A stretch of DNA of 64,000 nucleotides, from positions 1 to 64,000 of the forward strand of contig QEUP01000007.1 of assembly GCA_003577145.1 (NCBI GenBank). The letters are read 5' to 3'. The notes under the pieces were generated by a model. That model worked only from the letters and a program-made list of their open reading frames with translations. It was not told the DNA's origin and searched no databases. The position numbers and the translations under genes are program-made. Positions 1-64,000 of this stretch are shown in pieces; within the stretch, counting starts at the first letter, position 1; each line of letters opens with the position of its first letter. The DNA is from Acidobacteriota bacterium. GTDB taxonomy: Bacteria > Actinomycetota > Acidimicrobiia > Acidimicrobiales > Microtrichaceae.

Positions 1-98
1 TGATCGCCCCGATCGCCATGGACGAGGGCCTGCGGTTCGCCATCCGTGAGGGTGGCCGTACCGTGGGAGCCGGCCGGGTCACCAAGATCATCAAATAG
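1..98 (+). CDS. tuf: Elongation factor Tu, C-terminal fragment
   Basis: The frame enters the window open and ends at TAG 96-98. The visible 31 residues include [18 protein letters not shown] and [10 protein letters not shown], the conserved end of EF-Tu domain 3. EF-Tu delivers aminoacyl-tRNA to the ribosome as a GTP complex. Only the last tenth of the protein is present. In most bacteria tuf ends the str operon and rpsJ follows closely; here 9.4 kb of unrelated genes follow. I see no strong terminator after it. Confidence 0.97.
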
Positions 99-112
99 CT
101 CTCGCGGTGGAA

Positions 113-141
113 TTGCTGACGCCCAGCGTGCTCACGATTAT
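113..141 (+). promoter_or_regulatory. Candidate promoter of the tuf-rpsJ inserted cluster
   Basis: TTGCTG at 113-118 and GATTAT at 136-141 are 17 bases apart, a fair sigma-70-type match directly after tuf. It would start transcription near base 148, about 80 bases before the apparent start of the oxidoreductase. This is pattern matching only. Confidence 0.3.
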
Positions 142-229
142 GGGCGAACCGGGAAGCCGGCTTTCTCATCTCCGACATCCGCCGGTATTACCGAGTCCGC
201 GATAGCGCCGAAACGGTGGAGGCGTCACC

Positions 230-1726
230 ATCAAGCAGGTCAGGCGGCTGAACAGCGCCGACGAGTTCGAGGAGCACCTCGCCGCCCTGGGTGTCGACCT
301 GCCGTTCGATCCTGAGGTCGATCCCGGTGGTCCACTGGCAAAGGGCCTTCGCTGCGGCAGCCGGCGCATCGGCAACCGCTTCGCGGTACTGCCGATGGAG
401 GGCTGGGACGGCGAGCCCGACGGGCGCCCCTCGGATCTCACGAGGCGGCGCTGGCTGCGCTTCGCCCAGAGCGGCGCCAAGCTCGTCTGGGGCGAGGCGA
501 CAGCGGTACGCCCCGACGGGCGGGCCAATCCCCGGCAACTGGTCCTCACCGAAGCGACCCTCCCGGGCTTCGCCGCTCTGGTGAGTGGGGTGATCGACAG
601 CCATGAAGCAGCGCATGGTTCCAGCGATGACCTCGTGGTCGGCTTGCAGTTGACACACTCGGGCCGCTTCTCACGACCCGAGGGCGAATTCCGGCCGCGG
701 ATCGCCTACCGTCACCCGTTGCTCGACGAGCGGGTTTCAGCCGGCGATGCCGCCGTCTTGAGCGATGACGAGATCAAACGGCTGATCGACGACTTCGTCA
801 CAGCCGGCAGGCTCGCCCGGGAGGCGGGCTTCGACTTCGTCGACATCAAGCACTGCCACGGCTACCTGGGCCACGAGCTGTTGAGTGCCCGGTCACGCGC
901 CGGGGCCTACGGTGGCGACCTCGAGGGGCGTACCCGGTTCCTCCGCTCGGTCCTAGAGGGCTTGCGCCACGCTGCACCGGGCCTGCTGAGGGCGGTCCGG
1001 CTCAGTGCCTATGACTTCATGCCCTTCAGCGCCGGTGGTGATGGTGTCGGCAGGCCTGACGCCCCGGGCCCCTATGACCACGCTTTCGGAGGTGACGGCA
1101 CCGGTACCGGGGTCGACATCGACGAACCCCACCAGCTCCTGACGATGCTCGAGGATCTCGGGGTGGAGCTCTTGAGCGTGACCGCCGGTAGTCCCTACTA
1201 CTGTCCTCATATCCAGCGACCCGCCTACTTCCCTCCCTCCGATGGCTACCTGCCACCGAGCGACCCCCTCGTCGACGTGGCCCGTCTCATCGGCGTGACC
1301 GCCGAGCTGAAGGCCCGGCATCGGCGCCTGACGGTTGTCGGGTCGGGGTACTCGTACCTCCAGGAATGGCTGCCCAACGTCGCTCAGCGGACGGTTCGCG
1401 ATGGCGCTGTCGACCTCGTCGGGCTCGGCCGCATGATGCTCAGCTACCCTGCTCTGCCGTCTGATGTCCTCGCCGGTCGGGCCCTCGACAGGCGCCTCAT
1501 CTGCCGCACGTTCAGCGACTGCACGACGGGGCCCCGTGTTGGTCTCGTCTCGGGGTGCTACCCGCTCGACGACTTCTACAAGGAGTCGCCCTACCGTGCC
1601 GAGCTCACCGCCGCCAAGCAGGCCAAGCGCCAAGCCGAGCGGCAGGCCGGGCTCACCGCCGCCAAGCAGGCCGGGCAGCAAGCCGAGCAGCAGCACAGCG
1701 CGCGGCGCCGGAGCCCCGGTTCATGA
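230..1726 (+). CDS. Old-yellow-enzyme-type NADH:flavin oxidoreductase
   Basis: FMN-dependent TIM-barrel oxidoreductase of the OYE/2,4-dienoyl-CoA reductase superfamily; the substrate is unknown. The N-terminal FMN-site strand reads [14 protein letters not shown], and the mid-barrel active-site block reads [19 protein letters not shown] followed by AYGG. A C-terminal C-x5-C-x11-C resembles the 4Fe-4S ligand set of dienoyl-CoA reductases but has only three cysteines. The flavodoxin-like NAD domain is absent; the protein ends in a lysine/glutamine/alanine-rich repeat tail. The start is odd: homology requires residues well upstream of the first ATG (395), but between the in-frame stop at 203 and that ATG there is no in-frame ATG, GTG or TTG near a ribosome site. 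GGTGGAGG at 215-222 sits 7 bases before ATC at 230, chosen here; CTG at 248 is the alternative. It overlaps the next gene by ATGA. Confidence 0.85.
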
Positions 1727-2745
1727 CCGATCGGCCCCGTCGGCCGACGGCGGTCCTGGCCATGTGGCCGGGGTTCGACCCGCCGCTTCTCACCGGTGAG
1801 GAGCTCGATCGGCTGGGGAAGGTGGTGGAGCTGGCTGACCGGGAGCCACTCACGGAGTTCCAGAGCGAGCGAGCCGCGGTGCTGCTCGGGCGGGCGAAGG
1901 TCATCGTGGGCCACTGGGGCTGTCCGACGCTCGACGCCGCCGCCCTGGATCTGTCGCCCGGGCTGGAGATGTTCGCCTACGCCGCGGGGACGCTCAAGGA
2001 GTACAAGGTCGTGACCGACGCTGTGTGGGAGCGGGGAATCCTGGTCACGACGGGTGCTGCGGCGAACGCGGAGCCCGTGGCCGAGTACACGATCGCGGCG
2101 ATCCTGTTCGCCAACAAGGACGTGTTCAACACCCGGGAGCGCTACCGCGGGGCTGAGGCGACGTTCTCCTGGCCCCAGCGTGGACCTGTCGGGAACTACG
2201 ACAAGCAGGTGGGGCTGGTCGGCGCATCCCGCATCGGTCGGCGGGTGATCGAACTGCTCGAACCGTTCGAGCTCGGTGTGGCCGTCTACGATCCCTACCT
2301 CGACGTGGAGGAGGCCGCTGCCCTGGGGGTGGTCAAGATGGAGCTGGCAGAGCTCCTCGAAACCTCCGATGTCGTGAGCATCCATGCCCCCGCCCTTCCC
2401 GAGACCCACCACCTGATCGGCGTCGAGGAGATCTCTCTCCTGCAGGACGGCGCCACCTTGATAAACACCGCGCGCGGCTCGCTGGTCGATCCCTCAGCAC
2501 TGGAAGCCGAGCTCCTCACCGGCCGCATCTCGGCGGTTCTCGATGTGACCGATCCCGAGCCGATGCCCGCAGACAGCCCGCTGCACCGAATGCCCAACGT
2601 GTTCCTGACACCGCACATCGCCGGGTCCCAGGGCAGCGAGTACCGGCGCATGGCGGCGATGGTGATCGACGAGGTGGCCCGCTTCACGCGGGGGGAGCCT
2701 CCCCTCCATCCTGTGCGCCGCGACGAAGTGGAAAGGATGGCGTGA
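1723..2745 (+). CDS. D-isomer-specific 2-hydroxyacid dehydrogenase
   Basis: About 340 residues, a typical length for NAD(P)-dependent reduction of 2-keto acids to D-2-hydroxy acids. The nucleotide-binding turn is [13 protein letters not shown], with serine where the second glycine of GxGxxG is usual. The catalytic arginine lies in NTARGSLVD, the glutamate in DVTDPEPMP, and the histidine in [10 protein letters not shown]. The ATG at 1723 overlaps the preceding stop (ATGA), which decides the start. It probably works on a sugar-derived keto acid with the neighbouring TIM-barrel enzymes; that substrate is inference. Confidence 0.9.
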
Positions 2746-2770
2746 GGGTGGGCTGGGGGAGGAGCGAGCG

Positions 2771-3556
2771 GTGAGCCTGCTCCCCGGTCTCTGCTCGGTC
2801 ACCTTCCGCCGGCTGCCGGCCGAGGACATCGTCAGGCTTGCCTCAGCGAGCTCGATCACCGCCATCGAATGGGGTGGTGACGTCCACGTCCCCCACGGCT
2901 GTGTCGACGAGGCCCGCGAGGTGGCCGAGATGTGCGCGGCGGAGCACATCCGTTGCAGTTCCTACGGCTCCTACCTGTTTGCCGGGCTGGTCCAGGGCAG
3001 CGACGAGATCGTCGCGGTTCTCGAGACGGCACGGGCACTAGCCGCTCCCAACGTGCGTGTCTGGTGCGCCGGCGGTGGGCCTGATCCCGACGCCGGGCTG
3101 CGCCTGGAGATCGTGCGTCAGCTCGGAGAGATCTGCGAGCAGGCGCGGTCACGGGATCTGACCGTGTCGTTGGAGTTCCACCAGAACACCCTCACCGAGA
3201 CAGCAGCCTCGACGCTCGCTGTGCTGAGGGAAGTGGATGCGCCGAACCTGTTCACCTATTGGCAGCCCGTCGGTGACGCCCCGAGTGATCGGCTCCTCGC
3301 AGAGCTCGGCAACGTACTCGATGACCTCTCACATGTTCACGTGTTCCACTGGGGGAACGGCGTGCGCCTGCCCCTGGCAGATGGAGCCGGCATGTGGCCA
3401 GCGGCTCTGCGTGCAGCTTCCGCAGCGGGCGGTCGTTGGGAGGGACAACGGGTCGCTCTTCTCGAGTTCGTGCAGGACGACGACCCCGCCTGCTTCGAAC
3501 GCGACGCCGACACCCTCCGGCGTTGGCTGTCTGCTGTCGGCGAGGGCGCCCCGTGA
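2771..3556 (+). CDS. Sugar phosphate isomerase/epimerase-like TIM-barrel protein
   Basis: A 261-residue protein of the xylose-isomerase-like barrel superfamily (AP_endonuc_2 type). The usual metal-ligand pattern is recognisable: glutamate in AIEWGGDVHV, glutamate and histidine in VSLEFHQNT, histidines in LSHVHVFHW, and a late glutamate in VALLEFVQ. Members include hydroxypyruvate isomerase, inosose dehydratase and tagatose epimerase, and I cannot choose among them. The start is GTG 2771 after GGGGGAGGAG. The end overlaps the next gene as GTGA, so it is translated with the DapA-like gene. Confidence 0.85.
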   Translation: MSLLPGLCSVTFRRLPAEDIVRLASASSITAIEWGGDVHVPHGCVDEAREVAEMCAAEHIRCSSYGSYLFAGLVQGSDEIVAVLETARALAAPNVRVWCAGGGPDPDAGLRLEIVRQLGEICEQARSRDLTVSLEFHQNTLTETAASTLAVLREVDAPNLFTYWQPVGDAPSDRLLAELGNVLDDLSHVHVFHWGNGVRLPLADGAGMWPAALRAASAAGGRWEGQRVALLEFVQDDDPACFERDADTLRRWLSAVGEGAP

Positions 3557-4503
3557 GCACGGGGGAACCCTGGGAGCGGATCCGGCCGCGCCGGCGCATA
3601 ACCGGGATCTCGGCAACCCTGCTGCCGTTCTGCGCCGAGGGAGGCATCGACTGGGATTCGCTGGCCGCCCACATCTCGCGAACCGCCGAGGTCGGTCTGA
3701 TTCCTGCCCTCAACATGGATACGGGCTACGGCGCGCTGCTCGATGCTGCAACGCGGTTGCGGGTCGTCGAGTTGGCGCGCTCGCTGGTCGGTGAGTTCGT
3801 TGCCGCCGCACATGTCGATGACGCGCCGGGCGACCCGCTCGACCTCGACGCATACCGGGCGGCCATGGCTGATATCGCCTCTCGGGGAGGGACACCCGTC
3901 GTCTTCCCCTCACACGGCCTGCGTTCGCTTCCCGAGCCCGAGGTGGTCTCGTTCCACGCCGGCCTGAGCGAGGCCTGCGACCGGTTCATCGCCTTCGAGT
4001 TGGGCCCTGTGTTCGACGCCCGCGGCCGGATCTACCAGTTGGAGACCTTCGAAGGTCTGATCGGTGTCGCCGAGTGCGTCGGCGTCAAGCACTCCTCACT
4101 CGACCGCCGGCAGGAATGGCGACGCCTGGAGCTGCGCGACAGCTCCAGGCCGGACTTCAGGGTGCTGACCGGCAATGACCTGGCAATCGACATGGTCATG
4201 TACGGATCCGACTACCTGCTCGGGCTGTCGACGTTCGCACCCGACGCGTTCGCCCTGCGGGATCGCTGGTGGGAGGAGGGCGACGACAGGTTCTACCAGC
4301 TCAACGACTTGTTGCAGTATCTCGGAGCGTTCGCCTTTCGCGAGCCGGTGGCGGGCTACCGGCACGATGCCGCTCGCTTCCTGAGGCTCCGGGGCTGGGT
4401 CGCCGGCGACAACACCCATCCGGCGTCGACCCCCAGGCCGGACTCCGACGATGAAGTCCTCGCACGAATACTCGACCGGCTATCCGCTTACGTATCCTCC
4501 TGA
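3553..4503 (+). CDS. Dihydrodipicolinate synthase-family aldolase/dehydratase
   Basis: A 316-residue class I aldolase-fold protein of the DapA/NanA/KDG family. The N-terminal signature GISATLLPFCAEGGIDWDSL is present, and the Schiff-base lysine lies in VGVKHSSLDR. The YNxP-type tyrosine common in DapA is not seen in the equivalent region (FPSHGL, then FELGPVFDARG), so genuine dihydrodipicolinate synthase activity is unlikely. A sugar-acid dehydratase or aldolase suits the neighbours better. GTG 3553 overlaps the previous stop. The gene lies in the same tight run as the oxidoreductase and dehydrogenase. Confidence 0.85.
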   Translation: MSTGEPWERIRPRRRITGISATLLPFCAEGGIDWDSLAAHISRTAEVGLIPALNMDTGYGALLDAATRLRVVELARSLVGEFVAAAHVDDAPGDPLDLDAYRAAMADIASRGGTPVVFPSHGLRSLPEPEVVSFHAGLSEACDRFIAFELGPVFDARGRIYQLETFEGLIGVAECVGVKHSSLDRRQEWRRLELRDSSRPDFRVLTGNDLAIDMVMYGSDYLLGLSTFAPDAFALRDRWWEEGDDRFYQLNDLLQYLGAFAFREPVAGYRHDAARFLRLRGWVAGDNTHPASTPRPDSDDEVLARILDRLSAYVSS

Positions 4504-4536
4504 GGGCGTGATGGCGGCGCGGGAAGTGAGGGGCAG

Positions 4537-6693
4537 ATGAAGAGGGTCATGGCGATCGTGCTCTCGGCCTCCCTCGCGGCGGCTGCCTGCACCGACGGTG
4601 ACGGCGGCGACGGAGAGGGAGACACCGAAGCAGAGACCTCCGCGGGCGAAGGCTTCGTCGACGAGGACTGGTTCGACGGCCGGGCGAGCGACTACCTCTC
4701 GTTTGCCACCGAGGAGTTCGAGCCGGCGAGCGTCAACAACGTCGTTGCCCATGCTGCCCGAGCGGAGGCCGATCCCTCCTATGTGTGGGCTGCCGAGCAG
4801 GTGACCGTCGAGTCCCTCCAGCCGGTCTTCGACGATCTCGACGCGATGAAGGACACCAGCGACTTCGACCTCATGTACCTGCTGAACCTCTGGTACGGCT
4901 ACCGGGACCAGCTCTCGGCTGAGGTCGTCGAAGCCATCGAAGCCCGGATCCTCGGCTTTCGCTACTGGTACACCGAGCCGCTGGGCGAGGACGAGGTCGA
5001 CCACAAGTGGTTCTGGAGCGAGAACCACCGGATCATCTTCCACGTGATCGAGTACCTCGCCGGGCAGGCCTTTCCCGACTCCACGTTCCGCGACGGCACC
5101 GAGGGAGCCGCTCACCAGGCCCACGCCGAGCCGCTGATACGGGCCTGGATCGACGAGCGCGCCCGCTACGGGTTCAGCGAGTGGCACTCCAACGTCTACA
5201 TGCAGAAGAACGTCGTCCCCCTCGTCACCCTGGTCGAGTGGGCCGATGACGAGGAGTTGGGTCGCCTGGCATCGATGGCCCTCGACGTGGCCCTCTTCGA
5301 CATCGCCGCCCACAACCAGGCCGGGACCTACGGGGCGACCCACGGGCGCAGCTACATGAAGGACAAGAACAGCGGGCTCACCGAGGACACCTTCGGGATC
5401 ACCAAGCTGTTGTTCGACGACACCGAGTACCCCTGGCAGTCGCACAGCGACGCCGGTGCGCTGTATCTGGCGATCTCCGAGCGCTACCGGCTCCCCGAGG
5501 CGATCCGCCAGGTCGGCATCAGCGAGGAGATCAGCGTCGACAAGGAACGCCACGGCGTGCCATTGGATCCTCACGCTCCCGTCGAGGAGGACCCGGAACC
5601 GCCCTATGGGATCTCCTTCGACGATCCCGAGAACCTCCCGTTCTGGTGGTCCCTGGGTGCCCTTGCGGTATGGCAGGTGGTGCCACTGACGCTGGAGACC
5701 ACCGAGCAGTACGGGCTGTGGGAGACCGACCTGTTCAAGCCTTACTCCGCCTTGCGCGACATCACCGGCGGAGACCCCGCGGTCGCCCAGCGGCTGGCGC
5801 AGAGCCTGGCGTCGATGGCTGCGTTCGGGCTCCTGTCCGAGGTGGACACGTACACCTGGAGGGCACCGGAGGTGATGCTCTCGACTGCCCAGGACTACCG
5901 CGCCGGCGACTACGGCGAGCAGTACCATGCCTGGCAGGCGACCGTTGATGCACGCGCGCTGGTGTTCACCACCCATCCCAGCAACCCGCCGGAGAACACC
6001 GAGTGGGAGGACGACGACGGCTACTGGACGGGGACCGCCTCGATGCCCCGCTCGGCTCAACACGAGTCGGCAGCCATCCACATCTACTCACCCAGGTACG
6101 AACCGCAGACAACCCCGCCCCTCGACTCGTTCGACTACGAGCCGTACACCCACGCGTACTTCCCGACCGAGCACTTCGACGAGGTCGTCCAGCAGGGCAA
6201 CTGGACCGTCGGCAGGAAGGGCGATGGCTACGTCGCCCTCTGGTCCTACCGGCCGGTGGTCTGGAGGGATCATGACCCCAACGAGGTGTACACGGGAGAG
6301 CTCACCGAGCACTTCGACCTCGTGGCCGAGGGGGGGCCGGACAACGTGTGGGTCGTCGAGGTGGGACGGGCCGCCGACTACGGCAACTTCGAGTCCTTCG
6401 TCTCTGCTGTCACCTCCGAGGAGCCGGCGGTGACGACGCCTGGAGACAGCGGCGACGTGTCCGGGAACTTCGATGTCTCATGGGAGTCACCGTCGGTGGG
6501 GAAGCTCACCTTCGGGTGGGACTCGCCGCTCACCGTCGAGGGTGAGGAGATGCCGATCCACGGCTACCCGCGAGTGGAGTCGCCCTGGGCGGAGGTCCCT
6601 CACCTCGAACCCGTCTTCAACGTGAGCGCGGACGGCTACGCCCTGGCTCTCGACTTCGAGGCGGGGACCCGCGAGGTGAGCGGGGCGCGTTGA
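4537..6693 (+). CDS. Large secreted lipoprotein, possible glycan-lyase fold
   Basis: 718 residues. The N-terminus MKRVMAIVLSASLAAAAC is a lipoprotein signal with Cys18 as lipidation site, followed by a Gly/Asp/Glu/Thr-rich linker to about residue 45. The rest looks like an all-helical N-terminal half with conserved-looking aromatic and His positions (WFWSENHRIIFH, SEWHSNVYMQKN, GTYGATHGRSYM) and a beta-rich second half (DGYWTGTASMPRSAQH). That layout recalls heparinase- or alginate-lyase-like alpha-toroid plus beta-sandwich enzymes. I do not recognise an exact family, and no reaction should be assumed. It starts 33 bases after the DapA-like gene and overlaps the next gene by TTGA, so it is probably co-transcribed with both. 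Confidence 0.8.
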   Translation: MKRVMAIVLSASLAAAACTDGDGGDGEGDTEAETSAGEGFVDEDWFDGRASDYLSFATEEFEPASVNNVVAHAARAEADPSYVWAAEQVTVESLQPVFDDLDAMKDTSDFDLMYLLNLWYGYRDQLSAEVVEAIEARILGFRYWYTEPLGEDEVDHKWFWSENHRIIFHVIEYLAGQAFPDSTFRDGTEGAAHQAHAEPLIRAWIDERARYGFSEWHSNVYMQKNVVPLVTLVEWADDEELGRLASMALDVALFDIAAHNQAGTYGATHGRSYMKDKNSGLTEDTFGITKLLFDDTEYPWQSHSDAGALYLAISERYRLPEAIRQVGISEEISVDKERHGVPLDPHAPVEEDPEPPYGISFDDPENLPFWWSLGALAVWQVVPLTLETTEQYGLWETDLFKPYSALRDITGGDPAVAQRLAQSLASMAAFGLLSEVDTYTWRAPEVMLSTAQDYRAGDYGEQYHAWQATVDARALVFTTHPSNPPENTEWEDDDGYWTGTASMPRSAQHESAAIHIYSPRYEPQTTPPLDSFDYEPYTHAYFPTEHFDEVVQQGNWTVGRKGDGYVALWSYRPVVWRDHDPNEVYTGELTEHFDLVAEGGPDNVWVVEVGRAADYGNFESFVSAVTSEEPAVTTPGDSGDVSGNFDVSWESPSVGKLTFGWDSPLTVEGEEMPIHGYPRVESPWAEVPHLEPVFNVSADGYALALDFEAGTREVSGAR

Positions 6694-9344
6694 GGCTGCA
6701 TGAGGTCCGGGCTCGGATCCTAGGGCTCGCCGCCGGCACCACTGAGCGCTTGGTCGACCGCCACCTCCCGGGCTTCCGGATTCCTTCGGTGTTCGCCGGC
6801 CACAGAGTCGAGCCCGATGTCGCCGCCGACCTGGCGTTCACGCTCTGCCATCTGCGTGATGCCGGCGTCAGCGAGGTCGCATCGGTCCCCATCGAGGAGG
6901 GCATTGCACGAGCCCTGCGTCAGGTCGACGGTGAGGGGACCCATTCGTTCTGGTCATACCGCGTCGCCGAATCCCTGATTCGCTTCGGTCCCTTCGCTCA
7001 GAACTCCTTGATCGACGACTGGCCGGAGTCCATGCGAGCCGAACTGGAGAGGGCCTGTGATACGACCTCGTTCGTGGAGCTGCTCGACTCCGGCCTGCTT
7101 CCACGCAACTATGCAGCGGTCCTCGCTCGATGTGAGCTGGGCCGGGCGAAGCTCGGCATCATCGAGGACCTGCATCTGCTCGACGATCTCGTGGCGAGGA
7201 CCAGAGAGATGCTCGGCGCCAGCCCAGATGGCTACCTCGACGACTCCACGACCGGTGTCGGCCGCTACGACATCTACACCGCTGACGTCTACCTGTTCAC
7301 CGAACCACTCGCCGAACAGCTCGGGCCGGTGTGGGAGCAAGGCGCGCGGAATGCCCTGGACCTGGTGGCGAAGGTGGCATCCACCGACGGATCTGCCATC
7401 ACCTGGGGCAGGTCGACTGGTGCCTTGGCCGCGTGTCTCACCATGGAGCTGGCGGCACTGGCGATCGATCGCTCGATCGGCGATGGTGACGATCGGTGGC
7501 TGAGCCGGGCGCTGGCCGCGGTCGAGCACTTCGACAGATGGCTCGAGGACGGGCTGATAAGCGCTCACCAGCACCGGTCCACCTACAGCTACCGGGGCCC
7601 CCAGCGCCGGCTGCAGATGACCCTCGACGTGTTGGGCAAGCTCGCCTGTTCGGCGGCGATTCTCCGGCGTGCAGACCCGGACCTGCCGACCGCCGGGTGG
7701 GAGGAGGTCCATCCGGAGAGCAACCGCCTGATCTTGTTCTCCGAGCGTCCGGTGGCGGCAGTCTGGACCTATCGCAGCAGCGACTGCGCTTTCGTGGTCC
7801 CGTTCGTGGGTTCCACCCGAAGCGACTACCTGCCCGCGCCTCGCAATCCCGGCCTCTACGAGGTGCCCGTCGACAGCGTGATCGCCTCGCTGGTCCCGCT
7901 GGTGTTCGCCGGTGGCCAGGCGTTCACAGTGGGGGGACCGCCTACCTCGCTCCAGATGGTGGGGGATGGCGTGAGCGCATCCTATTCGGGTCTTCCAAGA
8001 GCCGGTGTGCTCGAGATCGACCCCGATCAACAGCCGCTGTCCGGCACGGCCTCACTCCGGTACCGGGTAGAGGGGCGCAGCCTGGTGGTGGATGAGGAGA
8101 TCCGTTTCGAGAAGCGACCCGAAGCCGTATCGGTCCTGGTCTGCGAGACGGCACACCGGCCTTTGCGCGTGCAGTTCGCCACAGACGCCGAACACGACGT
8201 GCAGACCGTCGACACGGCCGGGCTCAAGGAGTACCGGAGCTTCTGGGCGGAGCTGCCGCTGGTGCACCAGCTCGACATGGAACCGTCGGAGTCGATCGCC
8301 TTCTCGCTCGAGATGACGCCGAAGTTGCGGATCGCTTCAACCGCTTTCGGGCACCACTACCACCGGAGTCTCTACGGGCCGATCCGCGACTTCGTGGTCG
8401 GCATCGCCTCACCGCTCGGCCCGTTGGCAGCTCGCGCAGATCACGAGGCGGAGCGGATCCTCGATCACGTCGATCTGTTCCACCTGCACTGGCCGGAGTG
8501 GCTGGCCTTCGACGATGTCGACGAGCATCGCCGCATCATCGGCCGGCTCCAGGAATCCGGAGTCAGGATCGTGTGGACTCAACACAACCTGACCCCGCAC
8601 TCCAAGGGATCTGCTGCCTACGACGCGATCTACCAGGCATGGGCAGCAGCCGCTGACGGAGTCATCCACCAAAGCGAGTGGGGCCGCCGGCAGAGCCTGG
8701 ACCGCTATGAGTTCCGCGATGACGTGGTCGAAGGCGTGATTCCCCATGGGCATTTCGGTCCGCTGATGAGCGAGATCGACCGGATCGATCGCCGCGACGT
8801 CGAAGCCGAGCTCGGACTCAGGCCCGAGGCGCTGCGGATCGGCATCATCGGTGCGCCACGAGCGGAGAAGCGGGTCCAGGATTTCATGGACGGCTTCGCC
8901 GCCACCCGGAGGCGCGACGTCGAGTTGCTGGTGCTGTCTCTCGGGGAGGGGGACCGGGTCCCCGATGATCCCCGCATCACCGCCATTCCCTACGAGATGG
9001 TCCCTCGCGAGCTCTACAACCGCAGGCTGCGTGCCCTCGACGTCGTGGCTCTACCCTTCAGCCCCGAAGGGATGCTGGCCACCGGCACCATCGGCGACGT
9101 GATCGGCCTCGGCCTCGCCGCGCTGGTGAGCGACTGGCCGTTCCTGGCCGAGATGCTCGCTGAAGCGGGCATACCCTGCGGCCTCAGTCCCGCAGAAGTC
9201 GCCGAAGCCGTCGAGAACCTCGACCCCACCGTCGTGGAGCGGGCAGCCGCCGCCAGCCGGGCCCTCCAGGCCACCCACGACTGGTCCGAGATCGCCCACC
9301 AGACCCTCGCCCTCTTCGAACAAGTCGGTACAACCCGTCTCTGA
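6690..9344 (+). CDS. Helical-toroid and GT-B glycosyltransferase fusion protein
   Basis: 884 residues from TTG 6690, which overlaps the lipoprotein stop. Residues 1-560 form a mostly helical, then beta-rich module; motifs such as GRYDIYTADVYLFTEP and ITWGRSTG resemble DUF2264/heparinase-like toroids. From about residue 590 the sequence becomes a GT4-like glycosyltransferase: DLFHLHWPEW, RIVWTQHNLTPHS, the Rossmann turn IGIIGAPRAEKR, and an acceptor/donor lid region ALPFSPEGMLATGTIGD. No signal peptide or membrane segment is seen, so it is probably cytoplasmic. A toroid joined to a transferase in one chain is unusual. It suggests making or tailoring of a surface glycan, with the adjacent lipoprotein acting on the same polymer outside; this is inference. 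Confidence 0.8.
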   Translation: MRLHEVRARILGLAAGTTERLVDRHLPGFRIPSVFAGHRVEPDVAADLAFTLCHLRDAGVSEVASVPIEEGIARALRQVDGEGTHSFWSYRVAESLIRFGPFAQNSLIDDWPESMRAELERACDTTSFVELLDSGLLPRNYAAVLARCELGRAKLGIIEDLHLLDDLVARTREMLGASPDGYLDDSTTGVGRYDIYTADVYLFTEPLAEQLGPVWEQGARNALDLVAKVASTDGSAITWGRSTGALAACLTMELAALAIDRSIGDGDDRWLSRALAAVEHFDRWLEDGLISAHQHRSTYSYRGPQRRLQMTLDVLGKLACSAAILRRADPDLPTAGWEEVHPESNRLILFSERPVAAVWTYRSSDCAFVVPFVGSTRSDYLPAPRNPGLYEVPVDSVIASLVPLVFAGGQAFTVGGPPTSLQMVGDGVSASYSGLPRAGVLEIDPDQQPLSGTASLRYRVEGRSLVVDEEIRFEKRPEAVSVLVCETAHRPLRVQFATDAEHDVQTVDTAGLKEYRSFWAELPLVHQLDMEPSESIAFSLEMTPKLRIASTAFGHHYHRSLYGPIRDFVVGIASPLGPLAARADHEAERILDHVDLFHLHWPEWLAFDDVDEHRRIIGRLQESGVRIVWTQHNLTPHSKGSAAYDAIYQAWAAAADGVIHQSEWGRRQSLDRYEFRDDVVEGVIPHGHFGPLMSEIDRIDRRDVEAELGLRPEALRIGIIGAPRAEKRVQDFMDGFAATRRRDVELLVLSLGEGDRVPDDPRITAIPYEMVPRELYNRRLRALDVVALPFSPEGMLATGTIGDVIGLGLAALVSDWPFLAEMLAEAGIPCGLSPAEVAEAVENLDPTVVERAAAASRALQATHDWSEIAHQTLALFEQVGTTRL

Positions 9345-9350
9345 GCCGGT

Positions 9351-9396
9351 TCTGTGAACGCCTACGGCCCCTATAGGGGCGTTTTCGGTTCACAAA
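9351..9396 (+). repeat. Nested palindrome, copy 1; probable intrinsic terminator
   Basis: Outer arms TGTGAAC (9353-9359) and GTTCACA (9388-9394) enclose the inner palindrome GCCCCTATAGGGGC (9367-9380), which is followed by GTTTTC. The inner hairpin plus T-run fits a Rho-independent terminator for the cluster upstream. A second copy with the same geometry lies at 62966-63013, before folD. Confidence 0.8.
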
Positions 9397-9413
9397 AACA
9401 GCTGGGGTAGAGT
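9384..9413 (+). promoter_or_regulatory. Candidate rpsJ promoter
   Basis: A -10-like TAGAGT lies at 9408-9413, with a poor -35 (TTCGGT, 9384-9389) inside the downstream arm of the palindrome. If used, it leaves a leader of about 70 bases before rpsJ. rpsJ is preceded by a terminator-like repeat, so it needs some promoter here. Confidence 0.35.
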
Positions 9414-9491
9414 GATCATCTGTGCCGGGCGATGCCCGGACCGATCCTTGACATCCGAAGTGCCGAGCGACCGTAGGCGACTGGAGCGAAC

Positions 9492-9812
9492 GTGGCTGCC
9501 GAACAGAAGATCCGGATCAGGCTCAAGGCCTACGACCACGAGATCATCGACCAGTCGACCAAGAAGATCGTCGAGACAGTCCTTCGGACCCAGGCCACGA
9601 TCAGGGGTCCCATTCCCCTTCCGACCGAGAAGCATCGCTTCACCGTCATCCGGTCTCCGCACAAGGACAAGGACTCCCGCGAGCACTTCGAGATGCGGAT
9701 CCACAAGCGGCTCATAGACATCATCGAGCCGTCCCCGAAGACGGTCGACTCCCTCCAGCGCCTCGATCTACCTGCCGGCGTGGACATCGAGATCAAGATC
9801 CAACAGGCCTAG
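9492..9812 (+). CDS. rpsJ: 30S ribosomal protein uS10
   Basis: 106 residues, near the usual length. [20 protein letters not shown] and [19 protein letters not shown] are diagnostic. uS10 binds the head of the small subunit and, as NusE, joins transcription antitermination complexes. GTG 9492 follows GGAGCGAAC. It normally leads the S10 operon, but here 5.7 kb separate it from rplC, so it is effectively a single-gene transcript. Confidence 0.98.
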
Positions 9813-9848
9813 TAGTCGATACCGCGGCCTCGAGCGCCGGTTCCCCCC

Positions 9849-9863
9849 GGGGGCTGCGCCCCC
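9849..9863 (+). terminator. GC hairpin after rpsJ
   Basis: GGGGGC (9849-9854) and GCCCCC (9858-9863) form a perfect 6-base stem with loop TGC, 37 bases after the rpsJ stop. No T-run follows, so termination strength is doubtful. The rest of 9813-10002 shows only a -10-like TAATCT at 9974-9979 that may serve the next gene. Confidence 0.35.
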
Positions 9864-10002
9864 GACGCAGCGCCTGCGGCCGCAGACCACTGTTCGTGGT
9901 CCTTCTCGAGGATGCGCCCTCCCCCGTGCTCACTGCCGAACGTGGTCGCGGAGCACCCCTGGGTGACGTGGCCTAATCTCATGGGTGGAAATGAGGTCGT
10001 AG

Positions 10003-12954
10003 ATGGTCAATGTGGGGCCAGCGGGAGCCGAAAACCACAGCATGGGCGAGCGATCCCTGCGCGGTGAGTCCACGGCTGCGCAGGAACCGAAGTTCACCGG
10101 CGAGACACCAGATCCCCGGCGCGCCCGGTCCACGCCCAGGGTCGTGTACGCGCTGGGAGGTTTGATCTTCGCCTTGGGGCTGGCGGCGAGCATCGTCGGC
10201 TACCTGAAGCTCGGCGACGAAAGCGAGAAGACGACCGACGAGAGCTTCGATGACGAGGCCTCGGCGCTGGCAAAGAGCGTCCAGCAGGAGATCGACGGCT
10301 ACTTCAACTCGCTGACCGACCTCGGTGCGATGGTGCAGGCGACGTACCCGACCACCTCGACGGAGTTCGAGAACTACGTCAAGAGCTCGGAGATCTTCGA
10401 ACGACAGCCGACGTTGAAGGGGGCCTTCTTCGTCGAACGTGTACCCCGGGACGAGTTGGACGCGTTCGAAGCCCGCATGAGGGAGGAGTACGGGCCGACC
10501 TTCAATGTCTTGGTCATCGACCCGGAGACTCCCGGGGGTGCGGCGGTCAATGACCACTTCGTCATAAGCACCCAGTTCGTCTCCGAGGGCCCGCTGCAGC
10601 TCCCGATCGGTCTCGACGCGGCCGGCTTCGACGTGATCCAGGAGGTCATCAACTTCGCGGCGACCGAGGGCATCGCAGTGGCCGGGCGTTTCCAGGACGA
10701 CCCACTGCTCGTCCAGGCCGCCCATTCATCATCGGTCGAGCAGCTCGACGCGCTCGAGGCGATCGACTTCTTTCCCGCGGTACCGGTCTGGTCGACGGAC
10801 GTGGGTGCCGTTGACGATCCCGATTACAGCCAGCTTCTCGGCTTCGTGGTGGGCCTGGTCGACGACTTCCAAGAGGTCATCCCCGAGAGCCTGGTGGGAT
10901 CCGACGAAACGGACTCGATCGGCCTCCACGTTGTGGGTGGTGTCCGGTCCAGCGCCGACTCGGCTGAGCTCTACGAGGTCTCCCACATCGAGGGTGGCGC
11001 CGGTGCCGTCGACGATGCCCGGTTCACTACCAGCTCGACCTTCGTCACCGAAGGCCTGGAATGGACCGTGAACATGTGGGCGGCACCGGGCTACGGCGAG
11101 CAGGATCGCCTCGGACTCGTCGTACTCGTCGGAGGTGCGCTGCTCAGCCTCCTGCTCGCCCTCGTGGTGCTCGTGCGGGGGCGTGCCTGGGCTCGCGACA
11201 GGGCCTACTCCCGGGCACTGAAGGAGTCCGAACGGTGGGCGAGGCTGTTGATCGAGACATCCAACGACATGATCACCCTCGCTGACGCTGAGGGCCGCAT
11301 CACCTATGCCAGCCCGTCGCTGCTCGAGCGCTTCGAGCTCGACACCGACGGTGACGAGAGCCTCACGCGCCTCATCATCGGGATCATCCATCCCGACGAC
11401 CGGAGCTCGCTGTCCGAGTGGTATGCCGACATCGCCGCCCGTTCCGGCGCTTCCGGGGTCTTCTCGTATCGCGTGAAGGATCCTCGGGGTCCGTGGCTTC
11501 ACGTCGAATCGAGCGCGGTCAACCTGCTCGAAGACGACACAATTCGCAGCGTGCTGATGTCGACGCGGGACATGACCGAGCGCAGGCGGTTCGAGGCCGA
11601 GCTCGAGCGTCTTGCCCTCCACGACGCCCTCACCGGACTACCCAACCGGCTGCTCCTCCTCGACCGCATACGCGCCGCGGTGCGACGGGCGGTCCGCAAC
11701 CGCGCCAAGGTCGCGGTCCTCTTCCTCGATCTCGACCGCTTCAAGGTGGTCAACGACAGCCTCGGCCATTCCCTCGGCGACGAGCTCTTGCGGGTGGTCG
11801 CTGACCGGCTCAGCGACGCCGTCAGGGCCTCCGACACCGTCGCCCGCCTCGGCGGCGACGAGTTCGTGGTGCTCTGCGAGGACCTGTCCTCCACCGAAGA
11901 TGCCGTGAGCCTCGCCGACGATCTCCTCGAGGTGCTGAACCAGCCCGTCGTGGTGGACCAGCAGGAGATCGTGACATCGGCCAGCATCGGGATTGCGTTC
12001 GTCGACGAGTCCACCGACCCCGATTCGGTGCTGCGCGACGCCGACATCGCCATGTACCGGGCAAAGGAGTCAGGAGGGTCGTCGAGCGAGGTCTTCGACG
12101 ACCTGTTGCGGGTGCGAGCCGCTGCCCGCCTCGAGATCGAGCAGGAGCTGCGCCGGGCGATGGAAAGCGGCCAGCTGCTGCTCCGGTACCAGCCTATCGT
12201 CTCGGCCACCCGTGGCCTGGTTGCTGCTGAGGCGCTGTTGCGCTGGGACCGTCCCGGCTTCGGGGTGGTGGGTCCCAGCCATTTCCTCGACGTGGCCGAG
12301 GAGACCGGCCTGATCGTGGCCATCGGTGACTGGGCCATCGGCACTGCCTTCCGGCAGGCGCGCGGCTGGCTGGACGCCGCCGGCGCCGACCGGGAAGCGT
12401 CGCCGGCCATAACCATCAACGTCTCCATGCGGCAGCTCCGGGACCCGGCGTTCGTGCGGCGTGTCCGGCGCCACCTCGACGAGAGCGGCGTGCCGCCTTC
12501 CAAGGTGGGCTTCGAGGTCACCGAGCACGCGGTGGTGGAGGAGCTCGACCACTGCCTGCCGGTGCTCCACGAGCTGCGCGATCTCGGTGTCAACCTTGCC
12601 ATCGACGACTTCGGAACGGGCATGTCCTCGCTCAGCTACGTGAAACGCCTGCCCATCGTCCAGGCCATCAAGATCGACCGCTCCTTCATCGCCGATCTCG
12701 AGTTCGGCGGACCCGATCATGCCATCGTCCACGCGGTGGTAGCCATGGCGCAGCGGCTCGGGATAACCGTTGTTGCCGAAGGCGTCGAGACGATCACCCA
12801 GCTGCGAGCACTGGTGGATCTCGGCTGCGAGCTGATGCAGGGCTTCTATTTCAGCCGTCCCGTCGACGGGGAGCGCCTCACCACCCTCGACTTCAGCAAC
12901 ATCGCCGACGACCTCGACGCTGCGGAGACACCAGTCACAGCGGGTGGGACCTGA
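10003..12954 (+). CDS. Membrane CHASE-PAS-GGDEF-EAL c-di-GMP enzyme
   Basis: 983 residues. TM1 lies at about 47-67 and TM2 at about 368-392, bracketing an extracytoplasmic CHASE-like sensor (LGAMVQATYP, LKGAFFVERVP). A PAS domain starts near 416 (SNDMITLADAEGRITYASPS). The GGDEF domain has ALHDALTGLPNR, LDLDRFKVVNDSLGH and an intact GGDEF near 616. The EAL domain starts near 742 with EALLRW, NVSMRQL, AIDDFGTGMSSL, IKIDRSF, AEGVET and MQGFYFSRPV. Catalytic sets for both synthesis and hydrolysis of c-di-GMP appear complete. The start is ATG 10003; ATG 10042 is possible. The gene sits between rpsJ and rplC, an unexpected place for a signalling enzyme, but carries its own promoter-like TAATCT. 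Confidence 0.93.
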   Translation: MVNVGPAGAENHSMGERSLRGESTAAQEPKFTGETPDPRRARSTPRVVYALGGLIFALGLAASIVGYLKLGDESEKTTDESFDDEASALAKSVQQEIDGYFNSLTDLGAMVQATYPTTSTEFENYVKSSEIFERQPTLKGAFFVERVPRDELDAFEARMREEYGPTFNVLVIDPETPGGAAVNDHFVISTQFVSEGPLQLPIGLDAAGFDVIQEVINFAATEGIAVAGRFQDDPLLVQAAHSSSVEQLDALEAIDFFPAVPVWSTDVGAVDDPDYSQLLGFVVGLVDDFQEVIPESLVGSDETDSIGLHVVGGVRSSADSAELYEVSHIEGGAGAVDDARFTTSSTFVTEGLEWTVNMWAAPGYGEQDRLGLVVLVGGALLSLLLALVVLVRGRAWARDRAYSRALKESERWARLLIETSNDMITLADAEGRITYASPSLLERFELDTDGDESLTRLIIGIIHPDDRSSLSEWYADIAARSGASGVFSYRVKDPRGPWLHVESSAVNLLEDDTIRSVLMSTRDMTERRRFEAELERLALHDALTGLPNRLLLLDRIRAAVRRAVRNRAKVAVLFLDLDRFKVVNDSLGHSLGDELLRVVADRLSDAVRASDTVARLGGDEFVVLCEDLSSTEDAVSLADDLLEVLNQPVVVDQQEIVTSASIGIAFVDESTDPDSVLRDADIAMYRAKESGGSSSEVFDDLLRVRAAARLEIEQELRRAMESGQLLLRYQPIVSATRGLVAAEALLRWDRPGFGVVGPSHFLDVAEETGLIVAIGDWAIGTAFRQARGWLDAAGADREASPAITINVSMRQLRDPAFVRRVRRHLDESGVPPSKVGFEVTEHAVVEELDHCLPVLHELRDLGVNLAIDDFGTGMSSLSYVKRLPIVQAIKIDRSFIADLEFGGPDHAIVHAVVAMAQRLGITVVAEGVETITQLRALVDLGCELMQGFYFSRPVDGERLTTLDFSNIADDLDAAETPVTAGGT

Positions 12955-13032
12955 ACGGTCACCGGTTCGGGCCCTCGCCGCGGTCGATTTCCGGTTGCGG
13001 AGACACCAGTCACAGCGGGTGGGACCTGAACG
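12921..13032 (+). repeat. 37-bp perfect direct repeat spanning a stop codon
   Basis: The 37 bases at 12921-12957, which contain the last codons and TGA of the GGDEF-EAL gene, recur exactly at 12996-13032, 75 bases downstream. The repeat begins TGCGGAGACACCAGTCACAG and ends GGGACCTGAACG. It looks like a recent local duplication. Confidence 0.9.
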
Positions 13033-13068
13033 CTCCGGCGGAGCCCTACGCTGTCACCCGGACGCTGT

Positions 13069-13100
13069 CACCTCGACGCTGCGACAGCAGCGTCAAGGTG
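13069..13100. terminator. Terminator-like hairpin between convergent genes
   Basis: CACCT-C-GACGCTGC (13069-13082) pairs with GCAGCGTC-A-AGGTG (13087-13100): 13 base pairs with one mismatch and loop GACA. It lies between two convergent genes and covers the stop codon of the minus-strand one. There is no T-run on either strand. The preceding bases hold a short direct repeat of GACGCTGTCACC-like sequence. Confidence 0.55.
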
Positions 13101-15153
13101 GAGACGGAGGTGACACCCGCAACACGTCCTCGACGTCGGCAAGGAGCCAGAAGACCTGCTCGCCCAGAACCCAGAGCTGCCACTCCGCGGGCGGTGTGAG
13201 GAGCTCGATCTCGTGGTTGCCGACCCGGTACGGGAAGCGCAGCTCGAAGCGTGACGCGCCCTGGAGCCCCGGCTCATGGGAGTAGGCAACGCCCAGCGTC
13301 AGCTGTCCCGTCGAGCCGGGAGTCCCCAGCGGTACTGTCCAGCTCTCGGGACCGAGCACGGCCGGATCGTCACCGGCCACCAGCCGTACCGTCGCCTCGG
13401 TCGTGTCGCCGGCAGATGAGTGGTCGTCGAGCACCGTCTGGGCGGCCTCCACCTCGACGGCCTCCTCGGTGTCCGCTCCGTGGTTCACCGAGGTGTAGCC
13501 GATGACATACGGGGTGTCACCGGGGTTCTCCATCTCGAGGACGATCTCCGGCTCTGGTGCGGATCGAACCTCCAGTTCCTTCACCACGAGGGGCAGGTCG
13601 AAGAGGTCGTCTCCCGGCGAGTACTCCTCGTAGATGGTGAAGGCCGGTACACCCGGGCGGGTGTCGAGGAACTCGAGGTTCTCGCCCCCGCGATCGGCGG
13701 CGTAGATGACGGGATTGGACAGATCGTGGTCGTTCTCGAGGAACGGCATTGCGCTCTCGAAGCCCCCGTTCCCTCGGTCGGGGAAGAAGAGAACGCCCTC
13801 CTCGATGCCCAGGCTCTCGACGAAGCCTTGGCGCTCGCGGTACTGCTCGGTGACCTCGCGGTTCTCGTTGATGGGGGGAACCAGGAGCAGCGCCGAGCTG
13901 AGCCCGATGAGGGTGACCGCGACCGCGAACACCCGGGGCCGGGACAGCAGGTCAGCCAATGCCCGACCGGCGAAGAGGACCACGGGGACGAGCAATGGCA
14001 GGTGGTAGTAGGGACCGAGGAGCTTCTCGCCGGGCCAGTTGAACAGGATGCTGTAGGGGCTCCAGAAGAAGACGTAACCGATGGTCACCGATGCGACGAG
14101 GCCGACCGTCGCCCAGCGGAGCGCACCCAACGCCTTGCTTCTCACGAAGCCGTAGGCGGCGAGCGCGACCGTGAGGAAGCTGCCCGCCACCCACAGCATC
14201 GTCGACCAGGCGCTTCTTGCTGCGGCCACCAGCCCGTCCCGGAGCGAGAAGTCGAAGGTGAGTCCGTCGCTCACCCCTCTCTCGCCGAAGCCGAGCGCGT
14301 CGCTGCCCCCCGTCACGGTGAACGGCAGCACCAGCGGGCTGCCCATGACCACGAGGTTGTAGACGAGTGAGAGGATGACGACCGGGACTGCGCCGCCCGC
14401 CAGCCAGGTGAGTGTCCAGCGGAGCCTGCCCAGGTGCCGGCGATCGGCCACCAGCACCGCGATGCCGAACGGCAGAGCTACCACCAAGGCGTCGTAGGGC
14501 CTGGCGAAGAAGGCAGTGCCGATGGCAAGACCGGCAAGCAGCAACCGCCATCCGCCATGCGTGCGGCGGCCCGAGACCAGCCCCCACATGAAGACGAGGA
14601 GCAGGAACAACTGGAACAGGTAGGGCAGGAAGGTCCCGCTGAGGACGATGACGACAGGGGAAGCCGCTGTGAGGGCCGCTGCGGCGAGCCCGACCGACCA
14701 CCGCCCGAAGAGCTCGCGGCCGACCAGCCCCATCATGAACACCATCGCGGCAGCGGTGATCGCCAGGGCCGCCGATTTCGAGCCCGTCAGGAGATCTGCT
14801 GCCATCAGGACCGCCGGCCAGGGCGGCGTGTACTTCATGACCAGCTTCCCGTCGACCACGCCAGATGCCCACGGTGCGACGAAGTCGGCGTGCTCGCTCG
14901 ATCCGGTCAGCCGGCCGTCCGCGAGGAGATCAGCCTCGTAGACGTACATGGGTTCGTCGTGGTTGGTCGAGTAAAGAGGGAAGAGCTGCCCCTTGACGAG
15001 CAGGCCCATCGCTCCCGCGAGGAGCGCCAGCAGCGCCAGCGCGACGATGGGCACCCTGCTCTCGGGACGACGAGGGCCGCTCGGAGGGGAGCCATATGCG
15101 CCGGGCGCGAGCGGTTCGGGGCCGGGCTCGACGCCTGTGTGCAACGAAGACAC
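13093..15153 (-). CDS. GT-C fold membrane glycosyltransferase
   Basis: 686 residues. A first membrane segment near residue 40 is followed by the extracytoplasmic loop FPLYSTNHDEPMYVYEADLL, whose Asp-Glu is typical of lipid-phosphate-sugar-dependent GT39/ArnT-like enzymes. Then come roughly ten hydrophobic segments and a soluble C-terminal domain of about 230 residues ending in SPPSPP. Likely role: transfer of a sugar from a polyprenyl phosphate donor to a surface acceptor. GTG 15153 lies 6 bases after a -10-like TAGCCT (leaderless). It opposes the ribosomal genes around it. Confidence 0.82.
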   Translation of the reverse strand: MSSLHTGVEPGPEPLAPGAYGSPPSGPRRPESRVPIVALALLALLAGAMGLLVKGQLFPLYSTNHDEPMYVYEADLLADGRLTGSSEHADFVAPWASGVVDGKLVMKYTPPWPAVLMAADLLTGSKSAALAITAAAMVFMMGLVGRELFGRWSVGLAAAALTAASPVVIVLSGTFLPYLFQLFLLLVFMWGLVSGRRTHGGWRLLLAGLAIGTAFFARPYDALVVALPFGIAVLVADRRHLGRLRWTLTWLAGGAVPVVILSLVYNLVVMGSPLVLPFTVTGGSDALGFGERGVSDGLTFDFSLRDGLVAAARSAWSTMLWVAGSFLTVALAAYGFVRSKALGALRWATVGLVASVTIGYVFFWSPYSILFNWPGEKLLGPYYHLPLLVPVVLFAGRALADLLSRPRVFAVAVTLIGLSSALLLVPPINENREVTEQYRERQGFVESLGIEEGVLFFPDRGNGGFESAMPFLENDHDLSNPVIYAADRGGENLEFLDTRPGVPAFTIYEEYSPGDDLFDLPLVVKELEVRSAPEPEIVLEMENPGDTPYVIGYTSVNHGADTEEAVEVEAAQTVLDDHSSAGDTTEATVRLVAGDDPAVLGPESWTVPLGTPGSTGQLTLGVAYSHEPGLQGASRFELRFPYRVGNHEIELLTPPAEWQLWVLGEQVFWLLADVEDVLRVSPPSPP

Positions 15154-15159
15154 CGGGCG

Positions 15160-15165
15160 AGGCTA
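15160..15165 (-). promoter_or_regulatory. -10 element of a leaderless promoter
   Basis: On the minus strand TAGCCT lies 6 bases upstream of the GTG at 15153, the spacing of a leaderless actinobacterial transcript. Confidence 0.45.
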
Positions 15166-15232
15166 ATCCAGCGTCATGGTGAGGGCGCACCCCGCCCCTA
15201 CCGATCCGGCGCCGGGGCTGTGCACCGGTCGG

Positions 15233-15262
15233 TTGGCGACGGGGCCGATCCCGGGCTAGGAT
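15233..15262 (+). promoter_or_regulatory. Candidate main promoter of the rplC-rplQ superoperon
   Basis: TTGGCG (15233-15238) and TAGGAT (15257-15262) are separated by 18 bases. It is the best promoter match in the 333-base gap before rplC and gives a leader of about 220 bases, which leaves room for ribosomal-protein feedback. Confidence 0.5.
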
Positions 15263-15297
15263 TCACAGTTCGTTCGCCCGGCCGGCGACGGTCCGGG

Positions 15298-15322
15298 CGG
15301 TCGGTGTCCGGAACACCGACCG
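15298..15322 (+). promoter_or_regulatory. Stem-loop in the rplC leader
   Basis: CGGTCGGTGT (15298-15307) pairs perfectly with ACACCGACCG (15313-15322) around loop CCGGA. It falls about 30 bases after the predicted transcription start, with no T-run, so a regulatory leader structure is likelier than a terminator. In enterobacteria L4 regulates the S10 operon through its leader; whether that applies here is unknown. Confidence 0.5.
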
Positions 15323-15467
15323 AGTTGCAGAACCGACGTCCGCCCAGGCCCGTTCGGGAACCGGGCGGCAAAATCGAATCGTCGCTCCGCCGGGTTCCTC
15401 CGTGCGGAGCGTTCGCGTGAACGGGCGGCCTGCGCCACCCGATCGACACAAGGACGCAGAGACCGTC

Positions 15468-15494
15468 ATGGCTGACAGGGACCGGCATGGCTAA
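15468..15494 (+). other. Possible 8-codon upstream reading frame overlapping rplC
   Basis: ATG 15468 opens a frame reading MADRDRHG and stops at TAA 15492-15494, inside the second and third codons of rplC (ATG 15487). Such an overlap could couple leader translation to rplC. The ATGGCT start context is the same as that of rplC. It may equally be chance. Confidence 0.25.
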
Positions 15495-16128
15495 CAAGGC
15501 AATCGTTGGCCGCAAGGTCGGCATGACCCAGGTCTGGGACGCCGACAACAAGGTCGTACCCGTGACCATGGTCGAGGTTGCGCCGTGTCGAGTCGTGCAG
15601 GTCAAGCGTCCCGAGACCGACGGCTACAGCGCCCTGCAGGTCACCTACGGCCGGCAGGATCCCGCTCGGCTGACCAAGCCGAAGCTGGGCCACTTCGATG
15701 CTGCGGGAGTCGAGCCAGGGCGTCGTCTGGTGGAGCTGCGACTCGATGACGTCTCGGACTACCAGGTCGGTCAGGAGCTCAAGGTCGATCTGCTCGAGAG
15801 CGGTGAGCTCGTCGATGTCACAGCTGTCAGCAAGGGCAAGGGCTTTGCCGGGGTGATGAAGCGCCACGGCTTCAGCGGCCAACCGGCGAGTCACGGCGCC
15901 CACAAGGTCCATCGCAAGCCGGGCGCGGTGGGCGCGTGTGCCACCCCGTCGCGGGTGTTCAAGGGTCAACGGCTGCCCGGCAGGATGGGCGGCAGCAGGG
16001 TGACCACCCTCAACCTCAGCGTTGTCGAGGTCGACCCTGAGCGGGACCTTCTCCTCGTCAAGGGCTCCGTCCCCGGACCGCGTGGTGGGCTGGTGCTGAT
16101 TCGCGACGCGGTGAAGGGCGGGAAGTGA
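15487..16128 (+). CDS. rplC: 50S ribosomal protein uL3
   Basis: 213 residues, standard bacterial length. KAIVGRKVGMTQVWD at the start, GKGFAGVMKRHGFSG and GRMGGSRVTTLNLSVVEVD in the loop and C-terminal region are diagnostic. uL3 binds 23S rRNA early in assembly and its loop approaches the peptidyl-transferase centre. It is the first gene of the main ribosomal transcript here because rpsJ lies elsewhere. AGGG at 15477-15480 precedes the ATG. TGATG joins it to rplD. Confidence 0.98.
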   Translation: MANKAIVGRKVGMTQVWDADNKVVPVTMVEVAPCRVVQVKRPETDGYSALQVTYGRQDPARLTKPKLGHFDAAGVEPGRRLVELRLDDVSDYQVGQELKVDLLESGELVDVTAVSKGKGFAGVMKRHGFSGQPASHGAHKVHRKPGAVGACATPSRVFKGQRLPGRMGGSRVTTLNLSVVEVDPERDLLLVKGSVPGPRGGLVLIRDAVKGGK

Positions 16129-16778
16129 TGGCAGAGCTCCCGGTGAGGAACCAGAGTGGCGAGCAGACCGGTACCGTCGAGCTCGACGATGCGGTGTTCG
16201 GCATGGAGCCCAACGCAGCCGTGATGCACCAGGTCGTTACCGCTCAGCTGGCGGCACGGCGTTCCGGTACCCACAGCACCAGGACCCGGGCCGAGGTCCG
16301 TGGTGGAGGTGCCAAGCCCTGGCGGCAGAAGGGCACCGGCAGAGCTCGCCACGGTTCGATCCGGTCCCCCCAGTTCCGAGGCGGTGGGGTTGCAGCCGGA
16401 CCCAAGCCACGGGACTACACCCAGCGGACACCGAAGAAGATGAAGCGGCTGGCGCTGTGGTCGGCGCTGTCCGATCGTGCCGCCGAAGGCAAGATCGTCG
16501 TCGTCGACGGCTGGGATTTCGCCACCCCGAGGACTAAGGACGCTCTCGCCGCTCTCGCGGCGCTCGAGGTCGAAGGCAGATCGCTGCTGGTCCTCGGCGA
16601 CGACGATCGCAACGCCTGGCTGAGCTTCCGTAACCTACCCGACGTCCACCTCCTGACCGCACGTGAGCTGAATCCCTACGACGTGCTGTGCAGCGATGTC
16701 GTGGTATTCACCGCCGAGACGCTACCCACCAGTCGTGTATCGGTGGGTGCAGAGAACAGCGTGGAGGATTCGCAGTGA
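16128..16778 (+). CDS. rplD: 50S ribosomal protein uL4
   Basis: 216 residues. [20 protein letters not shown] and [19 protein letters not shown] mark the extended loop that lines the peptide exit tunnel. In E. coli this protein also represses the S10 operon. Start: ATG 16128 overlaps the rplC stop by one base; GTG 16125 is the alternative. It ends as GTGA on rplW. Confidence 0.98.
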
Positions 16779-17065
16779 AAGACCCACGCGACGTGATCCT
16801 CGAGCCGGTCGTGAGCGAGAAGTCGTACTCGCTCCTCGATGCCAACGTCTACACCTTCAAGGTCCACCCCGACGCCACCAAGCCCGAGATCCGCGATGCC
16901 ATCAAGGAGATCTTCGGGGTGACCGTGCTGAAGGTCAACACCCTCAACCGCAAGGGGAAGCGCAAGCGCAACCGGCGCACATGGACCTCTGGGAAGCGGC
17001 CCGACACCAAACGGGCGCTCGTCACCCTCGCCGAGGGCGACTCGATCGAGCTGTTCGAGGTCTGA
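16775..17065 (+). CDS. rplW: 50S ribosomal protein uL23
   Basis: 96 residues. It starts at GTG 16775, four bases before the end of rplD, and reads [18 protein letters not shown] with the family core [20 protein letters not shown]. uL23 sits at the tunnel exit and is the docking site for trigger factor and SRP. The basic segment [10 protein letters not shown] is the rRNA-binding loop. Confidence 0.98.
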
Positions 17066-17067
17066 TC

Positions 17068-17904
17068 ATGGGTCTTCGCAAGCGCAAGCCGACCAGCCCG
17101 GGCCGCCGGTTCCAGACGGTCTCGGACTTCGCCGAGATAACCCGCACGACGCCCGAGAAGTCCCTGCTCGTCCCCAAGCCCAAGTCCGGAGGGCGCAACA
17201 ACTACGGCCGCAAGACCTCGCGCCATCGAGGCGGCGGTCACAAGCAGCGGTTCCGGGTGATCGACTTCAAGCGCACCAAAGACGGCGTGCCTGCAAAGGT
17301 GGCCACAGTCGAGTACGACCCCAACCGGAACTGCCGCGTCCTCCTGCTCCACTATCTCGACGGCGAGAAGCGCTACATCATCGCGCCCGAAGGAGTCGGG
17401 GTCGGTGACCTGCTCCAGAGCGGCCAGGGCGCCGACATCCGTCCCGGGAACGCCTTGCCACTTCGTTACATCCCCGTCGGCACGACCGTTCACAACGTCG
17501 AGTACAAGCCAGGAGCCGGTGGAAAGATCGCCCGCTCGGCCGGCTCGAGTGTCCAGCTCGTCGCCAAGGAGGGCGACTACGCCACTCTCCGGATGCCCAG
17601 CACGGAGATGCGGCGCGTCCCCATCGACTGCCGGGCGACCGTGGGCGTCGTTGGCAACGCCGAGCACGAGTTGATCAAGGTGGGCAAGGCGGGCAGGAAT
17701 CGCTGGAAGGGCGTTCGCCCGCAGACCCGGGGTGTGGCCATGAACCCTGTCGACCACCCGCTCGGTGGTGGCGAGGGCAAGTCCTCGGGTGGTCGCCATC
17801 CCACCTCACCATGGGGCAAGAAGGAAGGTCGTACACGCAAGAAGAACAGGGATTCGGACCGGCTCATCATCCGCCGGCGCCGTACCCGAGGGTCGCGCAG
17901 GTGA
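17068..17904 (+). CDS. rplB: 50S ribosomal protein uL2
   Basis: 278 residues, full length. The [18 protein letters not shown] region and the C-terminal [17 protein letters not shown] loop, with the histidine near the peptidyl-transferase centre, are intact. The ATG at 17068 follows the rplW stop by two bases. It is among the most conserved genes in the window. Confidence 0.98.
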
Positions 17905-17921
17905 CCTGAGGAGAAGGACGC

Positions 17922-18200
17922 ATGCCTCGCAGCCTCAAGAAAGGGCCCTTCGTCGACGAGCATCTGCTCAAGAAGGTCGACGAGCTCAACGAAAAGGGCC
18001 AGAAGACCGTCGTCAAGACCTGGTCCCGTCGGTCCACCATCATTCCCGAGATGGTGGGTCACACCATCGCGGTCCACGACGGCCGCAAGCACGTGCCGGT
18101 CTACATCACCGAATCGATGGTCGGCCACAAGCTCGGCGAGTTCGCCCCGACCCGGACGTTCCGGTTCCATGCCGGCCAGGAACGGCAGGGAAGACGCTGA
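17922..18200 (+). CDS. rpsS: 30S ribosomal protein uS19
   Basis: 92 residues. [18 protein letters not shown] and [20 protein letters not shown] are family signatures. It binds the 30S head with uS13. A strong GAGGAGAAGGA ribosome site precedes the ATG. The stop overlaps rplV by one base (TGATG). Confidence 0.98.
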
Positions 18201-18988
18201 TGCCCGGACCGAAGACCAACGAGCGGCCGGGCACCCGGGCTCAGCTGAAGTACGCCCGCTTCTCGCCTTACAAGGCCCGTCAGGTGCTGGACCTGGTTCG
18301 TGGGAAGTCGGTGATAGAGGCGCGTGAGATCCTGGCGTTCAGCGAGCGGGCGGCCGCTCGTGAGATCGCCAAGGTCCTCTCGTCGGCTATCGCCAACGCC
18401 GAGAACAACGACGGTATTGCCGAGGACGAGCTGTTCGTCTCGGCGTGCTATGCCGACGAAGGGCCGACGCTGAAGCGCTGGCGCCCCCGGGCCCGCGGTC
18501 GGGCGACGCGTATCCGCAAGCGAACCTGTCACATCACGGTTGTCGTCAGCCGTTATTCGCTCGAGGACCTCGATGCTCTGCGTGCGCGCCGAACCACCAG
18601 GAGCGCCGACGCCGGGGCCGCGCGGGCTCGACGGGTACAGAAGAGCCGACAGGCGGCCAAAGCCGCAGCGGAGGGCGCGGCCGATGCTGCAGAAGACGCC
18701 CTCGACGAGGCTCCAGAGGAGGTCTCGCCGGACCTGGCCGAAGCCGTGGCTGACGAGGCCGACGCCGACGAGCACGACGAGCACGACCTGGCCGAAGCCG
18801 TCACCGATGAGGCCGCCGACGCCGCTGGCGAACCCGACGGCGCTGCTGACGAGGACGCCGACGCAGAAGCCGTCGCTGACGACGACGACGCCGACGACGC
18901 CGACGACGAGGACGACGCCGACGACGAGGACGACGCCGACGACGACGACGAGGACGACGCCGACGAGGCCAAGGGAGATGCAGGCTGA
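18200..18988 (+). CDS. rplV: 50S ribosomal protein uL22 with long acidic tail
   Basis: 262 residues, about twice the usual 110-130. Residues 1-120 are an ordinary uL22: [20 protein letters not shown], the tunnel-loop region [20 protein letters not shown] and the closing ITVVVS strand. From about residue 130 a basic Ala/Arg stretch leads into a tail of over 100 residues made almost only of Asp, Glu and Ala, coded by GAC/GCC/GAG runs. The frame stays open to the TGATG overlap with rpsC, so the tail is translated unless cleaved. The tail would emerge on the solvent side near the tunnel exit; its role is unknown. Confidence 0.96.
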
Positions 18989-19932
18989 TGGGTCAGAAGG
19001 TCAACCCCTACGGATTCAGGCTCGGCGTCACGACCGACTGGAAGTCGCGCTGGTTCGCCACCCGCAACGAATACGCCGACTACATCGTCGAGGACTGGAA
19101 CATCCGCGACTACCTGATGAGCGAGCTCCCGCATGCCGCCATCAGCCGGATCGAGGTCGAGCGCACGCGCGATCGGCTTCGTGTCGACGTCCACACCGCT
19201 CGCCCGGGAATAGTGATCGGACGGCGGGGCTCGGAGGCCGATCGTCTGCGCACTGGCCTCACCAGGATCACGGGTAACCCCAAGGTGCAGCTAAACATCC
19301 AGGAGATCAAGCAGCCCGAGCTCGAGGCCGCCCTGATCGCCCAGGGTGTGGCCGACCAGCTGGCGGGCCGTGTCGCATTCCGCCGAGCCATGAAACGAGC
19401 TGTCCAGAACGCACAGAAGGCGGGCGCTCTTGGCATCAGGGTCCAGTGCTCGGGTCGACTCGGCGGTTCCGAGATGGCCCGAACCGAGTGGTATCGGGAA
19501 GGTCGTGTGCCTCTTCACACGCTCCGGGCCGACATCGACTACGGGTTCCGCGAGGCGCACACCACCTACGGGCGCATCGGGGTCAAGGTCTGGATCTACA
19601 AAGGCGACATCCTTCCCTACAAGACGAGCGACGAGGACAAGATAAGCAAGGAGGCCGCGATGGCCGTCGGTGAGACCTCCGGCCAGACCCAGGAGCGGCC
19701 GCGCAAGGTCGTCTCGTCGTCGGCTGCCAAGCGTCGCGGGACGGTCGAACCCCGCGAGCCCGAGCCTGCCACCGCAGAGCCGGCGCCAGAGGTGGAAGCC
19801 GAGGAGCCGACACCGCTCATCAAGGAGGCCGATCCCGAGTTCGAGCGGCTGCTGGCGGAGGAGGAGGAGATCGAACGCTCGACGCGCGAGCACCACGAGA
19901 CCCCTCACTTCCGCCCTGGGGACGGTGACTGA
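18988..19932 (+). CDS. rpsC: 30S ribosomal protein uS3
   Basis: 314 residues against a usual 210-280. [20 protein letters not shown] starts the protein; the KH domain carries [15 protein letters not shown]. The conserved body ends near residue 215 ([13 protein letters not shown]), and the rest is a Pro/Glu/Ala-rich acidic extension ending FRPGDGD. uS3 lines the mRNA entry channel. C-terminal extensions on uS3 are common in actinobacteria. Confidence 0.98.
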
Positions 19933-19934
19933 CC

Positions 19935-20351
19935 ATGTTGATGCCGAAGAAGGTCAAGCACCGCAAGCATCAACGAGGACGGACCCGGGGTGTGGCGAAG
20001 GGCCAGACCGCGGTCAACTTCGGTGACTACGGGATCCAGGCTCTCGAACCCGGCTGGGTGACGGCTCGCCAGATCGAGGCAGCTCGCGTGGCGATGACCC
20101 GTCACATCAAGCGCGGCGGCAAGGTGTGGATCAACGTGTTCCCCGACAAGCCGGTCACGGAGAAGCCTGCCGAGACCCGGATGGGGTCGGGCAAGGGGAA
20201 CCCCGAGTACTGGGTGGCTGTGGTCAAGCCCGGACGCGTGATGTTCGAGCTCTCGTACCCCGATCGCGAAGTTGCCAAGGGGGCTCTCAACCGCGCCATC
20301 CAGAAGCTCTCGGTCAGGGCGCGCATCATCGAGCGAGAGGAGGCGTTCTAG
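19935..20351 (+). CDS. rplP: 50S ribosomal protein uL16
   Basis: 138 residues. [14 protein letters not shown] and [20 protein letters not shown] are diagnostic. It contacts the A site and the tRNA elbow. Two start codons, ATG 19935 and ATG 19941, are possible; the family start (MLMPKKxKxRK) favours the first. The stop abuts the rpmC ATG directly. Confidence 0.98.
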
Positions 20352-20582
20352 ATGGCGAGGCCTCCGCTCACCGAGCTCTCCGACACCGAACTGCTCGAGA
20401 AGCTCGTCACCGACAAGGAGGAACTGTTCAACCTACGGTTCCAGAACGTCACCGGGCAGTTGGACAACTTCTCCCGGATCAAGCTCGTCAAGAAGGAGAT
20501 CGCCCGAGCCCACACCGAGCTGCGGGCCCGTGAGATCGCTGCCGCTGAGGCACTGAACCTCGAGGAGCAGGCCGATGGCTGA
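20352..20582 (+). CDS. rpmC: 50S ribosomal protein uL29
   Basis: 76 residues, two long helices: [20 protein letters not shown] and [20 protein letters not shown]. It lies next to uL23 at the tunnel exit. It has zero spacing from rplP and an 8-base overlap with rpsQ, so translation is probably coupled on both sides. Confidence 0.97.
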
Positions 20583-20844
20583 TGAACCGGCCCCCCGCAA
20601 CCGCCGCAAGGTGCGTGAGGGTGTCGTGACCGCCAACAAGATGGACAAGACCGTCGTTGTCGTCGTTACAAACCGGGTCCGACATCCCCGGTACGACAAG
20701 ACGGTCCAGCGCACGACTCGGATCTATGCCCACGACGAGACGAATGACCTGAATGTCGGTGACCGGGTGACGGTCATGGAGACGCGGCCGTTGTCGAAGT
20801 CGAAGCGATGGAGGGTTGTCGAAGTGCTGGAGCGCGCTCGATGA
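20575..20844 (+). CDS. rpsQ: 30S ribosomal protein uS17
   Basis: 89 residues of OB fold: [37 protein letters not shown] and the loop [20 protein letters not shown]. It is a primary 16S rRNA binder of the 30S body. The ATG at 20575 lies within rpmC. It ends in ATGA with rplN. Confidence 0.97.
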
Positions 20845-21209
20845 TCCAACAGGAGACGCGGCTCAGGGTCGCCGACAACAGTGGCGCCCGCGAGGTCCTG
20901 TGCATCAAGGTCCTCGGTGGGTCCAAGCGGCGTTACGCGTCCATAGGTGACATCTTCGTGGCCACCGTGAAGGATGCAATTCCAGGTGCCCAGGTGAAGA
21001 AGGGCGAGATCGTCCAGTGCGTCGTCGTTCGAACCAAGAAGGAAAAGCGCCGTTCCGACGGTTCTTACATCCGTTTCGACGAGAACGCCGCGGTTCTGAT
21101 CAACGAGCAGCAGCAACCGCGTGGAACGCGCATCTTCGGCCCCGTCGGTCGTGAGCTGCGCGACAAGCGCTTCATGCGAATCGTCTCGCTGGCCCCGGAA
21201 GTGTTGTAG
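20841..21209 (+). CDS. rplN: 50S ribosomal protein uL14
   Basis: 122 residues, exactly the family length. [19 protein letters not shown] and [20 protein letters not shown] are diagnostic. It forms an intersubunit bridge and is the RsfS docking site. Its ATG overlaps the rpsQ stop (ATGA). Confidence 0.98.
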
Positions 21210-21219
21210 GAGCGCCCCG

Positions 21220-21531
21220 ATGTTCGTGAAGAAAGGCGACAGGGTCCGTGTCATCAGCGGCAAGGAACGAGGCAAGGAGGGTGAGGTCATCGCGGCCTTT
21301 CCGCGAGACGGAAAGGTGATCGTCGACGGTGTGAACTACGCCAAGAAGCACCAGAAGCCGACCCGCTCGACCCAACAGGGCGGGATCATCGACAAGGAGA
21401 TGCCGATCCATGTCTCGAACGTGATGGTGCTGAGCCCCGTCGACAACAAGCCGACCCGGGTGGGGTATCGCTTCGACACCGGGGGCAAGAAGGTCAGGAT
21501 CTGCAAGAGGACCGGAGGCGACCTTGACTGA
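21220..21531 (+). CDS. rplX: 50S ribosomal protein uL24
   Basis: 103 residues. The KOW motif [20 protein letters not shown] opens the protein, followed by [14 protein letters not shown]. It initiates 50S assembly by binding 23S rRNA domain I. The start is ATG 21220 after GTAGGAGCG. Its last codons overlap the TTG start of rplE. Confidence 0.97.
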
Positions 21532-22096
21532 TGTGACATCGCCTCTCGCGCCACGGCTGAAGCAGCGCTATCGGGACGACCTGAGGGATCAGCTGAGGGA
21601 CAGCCTCGCCCTCGGGAACGTGATGGAGGTTCCCAGACTCGTGAAGATCGTCGTCAACGTGGGTTGCGGCGAAGCCATCGAGAACAAGAACGTCATAGAG
21701 AACGTCGTCGAAGACCTGTCGACCATCACCGGCCAGCGCCCGCAGGTCACCCGGGCCAAGAAGTCCATCGCGAACTTCAAGATACGGCAGGGGAATCCCA
21801 TCGGAGCGAAGGTCACGCTCCGGGGAGACCGGATGTGGGAGTTCTTCGATCGGTTGATGTCTCTCGCCATCCCGCGAATCAGGGACTTCAGGGGTCTCCC
21901 GGCCAACAGCTTCGACGGTCGGGGCAACTACACCTTCGGCGTGACCGAGCAGCTCATCTTCCCCGAGATCGACTACGACAAGATCGATGCGCCGAGGGGG
22001 ATGGACATAACGATCGTCACCAGTGCGCGTACCGACGAAGAAGGCAAGGCGTTGCTCGACGCCTTCGAGTTCCCGTTCCGACGGGAGGGACAGTAA
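21524..22096 (+). CDS. rplE: 50S ribosomal protein uL5
   Basis: 190 residues. [40 protein letters not shown] and [17 protein letters not shown] are family signatures. It binds 5S rRNA and contacts P-site tRNA. TTG 21524, overlapping rplX by 8 bases, is chosen; GTG 21533, in frame three codons later, is also possible. Confidence 0.97.
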
Positions 22097-22099
22097 GAG

Positions 22100-22285
22100 A
22101 TGGCGAAAAAGGCACTTGTAGAGAAGCAGCAGCGCAAACCCAAGTACAAGGTGCGCGGTTACACCCGCTGTCGCCGCTGTGGACGCCCGCGGGCGGTCTA
22201 CCGCAAGTTCGGTCTGTGCCGGATCTGCCTGCGGGAACTGGCTCACGCCGGTGAGATTCCCGGGATCACCAAGGCCAGTTGGTGA
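22100..22285 (+). CDS. rpsN: 30S ribosomal protein uS14, zinc-binding type Z
   Basis: 61 residues. The CRRCGRPR and CRICLREL pairs supply four cysteines for one zinc ion, so this is the short zinc-dependent form rather than the long cysteine-free one. The protein ends [11 protein letters not shown] as usual. Many bacteria switch to a zinc-free paralogue under zinc starvation; none is present here. Confidence 0.98.
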
Positions 22286-22301
22286 AGGGAGGCTGCGGCA
22301 A

Positions 22302-22706
22302 GTGACGATGACGGACCCAATCGCCGACATGTTGACCCGGCTTCGCAACGCCAACACAGCGATGCACGACGAGGTCACCATGCCTTCCTCCAAGCTGAAG
22401 GAGAACCTCGCCGGTCTCCTCGAGCGCGAGGGCTACATCGGCGGCTACACGGTCGAGGACCGGCCCAACGGCCCGGGCAGGTCCCTGACCATCGAACTCA
22501 AGTACTCGCGGAGTCGGGAACGGGTCATCTCGGGACTCAAGCGGGTGTCCAAGCCGGGTTTGCGCGTCTACTCGAAGGCCCAAGACGTCCCGCGTGTCAT
22601 CGGTGGCCTCGGAATCGCTGTCGTGTCAACGAGCCAGGGACTCATGACCGACCGCGAAGCTCGCCGCAAGAGGGTCGGTGGCGAGATCCTCTGTGAGGTC
22701 TGGTAG
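22302..22706 (+). CDS. rpsH: 30S ribosomal protein uS8
   Basis: 134 residues from GTG 22302 ([18 protein letters not shown]). GGGAGG at 22287-22292 is 9 bases before this GTG but 15 before the alternative ATG 22308, which favours the longer form. The C-terminal [19 protein letters not shown] motif is complete. uS8 organises the 16S central domain and in E. coli represses the spc operon. Confidence 0.97.
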
Positions 22707-22715
22707 GAGCGCATC

Positions 22716-23255
22716 ATGTCACGAGTCGGATACTCGCCTGTACCGGTCCCCAGTGGAGTCGAAGTCACCATCTCCGGCAGGATGATCACGGTGAGCGGTC
22801 CCAGGGGTGAGCTCGGTCGGGAGCTGCCCGAGTCGATCGGCGTCACCCAGGACGGCGATTCCCTCCTCTTCGAGCGTCCCGACGATCAGCGGCATCACCG
22901 GGCCCTGCACGGCCTCATCCGGTCGCTGGTGAACAACATGGTCATCGGGGTCAGCGAGGGCTACCGAAGGCAGCTGGAGATCGTCGGCGTCGGCTACCGT
23001 GCCAACGCCAAGAGCAGCGACACGCTCGAGCTGCAGCTCGGCTTCAGCCATCCGGTGGAGGTCAAGGCGCCCGAAGGGGTGACGTTCGAGGTTCCCCAGC
23101 CGACTCGGATCGATGTGATAGGGATCGACAAGCAGGCCGTCGGTCAGGTCGCTGCTGACATCCGTGCCTTGCGCAAGCCCGAGCCGTACAAGGGCAAGGG
23201 TGTCCGCTACGTGGGTGAGCACGTGCGCCGCAAGGCAGGAAAGGCAGGCGTGTGA
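22716..23255 (+). CDS. rplF: 50S ribosomal protein uL6
   Basis: 179 residues in two repeated alpha/beta domains: [20 protein letters not shown] in the first, and [20 protein letters not shown] with the closing [20 protein letters not shown] in the second. It sits near the sarcin-ricin loop and the factor-binding site. It ends in a TGATG overlap with rplR. Confidence 0.98.
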
Positions 23256-23617
23256 TGAGCCGGACCAAACAGAAGACCAGGGCTCGAATCCGTCGTCACT
23301 TCCGCGTTCGCAAGAAGGTTCGCGGTACGACGTCGCGGCCACGCCTGGCGGTGTTCCGATCCAACAAGCACATCAGCGCCCAGCTCATCGACGACGAGCT
23401 CGGGCGCACGTTGGCCTCGGCATCGACGGTCGAAGCCGGCCTCCGTGGAGGCTCGACGTCCACGGTGGAGGCCGCCGAGAAGGTCGGGAACCTGATCGCC
23501 GAGCGGGCGAAGGCCGCCGGTGTGAGCCGGGTCGTCTTCGACCGGGGCGGCTACCGCTATCACGGGCGGGTGGCAGCGGTTGCCGAGGCTGCCCGCGAAG
23601 GAGGACTGGAGCTTTGA
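23255..23617 (+). CDS. rplR: 50S ribosomal protein uL18
   Basis: 120 residues. The [19 protein letters not shown] start and the end [20 protein letters not shown] are diagnostic. It binds 5S rRNA with uL5. ATG 23255 (one-base overlap with rplF) is preferred over GTG 23252. It ends as TTGA on rpsE. Confidence 0.98.
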
Positions 23618-24189
23618 CGGCAGAGCACAACGGTGGAGAAGCGCAGCTACGTGACTCCCGCGTCATCAACATCAACCGGGTCGCCAAGGTGGTCAAGGGT
23701 GGCCGACGCTTCTCGTTCACCGCGCTGGTGGTGATCGGAGACGGAGCCGGTCGTGTCGGACTCGGCTACGGGAAGGCCAAGGAGGTGCCACTGGCCATCC
23801 AGAAGGGCACTGAGGAGGCCCGCAAGAACCTCTTCCGTGTCCCGTTGGCGGGCTCGACGATCGTGCATCCCATCACAGGGGTTCATGGCGCGGCACGGGT
23901 GCTGCTCAAGCCGGCCTCTCCCGGTACCGGCGTGATCGCCGGGGGTGCCGCCCGGGCGATCCTCGAAGAAGCCGGCATCAAAGACGTGCTCTGCAAGTCG
24001 CTCGGATCCCCCAACTACATCAACGTCGCCCGGGCCACCATCACCGGCCTGCGGTCGTTGCGCCGTCCCGACGAGGTGGCGCAGCTACGAGGTATCCCGG
24101 TCGACGAGTTCACACCCGCGGGACTGCTCAACGCCTACAAGCAGGCTGAGCGAGGTCCCTCACCCGGCAGCGACAACGAGGTTGCCTGA
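23614..24189 (+). CDS. rpsE: 30S ribosomal protein uS5
   Basis: 191 residues from TTG 23614, which overlaps the rplR stop. [19 protein letters not shown] and [17 protein letters not shown] cover the dsRNA-binding domain; [19 protein letters not shown] covers the second. uS5 affects decoding fidelity and mRNA unwinding at the entry channel. It ends in TGATG with rpmD. Confidence 0.98.
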
Positions 24190-24377
24190 TGCCCGCACAG
24201 TTGAAGGTCACCCAGGTGAGGTCGTCGATCGGCGCCAAACCCAAGCAGAAGGGCACTCTCCGCGCGCTCGGTCTCGGCAGGATCGGCAAGAGCCACGTGC
24301 TCCCCGACACGCCCGACACGAGAGGACAGATCGGCAAGGTTCCGCACCTGGTCGTCGTCGAAGAGGTCCCGTCATGA
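24189..24377 (+). CDS. rpmD: 50S ribosomal protein uL30
   Basis: 62 residues. LKVTQVRSSIGAKPKQKGTL and LGRIGKSHVLPDTPDTRGQI match the family. It overlaps rpsE by one base and rplO by four (ATGA). The protein is dispensable and absent in some bacteria but present here. Confidence 0.97.
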   Translation: MPAQLKVTQVRSSIGAKPKQKGTLRALGLGRIGKSHVLPDTPDTRGQIGKVPHLVVVEEVPS

Positions 24378-24859
24378 AGGTCCACGATCTCGGACCCCCC
24401 GAGGGGTCACGCAAGGCGCCGAAGAGGGTCGGGCGAGGAACCGGCGGCAAGGGCGGCAAGACCGCCGGCCGGGGCATGAAGGGCCAGAAGGCCCGCAGCA
24501 AGGTACCGGTGGGCTTCGAGGGGGGGCAGATGCCGCTCCAGCGCCGGGTGCCGAAGCTCAGAGGGTTCAAGAACCCCTTCCGCGTCGAGTACCAGGCCAT
24601 CAACCTCGACACCATCGAGGCGTCGGGGCTCGACGAGGTCGACCCCGGGATCCTTCTGGAGAAGGGCTTGGTCCACAAAGGGGCCTTCGTCAAGATCCTC
24701 GGCCGCGGTGAGCTCTCCCGTGCGGTCACCGTGAAGGCTCACGCCTTCTCGACCAGTGCCGAGGGGGCCATCACCGCCGCGGGCGGCACCGTCGAGAAGC
24801 TGCCGCTGCCGTTCAGGGTCAGGCCCGCCGCCCAGGGCAACCAGCACACCAACAGGTGA
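24374..24859 (+). CDS. rplO: 50S ribosomal protein uL15
   Basis: 161 residues. The glycine-rich, rRNA-threading N-terminus GRGTGGKGGKTAGRGMKGQK and GFEGGQMPLQRRVPKLRGF are diagnostic. The C-terminus lengthens slightly to PAAQGNQHTNR. A late-assembly 50S protein. A 139-base gap with a large palindrome separates it from secY, the widest break in the spc part of the operon. Confidence 0.98.
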   Translation: MKVHDLGPPEGSRKAPKRVGRGTGGKGGKTAGRGMKGQKARSKVPVGFEGGQMPLQRRVPKLRGFKNPFRVEYQAINLDTIEASGLDEVDPGILLEKGLVHKGAFVKILGRGELSRAVTVKAHAFSTSAEGAITAAGGTVEKLPLPFRVRPAAQGNQHTNR

Positions 24860-24908
24860 TCGTGCAGGGGCGCGCCCGCAGTGGCAAGCAGGCTTGGACT
24901 ACGGTCTC

Positions 24909-24930
24909 AACGGGCGTGGCCACGCCCGTT
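24909..24930 (+). promoter_or_regulatory. 22-bp perfect palindrome between rplO and secY
   Basis: AACGGGCGTGG (24909-24919) is followed directly by its reverse complement (24920-24930). It can form a 9-base stem with loop GGCC. No T-run follows, so it may be an attenuator, a processing site or a protein operator. A smaller palindrome, GGGCGCGCCC, lies at 24868-24877. Confidence 0.45.
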
Positions 24931-24998
24931 CGGTCAGCTCAGGGCCCGCTTGCCGGAGCCGATTGGCACACCATCAGGTAGCGATCAGGAGCAGCGAA

Positions 24999-26327
24999 GT
25001 GCTATCTCGACTGACCAACATGTTCCGGGTACCGGATCTCCGGAACAAGATCCTGTTCACGCTGCTGATGCTGCTGCTCTATCGCCTGGGAGCGTTCATC
25101 CCCGCGCCGGGTATCGATCAACACGCGGTGCGATCCATCGGTGAACAGGCCGAGGAGGGTGGCATCCTGGCCTTCCTCCAGCTCTTCTCCGGCGGGGCGC
25201 TCACCCAGTTCGCGATATTCGCTCTCGGGATCATGCCCTACATCACCTCGTCGATCATCATGCAGATCCTGGCGGTGGTGATCCCCAAGCTCGAGGAGTG
25301 GCAGAAGCAGGGTGCAGTGGGCCAGCGGAAGATCACCCAGTGGACCCGCTACCTGACCATCGCCATCGCGGCGATGCAGTCCACCGCATTGGTGTTCCTC
25401 TTCCACAACGGTGGCGGCGGGCTCGCCCAAGGCGCCACCAACCTCGATCTCGTGCCGAACTTCACCATTCCCCGGGTGGTCCTCATCGTTCTCACGCTGA
25501 CCGCCGGCACCGCCCTGCTCATGTGGATGGGCGAGCTGATAACGCAGCGAGGCATCGGCAACGGCATGTCCCTCATCATCTTCGCCTCCGTGGTGAGCAG
25601 CGCACCGGCTCAGGGAGCGCTCATCAAGGCTCAGAAGGGTTGGGGGGCGGTGATCGGCATCCTCGCGGTCTCGATCCTCCTGTTGGTCGCCATCGTGTTC
25701 GTCGAGCAGGGCCAGCGCCGGATCCCGGTCCAGTTCGCCAAGCGGGTGGTCGGGCGTCGCATGTACGGGGGGCAGAGCACCTATATCCCGTTGAAGGTCA
25801 ACCAGTCGGGCGTCATCCCCATCATCTTCGCCAGCTCGGTGCTGTACCTCCCGCTCCTGTTGGCGCAGGTGCTCCCCGCCTCGGGCTGGGGCGAGACCGT
25901 CCAGACTTGGATCGACTCGAACCTGGCCAAGCCGACCAGCGCCGCCTACCTCATCATCTTCGGGCTGCTCATCATCGGCTTCGCCTACTTCTACACCGCC
26001 ATAACCTTCGACCCGGCCCAGCAGGCCGACAACATCCGCAAGCAGGGCGGGTTCATCCCCGGCATCCGGCCCGGCCCCCAGACCGAGCGCTACCTGAGCA
26101 AGATCCTGTCGCGCATCACCCTGCCCGGATCGTTGTTCCTGGCGGCGGTCGCCTTGTTGCCGGCGATCATCATGGTCTTCATGCTCGGCGACCAGACCAC
26201 CACGGCCTCGTTGTTCGGGTTCGGCGGCACCTCGCTGCTCATCGCCACGGGCGTTTCGCTCGAGACCATGAAGCAGATCGACAGCCAGCTGATGATGCGC
26301 AACTACGAGGGATTCCTCACCAAGTAG
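24999..26327 (+). CDS. secY: Preprotein translocase subunit SecY
   Basis: 442 residues, ten membrane helices; the channel of the Sec translocon. MFRVPDLRNKILFTLLMLLL begins TM1; the plug-side segment APGIDQHAVRSI, GIMPYITSSIIMQIL (TM2) and ITQRGIGNGMSLIIF are family hallmarks, and the C-terminal loop RKQGGFIPGIRPG binds ribosome and SecA. GTG 24999 lies 7 bases after AGGAG (24987-24991) and gives the normal length. The frame extends further upstream but without family similarity. Confidence 0.98.
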   Translation: MLSRLTNMFRVPDLRNKILFTLLMLLLYRLGAFIPAPGIDQHAVRSIGEQAEEGGILAFLQLFSGGALTQFAIFALGIMPYITSSIIMQILAVVIPKLEEWQKQGAVGQRKITQWTRYLTIAIAAMQSTALVFLFHNGGGGLAQGATNLDLVPNFTIPRVVLIVLTLTAGTALLMWMGELITQRGIGNGMSLIIFASVVSSAPAQGALIKAQKGWGAVIGILAVSILLLVAIVFVEQGQRRIPVQFAKRVVGRRMYGGQSTYIPLKVNQSGVIPIIFASSVLYLPLLLAQVLPASGWGETVQTWIDSNLAKPTSAAYLIIFGLLIIGFAYFYTAITFDPAQQADNIRKQGGFIPGIRPGPQTERYLSKILSRITLPGSLFLAAVALLPAIIMVFMLGDQTTTASLFGFGGTSLLIATGVSLETMKQIDSQLMMRNYEGFLTK

Positions 26328-26372
26328 TGGCTGCATTTGCCTGGCGACCCCGCTGCATGTTCTCTTTTTCAC

Positions 26373-26942
26373 ATGCGTAGGGCCATCCGTCTGGTCATCT
26401 TCGGCCGTCAAGGTGCAGGCAAGGGAACCCAGTGCAGCCGCCTGGCCGAGCACTACCACGTCCCCCACATCTCCACCGGGGACATCCTGCGGGCCGCGGT
26501 GGATGAGGGGACCGGGTTCGGCCTCAAGGCCAAGGCCTACATGGACGCCGGCGAGTTGCTCCCCGACGACGTCATCAGCGGGGTGGTCGACGAGCGTCTC
26601 AGGAAGGACGACACTCGACAGGGGTTCCTCCTCGACGGGTTCCCACGGACGGTGGCCCAGGCCGAGGCGCTGATCGACATGGTCGGCGAGGACGGGGTGG
26701 ACCTCGCGATCGACATCGACGTGCCCATTCGGGTGGTCACCCAGCGCATGAGGCTGAGGGGTCGCGACGACGACACCGACGAGGCCATCAGGGTCCGCCT
26801 CGAGACCTACGAGGTCGAAACCCGGCCGGTGTTGGACTTCTTCGATGACCTCGAGAAGCTCGTCGTCGTCGACGGAGACGGAACCGAAGAAGAGGTCTTC
26901 GAGCGCATCGTCGACTCGATCGGGCGCCATGCCCCCGCCTGA
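26373..26942 (+). CDS. adk: Adenylate kinase, short-lid form
   Basis: 189 residues. It interconverts ATP + AMP and 2 ADP. The P-loop is [10 protein letters not shown] (family: GPPGAGKGTQ), with ISTGDILR and [10 protein letters not shown] for AMP binding and [20 protein letters not shown] for the region around the lid. The long zinc-type lid is absent, as in other actinobacterial kinases. ATG 26373 is chosen because it matches the family start; no ribosome site is visible, and TTG 26337 is the in-frame alternative. In many genomes map follows, but infA comes next here. Confidence 0.96.
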
Positions 26943-26995
26943 GCGCGGCCTGCATCCAGGCAGCGTGGGGGGTACGAAGGTGTCACCGAGCCGAG

Positions 26996-27024
26996 TTGGA
27001 GGGCGTTGGGCAGCGCGATAAGCT
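26996..27024 (+). promoter_or_regulatory. Candidate infA promoter
   Basis: TTGGAG (26996-27001) and TAAGCT (27019-27024) are 17 bases apart in the 215-base gap between adk and infA. If real, the alpha part of the operon (infA to rplQ) has its own start and a leader of about 125 bases. Confidence 0.35.
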
Positions 27025-27157
27025 CCCCCCTTGGCCCTGGGACAGGGTTACGGTCGTTCGCGGTCCTCAGCTTTCCCCCGGTGGCCCGTGCAACGATGTG
27101 ACTCGAGCTAGCTCGGGCCCCGCTCGCCACACGACAACCCATCAGGAGGGGTTCGCC

Positions 27158-27382
27158 CTGCCAAAGCCCAAAGAAGACGCCATAGTTCTCGAGGGGACGG
27201 TGACCGAATCGCTGCCCAACGCCATGTTCCGCGTGGAGCTCGAGAACGGGCACGAGGTCCTCGCTCACATCTCGGGCAAGATGCGCATGCACTACATTCG
27301 CATCCTTCCCGGCGATCGCGTGCAGGTGGAGCTGACCCCCTACGACCTCTCCCGCGGGCGGATCACCTATCGGTACAAATGA
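27158..27382 (+). CDS. infA: Translation initiation factor IF-1
   Basis: 74 residues of OB fold: [40 protein letters not shown] and [14 protein letters not shown]-1 binds the A site of the 30S subunit. The start seems to be CTG 27158: AGGAGG at 27144-27149 is 8 bases upstream, the protein start there ([13 protein letters not shown]) matches family length, and no in-frame ATG, GTG or TTG lies near. The next upstream in-frame start is TTG 26996, which would add about 54 residues without family similarity. Confidence 0.95.
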
Positions 27383-27412
27383 AGCTGCCACACCCGAAGA
27401 GCTGAGCGCGAC

Positions 27413-27526
27413 ATGAAGGTCCGACCGAGTGTCAAGAAGATCTGTGAGAAGTGCAAGGTGATCCGCCGGCACGGCCGGGTCATGGTCATCTGCGACAACC
27501 CCCGCCACAAGCAGAGGCAGGGCTGA
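27413..27526 (+). CDS. rpmJ: 50S ribosomal protein bL36, zinc-binding
   Basis: 37 residues: [17 protein letters not shown] and then [14 protein letters not shown]. Cys11, Cys14, Cys27 and His32 form the zinc ribbon, so this is the zinc-dependent form. It is the usual neighbour of infA and rpsM. Confidence 0.97.
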
Positions 27527-27566
27527 CATGGCCGCCACCCCGACGCGAAAGGCCCACGGATAAGCG

Positions 27567-27944
27567 ATGGCTCGTATTGCAGGCGTTGACATCCCACGCG
27601 AGAAGCGGGTGCTCATCTCACTCACCTATGTCTACGGGATCGGCGAGACGACGGCTCGTGAGGTCTGCGAGGCCACCGGCGTAGATCCGAACACCCGGGT
27701 GCGGGACCTCACCGACGAGGAGGTCACGAAGCTCCGCAACTTCGTCGACGCCAACCTGAAGGTGGAAGGCGACCTGCGGCGCGACGTCGCTCAGAACATC
27801 AAGCGCAAGATGGAGATCGGCTGCTATCAGGGGTTGCGTCACCGTCGCGGGCTACCCGTACGCGGCCAACGAACCCATACGAACGCGCGAACCCGCAAGG
27901 GCCCCAAGAAGACCGTTGCCGGAAAGAAGAAGGTCATCAAATGA
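27567..27944 (+). CDS. rpsM: 30S ribosomal protein uS13
   Basis: 125 residues. [31 protein letters not shown] and [20 protein letters not shown] are diagnostic; the lysine-rich tail [12 protein letters not shown] reaches the P-site tRNA. It forms intersubunit bridges with uL5. Confidence 0.98.
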
Positions 27945-27990
27945 GGGCGCTGGTCGAGGTGTCCCACCACCGCACGGAGGTCGTCAGCTG

Positions 27991-28389
27991 ATGGCGAAGC
28001 CAGCATCAGGCGGCCGCCGCCCCCGCCGCCGGGAGCGCAAGAACATCACCTACGGCGTGGCGCACATCAAGAGTTCCTTCAACAACACCATCGTGTCGAT
28101 CACCGATCAGGACGGGAACGTCCTGGCGTGGGCCTCGGCCGGAAACGTCGGATTCAAGGGCTCGCGCAAGTCCACTCCCTACGCCGCCCAGATGGCAGCG
28201 GAGCAGGCGGCGAGGCGGGCCATGGAGCACGGGGTGAGGAAGGTCGACGTGGTCGTCAAGGGCCCCGGGTCGGGTCGCGAGACGGCCATCCGCTCGATCC
28301 AGAACGCCGGCATCGAGGTCACGGGAATCAAAGACGTGACCCCGGTGCCTCACAACGGCTGCCGTCCTCCGAAGCGCCGGAGGGTCTGA
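27991..28389 (+). CDS. rpsK: 30S ribosomal protein uS11
   Basis: 132 residues. [24 protein letters not shown]-type segment [20 protein letters not shown] and the end [13 protein letters not shown] are conserved. It lies on the 30S platform by the E-site mRNA. The stop overlaps rpsD by one base. Confidence 0.98.
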
Positions 28390-29006
28390 TGGCTCGTTAC
28401 ACAGGCCCCAAGTCACGGGTCTCCCGACGCTTCGGCACCAACATCTTCGGTACCCGAGGCGAAACACTGGCCTTGGAGAAGCGACCGTATCCACCCGGCG
28501 AGCACGGGCGGAGCCGCCGTCGGGGCAACGTGTCCGAGTACCTGGTCCAGCTCCAGGAGAAGCAGAAGGCGCGCTTCACCTACGGTTTGTCGGAGAAGCA
28601 GTTCCGAAACCTCTACCAGGAAGCCAACCGCCGTCCCGGTGTCACCGGCGAGACGCTGTTGCAGTTCTGCGAGCTACGACTCGACAACATCGTGTACCGC
28701 GCAGGTTGGGCTGCCACCCGCCCGCAGGCACGGCAGTTCGTGAACCACGGCCACGTCGAGGTCAACGGCGACCGAGTGGACATCCCCAGCTATCGGGCCC
28801 GTAAGGGCGACATCGTCTCGCTGCGCGACAAGGCCCGCCAGATCGTGACCGTACGCTGGAACATGGATGTGCTCGACCGCACACCCCCGGCCTGGCTCGA
28901 ATCATCCGACGGCGGGCAACAAGTCACGGTTCGAGAGGTCCCGGCACGGGAACAGATCGATGTTCCTGTGCGGGAGAGCCTGATAGTCGAGTTGTACAGC
29001 AAGTGA
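28389..29006 (+). CDS. rpsD: 30S ribosomal protein uS4
   Basis: 205 residues. [18 protein letters not shown] starts the protein. The N-terminal zinc cysteines of some uS4 proteins are absent (zinc-free form). The S4 RNA-binding domain has ELRLDNIVYRAGWA and ARQFVNHGHVEVNG. A primary assembly protein and, in E. coli, repressor of the alpha operon. rpoA follows after 136 bases. Confidence 0.98.
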   Translation: MARYTGPKSRVSRRFGTNIFGTRGETLALEKRPYPPGEHGRSRRRGNVSEYLVQLQEKQKARFTYGLSEKQFRNLYQEANRRPGVTGETLLQFCELRLDNIVYRAGWAATRPQARQFVNHGHVEVNGDRVDIPSYRARKGDIVSLRDKARQIVTVRWNMDVLDRTPPAWLESSDGGQQVTVREVPAREQIDVPVRESLIVELYSK

Positions 29007-29142
29007 AGATGCCATCGCCCACCGCGCCGATGCTCTCGGCTGGACCCGGCACCGAAGGCCTTTGCGTTCTCGAACAGGTTCGCCTCAGCCGAAGCACCAG
29101 ACCCACCACTGAAGCGATCGCCGACCGAGCGAGGGAGAACTG

Positions 29143-30081
29143 ATGCTGGTCATTCAACGGCCCACTGTCGAAGCGCTCGACGAACAAGACGGAAACCGGC
29201 AGCGTTTCGCCGTCGGCCCTCTCGAGCCCGGCTTCGGCCACACGCTGGGTAACTCGCTTCGCCGGACCTTGCTCTCGTCCATCCCGGGGGCAGCGATCAC
29301 CCAGGTCCGGTTCGACGACGCGCTCCACGAGTTCGACACCATCCCCGGCGTGACCGAGGACGTAACCGACGTCATCCTCAACCTCAAAGACATCGTACTG
29401 GTTTGTCACAGCGACGAGCCTGTGACGCTTCGCCTCGACGTGCGTGGTCCGGCCGATGTCACTGCCGCTGACATCCAGCCCACCACCGATGTCGAGATCC
29501 TGAACGGCGACCTGCACATCGCAACCCTCAACAGCAAGGGCCGGTTGGCCATCGACATGACCGTCGAGCGTGGTCGTGGCTATGTGAGCGCCGAGCAGAA
29601 CCAACAGTCGAGCACGATCGGGGTAATCCCCGTCGATTCGATCTTCTCGCCGGTACGGCGGGTCGCCTTCGAGGTGGAGCCGACACGCGTGGAGCAGTCG
29701 ACGAACTACGACCGACTGGTTCTCGACATCGAAACGGACGGCTCTCTCACGGCCCGCGACGCTCTTGCTTCGGCGGGAGCGACCCTGCGGTCACTGGTCC
29801 AGCTCGTCGAGGAGATGACCGAGGAGCCCGAGGGCCTCGAACTGGGCGAGGTCGGCACGCCAACTTCGACCTCTCCCGACCTCGACCTGCCGATCGAGGA
29901 TCTCGATCTCTCCGAGCGTCCACGCAACTGCCTCAAGCGTGCCCAGGTGAACACTATCGGTGAGCTTCTGGAGAAGACCGAGGACGACCTGCTGGCGATC
30001 ACCAACTTCGGCCAGAAGTCTCTCGACGAGGTGACCCAGAAGCTCGACGAGCGGGGCCTCTCCCTGCGCGGGCGGGACTAG
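29143..30081 (+). CDS. rpoA: RNA polymerase alpha subunit
   Basis: 312 residues. The N-terminal dimerisation domain has [20 protein letters not shown] and [15 protein letters not shown]; the C-terminal domain, which binds UP elements and activators, has [20 protein letters not shown] and [12 protein letters not shown]. An acidic linker near 230-250 joins them. The last gene but one in the superoperon, as usual. Confidence 0.98.
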
Positions 30082-30083
30082 CC

Positions 30084-30437
30084 GTGGTCGGCACGCCCCG
30101 CAAAGGCCGCCGTCTGGGTGGCAGCAGCTCGCACCAGCGATTGATGCTCGCCAACCTCGTCGCCTCGCTGATCGCCGCAGAGGCCATCGTCACGACCGAG
30201 GCGAAGGCCAAGGCGATGCGACCTGTGACCGAGAAGCTGATCACCAAGGCCAAGAAGGGTGGGCTGCACAACCACCGGCAGGTGCTGGCGTTCCTCGGCG
30301 ACGAGGAGATCACCGCCAAGTTGATGGACGACGTCGGCCCCCGCTACGAGGACCGCCCCGGCGGTTACACGCGCATCTTGAAGGTGGGCCACCGCCACGG
30401 TGACAACGCCCCCATGGCCCGCATCGAGCTCGTCTGA
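30084..30437 (+). CDS. rplQ: 50S ribosomal protein bL17
   Basis: 117 residues. [40 protein letters not shown] and [20 protein letters not shown] are diagnostic. GTG 30084 lies two bases after the rpoA stop. bL17 sits near the exit tunnel and is essential for 50S assembly. It ends the superoperon; truA follows after 16 bases. Confidence 0.98.
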
Positions 30438-30453
30438 TCACCTCCCCATCTCG

Positions 30454-31314
30454 TTGATTGCCCGACCGACCGTACGAGTCGCGATGATCGTGGCCTACGA
30501 CGGAACCGACTTCCGCGGCTTTGCCTCGAACCCGGGAGTTCGCACTGTCGGTGGAGTGCTAAGTGCGGCGATAGAGCGGGTTCTGGGCGACCCGGTCGAC
30601 ATCACCTGCGCCGGTCGTACCGACAAGGGAGTACATGCCCGGGGTCAGGTCGTGAGCTTCGATGCAGACAGGGAGCGCTTCGACCCGGAGGGCCTGCAGC
30701 GAGCACTCAACAGGTTGTGTGCGCCCGAGATCGCCGTGCGGCAGGTCGTGGCGGTCCCCGACGGCTTCGATGCCCGCCGATCTGCCCAGAGCCGGCTCTA
30801 CCGTTATGCGATCCTCAACCAGGGCGCCCCCGACCCGTTTCTGGCCCGCACGGCCTGGCACGTGGGGTCGTCGCTGGACCTCGCCGCGCTGCGCCAGGGC
30901 TCCTACCCACTCATCGGGGAGCACGACTTCGCCTCGTTCTGCCGGCGCCCGAAGCCGGCGGGAAAGGTGCGCGGCGCCCACCCGGGTGTGGACGATTCGG
31001 GCGCGGCTCACGCGGTCCTCCAGCCCTCCGCATCACTGGTGAGGCGGGTCATCGACGCCTCTTGGTCCGCCCACGGGAGCCTGCTGGAGTTCGACATCAG
31101 AGCCAACTCGTTCTGCCAGCAGATGGTGCGCAGCATCGTGGGCACGCTCGTGGAGGTGGGGACGGGCAAGCGGTCTGCTGCCGAGGTCAGCGCCATCCTG
31201 CGATCGGGGGACCGTCAATCGGTCACGCTGATCGCACCCCCCCACGGGCTGTGCCTCATGTCGGTCGAGTACCCCCACAGATTCGCGGCGGAGGTTTCAC
31301 CGGAGCAGCACTAG
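30454..31314 (+). CDS. truA: tRNA pseudouridine(38-40) synthase
   Basis: 286 residues. It converts U38-U40 of the anticodon arm to pseudouridine. The catalytic aspartate lies in CAGRTDKGVHARGQVVSF. YDGTDFRGFASNPGVRTVGG and the C-terminal FCQQMVRSIVGTLVEVGTG are family motifs. TTG 30454 is chosen because TVRVAMIVAYDGT completes the first beta strand; ATG 30484 would cut into it. A palindromic repeat array begins at the very next base after the stop. Confidence 0.95.
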   Translation: MIARPTVRVAMIVAYDGTDFRGFASNPGVRTVGGVLSAAIERVLGDPVDITCAGRTDKGVHARGQVVSFDADRERFDPEGLQRALNRLCAPEIAVRQVVAVPDGFDARRSAQSRLYRYAILNQGAPDPFLARTAWHVGSSLDLAALRQGSYPLIGEHDFASFCRRPKPAGKVRGAHPGVDDSGAAHAVLQPSASLVRRVIDASWSAHGSLLEFDIRANSFCQQMVRSIVGTLVEVGTGKRSAAEVSAILRSGDRQSVTLIAPPHGLCLMSVEYPHRFAAEVSPEQH

Positions 31315-31654
31315 CCCAGTACCGGATGGCGCAGCCCGCGCGGCTGCGGAGCCTGCGGCGGAGCAGCGGGTGCCCCAGTACCGGATGGCGCAGCCCGCGC
31401 GGCTGCGGAGCCTGCGGCGGAGCAGCGGGGACCCCAGTACCGGATGGCGCAGCCCGCGCCACCTGTGGTGGCGCCATGTGAGGGTGGGCTGCGGAGCCTG
31501 CGGCGGAGCTGCGGGGACCCCAGTACCGGATGGCGCAGCCCGCGCCACCTGTGGTGGCGCCATGTGAGGGTGGGCTGCGGAGCCTGCGGCGGAGCAGCGG
31601 GGACCCCAGTACCGGATGGCGCAGCCCGCGCCACCTGTGGTGGCGCCATGTGAC
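31315..31654 (+). repeat. Five-unit array of a REP-like palindromic element
   Basis: Units beginning CCCAGTACCGGATGGCGCAG start at 31315, 31374, 31433, 31519 and 31605, giving periods of 59, 59, 86 and 86 bases plus a partial last unit. Short units fold as CGCAGCC-loop-GGCTGCG. Long units insert 27 bases that carry a further hairpin, GCGCCACC-TGT-GGTGGCGC (for example 31456-31474). The array fills the gap between truA and the rplM leader. Open frames through it are by-products of its lack of stops. A related single copy lies at 49849-49928. Confidence 0.9.
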
Positions 31655-31769
31655 AGTGGCGCCCAGCCGGTACAGCCGATATCGTGGTCGGTCGGCTCTG
31701 GGCCGGTCTGTCGACGCGACCGGCCGGTCGGCATCCCGGGAAATCGGTACCAGCAGAAGGCAAACTTGC
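31650..31769 (+). promoter_or_regulatory. rplM leader region
   Basis: The last repeat unit runs into GTGACA (31650-31655), a fair -35 match, but no good -10 at standard spacing follows (candidates TACAGC 31671-31676, GATATC 31679-31684). AGAAGG at 31755-31760 is the rplM ribosome site. A promoter for rplM-rpsI probably lies here. Confidence 0.3.
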
Positions 31770-32228
31770 GTGCGCACGTACTCTCCGAAGGCTCAAGAGA
31801 TCCAGCGCGACTGGCACGTCGTAGACGCTGAGGGGCTCGTACTGGGTCGTATGGCGTCGGAGGTGGCGCGGGTCTTGCGTGGCAAGCACAAGGCGACCTT
31901 TGCTCCACACATCGACACCGGTGACCATGTGATCGTCGTGAACGCCGACAAGGTTGTGCTCACAGGGGACAAGGCCGGTGCCAAGACGGTCTATCAGCAC
32001 TCGGGCTATCCGGGAGGCCTGTCGTCCCAGTCCTACGCCGACCTGCTGCGACTGAAGCCGGAGGAGGCGGTACGCAGGTCGATCAAGGGGATGCTGCCCA
32101 AGAACCGGCTCGGTAGGGCGATGATCCGCAAGCTGAAGGTGTACGCCGGGCCCACCCATCCGCACGAGGCCCAGAAACCCCAGCCGCTCGAGATCGACCA
32201 TGCGCGAGCCCGTCCGAAGGCGAGGTAG
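31770..32228 (+). CDS. rplM: 50S ribosomal protein uL13
   Basis: 152 residues from GTG 31770: [52 protein letters not shown] and [20 protein letters not shown] are diagnostic. It is an early 50S assembly protein, paired as usual with rpsI, whose start follows at once. The extensive open frame upstream reads through repeats and is not part of the protein. Confidence 0.98.
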
Positions 32229-32234
32229 TTGAGG

Positions 32235-32627
32235 ATGTCAAAGCCACTCGTACAGGCGACCGGCCGCCGCAAGGAAGCCATTGCCCGGGTGCAGTTCCGG
32301 CCTGGCACGGGAAAGATCGTCGTCAACGGGCGCAGCGTCGAGGACTACTTCCCGAGCGACACGCACCGCATGATCCTGTCGGAGCCTCTCCGTATCACCA
32401 ACACGGCCGAGGTCTACGACATCGACGCCAACATCCGGGGTGGCGGCCCGAGCGGGCAGGCCGGCGCCCTCCGGCTCGGGATCGCACGCGGCCTCATCGA
32501 TCTCGACGACGAGCTACGACCCTCGATCAAGGCGGCAGGCTTCCTCACGCGCGACGCTCGCAAGAAGGAGTCCAAGAAGTACGGGCTCAAGAAGGCTCGC
32601 AAGGCTCCCCAGTACTCCAAGCGCTGA
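32235..32627 (+). CDS. rpsI: 30S ribosomal protein uS9
   Basis: 130 residues. [40 protein letters not shown] and the tail [12 protein letters not shown], which reaches the P-site tRNA, are diagnostic. ATG 32235 is preferred to TTG 32229 because GAGGTAG lies at a suitable distance. Confidence 0.98.
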
Positions 32628-32694
32628 CACAGGTACGCCGTGACGGCCCACGCGGAGGATCTCAGCCGCCTTCGCAGCTGTGGACAGGCTTGAC

Positions 32695-34023
32695 ATGCGG
32701 TTCGGCACCGACGGAGTCAGGGGCGAGGCAAACACCGACGTCACCCCTGAGCTGGCAACGGCCATAGGCCGAGCCGCGATTCGTGTGCTCGGCGGCGACG
32801 AGCTCCTCGTCGGCCGCGACACCCGTAGGTCGGGTCCGATGCTTGCCGCTGCCCTCGCTGCCGGCGCCGCCTCCGAGGGGGCCCGGGCATTGGATCTCGG
32901 TGTGCTCCCGACGCCTGCGGTGGCGCGCCTCGCTGCCGTCGATGGCTGCGCGGCCGCGGTCATCTCGGCGTCGCACAACCCTTTCGGCGACAACGGCATC
33001 AAGTTGTTCTCCGCCGGTGGGCTGAAGCTGGACGACGAGCTCCAGAGCCGTCTCGAAGCGGGCATCGATGAGATCCTGGGTCACTCCGGCAGCGCCAGGC
33101 CGGTTGCCGCCCGGGTCGGGACCGTCGAGCCCGTACCAGAGGCGCTGGAGCGCTACGGCGGCTCGATCGAGAGGGCTCTGGAGGGTCACAGCCTTGACGG
33201 GCTGAGGGTGGTTGCCGACTGCGCCAACGGGGCTGCATCGGTCATAGCTCCTCATGTCCTCCGGCGGCTGGGTGCCGAGGTGGAGGCGATCCACGCCGAG
33301 CCTGACGGGATCAACATCAACCACGAGTGCGGCTCGACTCATCCCGAGTCACTCCAGCAGCGGGTGCTCACGTCGCAGGCCGACGCAGGTGTGGCCTTCG
33401 ATGGTGATGCCGATCGCGTTGTCGCGGTGGGTGAGGACGGTGCTCTTGTCGATGGCGACCACATCGTCGCGATGCTCGCGAGCGACCTGAGATCCCGAGG
33501 CCGCCTGCGTGAGAGCACGGTCGTCGTCACCGTCATGAGCAACCTCGGTTTCCGGCAGGCGATGAGTCGGGAAGGGATCCGGGTAGTCGAAACGCCGGTC
33601 GGCGACCGCCATGTACTCGAGGCCCTCGAGCGCGGCCACTGGTCACTCGGTGGCGAGCAGTCCGGCCACGTCATCTTCAGGGACCTGGCGACGACAGGCG
33701 ACGGCCTGCTCACCGCGGTCCTGCTCCTCGACCTTGTCCGTCGCTCGGGCGCGCCGCTCTCGCGGATGTCACAGGATGCGATGCAGTCGCTGCCGCAGGT
33801 GCTGGTCAACGTCCGGGTGGTCGGGTGTCCCCCCGACATCGCCGCTGTAGTAGCCGATGTCGTGGCCGCCGAGGAGGAGCACCTCGGTGGCTCCGGTCGC
33901 GTGCTCGTCCGCCCGAGTGGCACCGAGCCGGTTGTTCGGGTCATGGTCGAGGCGCCCACGGAGGATCTTGCCCAAAGGGTCGCAGGTCGGGTCGCAAGAG
34001 CGGTCGAAGCCGCCTGCGGGTGA
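32695..34023 (+). CDS. glmM: Phosphoglucosamine mutase
   Basis: 442 residues, standard. It converts glucosamine-6-phosphate to glucosamine-1-phosphate for UDP-GlcNAc. MRFGTDGVRGEANTDVTPEL starts it; the phosphorylated serine lies in VISASHNPFGDNGIK, metal binding in GVAFDGDADRVVAV, and phosphate binding in VRPSGTEPVVRVM. ATG 32695 matches the family start; an in-frame GTG at 32680 is less likely. It directly precedes the glmS-like gene. Confidence 0.97.
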   Translation: MRFGTDGVRGEANTDVTPELATAIGRAAIRVLGGDELLVGRDTRRSGPMLAAALAAGAASEGARALDLGVLPTPAVARLAAVDGCAAAVISASHNPFGDNGIKLFSAGGLKLDDELQSRLEAGIDEILGHSGSARPVAARVGTVEPVPEALERYGGSIERALEGHSLDGLRVVADCANGAASVIAPHVLRRLGAEVEAIHAEPDGININHECGSTHPESLQQRVLTSQADAGVAFDGDADRVVAVGEDGALVDGDHIVAMLASDLRSRGRLRESTVVVTVMSNLGFRQAMSREGIRVVETPVGDRHVLEALERGHWSLGGEQSGHVIFRDLATTGDGLLTAVLLLDLVRRSGAPLSRMSQDAMQSLPQVLVNVRVVGCPPDIAAVVADVVAAEEEHLGGSGRVLVRPSGTEPVVRVMVEAPTEDLAQRVAGRVARAVEAACG

Positions 34024-34042
34024 GTATCGGCCGGACCGCAAC

Positions 34043-34048
34043 TACAAT
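34043..34048 (+). promoter_or_regulatory. -10 element upstream of the glmS-like gene
   Basis: TACAAT is one base from consensus and lies in the 149-base gap after glmM. The position 17 bases upstream reads GTGAGT, a weak -35 that overlaps the glmM stop. A 118-base leader would follow. Confidence 0.4.
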
Positions 34049-34172
34049 CGTGCATCGGGCTGGTCGTCACGTCGCGTCCCCGAACTTCGTCCTTCCACCG
34101 ATGCGGTGGGCGTCTCGTGACACTGCTGCCGGTCACGCCGGCGCCTGAGCCGAGGAGATAACCCGACGCACC

Positions 34173-37100
34173 ATGTGTGGCATCATCGCCATTCTCCGCA
34201 AACCGAGCGGTCGTCTCCCTCCGACCGCTGATGAGCTGCTCGCGCCGCTGGAATCGGCTCTGAAGAACCTCGACCACCGCGATGGCATCGAGCTCGCCGA
34301 GCGGCTGGGACGGGCCGTTGAGAGCGTCAGAGGCGTGGACCTCATGCTTCGGGGACTGCCGGGGCTCCGGTCGCTGGTGGATGACCGTTCCATCCATCCC
34401 CGCCTGCAGCAACTGACCGAGCAGATCAGGCGGTGCGTCACCGAGATCGAGGAGCGCCTCGACCGCAGCGAGATCGTCCTCACCGGCTCGGAGCTCGAGT
34501 CGGTGAACGCCTCGCTCGTCGGTCTCAAGGACGGCACCTGGGCCATCGCGCGGGATCGTCTCCACGCGGTCGAGTCGGTGATCGACCTCGCCGGGTCCGA
34601 TGCGACAACGGTGGCTCTGGGTGCGCTGCTCTCGGTGCAGCAGGCGCTTTCGGCACTCGACCGTCTCGAGGTCCGGGGCCGCGACTCCGCCGGCTTGGAG
34701 GTGGTCGTCACCGGGCACGGTCTCGACCTCGAGGAGCCCGCCATCGCCGGCCTGCTGGCCGACCGGATGGACGAGCAGTTCCGGTCAGGTTCGGTCCGTG
34801 TCGCCGGCGGGAATCTGTGCTTCGTGTACAAGGCCGCGGCCGAGATCGGTGAGCTCGGCGACAACACCGCCCACATCCGCCGGGCCGTTGCCGACGACGA
34901 GTTGCTGCATCTCTGTTTGCGGTCCGAGCGCGCCGACGCGCTGGTTCTCGGGCACACCCGCTGGGCGAGCGTCGGTGTGATCTCGGAGCCCAACGCCCAC
35001 CCTCTGACATCCGAGGAGGTCGGTGTCAGCGGACCGCTGGTGACCGGAGCCCTCAACGGCGACGTCGACAACTACGCCGACTTGAGGATGGAGGAGGGGC
35101 TGCGGATTGCCCCGGAGATCACAACTGATGCGAAGGTGATCCCGACGCTGGTCTCGCATCGGATGAAGGACGGCGAGGACTTCGCCCAGGCCTTCCGCGA
35201 CACGGTGCGCAATCTCGAGGGCTCGGTGGCCATCGCCGCCAACTCGGTCGCCGACGGTCATCGGCTGATGCTCGCCCAGCGAGGTAGCGGCCAGGCTCTC
35301 TACATCGGTCTCGCCGAGGACGCGTTCGTGGTGGCCAGCGAGCCGTACGGTCTGGTGGAGGAGACCTCTCTATATCTGCGCATGGACGGCGAGACGCCCT
35401 CCGATCCCGGGAGCGCTGCAGCCAGCCGCGGCCAGGTGATCGAGCTCGACGCCCGCGGTGCCGGATCCCTGGACGGGGTCGAGCGCTGGTCCTACGACGG
35501 AGCCGACCTACCGGTGGACGCCGGTGAGTTGCAGACCGCGGAGATAACGACTCGGGACATCGATCGGGGTGCGTTCCCGCACTTCCTGCTCAAGGAGATC
35601 CACGACGCACCCGCGTCGTTCCGCAAGACCCTTCGAGGGAAGTTGATCGAGGAGGACGGTCGGCTCGGCGTGCAACTCGGTCGTGACTGCCTCTCCCGGG
35701 AGCTGGAGGAGCGCCTCCGGGACGGCGGGATCGCCCAGATACATGTGGTGGGCCAGGGGACCGCGGCCGTCGCCGGGCTCAGTCTCGCGGCGGCGCTCAG
35801 TGACCTTCTCGTCGACACAACCGTGAGGATCGACGCGCTCCCGGCCACCGAGCTGTCGGGCTTCGGCCTCAGTGCCGACATGACCGAGACGCTCGTCATC
35901 GCCATAAGCCAGTCCGGAACCACGACCGACACGAACCGCACCGTCGACCTTGCACGGGCCAGGGGCGCTGCGGTCATCGCCATCGTGAATCGGCGCAACA
36001 GCGACCTCACCGACAAGGCCGACGGCGTTCTCTACACCAGCGACGGCAGGGACGTGGAGATGAGCGTCGCCTCCACCAAGGCCTTCTACGCCCAGGTCGC
36101 CGCCGGGTTCCTGCTGGCCTACGGCATCGCCGGCCTCGTCCCGGGATCAAAGCCTCAGGCGAGTCAAGCACAACAGGACCTGCTCAGGGACCTCCAGCAG
36201 TTGCCCGCCAAGATGAGCGAGACGCTCGAACGCCGATCCGACGTCGCGGTGGCGGCTCAGCACTTCGCGCCGACCCGCCGCTACTGGGCCGTGGTCGGCA
36301 ACGGCGCCAACACCGTCGCCGCACGGGAGATCCGGATCAAGCTCTCCGAGCTGTGCTACAAGTCGATCGCGTGCGACGTCACCGAGGACAAGAAGCACAT
36401 CGACCTCTCGGCCGAGCCGCTGATCCTCGTGTGCGCAGCCGGCCTGTCGGGGTCCAACGCCGGTGATGTCGGCAAGGAGGTCGACATCTATCGCGCTCAC
36501 AAGGCGGCGCCCATCGTCATAGCCAGCGACGGGGAATCCAGCTTCGGTTCGGCACTCCATGTCATCAGGGTGCCCCAGACCCACTGCCGCCTGGCCTTCG
36601 TCCTCACGGCGATGGCCGGCCACCTCTTCGGCTACGAGGCGGCGTTGGCGATCGATGCGCAGGCCCGGCCACTTCGCGAGGCCCGCGCCGCGATAGAGGC
36701 TCTCGCCACTGACGGGCTCAGCGAGATCCACGGTGAGGAGCTGCTCAGGAGGTTGGAGCCGAAGCTCGTGCCCATCGCCACGGGGTTCTTCGACAGCCTG
36801 AGGGCAGGGGAGTACGACGGGCATCTGGAAGCAGGTACGGCGGTACGGGTGGCTTCTCTCTTCAGGTACGCACTCGGCATCAGCGAGCTGGGTTCGTATC
36901 AGGTCGAGTTCGGCAAGGTCGGCACTCCAGGGGTGGTCCTCGAAGACCTGACCTCGGCTCTGAACCTCGCCATCGAGGAGCTGACCCGTCCGGTCGACGC
37001 CATCAAGCACCAAGCCAAGACCGTGACGGTGGGGATCTCGCGCTCGGACGAAGCGCTGATGCAGATCCCGCTCATCGCCGCCACACTCGCCGCCGGCGCA

Positions 37101-37613
37101 CCGCGCGACCAGCTCCACTACAACACCTTGCGAACGCTGGCGGCTCTCGATCCTGCGGTCGAGGAGGTGACGGGCTATACCCGGTACCGCATCGAGCTCG
37201 ACGGTGTGGGTACACCGCGCGCGCTGGTCGTCGATCGGGGCGGCATCTCTACGAGCTTCGCATCGCGCGTCGACCGCGACCCCCGTCTGCGTGGCACGAA
37301 GGCACTGGTGGCGCGCGAGCAGGAACCGGTCTTCGCCAAGGGCCGTGCCGATGGGCGGACGGTGGTGATTGTTCCAGAGGTGAAGGACAGCCAGACGACG
37401 GGTCTGACGCTGCTGCACGTGCAGGTACCCGAGCACCTCGAGCCGTCGATAGCCCGGGGAGTGCTCCAAGGGTACCGTCACCGCTACCAGGCTCTGCGTG
37501 ACGCCGTCACCGAGACCGAGGACACCTTCCGGGAGGATCTGTTGGCCTCCCGGTCCGTGACGGACCTGTTGACGGTGCCGGTCCTCCAGCTTGCCAACCA
37601 CTGGCGCACATGA
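34173..37613 (+). CDS. glmS: Oversized GlmS-like glutamine amidotransferase/SIS protein
   Basis: 1146 residues against about 610 for GlmS, which makes glucosamine-6-phosphate from fructose-6-phosphate and glutamine. The N-terminal nucleophile (MCGIIAI) is followed by a helical insertion of about 130 residues before RGRDSAG near 168; HTRWASVG near 259, NGDVDNY near 294 and a SIS domain (KEIHDAPASF, SQSGTTTDTNRT near 578, SVASTKAF) follow in the usual order. Lys, Glu and His of the isomerase site appear kept in IKLSELCYKSIACDVTEDKKH near 722. The C-terminal active-site lysine motif is not found, and about 300 further residues follow. It holds the genomic place of glmS, so I keep the symbol with reserve. 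Confidence 0.85.
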   Translation: MCGIIAILRKPSGRLPPTADELLAPLESALKNLDHRDGIELAERLGRAVESVRGVDLMLRGLPGLRSLVDDRSIHPRLQQLTEQIRRCVTEIEERLDRSEIVLTGSELESVNASLVGLKDGTWAIARDRLHAVESVIDLAGSDATTVALGALLSVQQALSALDRLEVRGRDSAGLEVVVTGHGLDLEEPAIAGLLADRMDEQFRSGSVRVAGGNLCFVYKAAAEIGELGDNTAHIRRAVADDELLHLCLRSERADALVLGHTRWASVGVISEPNAHPLTSEEVGVSGPLVTGALNGDVDNYADLRMEEGLRIAPEITTDAKVIPTLVSHRMKDGEDFAQAFRDTVRNLEGSVAIAANSVADGHRLMLAQRGSGQALYIGLAEDAFVVASEPYGLVEETSLYLRMDGETPSDPGSAAASRGQVIELDARGAGSLDGVERWSYDGADLPVDAGELQTAEITTRDIDRGAFPHFLLKEIHDAPASFRKTLRGKLIEEDGRLGVQLGRDCLSRELEERLRDGGIAQIHVVGQGTAAVAGLSLAAALSDLLVDTTVRIDALPATELSGFGLSADMTETLVIAISQSGTTTDTNRTVDLARARGAAVIAIVNRRNSDLTDKADGVLYTSDGRDVEMSVASTKAFYAQVAAGFLLAYGIAGLVPGSKPQASQAQQDLLRDLQQLPAKMSETLERRSDVAVAAQHFAPTRRYWAVVGNGANTVAAREIRIKLSELCYKSIACDVTEDKKHIDLSAEPLILVCAAGLSGSNAGDVGKEVDIYRAHKAAPIVIASDGESSFGSALHVIRVPQTHCRLAFVLTAMAGHLFGYEAALAIDAQARPLREARAAIEALATDGLSEIHGEELLRRLEPKLVPIATGFFDSLRAGEYDGHLEAGTAVRVASLFRYALGISELGSYQVEFGKVGTPGVVLEDLTSALNLAIEELTRPVDAIKHQAKTVTVGISRSDEALMQIPLIAATLAAGAPRDQLHYNTLRTLAALDPAVEEVTGYTRYRIELDGVGTPRALVVDRGGISTSFASRVDRDPRLRGTKALVAREQEPVFAKGRADGRTVVIVPEVKDSQTTGLTLLHVQVPEHLEPSIARGVLQGYRHRYQALRDAVTETEDTFREDLLASRSVTDLLTVPVLQLANHWRT

Positions 37614-38359
37614 GCGCAGCCGCCGTTGTCGGAGTTGGTGTCGATCTCGTGAGCGTCGACCGGATGCGCACCGCTCTCTACCGCACGCCGCGGCTCAGGT
37701 ACAGGCTCTTCAGCCCCGCCGAGCGCGATTATTGCGATCAGCGCAATGACCCCGTCGAACGGTACGCGGTCAGGTTCGCGGCCAAGGAGGCGGTGATGAA
37801 GGCGATGGGGCTGGGGCTCTGGCGGTTCCCACTCCGCGAGATAGAGGTGGTCCGAGCCGAGTCAGGGGAACCGTCGGTGACGCTGCACGCCAAGGCCCTG
37901 GCGTGCGCCCGAGAGCGCGGTATCGGCGGCTGGAGACTGACGCTTGCGCATTCGGACTCGTCGGCTCAGGCGATAGCGGTGGCTCTCGGGCGGTCGGGAG
38001 CGAGCCTGAGACCAGAGCTGTGCGCCGAGGATCGGGGGCGCACCGTCCGCTTCTACGAAGACGTGCTCGGGTTCGTGCGGATCGCTGATGCTGATGGGCG
38101 TGCGAGGCTCCGCCTGGACACGGTGGAGTTGGGTGTCCGGGCCGCCGACAGCTCGGAGGGTCGTGCAGGGCCCCGCCGTGGTGAGCTGGGCGGCAATCTC
38201 GAGTTGGTGATAGAGGTCGACGACGTGGTCCTGGCACACGAGCGGGCGGCACGCCATCTTCGGTCTGTCGAGCAGATCGAGGTCAGGGCCGACGGCCTTG
38301 AGGCTTTCGACCTGATCGACCCCGACGGGGTCCGTGTGAGGGTCATGAGTAGACGCTGA
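37610..38359 (+). CDS. acpS: Holo-ACP synthase fused to a VOC/glyoxalase-like domain
   Basis: 249 residues, twice the usual length. Residues 1-125 are AcpS, which moves 4'-phosphopantetheine from CoA to acyl carrier protein: GVGVDLVSVDRMR and RFAAKEAVMKAMGLG carry the metal-binding Asp and Glu and the lysine. Residues 130-249 match a vicinal-oxygen-chelate fold: EDRGRTVRFYEDVLGFVRIA, LELVIEVDDVVLAHERA, FDLIDPDGVRVRVMSRR. The typical first VOC metal histidine is not obvious, so this half may only bind ligand. The ATG overlaps the glmS-like stop. No frameshift is needed to join the halves. Confidence 0.9.
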   Translation: MSAAAVVGVGVDLVSVDRMRTALYRTPRLRYRLFSPAERDYCDQRNDPVERYAVRFAAKEAVMKAMGLGLWRFPLREIEVVRAESGEPSVTLHAKALACARERGIGGWRLTLAHSDSSAQAIAVALGRSGASLRPELCAEDRGRTVRFYEDVLGFVRIADADGRARLRLDTVELGVRAADSSEGRAGPRRGELGGNLELVIEVDDVVLAHERAARHLRSVEQIEVRADGLEAFDLIDPDGVRVRVMSRR

Positions 38360-38394
38360 CGACGCGGGTGGGCCAGTGGTGGCAAGATCACGTC

Positions 38395-39756
38395 GTGATT
38401 CCCATCGTCACTCCGGAAGAGATGAACGAGATCGATCGAGCCGCGTCGGAGCCGGTCGACGTTCTCATCGGCAGGGCCGGCGCGGCTGTCGCGCGATGCG
38501 CCCTCGACCTCCTCGGAGGTTCCTACGGGCGGCGGGTGGTGATAGTCGAGGGGAAGGGCAACAACGGCAACGATGGGCGAGACGCCGCCGAGCGGCTGCG
38601 CCGGAGCGGCGTTCGCGTGATCGAGGTGGACGCTACCGAAGCGCCGTCACCGTTGCCGACGTGCGATCTCGTCATCGACGCCGCCTTCGGAACCGGGTTC
38701 AGAGGCGAGTACGAGGCACCGGATGCGGGGGAGGCCGCGGTTCTGGCGGTCGACATCCCTTCGGGTGTCGACGGTCTGACCGGCGTCGCCTCGGGGCGAC
38801 CGCTGACCGCCGACCTCACCGTCACGTTTGCCGCCCTGAAACCCGGACTGCTGTTCGCCGACGGCGCCTCTGCGTCGGGCCAGGTCGAGGTCGCAGACAT
38901 CGGCCTCGACACCTCCACGGCGCGTGCCCGGCTGGTCGAGCCGGCCGACGTCGCGTCCTGGTTACCGCCGCGCTCCCGCGACACCAACAAGTGGAAGGCG
39001 GCGGTCTGGGCCGTCGCCGGCTCTCCGGGCATGACCGGCGCCGGGCATCTATGCGCTCACTCCGCCTACCGGGCCGGGGCGGGCTATGTGCGACTGAGCT
39101 CGCCGGGGTTGGACCACGACCCAGGTGCGCCCACCGAAGCCGTCGGCGTCCCTCTTCCGGAGGAGGACTGGGCCGGCAACGTGCTGGAAGAACTCGACCG
39201 CTTCGACGCCCTGGTGATGGGCCCGGGCCTGGGGCGGAGCGTAAAGACCGGGGAGTCGATCGCCCGGGTCTTGAAGCGCAGCGGCATACCCGTGGTGCTG
39301 GACGGCGATGCCTTGTTCCTGCTCGGGACAGATGCAGCCGCGGTCCTGGCCGGCCGTGGAGGACCGACGGTTCTCACCCCCCACGACGGTGAGTACGCAC
39401 GACTGACCGGGTCACCACCGGGCGCAGACCGCCTGGGCGCCGTGCGTGACCTTGCCAGCCGGACCGGCTCCATCGTTCTCCTGAAGGGCGCGACGACCGT
39501 CGTCGCGGATCCGGACGGGCTCGTCCTCGTCTGTACGGCAGGATCGAATCGCCTGGCGACCGCCGGTACCGGTGACGTGCTGTCCGGAGTCATAGCGGCC
39601 TTCCTTGCCCGCGGTGTCGACGCCCATCAGGCCGCAGCCGCGGCCGCGGTCGTCCACGGAGTGGCAGCGTGGAGAGGACGCAGGGTCGGCCTGGTCGCCT
39701 CCGACCTGCCCGAACTCGTCTCCGACGTGCTCGGCTCTCTCGGTCGGCCCGGGTGA
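38395..39756 (+). CDS. nnr: Bifunctional NAD(P)H-hydrate epimerase/dehydratase
   Basis: 453 residues; repairs hydrated NAD(P)H. The N-terminal YjeF epimerase domain has VTPEEMNEIDRAA, GKGNNGNDGRDAAERL and VDIPSGVDGLTG. The C-terminal ADP-dependent dehydratase has WAVAGSPGMTGAGHLCAHS, VLTPHDGEYARL and LATAGTGDVLSGVIAAFLAR. GTG 38395 gives the family start MIPIVTPEEM. The gene regularly lies between acpS and alr in actinobacteria. It overlaps the cyclase gene by TGATG. Confidence 0.96.
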   Translation: MIPIVTPEEMNEIDRAASEPVDVLIGRAGAAVARCALDLLGGSYGRRVVIVEGKGNNGNDGRDAAERLRRSGVRVIEVDATEAPSPLPTCDLVIDAAFGTGFRGEYEAPDAGEAAVLAVDIPSGVDGLTGVASGRPLTADLTVTFAALKPGLLFADGASASGQVEVADIGLDTSTARARLVEPADVASWLPPRSRDTNKWKAAVWAVAGSPGMTGAGHLCAHSAYRAGAGYVRLSSPGLDHDPGAPTEAVGVPLPEEDWAGNVLEELDRFDALVMGPGLGRSVKTGESIARVLKRSGIPVVLDGDALFLLGTDAAAVLAGRGGPTVLTPHDGEYARLTGSPPGADRLGAVRDLASRTGSIVLLKGATTVVADPDGLVLVCTAGSNRLATAGTGDVLSGVIAAFLARGVDAHQAAAAAAVVHGVAAWRGRRVGLVASDLPELVSDVLGSLGRPG

Positions 39757-40865
39757 TGCCTGACCCCGAGCAGTTCGAAGCCGCCGGCCTCTACGACCCC
39801 ACGGCGGCCGACGCCGACGACCGACTGGCCCTGCTCCGCTACCTGTCCGAGGCGGGAGCGACCATCGAGGAGATGATCCAGGCCGCAGACGCCGACCGGC
39901 TGGCGCCGCTCGCAGGGGACCGCATCCTGCGTCCCGATTCGCGGCGCCTGACGGTCGATGAGATGGCCGAGGAGACGGGCCTGGAGGCCGATACGATTCT
40001 GCGGCTGTGGCAGGCCGCCGGCTTCGCTCCGCCGCCCGAGGGCCCGTTCTTCTACCGCGAGGACGTTGCGACCTTCATGGCATTTCATGCCGGACGTGAC
40101 CTCCTGTCGGCCGGCGCCACGCAGCACCTGACCCGTGTCGTGGGTGCCGCCATGGGCCGGATCGCCGAGGCTGCTGTGTCCTCGTTCCTGTTGAACGTCG
40201 AGGCTGACCTCGTGAACCGGGGTGCTCCCGATCTGGACTACGCGCGTGCCAACGTGGAGGCCATGGTGGCGCTGCGGGGATTGACGTCGATCTTCGAACC
40301 CCTCTTTCACCACCATCTCGAGGCCGCCATACGAAGATCGATGATGGCGCGATCCGACCCCAGGCGACTTGACATAGTCACCCTCGCGGTCGGCTTCGTC
40401 GACCTCGTGGCCTTCACCTCGCTCTCTCAGGAGATGACCGCTGAAGACCTGGGGAGGCTGGTGACCGACTTCGAGGAACTCACCAACCGGATCGTCGGAG
40501 AGCTCGGCGGTCGGGTCGTCAAGACCATCGGCGATGAGGTCATGTTCGCCGCGGCCGATCCCGACGCGGCCTGTGAGGTGGCGTTGCGCCTTGTCGAGGA
40601 GACCGGGAGTCATCCCGGCCTGTTCGGAGCAAGAGGCGGGTTGGCTCTCGGTGATGCCGTCTGGAGGGATGGCGACTACTTCGGCTCATCCGTCAATCTC
40701 GGCGCGCGACTCGTCGCGCTCGCAGATCCCGGGACCGTGCTGGTGAACGACCGCCTGAGCCGGTCCACCGCGGGCGGCGCCTTCTCCTTCAGTCCGGCAG
40801 GGCAGCGGTGGCTGAAAGGCTTCGGCGAAGCGGTGGACATCTTCGAGCTGACCCGGCGCGGGTAG
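39756..40865 (+). CDS. Class III adenylate/guanylate cyclase with N-terminal regulatory region
   Basis: 369 residues, no membrane segment. Residues 1-190 are helical and begin like the autoinhibitory N-domain of mycobacterial soluble cyclases (LRYLSEAGATIEEMIQAAD; LTVDEMAEETGLEADTILRL). The cyclase domain has GFVDLVAFTSLSQEM (first metal Asp), GGRVVKTIGDEVMFAA (second metal Asp) and DGDYFGSSVNLGARLVALAD (transition-state Asn/Arg). Catalysis looks possible. The product nucleotide cannot be told. It lies within the nnr-alr run with direct overlap, so it is co-expressed with envelope genes. Confidence 0.9.
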   Translation: MPDPEQFEAAGLYDPTAADADDRLALLRYLSEAGATIEEMIQAADADRLAPLAGDRILRPDSRRLTVDEMAEETGLEADTILRLWQAAGFAPPPEGPFFYREDVATFMAFHAGRDLLSAGATQHLTRVVGAAMGRIAEAAVSSFLLNVEADLVNRGAPDLDYARANVEAMVALRGLTSIFEPLFHHHLEAAIRRSMMARSDPRRLDIVTLAVGFVDLVAFTSLSQEMTAEDLGRLVTDFEELTNRIVGELGGRVVKTIGDEVMFAAADPDAACEVALRLVEETGSHPGLFGARGGLALGDAVWRDGDYFGSSVNLGARLVALADPGTVLVNDRLSRSTAGGAFSFSPAGQRWLKGFGEAVDIFELTRRG

Positions 40866-40868
40866 CCT
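40863..40868 (+). promoter_or_regulatory. -10 element of a leaderless alr promoter
   Basis: TAGCCT, including the cyclase stop codon, lies 7 bases before GTG 40876. It gives alr a possible leaderless start of its own. Confidence 0.35.
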
Positions 40869-40875
40869 CATACGG

Positions 40876-41988
40876 GTGGGCCGCCACGCCTGGGTCGATA
40901 TCGACCTGTCTGCTGTAGGCAACAACGTGAGGGCGCTCTCGGCGCATGTCGCTCCTGCGCGTCTGTGCGCCGTGGTAAAGGCGGATGGCTACGGCCACGG
41001 TGCGGTGGAGGTCAGCCGGGCCGTTCTGGACGCGGGCGCAGAGTGGCTGGCTGTGGCCCTTCCCGAGGAGGGACGCGCCCTGCGCGAGGCAGGTATCGAA
41101 GCACCGATACTCCTGCTGTCCGAACCCGACCCCGATTCCTTCGCCGAGGTGATGGAGGCCGACCTGCGTCCCACCCTCTACACGGCCTCGGGCATCGAGG
41201 CGTGTGCCAGGGCCGTCGAGGCATTCGGGCGGTCTCCGTGCCCTGCTCATCTCAAGGTGAACACCGGGATGAACCGGGTCGGGGCCGACCCGTCCGACGC
41301 GTTGGAGATGGCGGTGGCCGTCCGCGCCCAGCCTTCTCTGTCGCTGGAGGGGGTCTGGACCCACTGTGCGGTGGCCGACGAACCCGGCAATCCGTTCACA
41401 GCTCTACAGCTCGAGCGCTTGGAGAAGGTGCTCGCCGAGTTGGGCACCGCGGGTGTCGAGATCCCCCTCGTGCATGCCGCCAACTCTGCGGCCGCAATCG
41501 CTCACCCCGAGAGCCGTTACGACATGGTCCGCTGTGGGATATCGGTGTATGGAATTGCACCGAGCCCGGCGCTCGACGGAATCCTGCCTCTACAGCCCGC
41601 CATGAGCGTCCGTGCCGAGGTGGGCTTCGTCAAGCGTGTACGGGTGGGCGAAGCGGTCTCCTACGGGCTGTCGCACCGGTTCGAACGGGACACGAGCGTT
41701 GCCACCGTCCCGTTGGGCTACGCCGACGGCGTTCCGCGGCGCCTCTACGAGTGCGGCGGCGAGGTGCTCGTCGGCGGCGGGCGCCGATCAGTGGTGGGGG
41801 CCGTGACCATGGACCAGTTCATGGTCGACGTCGGCGGCGACCCGGTCAGGGCGGGTGACGAGGTCGTGCTCATGGGCAGCCAGGGGAACGAGGCGATCAC
41901 CGCGCAGGACTGGGCCTCGTGGCTGGGGACCATCGCCTACGAGGTCGTGTGCGGCTTCGGCCCGCGTCTGCCTCGCCGGTACCGATGA
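40876..41988 (+). CDS. alr: Alanine racemase
   Basis: 370 residues, PLP-dependent; supplies D-alanine for peptidoglycan. The PLP lysine lies in LCAVVKADGYGHGAVEVS, the second catalytic base tyrosine in VPLGYADGVPRRLY, and the substrate loop in VGAVTMDQFMVDVG. GTG 40876 gives MGRHAWVDIDLSAVGNNV, the family start. It belongs with the tsaE-tsaD run, a typical actinobacterial arrangement. Confidence 0.97.
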   Translation: MGRHAWVDIDLSAVGNNVRALSAHVAPARLCAVVKADGYGHGAVEVSRAVLDAGAEWLAVALPEEGRALREAGIEAPILLLSEPDPDSFAEVMEADLRPTLYTASGIEACARAVEAFGRSPCPAHLKVNTGMNRVGADPSDALEMAVAVRAQPSLSLEGVWTHCAVADEPGNPFTALQLERLEKVLAELGTAGVEIPLVHAANSAAAIAHPESRYDMVRCGISVYGIAPSPALDGILPLQPAMSVRAEVGFVKRVRVGEAVSYGLSHRFERDTSVATVPLGYADGVPRRLYECGGEVLVGGGRRSVVGAVTMDQFMVDVGGDPVRAGDEVVLMGSQGNEAITAQDWASWLGTIAYEVVCGFGPRLPRRYR

Positions 41989-42019
41989 GCAGGCTGATGC
42001 CAAAGGGTTGCTCGCCTTC

Positions 42020-42886
42020 ATGATCTCCGACGTTCCCGGCGTGCTCGTCGGTCATTGGACCAACCCAGTGGCCAAGCGTGGCTGCACCGTCGTGCTGTTC
42101 CCGGAGGGCACCGTGGCGTCGGGTGAGATCAGGGGGGGAGCCCCCGCTACACGCGAGTTCGGCTTGCTCGCTCCTACGGCGTTGGTGCAAGGCGTCGATG
42201 CGGTGGTCCTCTCCGGTGGATCAGCCTTCGGATTGGCGGCGGCCGATGGCGTGATGCGCTGGTGCGAGGAGAACGGCGTCGGGTTCCCGACGGCGACGGG
42301 GCCGGTTCCGATAGTCGTGGCCATGTGCGTGTTCGATCTGCCGGTGGGGGATCCCGAGATACGGCCCACGGCCGAGCACGGTTACCAGGCGAGCGCCGCG
42401 GCATCGGTGGACTTCGAGACCGGTGCGGTGGGAGCGGGCGCCGGGTGCCGGGTCGGTAAGTGGCGGGGTGCTGGCCAGTCCCTGTCGTCGGCGATCGTGT
42501 CGTCCTCTGTCGTGGTCGGCGAGGTCGTCGTGGGTGCGCTCGTGGCCGTCAACGCCTTCGGCGACATCGAGGGATATGAGCCCGACGACCGCATCTGGCC
42601 TGGCCAAGAGGGAGCATCAGGAGCCGGGTTCACCAGCACCACGGTTGGTGTCGTCGCCACCAACGCCGCCCTGACGAAGGTGGAGTGCCGGGTCGTGGCG
42701 GAGGGTGCTCACGACGGCTTGGCCCGCGCGGTGTCGCCCCCGCACACCCGGGTCGACGGCGACGCCTTCGTTGCCGCGGCCACCGGGTCGGTCCGTGCTC
42801 ATGTCGACACTGTCCGGTGGATGGCTGTGCAGGCCGTCGACGAGGCGATCCGCTCGGTTCCAGCGAGCCTCGCCGACTGGAGCTGA
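42020..42886 (+). CDS. P1-family (DmpA-like, S58) peptidase
   Basis: 288 residues. Ntn-type aminopeptidase fold that self-cleaves. VPGVLVGHWTNPVAKRGCTV, VLSGGSAFGLAAADGVMRWC and EVVVGALVAVNAFGD are family motifs; the likely nucleophile lies in GFTSTTVGVVATNAAL. Relatives include beta-peptidyl aminopeptidases, and the natural substrate is usually unknown. ATG 42020 follows alr by 31 bases. Confidence 0.9.
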   Translation: MISDVPGVLVGHWTNPVAKRGCTVVLFPEGTVASGEIRGGAPATREFGLLAPTALVQGVDAVVLSGGSAFGLAAADGVMRWCEENGVGFPTATGPVPIVVAMCVFDLPVGDPEIRPTAEHGYQASAAASVDFETGAVGAGAGCRVGKWRGAGQSLSSAIVSSSVVVGEVVVGALVAVNAFGDIEGYEPDDRIWPGQEGASGAGFTSTTVGVVATNAALTKVECRVVAEGAHDGLARAVSPPHTRVDGDAFVAAATGSVRAHVDTVRWMAVQAVDEAIRSVPASLADWS

Positions 42887-42921
42887 TCGGCACATCGAAA
42901 CGCGCAAATGATCGGGTTTAC

Positions 42922-42927
42922 TACGCT
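42922..42927 (+). promoter_or_regulatory. -10 element of a leaderless UDG promoter
   Basis: TACGCT lies 8 bases before GTG 42936, and TTTACTACGCT gives a plausible extended context. No ribosome site precedes the GTG. Confidence 0.45.
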
Positions 42928-42935
42928 GGGATCCC

Positions 42936-43493
42936 GTGCCCGATGAACTGCTGGCGCTGGCCGCCGAGGCCGGGGAGTGCACACACTGTTCGCTGCACCA
43001 GTCCCGTACGCATGTGGTGTTCGGCATGGGCGCCCCGAACGCCGAGCTGATGTTCATCGGCGAGGGACCGGGCGCCGAGGAGGACAAGCAGGGCCTGCCG
43101 TTCGTGGGCCGCTCCGGAAAGCTGCTCGACAAGCTCATCTTGGAGGAGATCGGCGTGACCCGCGATCGGTGCTACATAGCCAACGTGGTCAAGTGCCGGC
43201 CCCCGAGAAACCGCGACCCCAAGCCCGACGAGATCGCCTCGTGCCGTCCCTACCTGGAGCAGCAGATCGAGCTCATAAGGCCTCACGTCATCGTGACCCT
43301 GGGGAACTTCTCGAGCAAGCTCCTGCTCGACACCGACACCGGGATAACCAAGCTCCGTGGTCGCAGCTACGAGTACGGCGGCGCCGTGCTCATCCCGACG
43401 TTCCACCCGTCGGCCGCCCTCCGGGGTGGGGCCGAGCCGTTGGCCAAGATGCGCTCCGATCTGGTGCGAGCCAAGCTGGCTCTGGCCGCATGA
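42936..43493 (+). CDS. Type 4 uracil-DNA glycosylase, Fe-S
   Basis: 185 residues. It removes uracil from DNA. Four cysteines for a 4Fe-4S cluster: CTHC near 15-18, VKCRPPRNRDPKPDEIASC for the other two. The active-site strand is FIGEGPGAEEDKQGLPFVG and the uracil-contact histidine lies in PTFHPSAALR. GTG 42936. Its stop overlaps tsaE by ATGATG. Confidence 0.95.
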   Translation: MPDELLALAAEAGECTHCSLHQSRTHVVFGMGAPNAELMFIGEGPGAEEDKQGLPFVGRSGKLLDKLILEEIGVTRDRCYIANVVKCRPPRNRDPKPDEIASCRPYLEQQIELIRPHVIVTLGNFSSKLLLDTDTGITKLRGRSYEYGGAVLIPTFHPSAALRGGAEPLAKMRSDLVRAKLALAA

Positions 43494-43990
43494 TGCGTGC
43501 GATGACCAGATCGGTCGACGAGACGCGCGGCCTCGGCGCGGCCATCGCCGAGATCACCCAACCCAACGACGTGCTGTTGCTCACGGGCGATCTCGGTGCG
43601 GGCAAGACGAGCCTGGTCCAAGGCCTGGGATCAGCGCTCGGGGTCGGGGATCGGATCACCAGCCCATCGTTCACACTGGCGCGCGAATACCAGGGCCGCC
43701 TCAAGCTGAACCACCTGGATGTCTACCGGCTGGAGCAGATGGACGAGGTCATCGACCTGGGTCTTCCGGAGCTCATCGACGAGGAGTCGGTCACGGTCAT
43801 CGAGTGGGGCGATGCCATCGTCAGCGCTCTCCCTCCCGATTATCTGGAGATCAGGATCCTCCTGGGTGAGGGTGATGACGATCGGATCTTCGAGATCAAC
43901 CTTGTGGGACCACGCTGGAGTGCCCGCAGCCGAGTTCTGCAAGTCGCCCTCGAAACCTTCGCCGGCGACGACGGTGAAAGCCCATGCTGA
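43490..43990 (+). CDS. tsaE: tRNA t6A modification ATPase TsaE
   Basis: 166 residues. It helps the TsaB-TsaD complex place threonylcarbamoyl on A37. The Walker A is LLTGDLGAGKTSLVQGL; ITSPSFTLAREYQG, LNHLDVYRLEQMDE and VTVIEWGDAI follow in order. Three in-frame ATGs (43490, 43493, 43502) are possible; the first overlaps the UDG stop. It overlaps tsaB. Confidence 0.96.
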   Translation: MMRAMTRSVDETRGLGAAIAEITQPNDVLLLTGDLGAGKTSLVQGLGSALGVGDRITSPSFTLAREYQGRLKLNHLDVYRLEQMDEVIDLGLPELIDEESVTVIEWGDAIVSALPPDYLEIRILLGEGDDDRIFEINLVGPRWSARSRVLQVALETFAGDDGESPC

Positions 43991-44682
43991 TCCTGGGGAT
44001 CGACACCGCGACCCAGCAAGTGGGGTGCGCCATCGGAGGCCACGAAGGCGTCCTGGCGTCGGCCCATTCGGCCAGGGGTCGCCGCCATGCCGAGAACCTG
44101 GCCCCGGCCATCGAGTTCATCCTGAGCCAGGCGCGTGTCGAGATGCGTGAGATCAGTGTGGTCGCCGTCGATCTCGGACCCGGCCTGTTCACCGGACTGC
44201 GGGTAGGCGTCGCCACCGCCAAGGCGATCGCTCACGCGCTGCGAGTGCCGATGATCGGGATCCCCAGTCTCGACCTTCTCGCTTTTCCGGTACGTTTCAC
44301 CGATCGCTTGATCGTCGCGACGGTCGACGCGCGTCGGGGAGAGCTCTTCTACAGCTTCTACCGCCAGGTGCCCGCAGGTGTCCAGCGAGTCGCCGATCAC
44401 ATGGTCGGATCCCCCGACGACTTGGCGTCAGAGCTGCAGGCCTCGGGTCAGGAGGTTCTCCTGGTGGGAGACGGCGCCCACCGGTACCGGGGGATCTTCG
44501 AGGAGCTTGCCAGGGTGGATGTGGTGGAGCAGGGCGCCAGCTTCCCGTCGGCGGCCTCGCTGGTCCAGCTCGCCCATGCGACAGCGATGCGTGAGGAGTT
44601 CGTCCAGCCCGAGCGATTGTCACCCATCTACCTGCGCAAGCCCGACGCCGAGATCAATTGGACGACCAGGAACCACCGATGA
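43984..44682 (+). CDS. tsaB: tRNA t6A biosynthesis protein TsaB
   Basis: 232 residues. Inactive paralogue and partner of TsaD in the t6A synthase. LILGIDTATQQVGCAIGG opens the ASKHA fold; VDLGPGLFTGLRVGVATAKA is the family signature. It overlaps tsaE at the 5' end and rimI (ATGA) at the 3' end. Confidence 0.96.
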   Translation: MLILGIDTATQQVGCAIGGHEGVLASAHSARGRRHAENLAPAIEFILSQARVEMREISVVAVDLGPGLFTGLRVGVATAKAIAHALRVPMIGIPSLDLLAFPVRFTDRLIVATVDARRGELFYSFYRQVPAGVQRVADHMVGSPDDLASELQASGQEVLLVGDGAHRYRGIFEELARVDVVEQGASFPSAASLVQLAHATAMREEFVQPERLSPIYLRKPDAEINWTTRNHR

Positions 44683-45248
44683 GTGCCCATCCGGTTGAGG
44701 GCCTGCCCGATGAGTCGCCTGCGGTGGCCGTAGTGCCGATGCGACGCCGCCATTTGAGGGCCGTTCTGAGGATCGAGGGGAGGACCCGCCGGTCGCGTCC
44801 ATGGTCGCTCAGCTTGTTCATGGGGGAGCTGGCGTTACGCCAGTCCCGCCTCTATGTCGTGGCCAAGATCGGTAACCTGGTCATCGGTTACGGCGGGGTG
44901 ATGCTCAATGGTGACGAGGCTCACGTCACCAACATCGCTGTCGATCCGGTCTCACAGGCCATGCGAGTAGGCACCCGGATGATGGTGGTGCTCCTGCGCG
45001 AGTCGGTCCGGAGGGGCATGCGCTCGATGACCCTGGAGGTCAGTGTGGCCAACGAGCCTGCCCAGGCGATGTACCGGCGTTTCGGGTTCGCGCCCGAGGG
45101 CATCCGACGGAACTACTACGCCGACATCGGTGAGGACGCCCTGATAATGACTGCACGGGCCATAGACGCCGACGAGTACGGCGACAGGCTGGCTCGTATC
45201 GAGCAGTTGCTGCCTTCTCCGACAGTGGTCGAAGGGTTCGCGCGATGA
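44679..45248 (+). CDS. rimI: Ribosomal protein alanine N-acetyltransferase, GNAT family
   Basis: 189 residues. The acetyl-CoA loop VDPVSQAMRVGTRMMVVLLR and the RimI motif YRRFGFAPEGIRRNYYADI then EDALIM are clear. Family role: acetylation of the N-terminal alanine of bS18. The N-terminus is about 25 residues longer than in E. coli RimI and there is a C-terminal extension. Position between tsaB and tsaD is typical. Confidence 0.93.
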   Translation: MSAHPVEGLPDESPAVAVVPMRRRHLRAVLRIEGRTRRSRPWSLSLFMGELALRQSRLYVVAKIGNLVIGYGGVMLNGDEAHVTNIAVDPVSQAMRVGTRMMVVLLRESVRRGMRSMTLEVSVANEPAQAMYRRFGFAPEGIRRNYYADIGEDALIMTARAIDADEYGDRLARIEQLLPSPTVVEGFAR

Positions 45249-46276
45249 CAGTTGCCGAGAGGGACGTGAATGACGACACCATCATCCTGGGCATCGAGAC
45301 CTCCTGCGACGAGACGGCGGCCGCGGTCCTCCGTGGTCCCACCTCTGTGCTGTCCTCGGTCGTGAGCAGCCAGGTCGACCTGCATGCGCGATTCGGCGGC
45401 GTGGTACCAGAGGTCGCCAGCCGCGCCCATGTCGAGCTGCTCACACCTGTGATCGCAGAATCCCTCGTGGAGGCCGGCGTGGATCGCGGTGGCTTCGACG
45501 CGGTTGCCGCAACGTACGGTCCGGGCCTGGTCGGCTCGCTGCTCATCGGCCTGAGCGCGGCCAAGGCGCTCGCCTTGGTTCACGGAGTGGCCTTCGTCGG
45601 TGTCAATCACCTCGAGGCCCACCTGTACGCCGCGCTCATCGAGGAACCGGAAGTCGAGATGCCGGTAGTCGTCCTCCTCGTGTCAGGCGGCCACACGCTG
45701 CTCGCCCTCATGAACGGGCCTGGCGACTACCGACTTCTGGGCTCGACTCTCGACGATGCAGCCGGCGAGGCGTTCGACAAGGTCGCGCGCTTCCTCGGTC
45801 TGGGCTACCCCGGAGGACCCGCGATCGACCACGCCGCGATGCAGGGTGATCCCGAGGCCATACCCTTCCCCCGGGCCATGGCCGACGAGGGGTATGACTT
45901 CAGCTTCAGCGGCCTGAAGACCGCCGTCGTCAACCATGTGCGCAAGCACCCGGAGGTCGACACCCGCGATGTCGCCGCTTCCTTCCAGCAAGCTGTTGTG
46001 GACGTGTTGGTCCTCAAAGCCCGGCGGGCCGCCCAGGCTTACCACGCGCGGGGCCTGTGCCTGGCCGGTGGGGTGGCAGCCAACTCCCAACTCCGGGAAG
46101 CGACGCTTGATGTCTGTGTAGGTGAGGGACTGCGGGCGTTGCTTCCCGGCCGCTCGTACTGCACCGACAACGCCGCGATGGTGGCGTCGGCGGGGTGGCA
46201 CCGGTTGCGTAGCGACGGCCCGAGCCCGCTGTCGCTGGCGGCCGAGCCCGGCCTCTCGCTGCCGGACGGCACCTGA
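45245..46276 (+). CDS. tsaD: tRNA N6-threonylcarbamoyladenosine transferase TsaD
   Basis: 343 residues. The catalytic t6A subunit. ILGIETSCDETAAAVL starts the ASKHA fold; metal ligands lie in GVNHLEAHLYAAL and in CTDNAAMVASAG; LLVSGGHTLLALM and DFSFSGLKTAVVNHVRKH are diagnostic. It overlaps rimI by ATGA and ends the run. The groESL operators begin 22 bases after its stop. Confidence 0.97.
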   Translation: MTVAERDVNDDTIILGIETSCDETAAAVLRGPTSVLSSVVSSQVDLHARFGGVVPEVASRAHVELLTPVIAESLVEAGVDRGGFDAVAATYGPGLVGSLLIGLSAAKALALVHGVAFVGVNHLEAHLYAALIEEPEVEMPVVVLLVSGGHTLLALMNGPGDYRLLGSTLDDAAGEAFDKVARFLGLGYPGGPAIDHAAMQGDPEAIPFPRAMADEGYDFSFSGLKTAVVNHVRKHPEVDTRDVAASFQQAVVDVLVLKARRAAQAYHARGLCLAGGVAANSQLREATLDVCVGEGLRALLPGRSYCTDNAAMVASAGWHRLRSDGPSPLSLAAEPGLSLPDGT

Positions 46277-46298
46277 GGGGAAATCCCGCTCCGCCGCG

Positions 46299-46325
46299 TT
46301 AGCACTCAGGTGCGGCGACTGCTAG
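46299..46325 (+). promoter_or_regulatory. CIRCE operator 1 (HrcA site)
   Basis: TTAGCACTC, nine spacer bases, GACTGCTAG. The left half is consensus and the right half matches GAGTGCTAA at 7 of 9 positions. HrcA repression of groESL is the known role of this element. Confidence 0.8.
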
Positions 46326-46327
46326 GG

Positions 46328-46354
46328 TTAGCAGTCGCAAGTTGAGAGTGCTAA
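46328..46354 (+). promoter_or_regulatory. CIRCE operator 2 (HrcA site)
   Basis: TTAGCAGTC, nine spacer bases, GAGTGCTAA: 8 of 9 and 9 of 9 matches to CIRCE. It begins two bases after operator 1, so the two sites are in tandem. TAGGGT at 46323-46328 between them may be the -10 of the groES promoter. Confidence 0.92.
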
Positions 46355-46417
46355 GTCGTTCTGCGAGCGAGCGCACCCGAAGTAAGTCGATCCGCATAGA
46401 TGCCATGGAGGCGCTGT

Positions 46418-48348
<1,931 letters not shown>

Positions 48349-48374
48349 AACTCCCCGATCCCACGATCTTGCGT

Positions 48375-48404
48375 AACGGCCGGGCCCGATGGTCCGGCCG
48401 TTTC
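48375..48404 (+). terminator. Terminator after groEL
   Basis: AACGGCCGG (48375-48383) pairs with CCGGCCGTT (48394-48402) around a 10-base loop, followed by TTCG. A stable GC stem ending in a short T-run, 26 bases after the groEL stop. Confidence 0.75.
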
Positions 48405-48422
48405 GCGGTCCGGGACGGCCGG

Positions 48423-48428
48423 TAGGCT
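48423..48428 (+). promoter_or_regulatory. -10 element of a leaderless promoter
   Basis: TAGGCT lies 7 bases before ATG 48436, directly behind the groEL terminator. Confidence 0.5.
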
Positions 48429-48435
48429 GCCACCC

Positions 48436-48591
48436 ATGGTTGACAGGCCTGCTCCCGACCCCGCCAAGTTGCTGGAGAAGTGGAACGAGTGGGAACGCGG
48501 CGAGATCGCGCCGGGCAAGGTCATGTCCGACCTCAAGACCGGAGGGCTCGCCGACCTGCTCGAGTCACTCGTCGAGGGCGACACGGACTGA
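48436..48591 (+). CDS. Small hypothetical protein, 51 residues
   Basis: It reads MVDRPAPDPAKLLEKWNEWE and later PGKVMSDLKTGGLADLLESL, ending VEGDTD. A charged, probably helical small protein. Support for coding: leaderless -10 at the right distance, regular third-position GC, and a clean position between a terminator and the Nudix gene 11 bases downstream. I do not know a function. Confidence 0.7.
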   Translation: MVDRPAPDPAKLLEKWNEWERGEIAPGKVMSDLKTGGLADLLESLVEGDTD

Positions 48592-48602
48592 TCCGTCACG
48601 CC

Positions 48603-49337
48603 ATGCCGTCCCGAGGGGGCCCACAGCTCATACCCCGGCCACCTGAGTGGCGCCCGGGCCGGTCGGCGCCGTGGTCCCAGCTCGAAGCCGCGGCGCGTCG
48701 CATAGGGCTCGACGACGTGGACCGGGTGATGAGGGGACGAGGTCCCGGAGCGCCTTCCCCCGTCGAGGCACTCGGCGTGCGCGCGTCGGCCGTGCTGGTG
48801 CCGCTCTACCAGGATGGCGAGGGCTTGCACGTCGTGCTGACGCGGCGCTCGTGGCACCTGCGGTCCCACCGCGGCGAGGTGAGCTTTCCCGGGGGCGGTC
48901 AGGAGGGCGACGAGACCCTGGAGGAGACCGCCCTGAGGGAGGCCCACGAGGAGACCAGCCTGCCGGTCTCCCAGGTCGAGATCCTCGGGGAGCTGGACCA
49001 TCTGACGACGGTGTCGAGCAGATCCTTCATCGTGCCCTTCGTCGGCGTCCTGGCCGATCGACCCGAACTCGTCCCCGATCCCGGTGAGGTCGACGAGATC
49101 CTTCATGTGTCCCTGGAGGAGCTTTTGTCAGACGAGGTCTTCCGAGAGGAGTGGTGGGGCCCAGCCGAGATCGCCCGTCCCCTGTACTTCTTCGAGCTGC
49201 ACGGCGACACGATCTGGGGGGCGACCGCGGCGATCCTGCGTCAGTTCCTCTCCCTCGCCACCGGGTCGGATCCGGGCTCGGGAACCGAGATAGATCCGGC
49301 GCGCCATGCCCCGAGCAGCTGGAGGCGTGGCCGCTGA
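48603..49337 (+). CDS. Nudix hydrolase, CoA pyrophosphatase type
   Basis: 244 residues. The UPF0035/CoAse signature LTRRSWHLRSHRGEVSFPGG leads straight into the Nudix box GGGQEGDETLEETALREAHE followed by ETSL. Enzymes of this type (NudL, NUDT7/8) split CoA and derivatives into 3',5'-ADP and phosphopantetheine. An N-terminal extension of about 60 residues precedes the domain. ATG 48603. Confidence 0.9.
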   Translation: MPSRGGPQLIPRPPEWRPGRSAPWSQLEAAARRIGLDDVDRVMRGRGPGAPSPVEALGVRASAVLVPLYQDGEGLHVVLTRRSWHLRSHRGEVSFPGGGQEGDETLEETALREAHEETSLPVSQVEILGELDHLTTVSSRSFIVPFVGVLADRPELVPDPGEVDEILHVSLEELLSDEVFREEWWGPAEIARPLYFFELHGDTIWGATAAILRQFLSLATGSDPGSGTEIDPARHAPSSWRRGR

Positions 49338-49435
49338 TGGCGCATCGCCCGCCGGAGGGGAGCTGCGAGAGCGTCTGGCGTGATGCGTCAGGTGACAAAG
49401 GTGGCGTCGATGGTCCGATTCGGCCGCTGACGAAG

Positions 49436-49441
49436 TAGATT
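49436..49441 (+). promoter_or_regulatory. -10 element of a leaderless promoter
   Basis: TAGATT lies 7 bases before ATG 49449. No ribosome site is seen. Confidence 0.45.
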
Positions 49442-49448
49442 TCTTCAC

Positions 49449-49844
49449 ATGCCTTCGGTCACTTTCGAAGGGGAGACCCACGGTGAGATCGTCCAGAAGG
49501 TACGTCGCTGGCTTGCCTCCGTCGAAAGCGGCAACGGGGAGGGGACGCTCAGCACTGCCGAGGCGATCGAGCAGGGGGCGGAGCTGACCAAGGACGCCCT
49601 GAGGATCATCGCTTCGGCTGCTCCCACGCCGATAGCGCAAAGCGATCTCGTCAAGGGCATGACGAGCATGGGATACCGGGCCACCGACGCCACCAAACAG
49701 GCGCTGTTCGCCGGCCTGGACACGATCGAGGAGGCCACCGGTGGAAGCGTGGTTCGCAAGGTGGGCAAGGCGGGCCGGACCGCGGTCTACGAGATGAACT
49801 CCACCATCGCCCGCCAGCTGCTCCGCTCGCTCCGCCGCAGTTGA
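49449..49844 (+). CDS. Hypothetical protein, 131 residues
   Basis: Not recognised. The N-terminal part (VTFEGETHGEIVQKVRRWLA) is polar and helical. Residues 50-131 (ALRIIASAAPTPIAQSDLVK ... MGYRATDATKQALFAGLDTI ... AGRTAVYEMN) have the length and pattern of a winged-helix domain, so DNA binding is possible. No membrane segment or cysteine motif. A REP-like repeat begins 5 bases after its stop. Confidence 0.8.
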   Translation: MPSVTFEGETHGEIVQKVRRWLASVESGNGEGTLSTAEAIEQGAELTKDALRIIASAAPTPIAQSDLVKGMTSMGYRATDATKQALFAGLDTIEEATGGSVVRKVGKAGRTAVYEMNSTIARQLLRSLRRS

Positions 49845-49848
49845 CCCA

Positions 49849-49928
49849 GGCTGCGGAGCCTGCGGCGCAGCAGCGGGATCTGCAGAACCGGATGGCGCAG
49901 CCCGCGCCGCCTGTGGCGGCGCCATGTG
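49849..49928 (+). repeat. Single copy of the REP-like element
   Basis: It shares GGCTGCGGAGCCTGCGGCG, ACCGGATGGCGCAGCCCGCG and GGCGCCATGTG with the array at 31315-31654, on the same strand. The inner hairpin is GCGCCGCC-TGT-GGCGGCGC (49904-49922); relative to the array one A:T pair is replaced by G:C. It lies between the hypothetical gene and guaB3, about 50 bases before the guaB3 start. Confidence 0.85.
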
Positions 49929-49978
49929 GGAGTTACACTTGACCCTTTCATCACGTCGAGCATCAAGGGGATCTGTCG

Positions 49979-51145
49979 TTGGCTGAGATAGAGATCGGGA
50001 TCGGGAAGTCAGGTCGCCGGGCCTATGGCCTCGACGACATAGCCATCGTGCCCAGCCGGCGTACGCGCGACCCCGAGGATGTCGACATCTCGTGGGAGAT
50101 CGACGCCTTCCGCTTCGAGATCCCGTTGATGGGTGCGGCGATGGACGGTGTCATGAGCCCGGGCACGGCAATCGAGGTAGGCCGCATCGGCGGTGTGGGG
50201 GTGCTCAACCTCGAGGGCCTGTGGACCCGCTACGAGGACCCTGAGCCCCATTTCGAGGAGATCGCCACTCTTTCTGCCGACAAGGCGACCCGCCGGATGC
50301 AGGAGATCTACGAGGAGCCGATCCGCCCCGACCTGATCGTCGAGCGGATCCGCGAGATCAAGGATGCGGGTGTGGTGTCGTGCGCCTCGCTCACGCCGCA
50401 GCGGACCGAGAAGCTCGCGCCTCACATCCTTGCTGCCGAGCTGGATCTGCTCGTCATCCAGGGCACTGTCGTGTCGGCCGAGCACGTCTCGAAGCAGGTC
50501 GAGCCCCTCAACCTGAAGCAGTTCGTCCGCCAGCTCGAGATCCCCGTGATCGTCGGCGGATGCGCCAGCTATCAGGCGGCACTTCACCTCATGCGAACCG
50601 GTGCCGCGGGCATCCTGGTGGGTGTAGGCCCGGGTCATGCGTGCACGACCCGCGGGGTGCTCGGCATCGGTGTTCCTCAGGCGACAGCCATCGCCGACGC
50701 CCGCGCCGCACGGATGCGCCATCTCGACGAGACCGGTGTCTACGTGCATGTCATCGCCGACGGTGGTATGTCGACCGGGGGCGACATCGCCAAGGCGATC
50801 GTCTGTGGCGCCGACGCGGTGATGATCGGGTCGCCGTTGGCCGCGGCACATGAAGCACCCGGACGCGGTCATCACTGGGGCATGGCGACGTTTCATCCGT
50901 CACTACCACGGGGTGCCCGCGTTGCCACCGAGCAGCGGGGGACTCTGCGGGAGATCCTCGTGGGGCCCGCTCACGAGAACGACGGCCGGCTCAATCTGTT
51001 CGGCGCGCTGAGAACGTCCATGGCGACGTGCGGCTACGAGTCGGTCAAGGAGTTCCAGAAGGCCGAGGTGATGATCGCACCGGCGCTGCAGACCGAGGGA
51101 AAGAGCCTTCAGCGCTCGCAGGGTATCGGCATGGGGCACGGGTAG
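49979..51145 (+). CDS. guaB3: GuaB3-type IMP dehydrogenase-family protein
   Basis: 388 residues, TIM barrel without the CBS pair found in classical IMP dehydrogenase. AYGLDDIAIVPSRRTRDPED starts the barrel. The catalytic cysteine loop is GVGPGHACTTRGVLGIGVPQ, and IADGGMSTGGDIAKAIVCGA binds phosphate. Actinobacteria commonly carry this subfamily next to guaA. IMP oxidation or GMP reduction are the options; linkage to guaA favours GMP supply. The start is TTG 49979 after AAGGGG. Confidence 0.93.
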   Translation: MAEIEIGIGKSGRRAYGLDDIAIVPSRRTRDPEDVDISWEIDAFRFEIPLMGAAMDGVMSPGTAIEVGRIGGVGVLNLEGLWTRYEDPEPHFEEIATLSADKATRRMQEIYEEPIRPDLIVERIREIKDAGVVSCASLTPQRTEKLAPHILAAELDLLVIQGTVVSAEHVSKQVEPLNLKQFVRQLEIPVIVGGCASYQAALHLMRTGAAGILVGVGPGHACTTRGVLGIGVPQATAIADARAARMRHLDETGVYVHVIADGGMSTGGDIAKAIVCGADAVMIGSPLAAAHEAPGRGHHWGMATFHPSLPRGARVATEQRGTLREILVGPAHENDGRLNLFGALRTSMATCGYESVKEFQKAEVMIAPALQTEGKSLQRSQGIGMGHG

Positions 51146-51157
51146 CAGCGGGTCGTC

Positions 51158-52708
51158 ATGACGGCGGTTGGTCAAGATCCCGAGACCGTGTTCGTCGTCG
51201 ACTTCGGCGCGCAGTACGCCCAGCTCATCGCCCGGCGGGTCCGTGAAGCGTGCGTGTACAGCGAGATCGTTCCCCACGGCATAACAGCCGAGGAGCTAGC
51301 CCAGCGACAGCCGGCCGGTCTGGTCTTCAGCGGGGGGCCCAAGTCCGTGCATGTCGAGGGTGCTCCGGTGATCGATCCCCGGGTTTACGAGCTCGGCATC
51401 CCGGTCCTGGGTATCTGCTACGGGGCTCAGCTCGTTGCTCGGCAACTCGGGGGCGAGGTGGCTCGTACCGGCCGCGGCGAGTACGGCCGCACCGACCTCG
51501 AGGTCGTCGAGCAGCGCGTGCTGTTCGGGCCGGATCAGCCACTCGAGCAGGACGTGTGGATGAGCCACACCGACACGATCGTTGCCGCGCCCGATGGCTT
51601 CGAGGTGACCGCTCGCACCCCTGAGACACCGGCGGCCGCCTTCGAATCCGAGGAGCGAGCGATCTTCGGGGTGCAGTTCCACCCTGAGGTGGCCCACACA
51701 CCGTTCGGGCAGCAGATCCTCGAGCGCTTCTTGTTCGAGGCGTGTGGCTTGCATGGCACCTGGACGATGGAGTCCATAATCGACCAGTCGATCAGCGACG
51801 TTCGATCACAGGTCGGTTCGGGCAAGGTCATCTGCGGCCTGTCAGGTGGCGTGGACTCCGCGGTGGCGGCATCGCTGGTTCATCGCGCGGTCGGCACTCA
51901 GCTCACTTGTGTGTTCGTCGACACCGGCCTGATGCGAAAGGACGAGGGCGAGCAGGTCGTTGACACGTTTCACGAGCACCTGGGAATCGAGTTGATCCAT
52001 GTTCGGGCCGCGGACCGCTTCTTCGAGCGGCTTGCCGGCCTCACCGAGCCGGAGGAGAAGCGCCGGGCCATCGGCGAGCTGTTCATCAGGATCTTCGAGG
52101 ACAGCGCCGGAGGGCTCGAGGACGCCCGCTTCCTCGTGCAGGGCACGCTCTACCCCGATGTGATCGAATCGGGTACCAGGGACGCAGCGCGCATCAAGAG
52201 CCACCACAACGTGGGTGGATTGCCCGAGGAGATGGACTTCGAACTGGTGGAACCCCTTCGCCACCTGTTCAAGGACGAGGTTCGCCAGGTGGGTGAGGAG
52301 CTGGGGCTGCCCGAGGAGATCGTGTGGCGCCACCCCTTCCCAGGTCCCGGCCTGGGGGTCCGCATCATCGGTGAGGTCACCCCCGAGAAGGTCGCCATCC
52401 TCCAAGACGCCGACCTCGTCGTCCGGGAGGAGTTGAAGAAGGCCGGCTTGGAGCGCGAGATCTGGCAGGCGTTCGCGGTGCTCCCCGACATACGAACCGT
52501 CGGCGTGATGGGCGACGAGCGCACCTACGGTCATCCCATCGTGATCCGGGCGGTCACCAGCGAGGATGCCATGACCGCGGACTGGGCCCGCCTCCCCTAC
52601 GAGGTGCTCGAGAGCATGAGCAGCCGCATCATCAACGAGGTGCCAGGAGTGAACCGGGTGGCTTATGACATCACGTCCAAGCCGCCGGGCACCATCGAAT
52701 GGGAGTAG
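51158..52708 (+). CDS. guaA: GMP synthase, glutamine-hydrolysing
   Basis: 516 residues. The glutamine amidotransferase half has nucleophile [15 protein letters not shown] and [12 protein letters not shown]; the ATP pyrophosphatase half has the P-loop [20 protein letters not shown]; the dimerisation end reads [10 protein letters not shown]. It converts XMP to GMP. It starts 12 bases after guaB3, so the two probably form one operon. Confidence 0.98.
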
Positions 52709-52744
52709 TGGCGCCATCCCAGAACACGCTGCATCGCAACATAG

Positions 52745-52773
52745 TTGTAACAATCGCTCGGTCCTGATAGACA
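52745..52773 (+). promoter_or_regulatory. Candidate promoter of the NlpC/P60 gene
   Basis: TTGTAA (52745-52750) and TAGACA (52768-52773) are 17 bases apart; TAGACA ends 8 bases before ATG 52782, so the transcript would be leaderless. The 73-base gap is too short for a known cell-wall riboswitch. Confidence 0.4.
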
Positions 52774-52781
52774 GATCGGCA

Positions 52782-53948
52782 ATGCCTGCCGGGACGCGAC
52801 GCGTCAACACCCCTACTCAGCGCCTTCTCGCGGCGGTCATGTGCCTGCTCGCGCTGGTGCCGCTGCTGGCCGGGGGCGCAGCGGGCCAACAGGCCGATGA
52901 CCTGCGAGCCGAGGCCGAGCGGATCTCAGACGAGCTCGATCGCCTGTCGCGCGAGATCGGTGCCCTCGACGAGGAGTACAACGCCACCACCATAGAGCTC
53001 GAGGATCTAGAGGAAGCCGTCGCCTTCGACGAGGTGCAGGTCGAGCAGGCACGCCAGGCGGTCACCGAGATCGAGGACGAGTTGGCCAGCTACGCGGTGG
53101 ATGCCTTCATCGACGGAGGCTCGCTCGGGGACCTCTCGGTGCTTCTCGAAGCCGAAGCTCCCAACGAGTTCGACGAGGCGACGGTCTATCTGGACGCGGT
53201 GGCCGGCGACCAGCACGATCTGGTCGACCGCTTGGGTGGAGCAGAGGACGAGCTGGAGTACGAGCTCGCCCGGCTCGACGCCAGCCGGGCCGATCTCGAA
53301 TCGCACTTGGCCGATCTCGACGCCACCCGCTCAGAGATCGAGAGCCTGGTCGACGAGCAGGCCGGTCTGCTGGCCGACGTCGAGGGTGAGCTCGAGGAGC
53401 TCGTCCGGCAGGAACAGGAGCGGGCCGCAGCCGAGGAGGCGGCCCAGGCATACGCCCGAGCCCAGGCGGACCAACCCGACCAAGCCGAGCAGGTCCCGCC
53501 ACTCACCGACCCTCCGGCCGCACCTGTCGAGCCGCAGCCGGCCCCACCGACATCTCCCGACCCGGGAGGTGGCGGGGGATCGACCGCACCGCCCCCGTCC
53601 TCGGGGGCGAGCGCGGCGGTTGCCGCTGCCCAGTCGGTGCTGGGAGTCCCCTACAAATGGGCGGGTGCCTCCCCCTCGACAGGCTTCGACTGCTCCGGGC
53701 TCACCATGTGGGCCTGGGCACAAGCGGGCGTTTCGTTGCCGCACTCGTCGGGTGCCCAGTGGTCGGCCACCCGGAGGGTCAGCATCGACGAGCTCCAGCC
53801 AGGCGACCTCGTCTTCTACTACAGCGACCTCCACCACGTAGGGCTGTATGTGGGGGGTGGGCAGATGATCCACTCTCCCCAGACCGGAGATGTCGTGCGC
53901 TATGCCAGCATCTACCGCACCAGCCTGGTCGGCGCCGGTCGCGTCTAG
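52782..53948 (+). CDS. Secreted NlpC/P60 peptidoglycan endopeptidase
   Basis: 388 residues. Signal peptide to about residue 37 (LLAAVMCLLALVPLLAGGAA then GQQA). A coiled coil from about 38 to 225 rich in Glu/Asp/Leu, a Pro/Gln linker to about 275, then the NlpC/P60 domain: GVPYKWAGASPSTGFDCSGL with the catalytic cysteine, DLHHVGLYVGGGQMIHSP with the histidines. The layout matches RipA/CwlO/PcsB-like hydrolases that FtsEX often controls through the coiled coil. It probably cuts peptide stems during division. Confidence 0.93.
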   Translation: MPAGTRRVNTPTQRLLAAVMCLLALVPLLAGGAAGQQADDLRAEAERISDELDRLSREIGALDEEYNATTIELEDLEEAVAFDEVQVEQARQAVTEIEDELASYAVDAFIDGGSLGDLSVLLEAEAPNEFDEATVYLDAVAGDQHDLVDRLGGAEDELEYELARLDASRADLESHLADLDATRSEIESLVDEQAGLLADVEGELEELVRQEQERAAAEEAAQAYARAQADQPDQAEQVPPLTDPPAAPVEPQPAPPTSPDPGGGGGSTAPPPSSGASAAVAAAQSVLGVPYKWAGASPSTGFDCSGLTMWAWAQAGVSLPHSSGAQWSATRRVSIDELQPGDLVFYYSDLHHVGLYVGGGQMIHSPQTGDVVRYASIYRTSLVGAGRV

Positions 53949-53953
53949 CCCGA

Positions 53954-53959
53954 TAGGGT
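53954..53959 (+). promoter_or_regulatory. -10 element of a leaderless promoter
   Basis: TAGGGT lies 8 bases before ATG 53968. Confidence 0.45.
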
Positions 53960-53967
53960 CTGGCGCC

Positions 53968-54765
53968 ATGGCCGCGGACGATCTCAGTGACTTCGAGGTG
54001 GAGGAGTTCAGCCACCGCGGATCGACCCGGGACGTGTACCGCAAGGGCGAGGGACCGGCGGTGGTGGTGATGGCCGAGATCCCCGGCATCACGCCGGCGG
54101 TTGCCCGTTTCGCCCGTACCGTGGCCGACTCCGGTCTCAGCGTCTACCTGCCGCACCTGTTCGGCGAGCCGGGGCGGGAGCCGAGCGCCGCCTACTCGGC
54201 GCGATCGATGATCCCGGCCTGTGTGTCACGGGAGTTCAAGGCCTTTGCTCGCGGTAGGACCGAGCCCGTCAGCACCTGGCTGCGGGCGCTGGCCAGGCAC
54301 GCCCACGAGGTGTGCGGCGGGCCCGGGGTGGGAGCGCTGGGCATGTGCTTCACCGGTGGGTTCGCCCTCGGGATGATGGTCGACGATGCGGTCCTGGCGC
54401 CGGTGCTGAGTCAGCCCTCGCTTCCGCTGGGCTTCACGCGCCGCAAGCGCGCCGACCTTCACCTCAGCCCCGAGGATCTCACCACCGTGAAGGAGCGGGC
54501 TGAGGACGACGACATCTGCGTGTTGGGCCTGCGCTTCAGCCACGATCGGCTCAGCCCCCCGGAGCGGTTCGAGTCGTTGCGGCGCGAGCTGGGTGAGCGG
54601 TTCATCGGCGTCGAGATCGACTCGGGTCCGGGCAACCCGCACGGCCTGTCACGAACGGCGCATTCGGTGCTCACCGAGGAGCTGGTCGACGACCCTGACC
54701 ACCCCACCTGGCTGGCCCTGCAGCAGGTGCTCGACTTCTTCACCGAGCGGCTGCTTCCGGGCTGA
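53968..54765 (+). CDS. Dienelactone hydrolase-family protein
   Basis: 265 residues of alpha/beta-hydrolase fold. VVVMAEIPGITPAVARFART matches the oxyanion strand; the nucleophile is the cysteine in ALGMCFTGGFALGM, typical of dienelactone hydrolases; the histidine probably lies in NPHGLSRTAH. The acidic member is not certain. No pathway partners are adjacent, so the substrate is unknown. Confidence 0.88.
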   Translation: MAADDLSDFEVEEFSHRGSTRDVYRKGEGPAVVVMAEIPGITPAVARFARTVADSGLSVYLPHLFGEPGREPSAAYSARSMIPACVSREFKAFARGRTEPVSTWLRALARHAHEVCGGPGVGALGMCFTGGFALGMMVDDAVLAPVLSQPSLPLGFTRRKRADLHLSPEDLTTVKERAEDDDICVLGLRFSHDRLSPPERFESLRRELGERFIGVEIDSGPGNPHGLSRTAHSVLTEELVDDPDHPTWLALQQVLDFFTERLLPG

Positions 54766-54903
54766 GCTGCCCCTCTTCGCCTCCGAACCCAGGTGCAGAC
54801 AGCCGTCCCAGGTTGGTCCGATGCGCCGCGCCAGCTTCGGCGGCAGGTCCGGTCCTGGAGATGGTTCGACCAGCGGTGCAACTGCGCTGTCACCGGCTGC
54901 CGG

Positions 54904-54909
54904 TAGGGT
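54904..54909 (+). promoter_or_regulatory. -10 element upstream of pcrA
   Basis: TAGGGT lies 10 bases before ATG 54920; near-leaderless spacing. The rest of the 154-base gap shows no other clear signal. Confidence 0.4.
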
Positions 54910-54919
54910 GGCGAAGAGC

Positions 54920-57133
54920 ATGACGAACCCTGCACTGCTCGAAGGCCTCAATCCCGCTCAATTCGACGCGGTCACCCATCCCGGAGGTCCGTTGCTGGTG
55001 GTGGCGGGGGCCGGATCGGGCAAGACCCGCGTGCTCACCCACCGCATCGCCCACCTCGTCGAGGAGTACGACGTCTCGCCTTTCGGCCTGCTGGCCATCA
55101 CCTTCACGAACAAGGCGGCGGACGAGATGCGCCAACGGGTCGGGCGGCTCATCGGTCCGGTGGCCCAGAAGATGTGGGTATCCACGTTCCACTCGGCGTG
55201 CGTGCGGATTCTGCGCCGCGAGGTGGCGGTTCTGGGCTATCCGTCGTCGTTCACCATCTACGACCAGGCCGACGCGGTCAGGCTGTGCAGCTATGTGGGT
55301 CGTGATCTCAACATCGACCCCAAGAAGATCCCCCCGCGGGCGGTCCACGCCGCCATCAGCGCAGCCAAGAACGACATGGTCGGTGTCGACGAGTACGCCG
55401 AGCGGGCACAGGTGGTCTACGAGCGTCGGATCGCCGATGTCTACAGGCAGTACCAGCAACGCCTGCGCCAGGCCGGCGCCATGGACTTCGACGATCTGCT
55501 GTTGGTCACCGTCGAGCTCTTCGCCGAGCACCCAGAGGTGCTCGAGCAATACCGCCATCGCTTCGAGCACGTGCTGGTCGACGAGTACCAGGACACCAAC
55601 AGGGTGCAGAACGAGCTGGTGCTCCAGCTCGGTCGCGAGCACCGCAACGTCTGCGTGGTCGGCGACAGCGACCAGTCGATCTACTCGTTCCGTTCCGCCG
55701 ACATCCGCAACATCCTCGAGTTCGAGCAGGTGTTCCCCGACGCCACCGTCATCGTCCTCGAGCAGAACTACCGCAGCACCCAGACCATTCTCGATGCCGC
55801 CAACTCGATCATCGCCAACAACCTGAGTCGTAAGCCCAAAGAGCTCTGGACCGCGGGCGCCGAAGGGGTGAGGCTCGGCGTCTTCAAGGGGGAGGACGAA
55901 GGCGACGAGGCACAATGGGTCGCCCACCAGATCTCCGAGCTTCACGACACTCACGACCACCGCTGGGGTGATCTGGCGGTGTTCTACAGGACCAACGCCC
56001 AGAGCCGGGTGATCGAAGATCAGCTGATGCGCTCGGGCATCCCCTACCAGGTGATCGGGGGCACCCGCTTCTATGACCGCAGGGAGGTCAAGGATGCCCT
56101 CGCCTACCTGAAGTCAGTGGTCAACCCCACCGACGAGGTGAGCGTGAAACGGATCCTCAACCAGCCCAAGCGTGGCATCGGCGACAGCACCGTCGCCAAG
56201 CTGGACACCTGGGCAAAGGCCAGGGGGGTGCCGTTCATCGAGGCGCTGCGCCACCACGACGACGCCGCGGTCAGCGGCCGTGCGGCCAAGGGCATCGAGG
56301 CTTTCCTCGAGCTCCACCACGAGCTGAGCCGGCACGTCGCCGACGGGCCGGGGCGGCTGCTCGAGGCGGTTCTCGAGCGTACCGGCTACTCGGCCGAGCT
56401 GGAGGCCGAGCACAGCATCGAGGCCGAAGGCAGACTCGAGAACCTCGCTGAGCTGGTCGGTGTGGCCAGGGAGTTCGACGACCTGGACGAGTTCCTCGAA
56501 CAGGTCGGTCTGGTCAGCGATGTCGACTACCTCGCGGAGGACGACTCCAAGGTCGTCCTGATGACGCTGCATGCCGCCAAGGGCCTCGAGTTCCCGGTGG
56601 TGTTCCTCATAGGCATGGAGGAGGGCGTGTTCCCGCACCTGCGTTCCATCGGCGAGCCCGACCAGCTCGAAGAGGAGCGGAGGCTCTGCTACGTGGGGGT
56701 GACGCGTGCCCAAGAGAGGCTCTTCCTCACGCATGCGTGGAGCCGCATGCTCTACGGCTCCACCAACTACAACCCGCCGAGCCGCTTCCTCGACGAGATC
56801 CCCGAGAACCTGGTGGAAGAGGTCGAGGAGAGCCGACCAGCCCGGCGACGTGGGGCCGGTGGTGGGCGCTGGAGTACTGATTCCATCGGGCGCGGCCGCG
56901 ATCGGATCGTCGAGAGCGCTCTCTCCGGAGATCGGCCGCGTGGCGGCCCGACTCCCAGTGGCGCCGAGCAGTTGGGCCTGAAGGTCGGCGACGACGTGCG
57001 CCACGCCAAGTTCGGTGAGGGAGTCGTCATCGACATCGAAGGGTCAGGCGACAAGGCCGAGGCGGTGGTCAACTTCCCGCGCGAGGGCGAGAAGCGCCTG
57101 CTGCTCTCGTGGGCACCGCTCGAGAAGCTCTGA
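54920..57133 (+). CDS. pcrA: UvrD/PcrA-type superfamily 1 DNA helicase
   Basis: 737 residues. Motif I VVAGAGSGKTRVLTHRI, Ia AITFTNKAADEMRQRV, II VLVDEYQDTNRVQ, III VVGDSDQSIYSFRSADI, IV LEQNYRST, V LMTLHAAKGLEFPVVFL, VI LCYVGVTRAQERLFLT: complete. The C-terminal Tudor-like end LKVGDDVRHAKFGEGVVIDI is the UvrD/PcrA RNA-polymerase-binding module. It translocates 3' to 5' on ssDNA in repair and replication restart. Confidence 0.97.
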   Translation: MTNPALLEGLNPAQFDAVTHPGGPLLVVAGAGSGKTRVLTHRIAHLVEEYDVSPFGLLAITFTNKAADEMRQRVGRLIGPVAQKMWVSTFHSACVRILRREVAVLGYPSSFTIYDQADAVRLCSYVGRDLNIDPKKIPPRAVHAAISAAKNDMVGVDEYAERAQVVYERRIADVYRQYQQRLRQAGAMDFDDLLLVTVELFAEHPEVLEQYRHRFEHVLVDEYQDTNRVQNELVLQLGREHRNVCVVGDSDQSIYSFRSADIRNILEFEQVFPDATVIVLEQNYRSTQTILDAANSIIANNLSRKPKELWTAGAEGVRLGVFKGEDEGDEAQWVAHQISELHDTHDHRWGDLAVFYRTNAQSRVIEDQLMRSGIPYQVIGGTRFYDRREVKDALAYLKSVVNPTDEVSVKRILNQPKRGIGDSTVAKLDTWAKARGVPFIEALRHHDDAAVSGRAAKGIEAFLELHHELSRHVADGPGRLLEAVLERTGYSAELEAEHSIEAEGRLENLAELVGVAREFDDLDEFLEQVGLVSDVDYLAEDDSKVVLMTLHAAKGLEFPVVFLIGMEEGVFPHLRSIGEPDQLEEERRLCYVGVTRAQERLFLTHAWSRMLYGSTNYNPPSRFLDEIPENLVEEVEESRPARRRGAGGGRWSTDSIGRGRDRIVESALSGDRPRGGPTPSGAEQLGLKVGDDVRHAKFGEGVVIDIEGSGDKAEAVVNFPREGEKRLLLSWAPLEKL

Positions 57134-57166
57134 CACCATCTCGACGACCGTTGGTGCCGGGTCAGG

Positions 57167-57643
57167 CTACTCCTGGGGTCGCAGGTCGACGATCAGGTGG
57201 CCGTCCTCGTCGATGCTCCACGAGAACTGGGTCAAACCGTCACCCCCGGCGTCGAAGTCGGTCCCCGAGCAGGGGTCGGTGAACAGGTTCTCCTCGGCGA
57301 TCCATTCCACGAAGCAACCCGGTTCGGACCCGGCAGGGTTGGCGTCGAAGGCGACCCAGCCGATCGAGTCGTCTGTGCCGAAGTGGTTCAGCCACATCGG
57401 ACGGTTCTGGCCCCGGCCCGACACGTCCGAGTAGAGGATGGGTCCGTTCTCGGCTATCTCGGCCGCCTGACCCTCGGCGAAACCGGCATCGAAGGTGTCG
57501 TCGCCGAGGTTGACCTCCACCGCGGGGTTCGGGTTCACCACCCACAGGAAGATCACCAGCACCACGACAGCGGCGATCAACGCGCCGGCACCGATGACGA
57601 CGGCGCGGACCAGGTTGCTGGGGGGTCGCTGCTCGACGGGCAT
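57167..57643 (-). CDS. Single-pass membrane protein, possible degenerate Rieske-like domain
   Basis: 158 residues from ATG 57643, 8 bases after a -10-like GATACT on the same strand. TM at about 13-36 (VVIGAGALIAAVVVLVIFLW), then an exported domain. Its end, EPGCFVEWIAEENLFTDPCS then GTDFDAGGDG, and LIVDLRPQE, recalls the spacing of Rieske domains, but the Cys-x-His/Cys-x2-His ligand pairs are missing. The frame is open further upstream, but the leaderless signal decides the start. Function unknown. Confidence 0.75.
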   Translation of the reverse strand: MPVEQRPPSNLVRAVVIGAGALIAAVVVLVIFLWVVNPNPAVEVNLGDDTFDAGFAEGQAAEIAENGPILYSDVSGRGQNRPMWLNHFGTDDSIGWVAFDANPAGSEPGCFVEWIAEENLFTDPCSGTDFDAGGDGLTQFSWSIDEDGHLIVDLRPQE

Positions 57644-57743
57644 CGCCGACCAGTATCGGGCATCGGTCGCAGCACGGCCCAAAGCAGGATTTGGGACCGC
57701 TCGATCGCCCGGGCGAGCCCCGGGGACCTGGGAGCGCGCCGGT

Positions 57744-57774
57744 TTGGGGGACGGTGGCAGGTGACGTTTAGTAT
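57744..57774 (+). promoter_or_regulatory. Candidate sucC promoter
   Basis: TAGTAT (57769-57774) is a good -10; TTGGGG (57744-57749) lies 19 bases upstream. The leader to GTG 57856 is about 75 bases. It shares the 212-base gap with the opposing small-gene promoter. Confidence 0.4.
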
Positions 57775-57855
57775 CGGCGGTCGGGACCTGACGGGCAGTC
57801 AGCTTCCCGTTTCCCACCAGAGAAACCGATCGCACGCGCTGGAGGACGAAACCGG

Positions 57856-59007
57856 GTGGATCTCTTCGAATATCAGGGCAAGCAGTTCTTCGCCTCCTAC
57901 GGCATCCCTGTGTCGCCTGGAGAGGTAGCCGAGACGCTCGACGACGCGGTCGCGGCGGCTGAGCGACTCGGCTACCCGGTGGTCGTCAAGGCCCAGGTGC
58001 AGGTTGGCGGTCGCGGCAAGGCGGGCGGCATCAAGCTGGCCGCCGACGCCGAAGAGCTACGCCAACACGCGAGTGCCATCCTCGGGATGGACATCAAAGG
58101 CCACCGGGTCGAGTTGGTGTGGATCGAGGTCGCCTCCGACATCGCCGAGGAGTACTACGCCAGCTTCACCCTCGACCGGTCTGCCAAGAAGCACCTGGGG
58201 ATGCTGTCCGCCCGGGGCGGCATCGACATCGAGGCGGTAGCCGAGGAGGATCCCGACGCCATCGCCAAGATCTGGGTGGATCCCGTCGACGGCCTCACCG
58301 AGGAGCGCTGCCGATCGTGGGTGGCCTCGGCCGCACTCAACCCCGCGGCCACCGAGGGGACCGTCGGCATCCTCCTGAAGCTCTATGAGGCCTACACCGA
58401 CGGGGATGCCGACCTGGTCGAGGTCAACCCCTTGATCCTGACCCCCGACGGCCGGGTGCACGCGCTCGACGCCAAGGTGACCCTCGACACCAACTCGATC
58501 TTCCGCCATCCCGACTACGAGGCCTACGAGCAGACCCAGGTCCGAGATGAGCGCGAAGAGGAGGCCCACGAGAAGGGCCTCCAGTACGTGGGCCTGGAAG
58601 GCACGGTGGGCGTGATCGCCAACGGGGCCGGCCTGGCCATGAGCACCGTCGACGTCGTCAACGAGGTGGGTGGACGACCGGCCAACTTCCTCGACATCGG
58701 AGGAGGGGCCAGCGCCGAGGTGATGGCCAGTGCCCTCGAGGTGATCAACAACGACCCCGACGTGCAGTCGATCTTCATCAACATCTTCGGCGGCATCACG
58801 CGAGGCGAGGAGGTCGCCAACGGGATCATCGAGGCGCTCGGTCGTGTCGAGATCGACTCACCGATCGTGATCCGCCTGGACGGGACCAACGCCGAGGAGG
58901 GTCATCAGATCCTGGCAGCCCACCTCTCGGACAAGCTGCAGATCCAGCCCACCATGCTCGACGCGGCCCGTGCGGTTGTGGCACTCGCAGGAGGTGATGC
59001 CAGGTGA
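57856..59007 (+). CDS. sucC: Succinyl-CoA synthetase beta subunit
   Basis: 383 residues. ATP-grasp N-terminal domain: MDLFEYQGKQFFASYGIPVS, VVKAQVQVGGRGKAGGIKLA, LVEVNPLIL. The C-terminal domain has GGGASAEVMASALEVI and NIFGGITRGEEVANGI. It binds nucleotide and succinate in the step succinyl-CoA to succinate of the citric acid cycle. GTG 57856. It overlaps sucD by GTGA, which keeps subunit ratio equal. Confidence 0.97.
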   Translation: MDLFEYQGKQFFASYGIPVSPGEVAETLDDAVAAAERLGYPVVVKAQVQVGGRGKAGGIKLAADAEELRQHASAILGMDIKGHRVELVWIEVASDIAEEYYASFTLDRSAKKHLGMLSARGGIDIEAVAEEDPDAIAKIWVDPVDGLTEERCRSWVASAALNPAATEGTVGILLKLYEAYTDGDADLVEVNPLILTPDGRVHALDAKVTLDTNSIFRHPDYEAYEQTQVRDEREEEAHEKGLQYVGLEGTVGVIANGAGLAMSTVDVVNEVGGRPANFLDIGGGASAEVMASALEVINNDPDVQSIFINIFGGITRGEEVANGIIEALGRVEIDSPIVIRLDGTNAEEGHQILAAHLSDKLQIQPTMLDAARAVVALAGGDAR

Positions 59008-59891
59008 GCATCTGGGTGGACGAGAACACCAGGGTCGTCTACCAGGGCCTGACCGGGAGCCAAGGCCGGTTCTACGGCTTGCGGAACCGTGACTACGGGA
59101 CCCGGGTCGTGGCCGGCACGAACCCCAAGAAGGCGGGTAGCGATGTCGACGGGATCCCGATCTACGCGACCGTCGCCGAAGCCGTCAAGGAGACAGCCGC
59201 CACCGTTTCGTGTGTCTTCATCCCGGCGCCGGGCGTGAAGGGCGCGGTGATGGAGGCCGCCGAGGGCGGGGTCGAGCTCATCGTGGTGATCACCGAAGGC
59301 GTCCCCATGCATGACGAAGCCTGGTTCTTCAACAAGTTGAAGCGGGACTTCCCCCAGGTCAGGGTGCTGGGACCGAACTGCCCGGGCATCATCAGCCCCG
59401 GCAAGTGCAACATCGGCATCACCGCCGGCCACATCGCCGAGCCGGGCGGCCCGGTCGGCATCGTCAGCCGCTCGGGCACGCTCACCTACCAGGCCCTGTT
59501 CGAGCTCAAGCAGAAGGGCATCGGCTGCACCACCTGTGTCGGGGTCGGCGGCGACCCGGTTCCGGGTACCTCCTACATCGACTGCCTGCAGGCCTTCGAG
59601 GCCGATCCCGAGACCGAGGCGGTGATGATGATCGGCGAGATCGGCGGCTCGGCCGAGGAGGAAGCGGCCGATTACATCAAGACCGGGATGACCAAGCCAG
59701 TCGCAGCCTATGTCGCGGGGGTGACCGCTCCGGCGGGCAAGAAGATGGGCCACGCCGGCGCCATCGTGTCGGGGGGCAAGGGCACGGCCAAAGCCAAGAT
59801 GGAGGCGCTGCGGGCCGCCGGAGCGATGGTGGGAGACAACCCAACAGAGGCCGGCGAGCTGATGGCGGGCATCGTCGCCGACCTGAGCTGA
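59004..59891 (+). CDS. sucD: Succinyl-CoA synthetase alpha subunit
   Basis: 295 residues. MSIWVDENTRVVYQGLTGSQ, the CoA-binding TVSCVFIPAPGVKGAVMEAA, PNCPGIISPGKCNIGI, and the phosphohistidine segment KKMGHAGAIVSGGKGTAKAK. GTG 59004 overlaps sucC. The 179-base gap after it holds only weak GC-rich inverted repeats. Confidence 0.97.
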   Translation: MSIWVDENTRVVYQGLTGSQGRFYGLRNRDYGTRVVAGTNPKKAGSDVDGIPIYATVAEAVKETAATVSCVFIPAPGVKGAVMEAAEGGVELIVVITEGVPMHDEAWFFNKLKRDFPQVRVLGPNCPGIISPGKCNIGITAGHIAEPGGPVGIVSRSGTLTYQALFELKQKGIGCTTCVGVGGDPVPGTSYIDCLQAFEADPETEAVMMIGEIGGSAEEEAADYIKTGMTKPVAAYVAGVTAPAGKKMGHAGAIVSGGKGTAKAKMEALRAAGAMVGDNPTEAGELMAGIVADLS

Positions 59892-60065
59892 GTTCGCTCG
59901 CTGCCGGCTACGGGCCGCCGCCGGGCTGCCGCTCGTTGCTCAGGGACAGGTCCAATTCGCTCCGAGTCGGCACCCGCCGGCGGCTTTCGTGTGCGGACGC
60001 CGGCGCGGAACAACCCAACGTCGCCGACCTCCGGTCGGGCTGAGTCTGCGGAAGTCCGGGTAGGG

Positions 60066-60082
60066 CAGCCCTAGAAGGGCTG
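60066..60082. terminator. Weak hairpin at the end of the minus-strand membrane gene
   Basis: CAGCCCT (60066-60072) and AGGGCTG (60076-60082) pair around AGA, overlapping the stop codon of the minus-strand gene. No T-run; weak evidence for termination between convergent genes. Confidence 0.3.
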
Positions 60083-60538
60083 TGGTGGCTGCTGGCCCTC
60101 GCGGGAGGCGGTCTCGATCTCGCGCAGCTCGAGGATGGCGCCGACGACGACTCCGGCCGCGCCGACCAGCGAGATGAAGATGCCGAAGCTCCAGCTCGAC
60201 CCAGAGGGCTTCGCGAGGAAGCCGAGGACCGCGAAGACGCCGGTGGCGACACCGAGGCCGGCGGTGAGCTGGCCCCAGCTGATGGGCAGTTCGGGCAGGT
60301 TCAAGTTGGGGCTGAGCTTGGGGATGATCGCCACCAGCGCGGTGGCCAGGCCGAACAGCAGCGGGACCCAGAAGCGCCAACTCGCGTCGAAGCCGGACGC
60401 ACTGACGTCGACGACGTCGATGCCGAATACGTCGTCGCCGAAATCCCAGCTGAACCAGTTGAAGATCCCGCCGACGAGGAAGACGACCCACCCCCCTCCT
60501 ATGAGCCAGTCGTTCGTTCCGAGCTTGTTGAGGTCCAT
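60071..60538 (-). CDS. Four-helix membrane protein, unknown function
   Basis: 155 residues with about four hydrophobic segments: WLIGGGWVVFLVGGIFNWF, FWVPLLFGLATALVAIIPKL, LTAGLGVATGVFAVLGFLA and FGIFISLVGAAGVVVGAILE. The soluble ends are short and polar. GGGAGG lies 5-6 bases upstream of ATG 60538, so, unlike many neighbours, it is a leadered gene. I do not recognise the family. Confidence 0.82.
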   Translation of the reverse strand: MDLNKLGTNDWLIGGGWVVFLVGGIFNWFSWDFGDDVFGIDVVDVSASGFDASWRFWVPLLFGLATALVAIIPKLSPNLNLPELPISWGQLTAGLGVATGVFAVLGFLAKPSGSSWSFGIFISLVGAAGVVVGAILELREIETASREGQQPPQPF

Positions 60539-60667
60539 TCCGTCCTCCCGCAGATGGGGGCGCGCCGTGATTCTGTCGGGCGCGTGAGGGCACTATTGCT
60601 GTTTGTCGGCCACGCTAGTCGGCGCTGAAGCACAAGTGTCGCTTTCCCGCGGTGACGATTGGGTGAA

Positions 60668-60690
60668 GCGGCAGCCCGAAGCGCTGCCGC
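60668..60690 (+). promoter_or_regulatory. Hairpin in the purN upstream region
   Basis: GCGGCAGC (60668-60675) pairs with GCTGCCGC (60683-60690), loop of 7 bases, within the 279-base gap between divergent genes. No T-run. It would lie upstream of the purN transcript start, so an operator or 3' structure is as likely as an attenuator. The rest of the gap shows no gene. Confidence 0.3.
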
Positions 60691-60804
60691 CAGGGGTTCA
60701 CCGGCCAATAACCACGGTCCGGCGTTGATCAATCGGCAGGGTCGGGGGACGTCTTGTTGCCGGCACCGAGGGGTTTGGGCGTCCGCACCCCCGATGATCA
60801 GGGC

Positions 60805-60810
60805 TAACGT
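60805..60810 (+). promoter_or_regulatory. -10 element of a leaderless purN promoter
   Basis: TAACGT lies 7 bases before GTG 60818. This supports GTG 60818 over ATG 60794, which would lie upstream of the transcript. Confidence 0.45.
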
Positions 60811-60817
60811 CGAAATC

Positions 60818-61381
60818 GTGCGCATCGCAGTGCTGGCGTCCGGTACCGGTTCGATCCTCGAGTCCATGTTCGGTGCGGGCCTGCGCATCGAGGTGGTGCT
60901 CATCGACCGGCCGTGTCGCGCCCGGGAGGTCGCGGCAGCTCACGACACCCCCGTCGTGCTGGTCGAGCGGTCCTCTTACGGCAGCGACTTCGACCGGGTC
61001 GCCTACACCCACGCCGTCGTCGACGCCCTCGAGCCCTTCGACGTCGATCTCGTCGTCATGGCCGGCTTCGGCACGATCCTCGAGAAGCCGATGCACGACG
61101 CCTACGAGAACCGCATCCTCAACACCCATCCGGCGCTACTTCCCGCCTTTCCCGGTTGGCACTCGGTGCGGGACGCGCTCGACTACGGCGTCAAGGTGAC
61201 CGGCTGCACGGTCCACGTGGCGACCCTCGCGGTCGACTCGGGGCCCATCCTGGCGCAAGAGGCCGTGCCGGTGCTGCCCGGCGACACCGAGGAGAGCCTG
61301 CACGAGCGGATCAAGACCGTCGAGCGGCGGCTCTACATCGACACCATCAAAGAGATAATCGAACGGGGTCACGTCCTTTGA
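60818..61381 (+). CDS. purN: Phosphoribosylglycinamide formyltransferase
   Basis: 187 residues. Transfers formyl from 10-formyl-THF to GAR. RIAVLASGTGSILESMFGAG binds phosphate. The catalytic Asn-His pair lies in ENRILNTHPALLPAFPGWHS and the aspartate in LAVDSGPILAQEAV. The start GTG 60818 is supported by a leaderless -10. purH follows after 48 bases and folD, which makes the cofactor, is two genes downstream. Confidence 0.95.
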   Translation: MRIAVLASGTGSILESMFGAGLRIEVVLIDRPCRAREVAAAHDTPVVLVERSSYGSDFDRVAYTHAVVDALEPFDVDLVVMAGFGTILEKPMHDAYENRILNTHPALLPAFPGWHSVRDALDYGVKVTGCTVHVATLAVDSGPILAQEAVPVLPGDTEESLHERIKTVERRLYIDTIKEIIERGHVL

Positions 61382-61429
61382 GCCGGCAGGGGACGGGCTG
61401 CCTCCGGACGACGAAGGGAAGATCACAAC

Positions 61430-62947
61430 ATGGCTGATGCCGAGCGGGGCGGGCGCCGCGCCCTCGTCTCCGTCTACGACAAGGCCGGTCTCACCGACCT
61501 GGCAAAAGGGCTCGTCGACCTGGGCTTTGAGATCGTATCTTCGGGTGGCACCGCCGCGGCTCTGCGCGAGGCCGGCTTGGCCGTCACCGACGTGGAGGCG
61601 CTCACGGGTGCGCCCGAGATGCTGGGCGGTCGGGTCAAGACGCTGCACCCGGCCATACACGGCGGCATACTCGCCGACCTGTCGAACCCGCAGCACCTCG
61701 CCGACCTGACGCAGCGGGGCATAGCTCCAATCGATCTGGTGGTTTGCAACCTCTACCCGTTCACGTCGGAGCCGTCGATCGAGATGATCGACATCGGCGG
61801 CCCTACCATGGTGCGGGCTGCCGCCAAGAACCACGCACACGTCGGCGTCGTGGTCGATCCTTCGAGCTACCGCGATGTGCTGGACGAGTTGGGCGAGCGG
61901 GGCGCGCTCTCCGGCGAGACCCGGCGCCGGCTGGCTCGAGCCGCGTTCGCCCACACTGCTGCCTACGACGCCGCCATCGTCTCCTGGTTCGACGACAACG
62001 GCGAGGATCCCCTCCCTCCGACACTTCACCTGTCGGTGTCGCAAGCGCAGAGCCTGCGCTATGGCGAGAACCCCCACCAGTTCGGCGCCCGGTACCGCAC
62101 TGCCACAGGCGGCTGCTGGGACGAGGCGGTCCAGTACGGCGGCAAGGAGATGTCGTACCTGAACGTCTACGACACCGACGCCGCGTGGCGCCTGGTCCAC
62201 AGTCTCGGCGTGGGGCCCGCCGTTGCGATCGTCAAGCACGCCAACCCCTGCGGCGTCGCCGTGTCCGAGGCCATAACCGACGCATACCGCAAAGCTCACG
62301 AGTGCGACCCGGTCTCGGCGTTCGGCGGCATCGTGGCGGTCAACCGGCCGGTCCCGCCGGAGCTGGCCGAGGCCCTGGCCCCTGTCTTCACCGAAGTGGT
62401 CATTGCACCCGCCTACGACGACGACGCGCTCGAGACGCTCAGCGCCAAGAAGAACCTGCGGGTCTTGGCTGCGCCACCGCCCACCCCGCCAGATCTGGAG
62501 GTGCGTACCGTCGACGGGGGCCTGCTGGTGCAGACACGCGACGTCGTTTCCATCGAACGCTCGAAGTGGAGGGTGGTGACCGAGGCCGAGCCGACGGCGA
62601 GACAGTGGAACGATCTCGAGCTGGCGTGGCGCGTGGCGGCCCGCACCACCTCCAACTGCATCGTGATGGTCAACGATGGGCAGGCGGTCGGCATCGGAGC
62701 AGGTCAGCAGAACCGTCGCGACGCCGGGCGCATAGCAGCCGAGAAGGCGGCCGGTCGGGCCCAGGGCGGTGCATGTGCCAGCGATGCGTTCTTCCCGTTC
62801 CGCGACGGGCTCGACGCCGCCGCGGAGGCCGGTTGTGCGACGGTCATCCAGCCGGGCGGCTCCATCCGGGACGAAGAGGTCATCGAGGCGGCCAACGAGC
62901 ACGGCATGGCCATGGTCTTCACCGGCGAGCGCCACTTCCGGCACTGA
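61430..62947 (+). CDS. purH: Bifunctional AICAR formyltransferase/IMP cyclohydrolase
   Basis: 505 residues; the last two steps of IMP synthesis. N-terminal cyclohydrolase: [49 protein letters not shown]-terminal formyltransferase: [33 protein letters not shown] with the Lys-His pair, and [18 protein letters not shown] 61430 lies after GAAGGGAAG. The nested palindrome follows 18 bases after its stop. Confidence 0.97.
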
Positions 62948-62965
62948 CCCCGGGATCGACTCTAG

Positions 62966-63013
62966 TTTTGTGAACGCGCGTGGCCCCTATAGGGGCCTTT
63001 TCGGTTCACAAAA
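62966..63013 (+). repeat. Nested palindrome, copy 2; probable terminator
   Basis: TTTTGTGAAC (62966-62975), 6 bases, GGCCCCTATAGGGGCC (62982-62997), 6 bases, GTTCACAAAA (63004-63013). Both palindromes are perfect and the layout is symmetric 10-6-16-6-10. TTTTCG follows the inner hairpin, as in an intrinsic terminator. Copy 1 lies at 9351-9396. Confidence 0.85.
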
Positions 63014-63042
63014 CGCGTTGGGTGCTTATGGAGAGGGTCGAC

Positions 63043-63903
63043 ATGACGGCGATCAAGCTGGACGGAGAGGCACTGGCGGGCCGGATCAAAGAAGAGCTAC
63101 GCGAGCGGACCGCCGAGCTCGTCGAGCGAGGCGTCACCCCCGGTCTGGGCACGATCCTGGTGGGTGAGGACGGGCCGAGTGCGAAATACGTGGCGATGAA
63201 GCACCGTGATTGCGAGGAGATCGGCATCGCGTCGGTACACGAGCACTTGCCGGCCGACGCCGCCCAGGAGCAGGTCGTCGACACGATCGAGCGCTTCAAC
63301 GCCGACCAACGGATACATGCCTACCTCGTCCAGTATCCGTTCCCAGCCGGGCTCGACTACGAGGCTGCGATCCTCCACGTCGACCCCGCCAAGGATGCCG
63401 ACGGCCTGCACCCGGTCAACCTCGGCCATCTGGTGATGGGCGTGGATGCCCCTATCGCCTGCACTCCACACGGCATACAGCGGCTCCTGGTGCACCACGA
63501 CGTGCCGATCGAGGGCAGCCATGTGGTGATCGTGGGCCGCGGCCTGACCATCGGCCGCCCTCTGGCCAACCTGTTGTCCCTCAAACGCCCGCACGCCAAC
63601 GCCGCGGTCACCGTGGTGCACACGGGGGTGAAGGACATCGCCGCCTACACCACCCAGGCCGACATCCTTGTCGTCGCGGCCGGCTCACCGGGCATGATCA
63701 ACGCCGAGATGGTGAAGCCGGGAGCAGCCGTGGTGGCTGCCGGGGTCAGCTTCGAGGGCAACAAGCTGCTCTCGGACGTCGAGGATGACGTGGCCGAGGT
63801 GGCCGGCTGGCTGTCGCCCCGCATCGGGGGAGTAGGCCCCATGACCCGCGCCATGCTGCTGGTCAACACCGTGGAGGCCGCGGAGCGCACGGCCCCGCGC
63901 TGA
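63043..63903 (+). CDS. folD: Methylenetetrahydrofolate dehydrogenase/cyclohydrolase
   Basis: 286 residues. Makes 10-formyl-THF used by PurN and PurH. The catalytic lysine lies in SAKYVAMKHRDCEEIGI; DPAKDADGLHPVNLGHLVMG and the NADP segment HVVIVGRGLTIGRPLANLL are diagnostic; GGVGPMTRAMLLVNTVEAA closes the fold. ATG 63043 lies 5 bases after GGAGAGGG; ATG 63028 is possible. Confidence 0.97.
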   Translation: MTAIKLDGEALAGRIKEELRERTAELVERGVTPGLGTILVGEDGPSAKYVAMKHRDCEEIGIASVHEHLPADAAQEQVVDTIERFNADQRIHAYLVQYPFPAGLDYEAAILHVDPAKDADGLHPVNLGHLVMGVDAPIACTPHGIQRLLVHHDVPIEGSHVVIVGRGLTIGRPLANLLSLKRPHANAAVTVVHTGVKDIAAYTTQADILVVAAGSPGMINAEMVKPGAAVVAAGVSFEGNKLLSDVEDDVAEVAGWLSPRIGGVGPMTRAMLLVNTVEAAERTAPR

Positions 63904-63909
63904 GCCAGG

Positions 63910-64000
63910 CCGCAGCTGAGTCAGTCCCCGCCGAACAGGGTCTCCACCGACCCGGCTCCTGTCTGTGGACCGCTGCCGGCAGCCGCAGCTGAGTCAGTCC
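63910..64000. repeat. 18-bp direct repeat at the window edge
   Basis: CCGCAGCTGAGTCAGTCC occurs at 63910-63927 and again at 63983-64000, 73 bases apart. The second copy touches the end of the window, so more may follow. Confidence 0.8.
63921..64000 (-). CDS. C-terminal fragment of a convergent gene
   Basis: On the minus strand the 80 bases at the edge stay open and end at TGA (63923-63921), giving TDSAAAAGSGPQTGAGSVET then LFGGD. A low-complexity Ala/Gly stretch before a short hydrophobic-acidic end is plausible for a real C-terminus. Family unknown. It converges with folD, 17 bases away. Confidence 0.4.
   Translation of the reverse strand, partial: TDSAAAAGSGPQTGAGSVETLFGGD

Follow-up and report, generated by a model that had tools for sequence, protein, structure and literature searches.

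In the window, a 64,000-nucleotide stretch of contig QEUP01000007.1 from an Acidimicrobiia genome, a single open frame encodes an 1146-aa protein with the N-terminus MCGI that is a genuine glutamine:fructose-6-phosphate amidotransferase (GlmS-type) protein, and this long form stands in for standard GlmS at the same chromosomal position. The GlmS step, by which carbon and nitrogen are committed to the cell wall, is a target for antibacterials. Given the normal gene slot and the kept catalytic residues, an essential step has apparently been taken over by an enzyme almost twice the usual size, with extra, perhaps regulatory, parts (Table 1).

Table 1. Features of the long-form glmS locus (window coordinates; residues are those of the 1146-aa protein)
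Feature	Coordinates	Strand	Basis
glmM, phosphoglucosamine mutase, directly upstream	32680..34023	+	TIGR01455 503.7 bits, cut-off 447.55
Long-form glmS, whole CDS	34173..37613	+	open frame, profile scores, relatives
First glutaminase strand with nucleophile Cys2 (E. coli Cys1)	34173..34199	+	C in 79/79; model strand 3-9
N-terminal insertion, residues ~10-145, predicted helical	34200..34607	+	alignment and model
Remaining glutaminase (GATase) domain, residues 146-459	34608..35549	+	Pfam GATase_6 255-390; superposition; conservation
Second, smaller glutaminase insertion, ~residues 180-250, family motif KAAAEIGELGDN	34710..34922	+	spacing, near-invariant motif
Isomerase part, two SIS halves, residues 464-829	35562..36659	+	Pfam SIS 523-648; superposition; conservation
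Insertion, mostly helical, that separates the tail from the isomerase core, residues 830-938	36660..36986	+	absent in E. coli GlmS; helices 832-942
Internalised catalytic tail, residues 939-957, K949 (E. coli K603)	36987..37043	+	alignment, superposition, conservation
Added C-terminal domain, residues 966-1146, predicted PAS/GAF-like	37068..37610	+	model m75e3444cb67a; fold match 7jsr_A
acpS with glyoxalase-like tail; start overlaps glmS stop	37610..38359	+	ORF list, family search

The protein scored 229.3 bits against the equivalog-level NCBIfam model TIGR01135 (cut-off 418.05) and 247.9 bits against the subfamily-level model NF001484 (cut-off 381), and because both scores lie below the cut-offs it was filed as a separate GlmS-type subfamily rather than under those models. 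The long form lies in a subfamily well removed from standard GlmS, with a tree stem of 4.2 substitutions per site between the two. At least 577 related stretches were found in public genomes, and the best 80 of them, which were examined, share 55-63% identity and match over the whole length in all but a few cases, so the 1146-aa architecture is not a chance product. Among plasmid records, 194 matched the long-form query and none covered >80% of it; the five matches listed are annotated standard glmS genes covering 49-58%. A search of open-licence PubMed Central turned up no paper describing a GlmS of enlarged size, nor one about GlmS or GlmU of Acidimicrobiia.

All 79 long-form sequences compared retain the catalytic residues of both halves. 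In the glutaminase half, the glutamine-site set C2, R263, N295, G296, and D319 corresponds to E. coli C1, R73, N98, G99, and D123 and is invariant in all 79, as are R168 and W264, and the predicted model of this domain superposes onto 1xff_B with Z 29.5 and rmsd 1.9 over 234 residues. An initial annotation had described a helical insertion directly after the catalytic N-terminal segment and a wider spacing up to HTRWA, and both are borne out: residues ~10-145 have no counterpart in E. coli GlmS by alignment and are modelled as five helices between 19 and 140, ahead of the normal first glutaminase helix (146-165), while D171-H261 spans 90 residues on the alignment versus 42 for E. coli D29-H71. 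The motif of this second insertion, KAAAEIGELGDN, is near-invariant in long-form relatives.

In the isomerase half, whose predicted model superposes onto 1moq/1mos at Z ~40, the set S579, Q580, S581, T584, and S634 is likewise found in 79/79 and matches E. coli S347, Q348, S349, T352, and S401, residues with phosphate-loop roles. The sugar-site Lys, Glu, and His, initially thought to be retained, are indeed invariant (79/79) as K723, E726, and H742, the counterparts of E. coli K485, E488, and H504, with K485 a further isomerase catalytic residue. The consulted part of one source names E488, H504, and K603 as the isomerase catalytic residues of GlmS (PMC9272926). Near the sites, four changes from E. 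coli recur in all 79 sequences (Y28 to R170, T76 to S266, C300 to Q528, and S303 to A531, the last being the exception among otherwise kept phosphate-loop residues), and the H77 position is V or I. Two short active-site stretches, 268-271 and 631-633, were predicted at pLDDT < 50.

The ~300 extra residues at the end that were noted initially are there (~317 beyond the second SIS half, which ends at ~829), but they do not replace the active-site tail as had been proposed. In a MAFFT alignment, the E. coli tail A-K603-S-V-T-V falls inside the long protein as A948-K949-T-V-T-V, part of the nearly invariant motif R939-P-x-D-A-I-K-H-Q-A-K949-T-V-T-V-G-I-S-R957, with K949 in 79/79. Superposition on 1jxa_A paired model 2-954 with chain 1-608 (Z 41.5, rmsd 4.4, 594 residues), and since model 954 meets chain 608 there and with 2j6h_A, K949 would match K603; with 1moq and 1mos, 955 meets 608, an offset of one residue. 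By alignment K949 is the counterpart of K603, and superposition of the predicted structure agrees, with a margin of one residue. The tail comes after ~110 mostly helical residues and ahead of a ~180-residue domain, leaving 197 residues beyond K949, so that the tail is not at the chain C-terminus, unlike the GlmS norm. Structure prediction, which had been suggested for the extensions, placed the inserts and the C-terminal domain; the tail stretch 943-958 was predicted at pLDDT < 50.

The added C-terminal domain, present in whole-length relatives, was modelled at pLDDT 88.5 and pTM 0.59 as a five-stranded sheet with a PAS-like element order. Its best fold match, 7jsr_A chain 174-358 (Z 9.2, rmsd 4.0, 159 residues), was the sole chain at Z >= 8 among the matches listed; GAF, PAS, and Cache folds followed at Z 6.3-7.7, helical folds matched another part at up to 7.8, and the best Foldseek E was 1.6e-3, with none at or under 1e-3. 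Pfam gave no family up to E 1 for this domain of the window protein and, for 24 members, seven families each matched by a single member, and a PDB sequence search with the addition returned only two chance-level matches. We read the domain as a predicted PAS/GAF-like sensor fold, on a weak match.

Gene order and gene content point to the long form as a substitute for standard GlmS. The slot glmM–glmS–acpS/nnrD is common to both forms: glmM lies upstream at 70/71 long-form loci with room and acpS or nnrD downstream at 67/72, compared with 8/9 and 7/8 for the nine standard loci sampled in the class. Rfam gave no match up to E 1 in 33800-38500, hence no glmS ribozyme there, and no promoter- or terminator-like site was found in 33900-34300. 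Searching the source genome (a draft of 68 contigs) for a standard glmS, as had been advised, found none; the other glutaminase match is PurF (492.8 bits) and the other SIS match a PGI/PMI-like protein (286.5 bits, cut-off 295). That this is the only GlmS of the cell, raised initially as a possibility, is well supported, and neither a second standard glmS nor missing sugar-binding residues, which together would have counted against the initial reading, were seen.

By cut-off, the two forms exclude each other: of 394 class genomes, 193 carry the long form, 193 a standard glmS over cut-off, and none both over cut-off, while seven gave a match to neither. Weak C-terminal matches in genomes G130 and G620 (E ~1e-4), methylmalonyl-CoA-mutase-like by our reading of their sequences, were dropped, which changed the long-form count from 194 to 193 (G130 being the false match) and a second count from 41 to 39. 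In none of the nine class genomes that consist of a single contig and have the long form (eight of them rechecked) was a standard glmS found over cut-off. Within the class, G324 has a frame-broken standard glmS and G264 a fragment of one alongside the long form, and outside it, G420 has both forms.

We consider the long form to be, quite probably, the cell's GlcN-6-P synthase in rebuilt form, given that it is the only GlmS in the genome and given the exclusion over 394 genomes and the shared slot. The N-terminal Cys would release ammonia from glutamine, and the two SIS halves would aminate and isomerise fructose-6-phosphate with E726, H742, and K949, the last as the Schiff-base lysine. In standard GlmS, the tail that carries this lysine is free at the C-terminus and closes over the sugar. 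In the long form, the tail would be held at both ends, by the added helical segment and by the predicted PAS/GAF-like domain, and the latter may act on the tethered tail, hence on the sugar site. More tentatively, the C-terminal domain might bind a metabolite or partner, shift the tail, and in this way gate the enzyme, and the N-terminal helical insert might help in assembly or relay the signal. The catalytic lid could then be a hinge within the chain, coupled to a metabolite-sensing domain whose ligand opens or closes the sugar site, in an enzyme that displaced the ordinary one gene for gene in about half of the class; we hold this fuller picture as possible rather than probable. Allosteric control, an early suggestion, is plausible in light of the predicted sensor-like C-terminal fold.

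The added parts could instead be purely structural, serving oligomer assembly, stability, or the docking of partners such as GlmM and playing no part in metabolite control, a reading that competes with the control part of our explanation, not with the GlmS part, and to which we give a substantial chance, if short of even. The sensor-fold match is weak, and the consulted part of one source assigns UDP-GlcNAc feedback to the eukaryotic enzyme and describes, for bacteria, post-transcriptional gene control and inhibition by the product GlcN-6-P (PMC9272926). Set against this are the occurrence of the C-terminal domain in whole-length relatives, its five-stranded sheet with PAS-like order, and the location of the tail between the added parts. 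It is improbable that the protein, though GlmS-like, acts on another substrate or yields another product and that GlcN-6-P comes from elsewhere, e.g., from NagB in reverse: the genome does encode two PF01182 (NagB-family) proteins (191 and 84 bits), one of which could in principle work in that direction, and the four near-site substitutions and the long stem would suit such a change, but the counterparts of S347, Q348, S349, T352, S401, K485, E488, H504, and K603 are all kept, and the long form shares the glmS slot beside glmM while excluding standard glmS. The same evidence, S303 excepted, speaks against the initial idea that it makes another amino sugar.

An acetylating C-terminal addition came to mind because GlmU of the source genome ends at model position 344 of 452, presumably ahead of the acetyltransferase active site, for which the addition might compensate. 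We dropped this very unlikely reading, since in a hand-picked set of 80 genomes, 45 with the long form and 35 with the standard one, truncation of GlmU tracks order rather than GlmS form, both forms occurring with truncated and full GlmU, and no acetyltransferase was among the 50 matches listed for each fold search. A chimeric or misassembled gene, conceivable in a draft genome, is already refuted and has a negligible chance, with added-domain relatives in 193/394 class genomes, including single-contig ones.

If the lysine-bearing tail can lie inside the chain of an enzyme almost twice the usual size, then GlmS need not have the free C-terminal tail seen in the E. coli and human enzymes. The long-form family would also be a candidate for control of the GlmS step by a dedicated protein domain, where the consulted part of one source places bacterial control at the RNA level and with the product (PMC9272926). 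With scores this low, about half of the sampled class genomes (193/394) would, by the TIGR01135 and NF001484 cut-offs alone, seem to miss an essential enzyme.

Standard bacterial GlmS (E. coli, PDB 1jxa/2j6h; TIGR01135) resembles the long form in its Cys-nucleophile glutaminase, two SIS halves, catalytic residues, and (in this class) position beside glmM; however, the E. coli enzyme has 609 aa, a tail at the free C-terminus, and neither helical inserts nor C-terminal domain, with 25% identity over superposed residues. Eukaryotic GFAT (human GFAT-1, PDB 6r4j and others) gave the best whole-model fold matches, tied with E. coli GlmS (Z 42.3 versus 41.5; rmsd 4.1, 610 residues, 21% identity), and is also an enlarged GlmS, with UDP-GlcNAc feedback control according to the consulted part of PMC9272926, but at ~680 aa its superposed chain still ends in the tail and has no counterpart of the C-terminal domain. 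The best fold match of that domain belongs to the N-terminal segment of the large glutamate dehydrogenase L-GDH180 (PDB 7jsr), another nitrogen enzyme enlarged by sensor domains proposed in the consulted part of PMC8175468, and we infer from its place after ACT1 that residues 174-358 are a PAS module; ACT1 plus the following region of one L-GDH relative maps to residues 61-361 of L-GDH180. Kinship was rejected in favor of fold resemblance only, as a profile of the region after ACT1 from eight relatives showed no similarity to the long-form addition (Prob 0.4%); PF21075 (GDH ACT1) had no match in the source genome and matched in 8/61 genomes. NagB-II and other SIS aminosugar deaminases (PDB 8fdb and 7kqa) share the SIS fold (Z 31.6 and 33.6) but have no glutaminase half, whereas that of the long form is intact.

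Four added parts set the long-form protein apart (table). It carries GATase_6 (residues 255-390) and SIS (523-648) in Pfam, and scores far below the cut-offs of the NCBIfam models TIGR01135 (229.3 bits vs 418.05) and NF001484 (247.9 vs 381). A PDB sequence search matched it to E. coli GlmS 1jxa (E 4.1e-27, best stretch 259-826), and scanning genome_contigs with it returned at least 592 stretches, at least 577 containing a relative. The best 80 of these were analysed; they share 55-63% identity with it and are nearly all full-length (L041, L062, and L070 are cut or start late), and their record labels are mostly Acidimicrobiia, Acidimicrobiales, or Actinobacteria, with a few others (e.g., Bifidobacterium breve, Thermoanaerobacterales). 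These labels are the basis for the class assigned here to the window's organism.

Long-form glmS gene and the parts added to its product (protein positions in residues)
Feature	Position	Strand	Description	Basis
Long-form glmS ORF	34173-37613	+	single open frame, 1146 aa, N-terminus MCGI	
Insertion 1	~10-145		five predicted helices, between glutaminase first strand and first helix	alignment and model
Insertion 2	~50 extra residues ahead of HTRWA		carries near-invariant KAAAEIGELGDN	alignment and model
Insertion 3	830-938		mostly helical, precedes tail	alignment and model
Addition 4	966-1146		alpha/beta domain, after tail	alignment and model

E. coli K-12 GlmS from NC_000913 was aligned with the window protein and 78 relatives, L041 and L062 being omitted from the set of 80 because their matches start late. 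Invariant in 79/79 sequences were, in the glutaminase half, C2 (E. coli C1), R168 (R26), R263 (R73), W264 (W74), N295 and G296 (N98, G99), and D319 (D123); in the isomerase part with its two SIS halves, T530 (T302), S579, Q580, S581, and T584 (S347, Q348, S349, T352), S634 (S401), and E719, K723, and E726 (E481, K485, E488); and finally K741 and H742 (K503, H504) and A948 and K949 (A602, K603). The sugar-site Lys, Glu, and His that the initial annotation thought retained, K723, E726, and H742, are among them. In E. coli numbering, C1, E488, H504, and K603 are the catalytic residues according to PMC9272926. Compared with E. coli, the long form has fixed changes at Y28 (R170), T76 (S266), C300 (Q528), and S303 (A531), while H77 is V in 54 sequences and I in 25.

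The initial annotation also had about 300 end residues replacing the active-site tail, which proved mistaken: the tail lies internally, A948-K949-T-V-T-V-G aligning with E. coli A-K603-S-V-T-V-E, within the densest run of invariant columns of the C-terminal third (R939-P-x-D-A-I-K-H-Q-A-K-T-V-T-V-G-I-S-R957; conservation across the window protein and 59 of its 80 relatives). An AlphaFold2 model from the 59-loci-plus-window alignment (pLDDT 87.6, pTM 0.77) superposed residues 2-954 on 1jxa_A 1-608 (Z 41.5, rmsd 4.4, 594 residues), with the same end points on 2j6h_A, which puts 949 on 603; on 1moq and 1mos the last pair was 955 on 608, one residue off. Judged by the end points of these superpositions, the predicted structure agrees with the alignment on the tail lysine to within one residue. 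The alignment together with structure prediction, proposed earlier for placing the extensions, located all four added parts, including the helical insertion after the N-terminal catalytic segment and the wider spacing up to HTRWA that the initial annotation had already noticed, and the rest of the glutaminase core is predicted to be intact (1xff_B, Z 29.5, rmsd 1.9, 234 residues). The exact tail pose was not predicted because pLDDT is below 50 across 943-958, as it is at 268-271 and 631-633; a mobile tail is expected in ligand-free GlmS.

Among the 80 long-form loci, those whose contigs extend far enough show glmM upstream (same strand, within 2.5 kb) in 70 of 71 cases and acpS or nnrD on the downstream side in 67/72, and standard glmS loci of the class sit likewise (glmM 8/9, acpS/nnrD 7/8; nine loci, the eight best-scoring and one other, not a random draw). 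Long and standard forms therefore stand in for each other at a single chromosomal position, a strong argument that they share a function. Nine further long-form loci (L120-L128) gave glmM 5/8 and acpS/nnrD 6/9, those without this arrangement (L124, L126, L128) lying outside the class. In a tree of 30 long and 8 standard forms (597 core columns), long forms made one group, separated from the standard ones by a stem 4.2 substitutions per site long. Support at that node is 71 and many inner nodes are weak, but the labels may have shifted on re-rooting and were given no weight. The long form thus has the look of a subfamily of its own rather than of a gene native to the class that was recently lengthened. 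Nearby in the window, AcpS (37610-38359) is extended at its C-terminus by a glyoxalase-like domain (residues 137-244 match Pfam Glyoxalase, E 2.6e-5), an adenylate/guanylate cyclase with an adenylate cyclase regulatory domain lies between nnrD and alr (39750-40862), and truA and rplM are separated by tandem repeats (31315-31653), with a 59-base unit in 2.5 copies and an 86-base unit in 2.9 copies (97-98% matches).

The suggestion that this is the cell's only GlmS held when its own genome (96.6% complete) was checked for a standard glmS: a protein search with the long form returned itself alone, the TIGR01135 search gave it and one glutaminase match, PurF (492.8 bits, cut-off 350), and the other SIS match is PGI/PMI-like (286.5 bits vs cut-off 295). 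Among 394 class genomes (completeness at least 90%), TIGR01135 matched in 393, over cut-off in 193, and the alignment of the C-terminal addition matched 194, or 193 after dropping G130, whose uncounted match reads as a methylmalonyl-CoA-mutase-like protein. Compared by script, the sets of 193 and 194 overlap in no genome, and seven genomes (G050, G091, G113, G135, G143, G149, G227) fall in neither. Nor did any of the nine class genomes that consist of a single contig and carry the long form show a TIGR01135 match over cut-off (eight re-searched, all but G136). Against strict exclusion, however, G324 has the long gene and a standard glmS broken into two frames scoring 402 and 242 bits, which may be a remnant decaying after the exchange, contamination, or an assembly error. 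In G264, a contig ends in a fragment of 236 codons (314 bits) with 70% identity to E. coli GlmS, which may be contamination. The broken G324 gene (contig C29, locus L119, 5853-7539) lies on a contig of like composition (GC 0.703 and 0.704). In G130 (same order, f14, 1.8 Mb, 98% complete) neither form was found; others of its genus (g37) carry the long form, and it is possibly a reduced genome importing amino sugars. Phylum-wide, the addition matched 41/396 genomes, 39 after two were counted false: 32 in the class and seven outside. Among those seven, a standard GlmS over cut-off accompanies the long form in G420 alone and is missing from the other six.

Elsewhere in the window's genome, GlmU (G000:C11:23032-24081; L131, 1459-2598 minus; 379 aa) ends at model position 344/452, before the acetyltransferase active site, and prs, judged from its sequence, comes next. 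Among 80 tested genomes, GlmU of the 52 in the window organism's order ends at 333-362 in 42, is full-length in none, partial or split in two, and without a good match in eight; outside the order, 27/28 reach 434 or beyond.

Modelled separately from an alignment of the window protein with 23 of its 80 relatives (residues 828-1146; pLDDT 88.5, pTM 0.59), the C-terminal part matched no PDB chain at Foldseek E ≤1e-3; the best match was M. smegmatis L-GDH180 (1.6e-3), followed by various domains that included GAF, Cache, and PAS types. With VIA-align, 7jsr_A (966-1146 on chain 174-358, Z 9.2, rmsd 4.0, 159 residues) was the only chain at Z ≥8, and GAF/PAS/Cache rows reached Z 6.3-7.7; according to the tool, a Z below 8 may reflect no more than a common arrangement. 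The N-terminal segment of L-GDH180 is described in PMC8175468 as made up of ACT-like and PAS-type modules, for which a role in metabolic sensing is proposed. Profile comparison of the addition with the matching L-GDH180 region from eight relatives gave no sequence support, and we regard a "PAS/GAF-like sensor fold" as a lead.

By residues, fold, and genomic place, the long-form protein is a GlmS-type enzyme outside the curated GlmS models, and from its anatomy, conservation, exclusivity, and gene slot, which the data show directly, we infer with high confidence that it has GlcN-6-P synthase activity; another product, such as the other amino sugar initially suggested, is unlikely. A reverse-NagB bypass is possible, and NagB-family proteins are present in the genome. 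Only tentatively do we propose that a sensor in the C-terminal domain gates the enzyme, its movement being felt at the sugar site; purely structural added parts are about as likely. Gating by the C-terminal domain would draw on the tail's setting: whereas the lysine-bearing tail of E. coli GlmS is free, that of the long form is held between added parts, so movement of the C-terminal domain should reach the sugar site.
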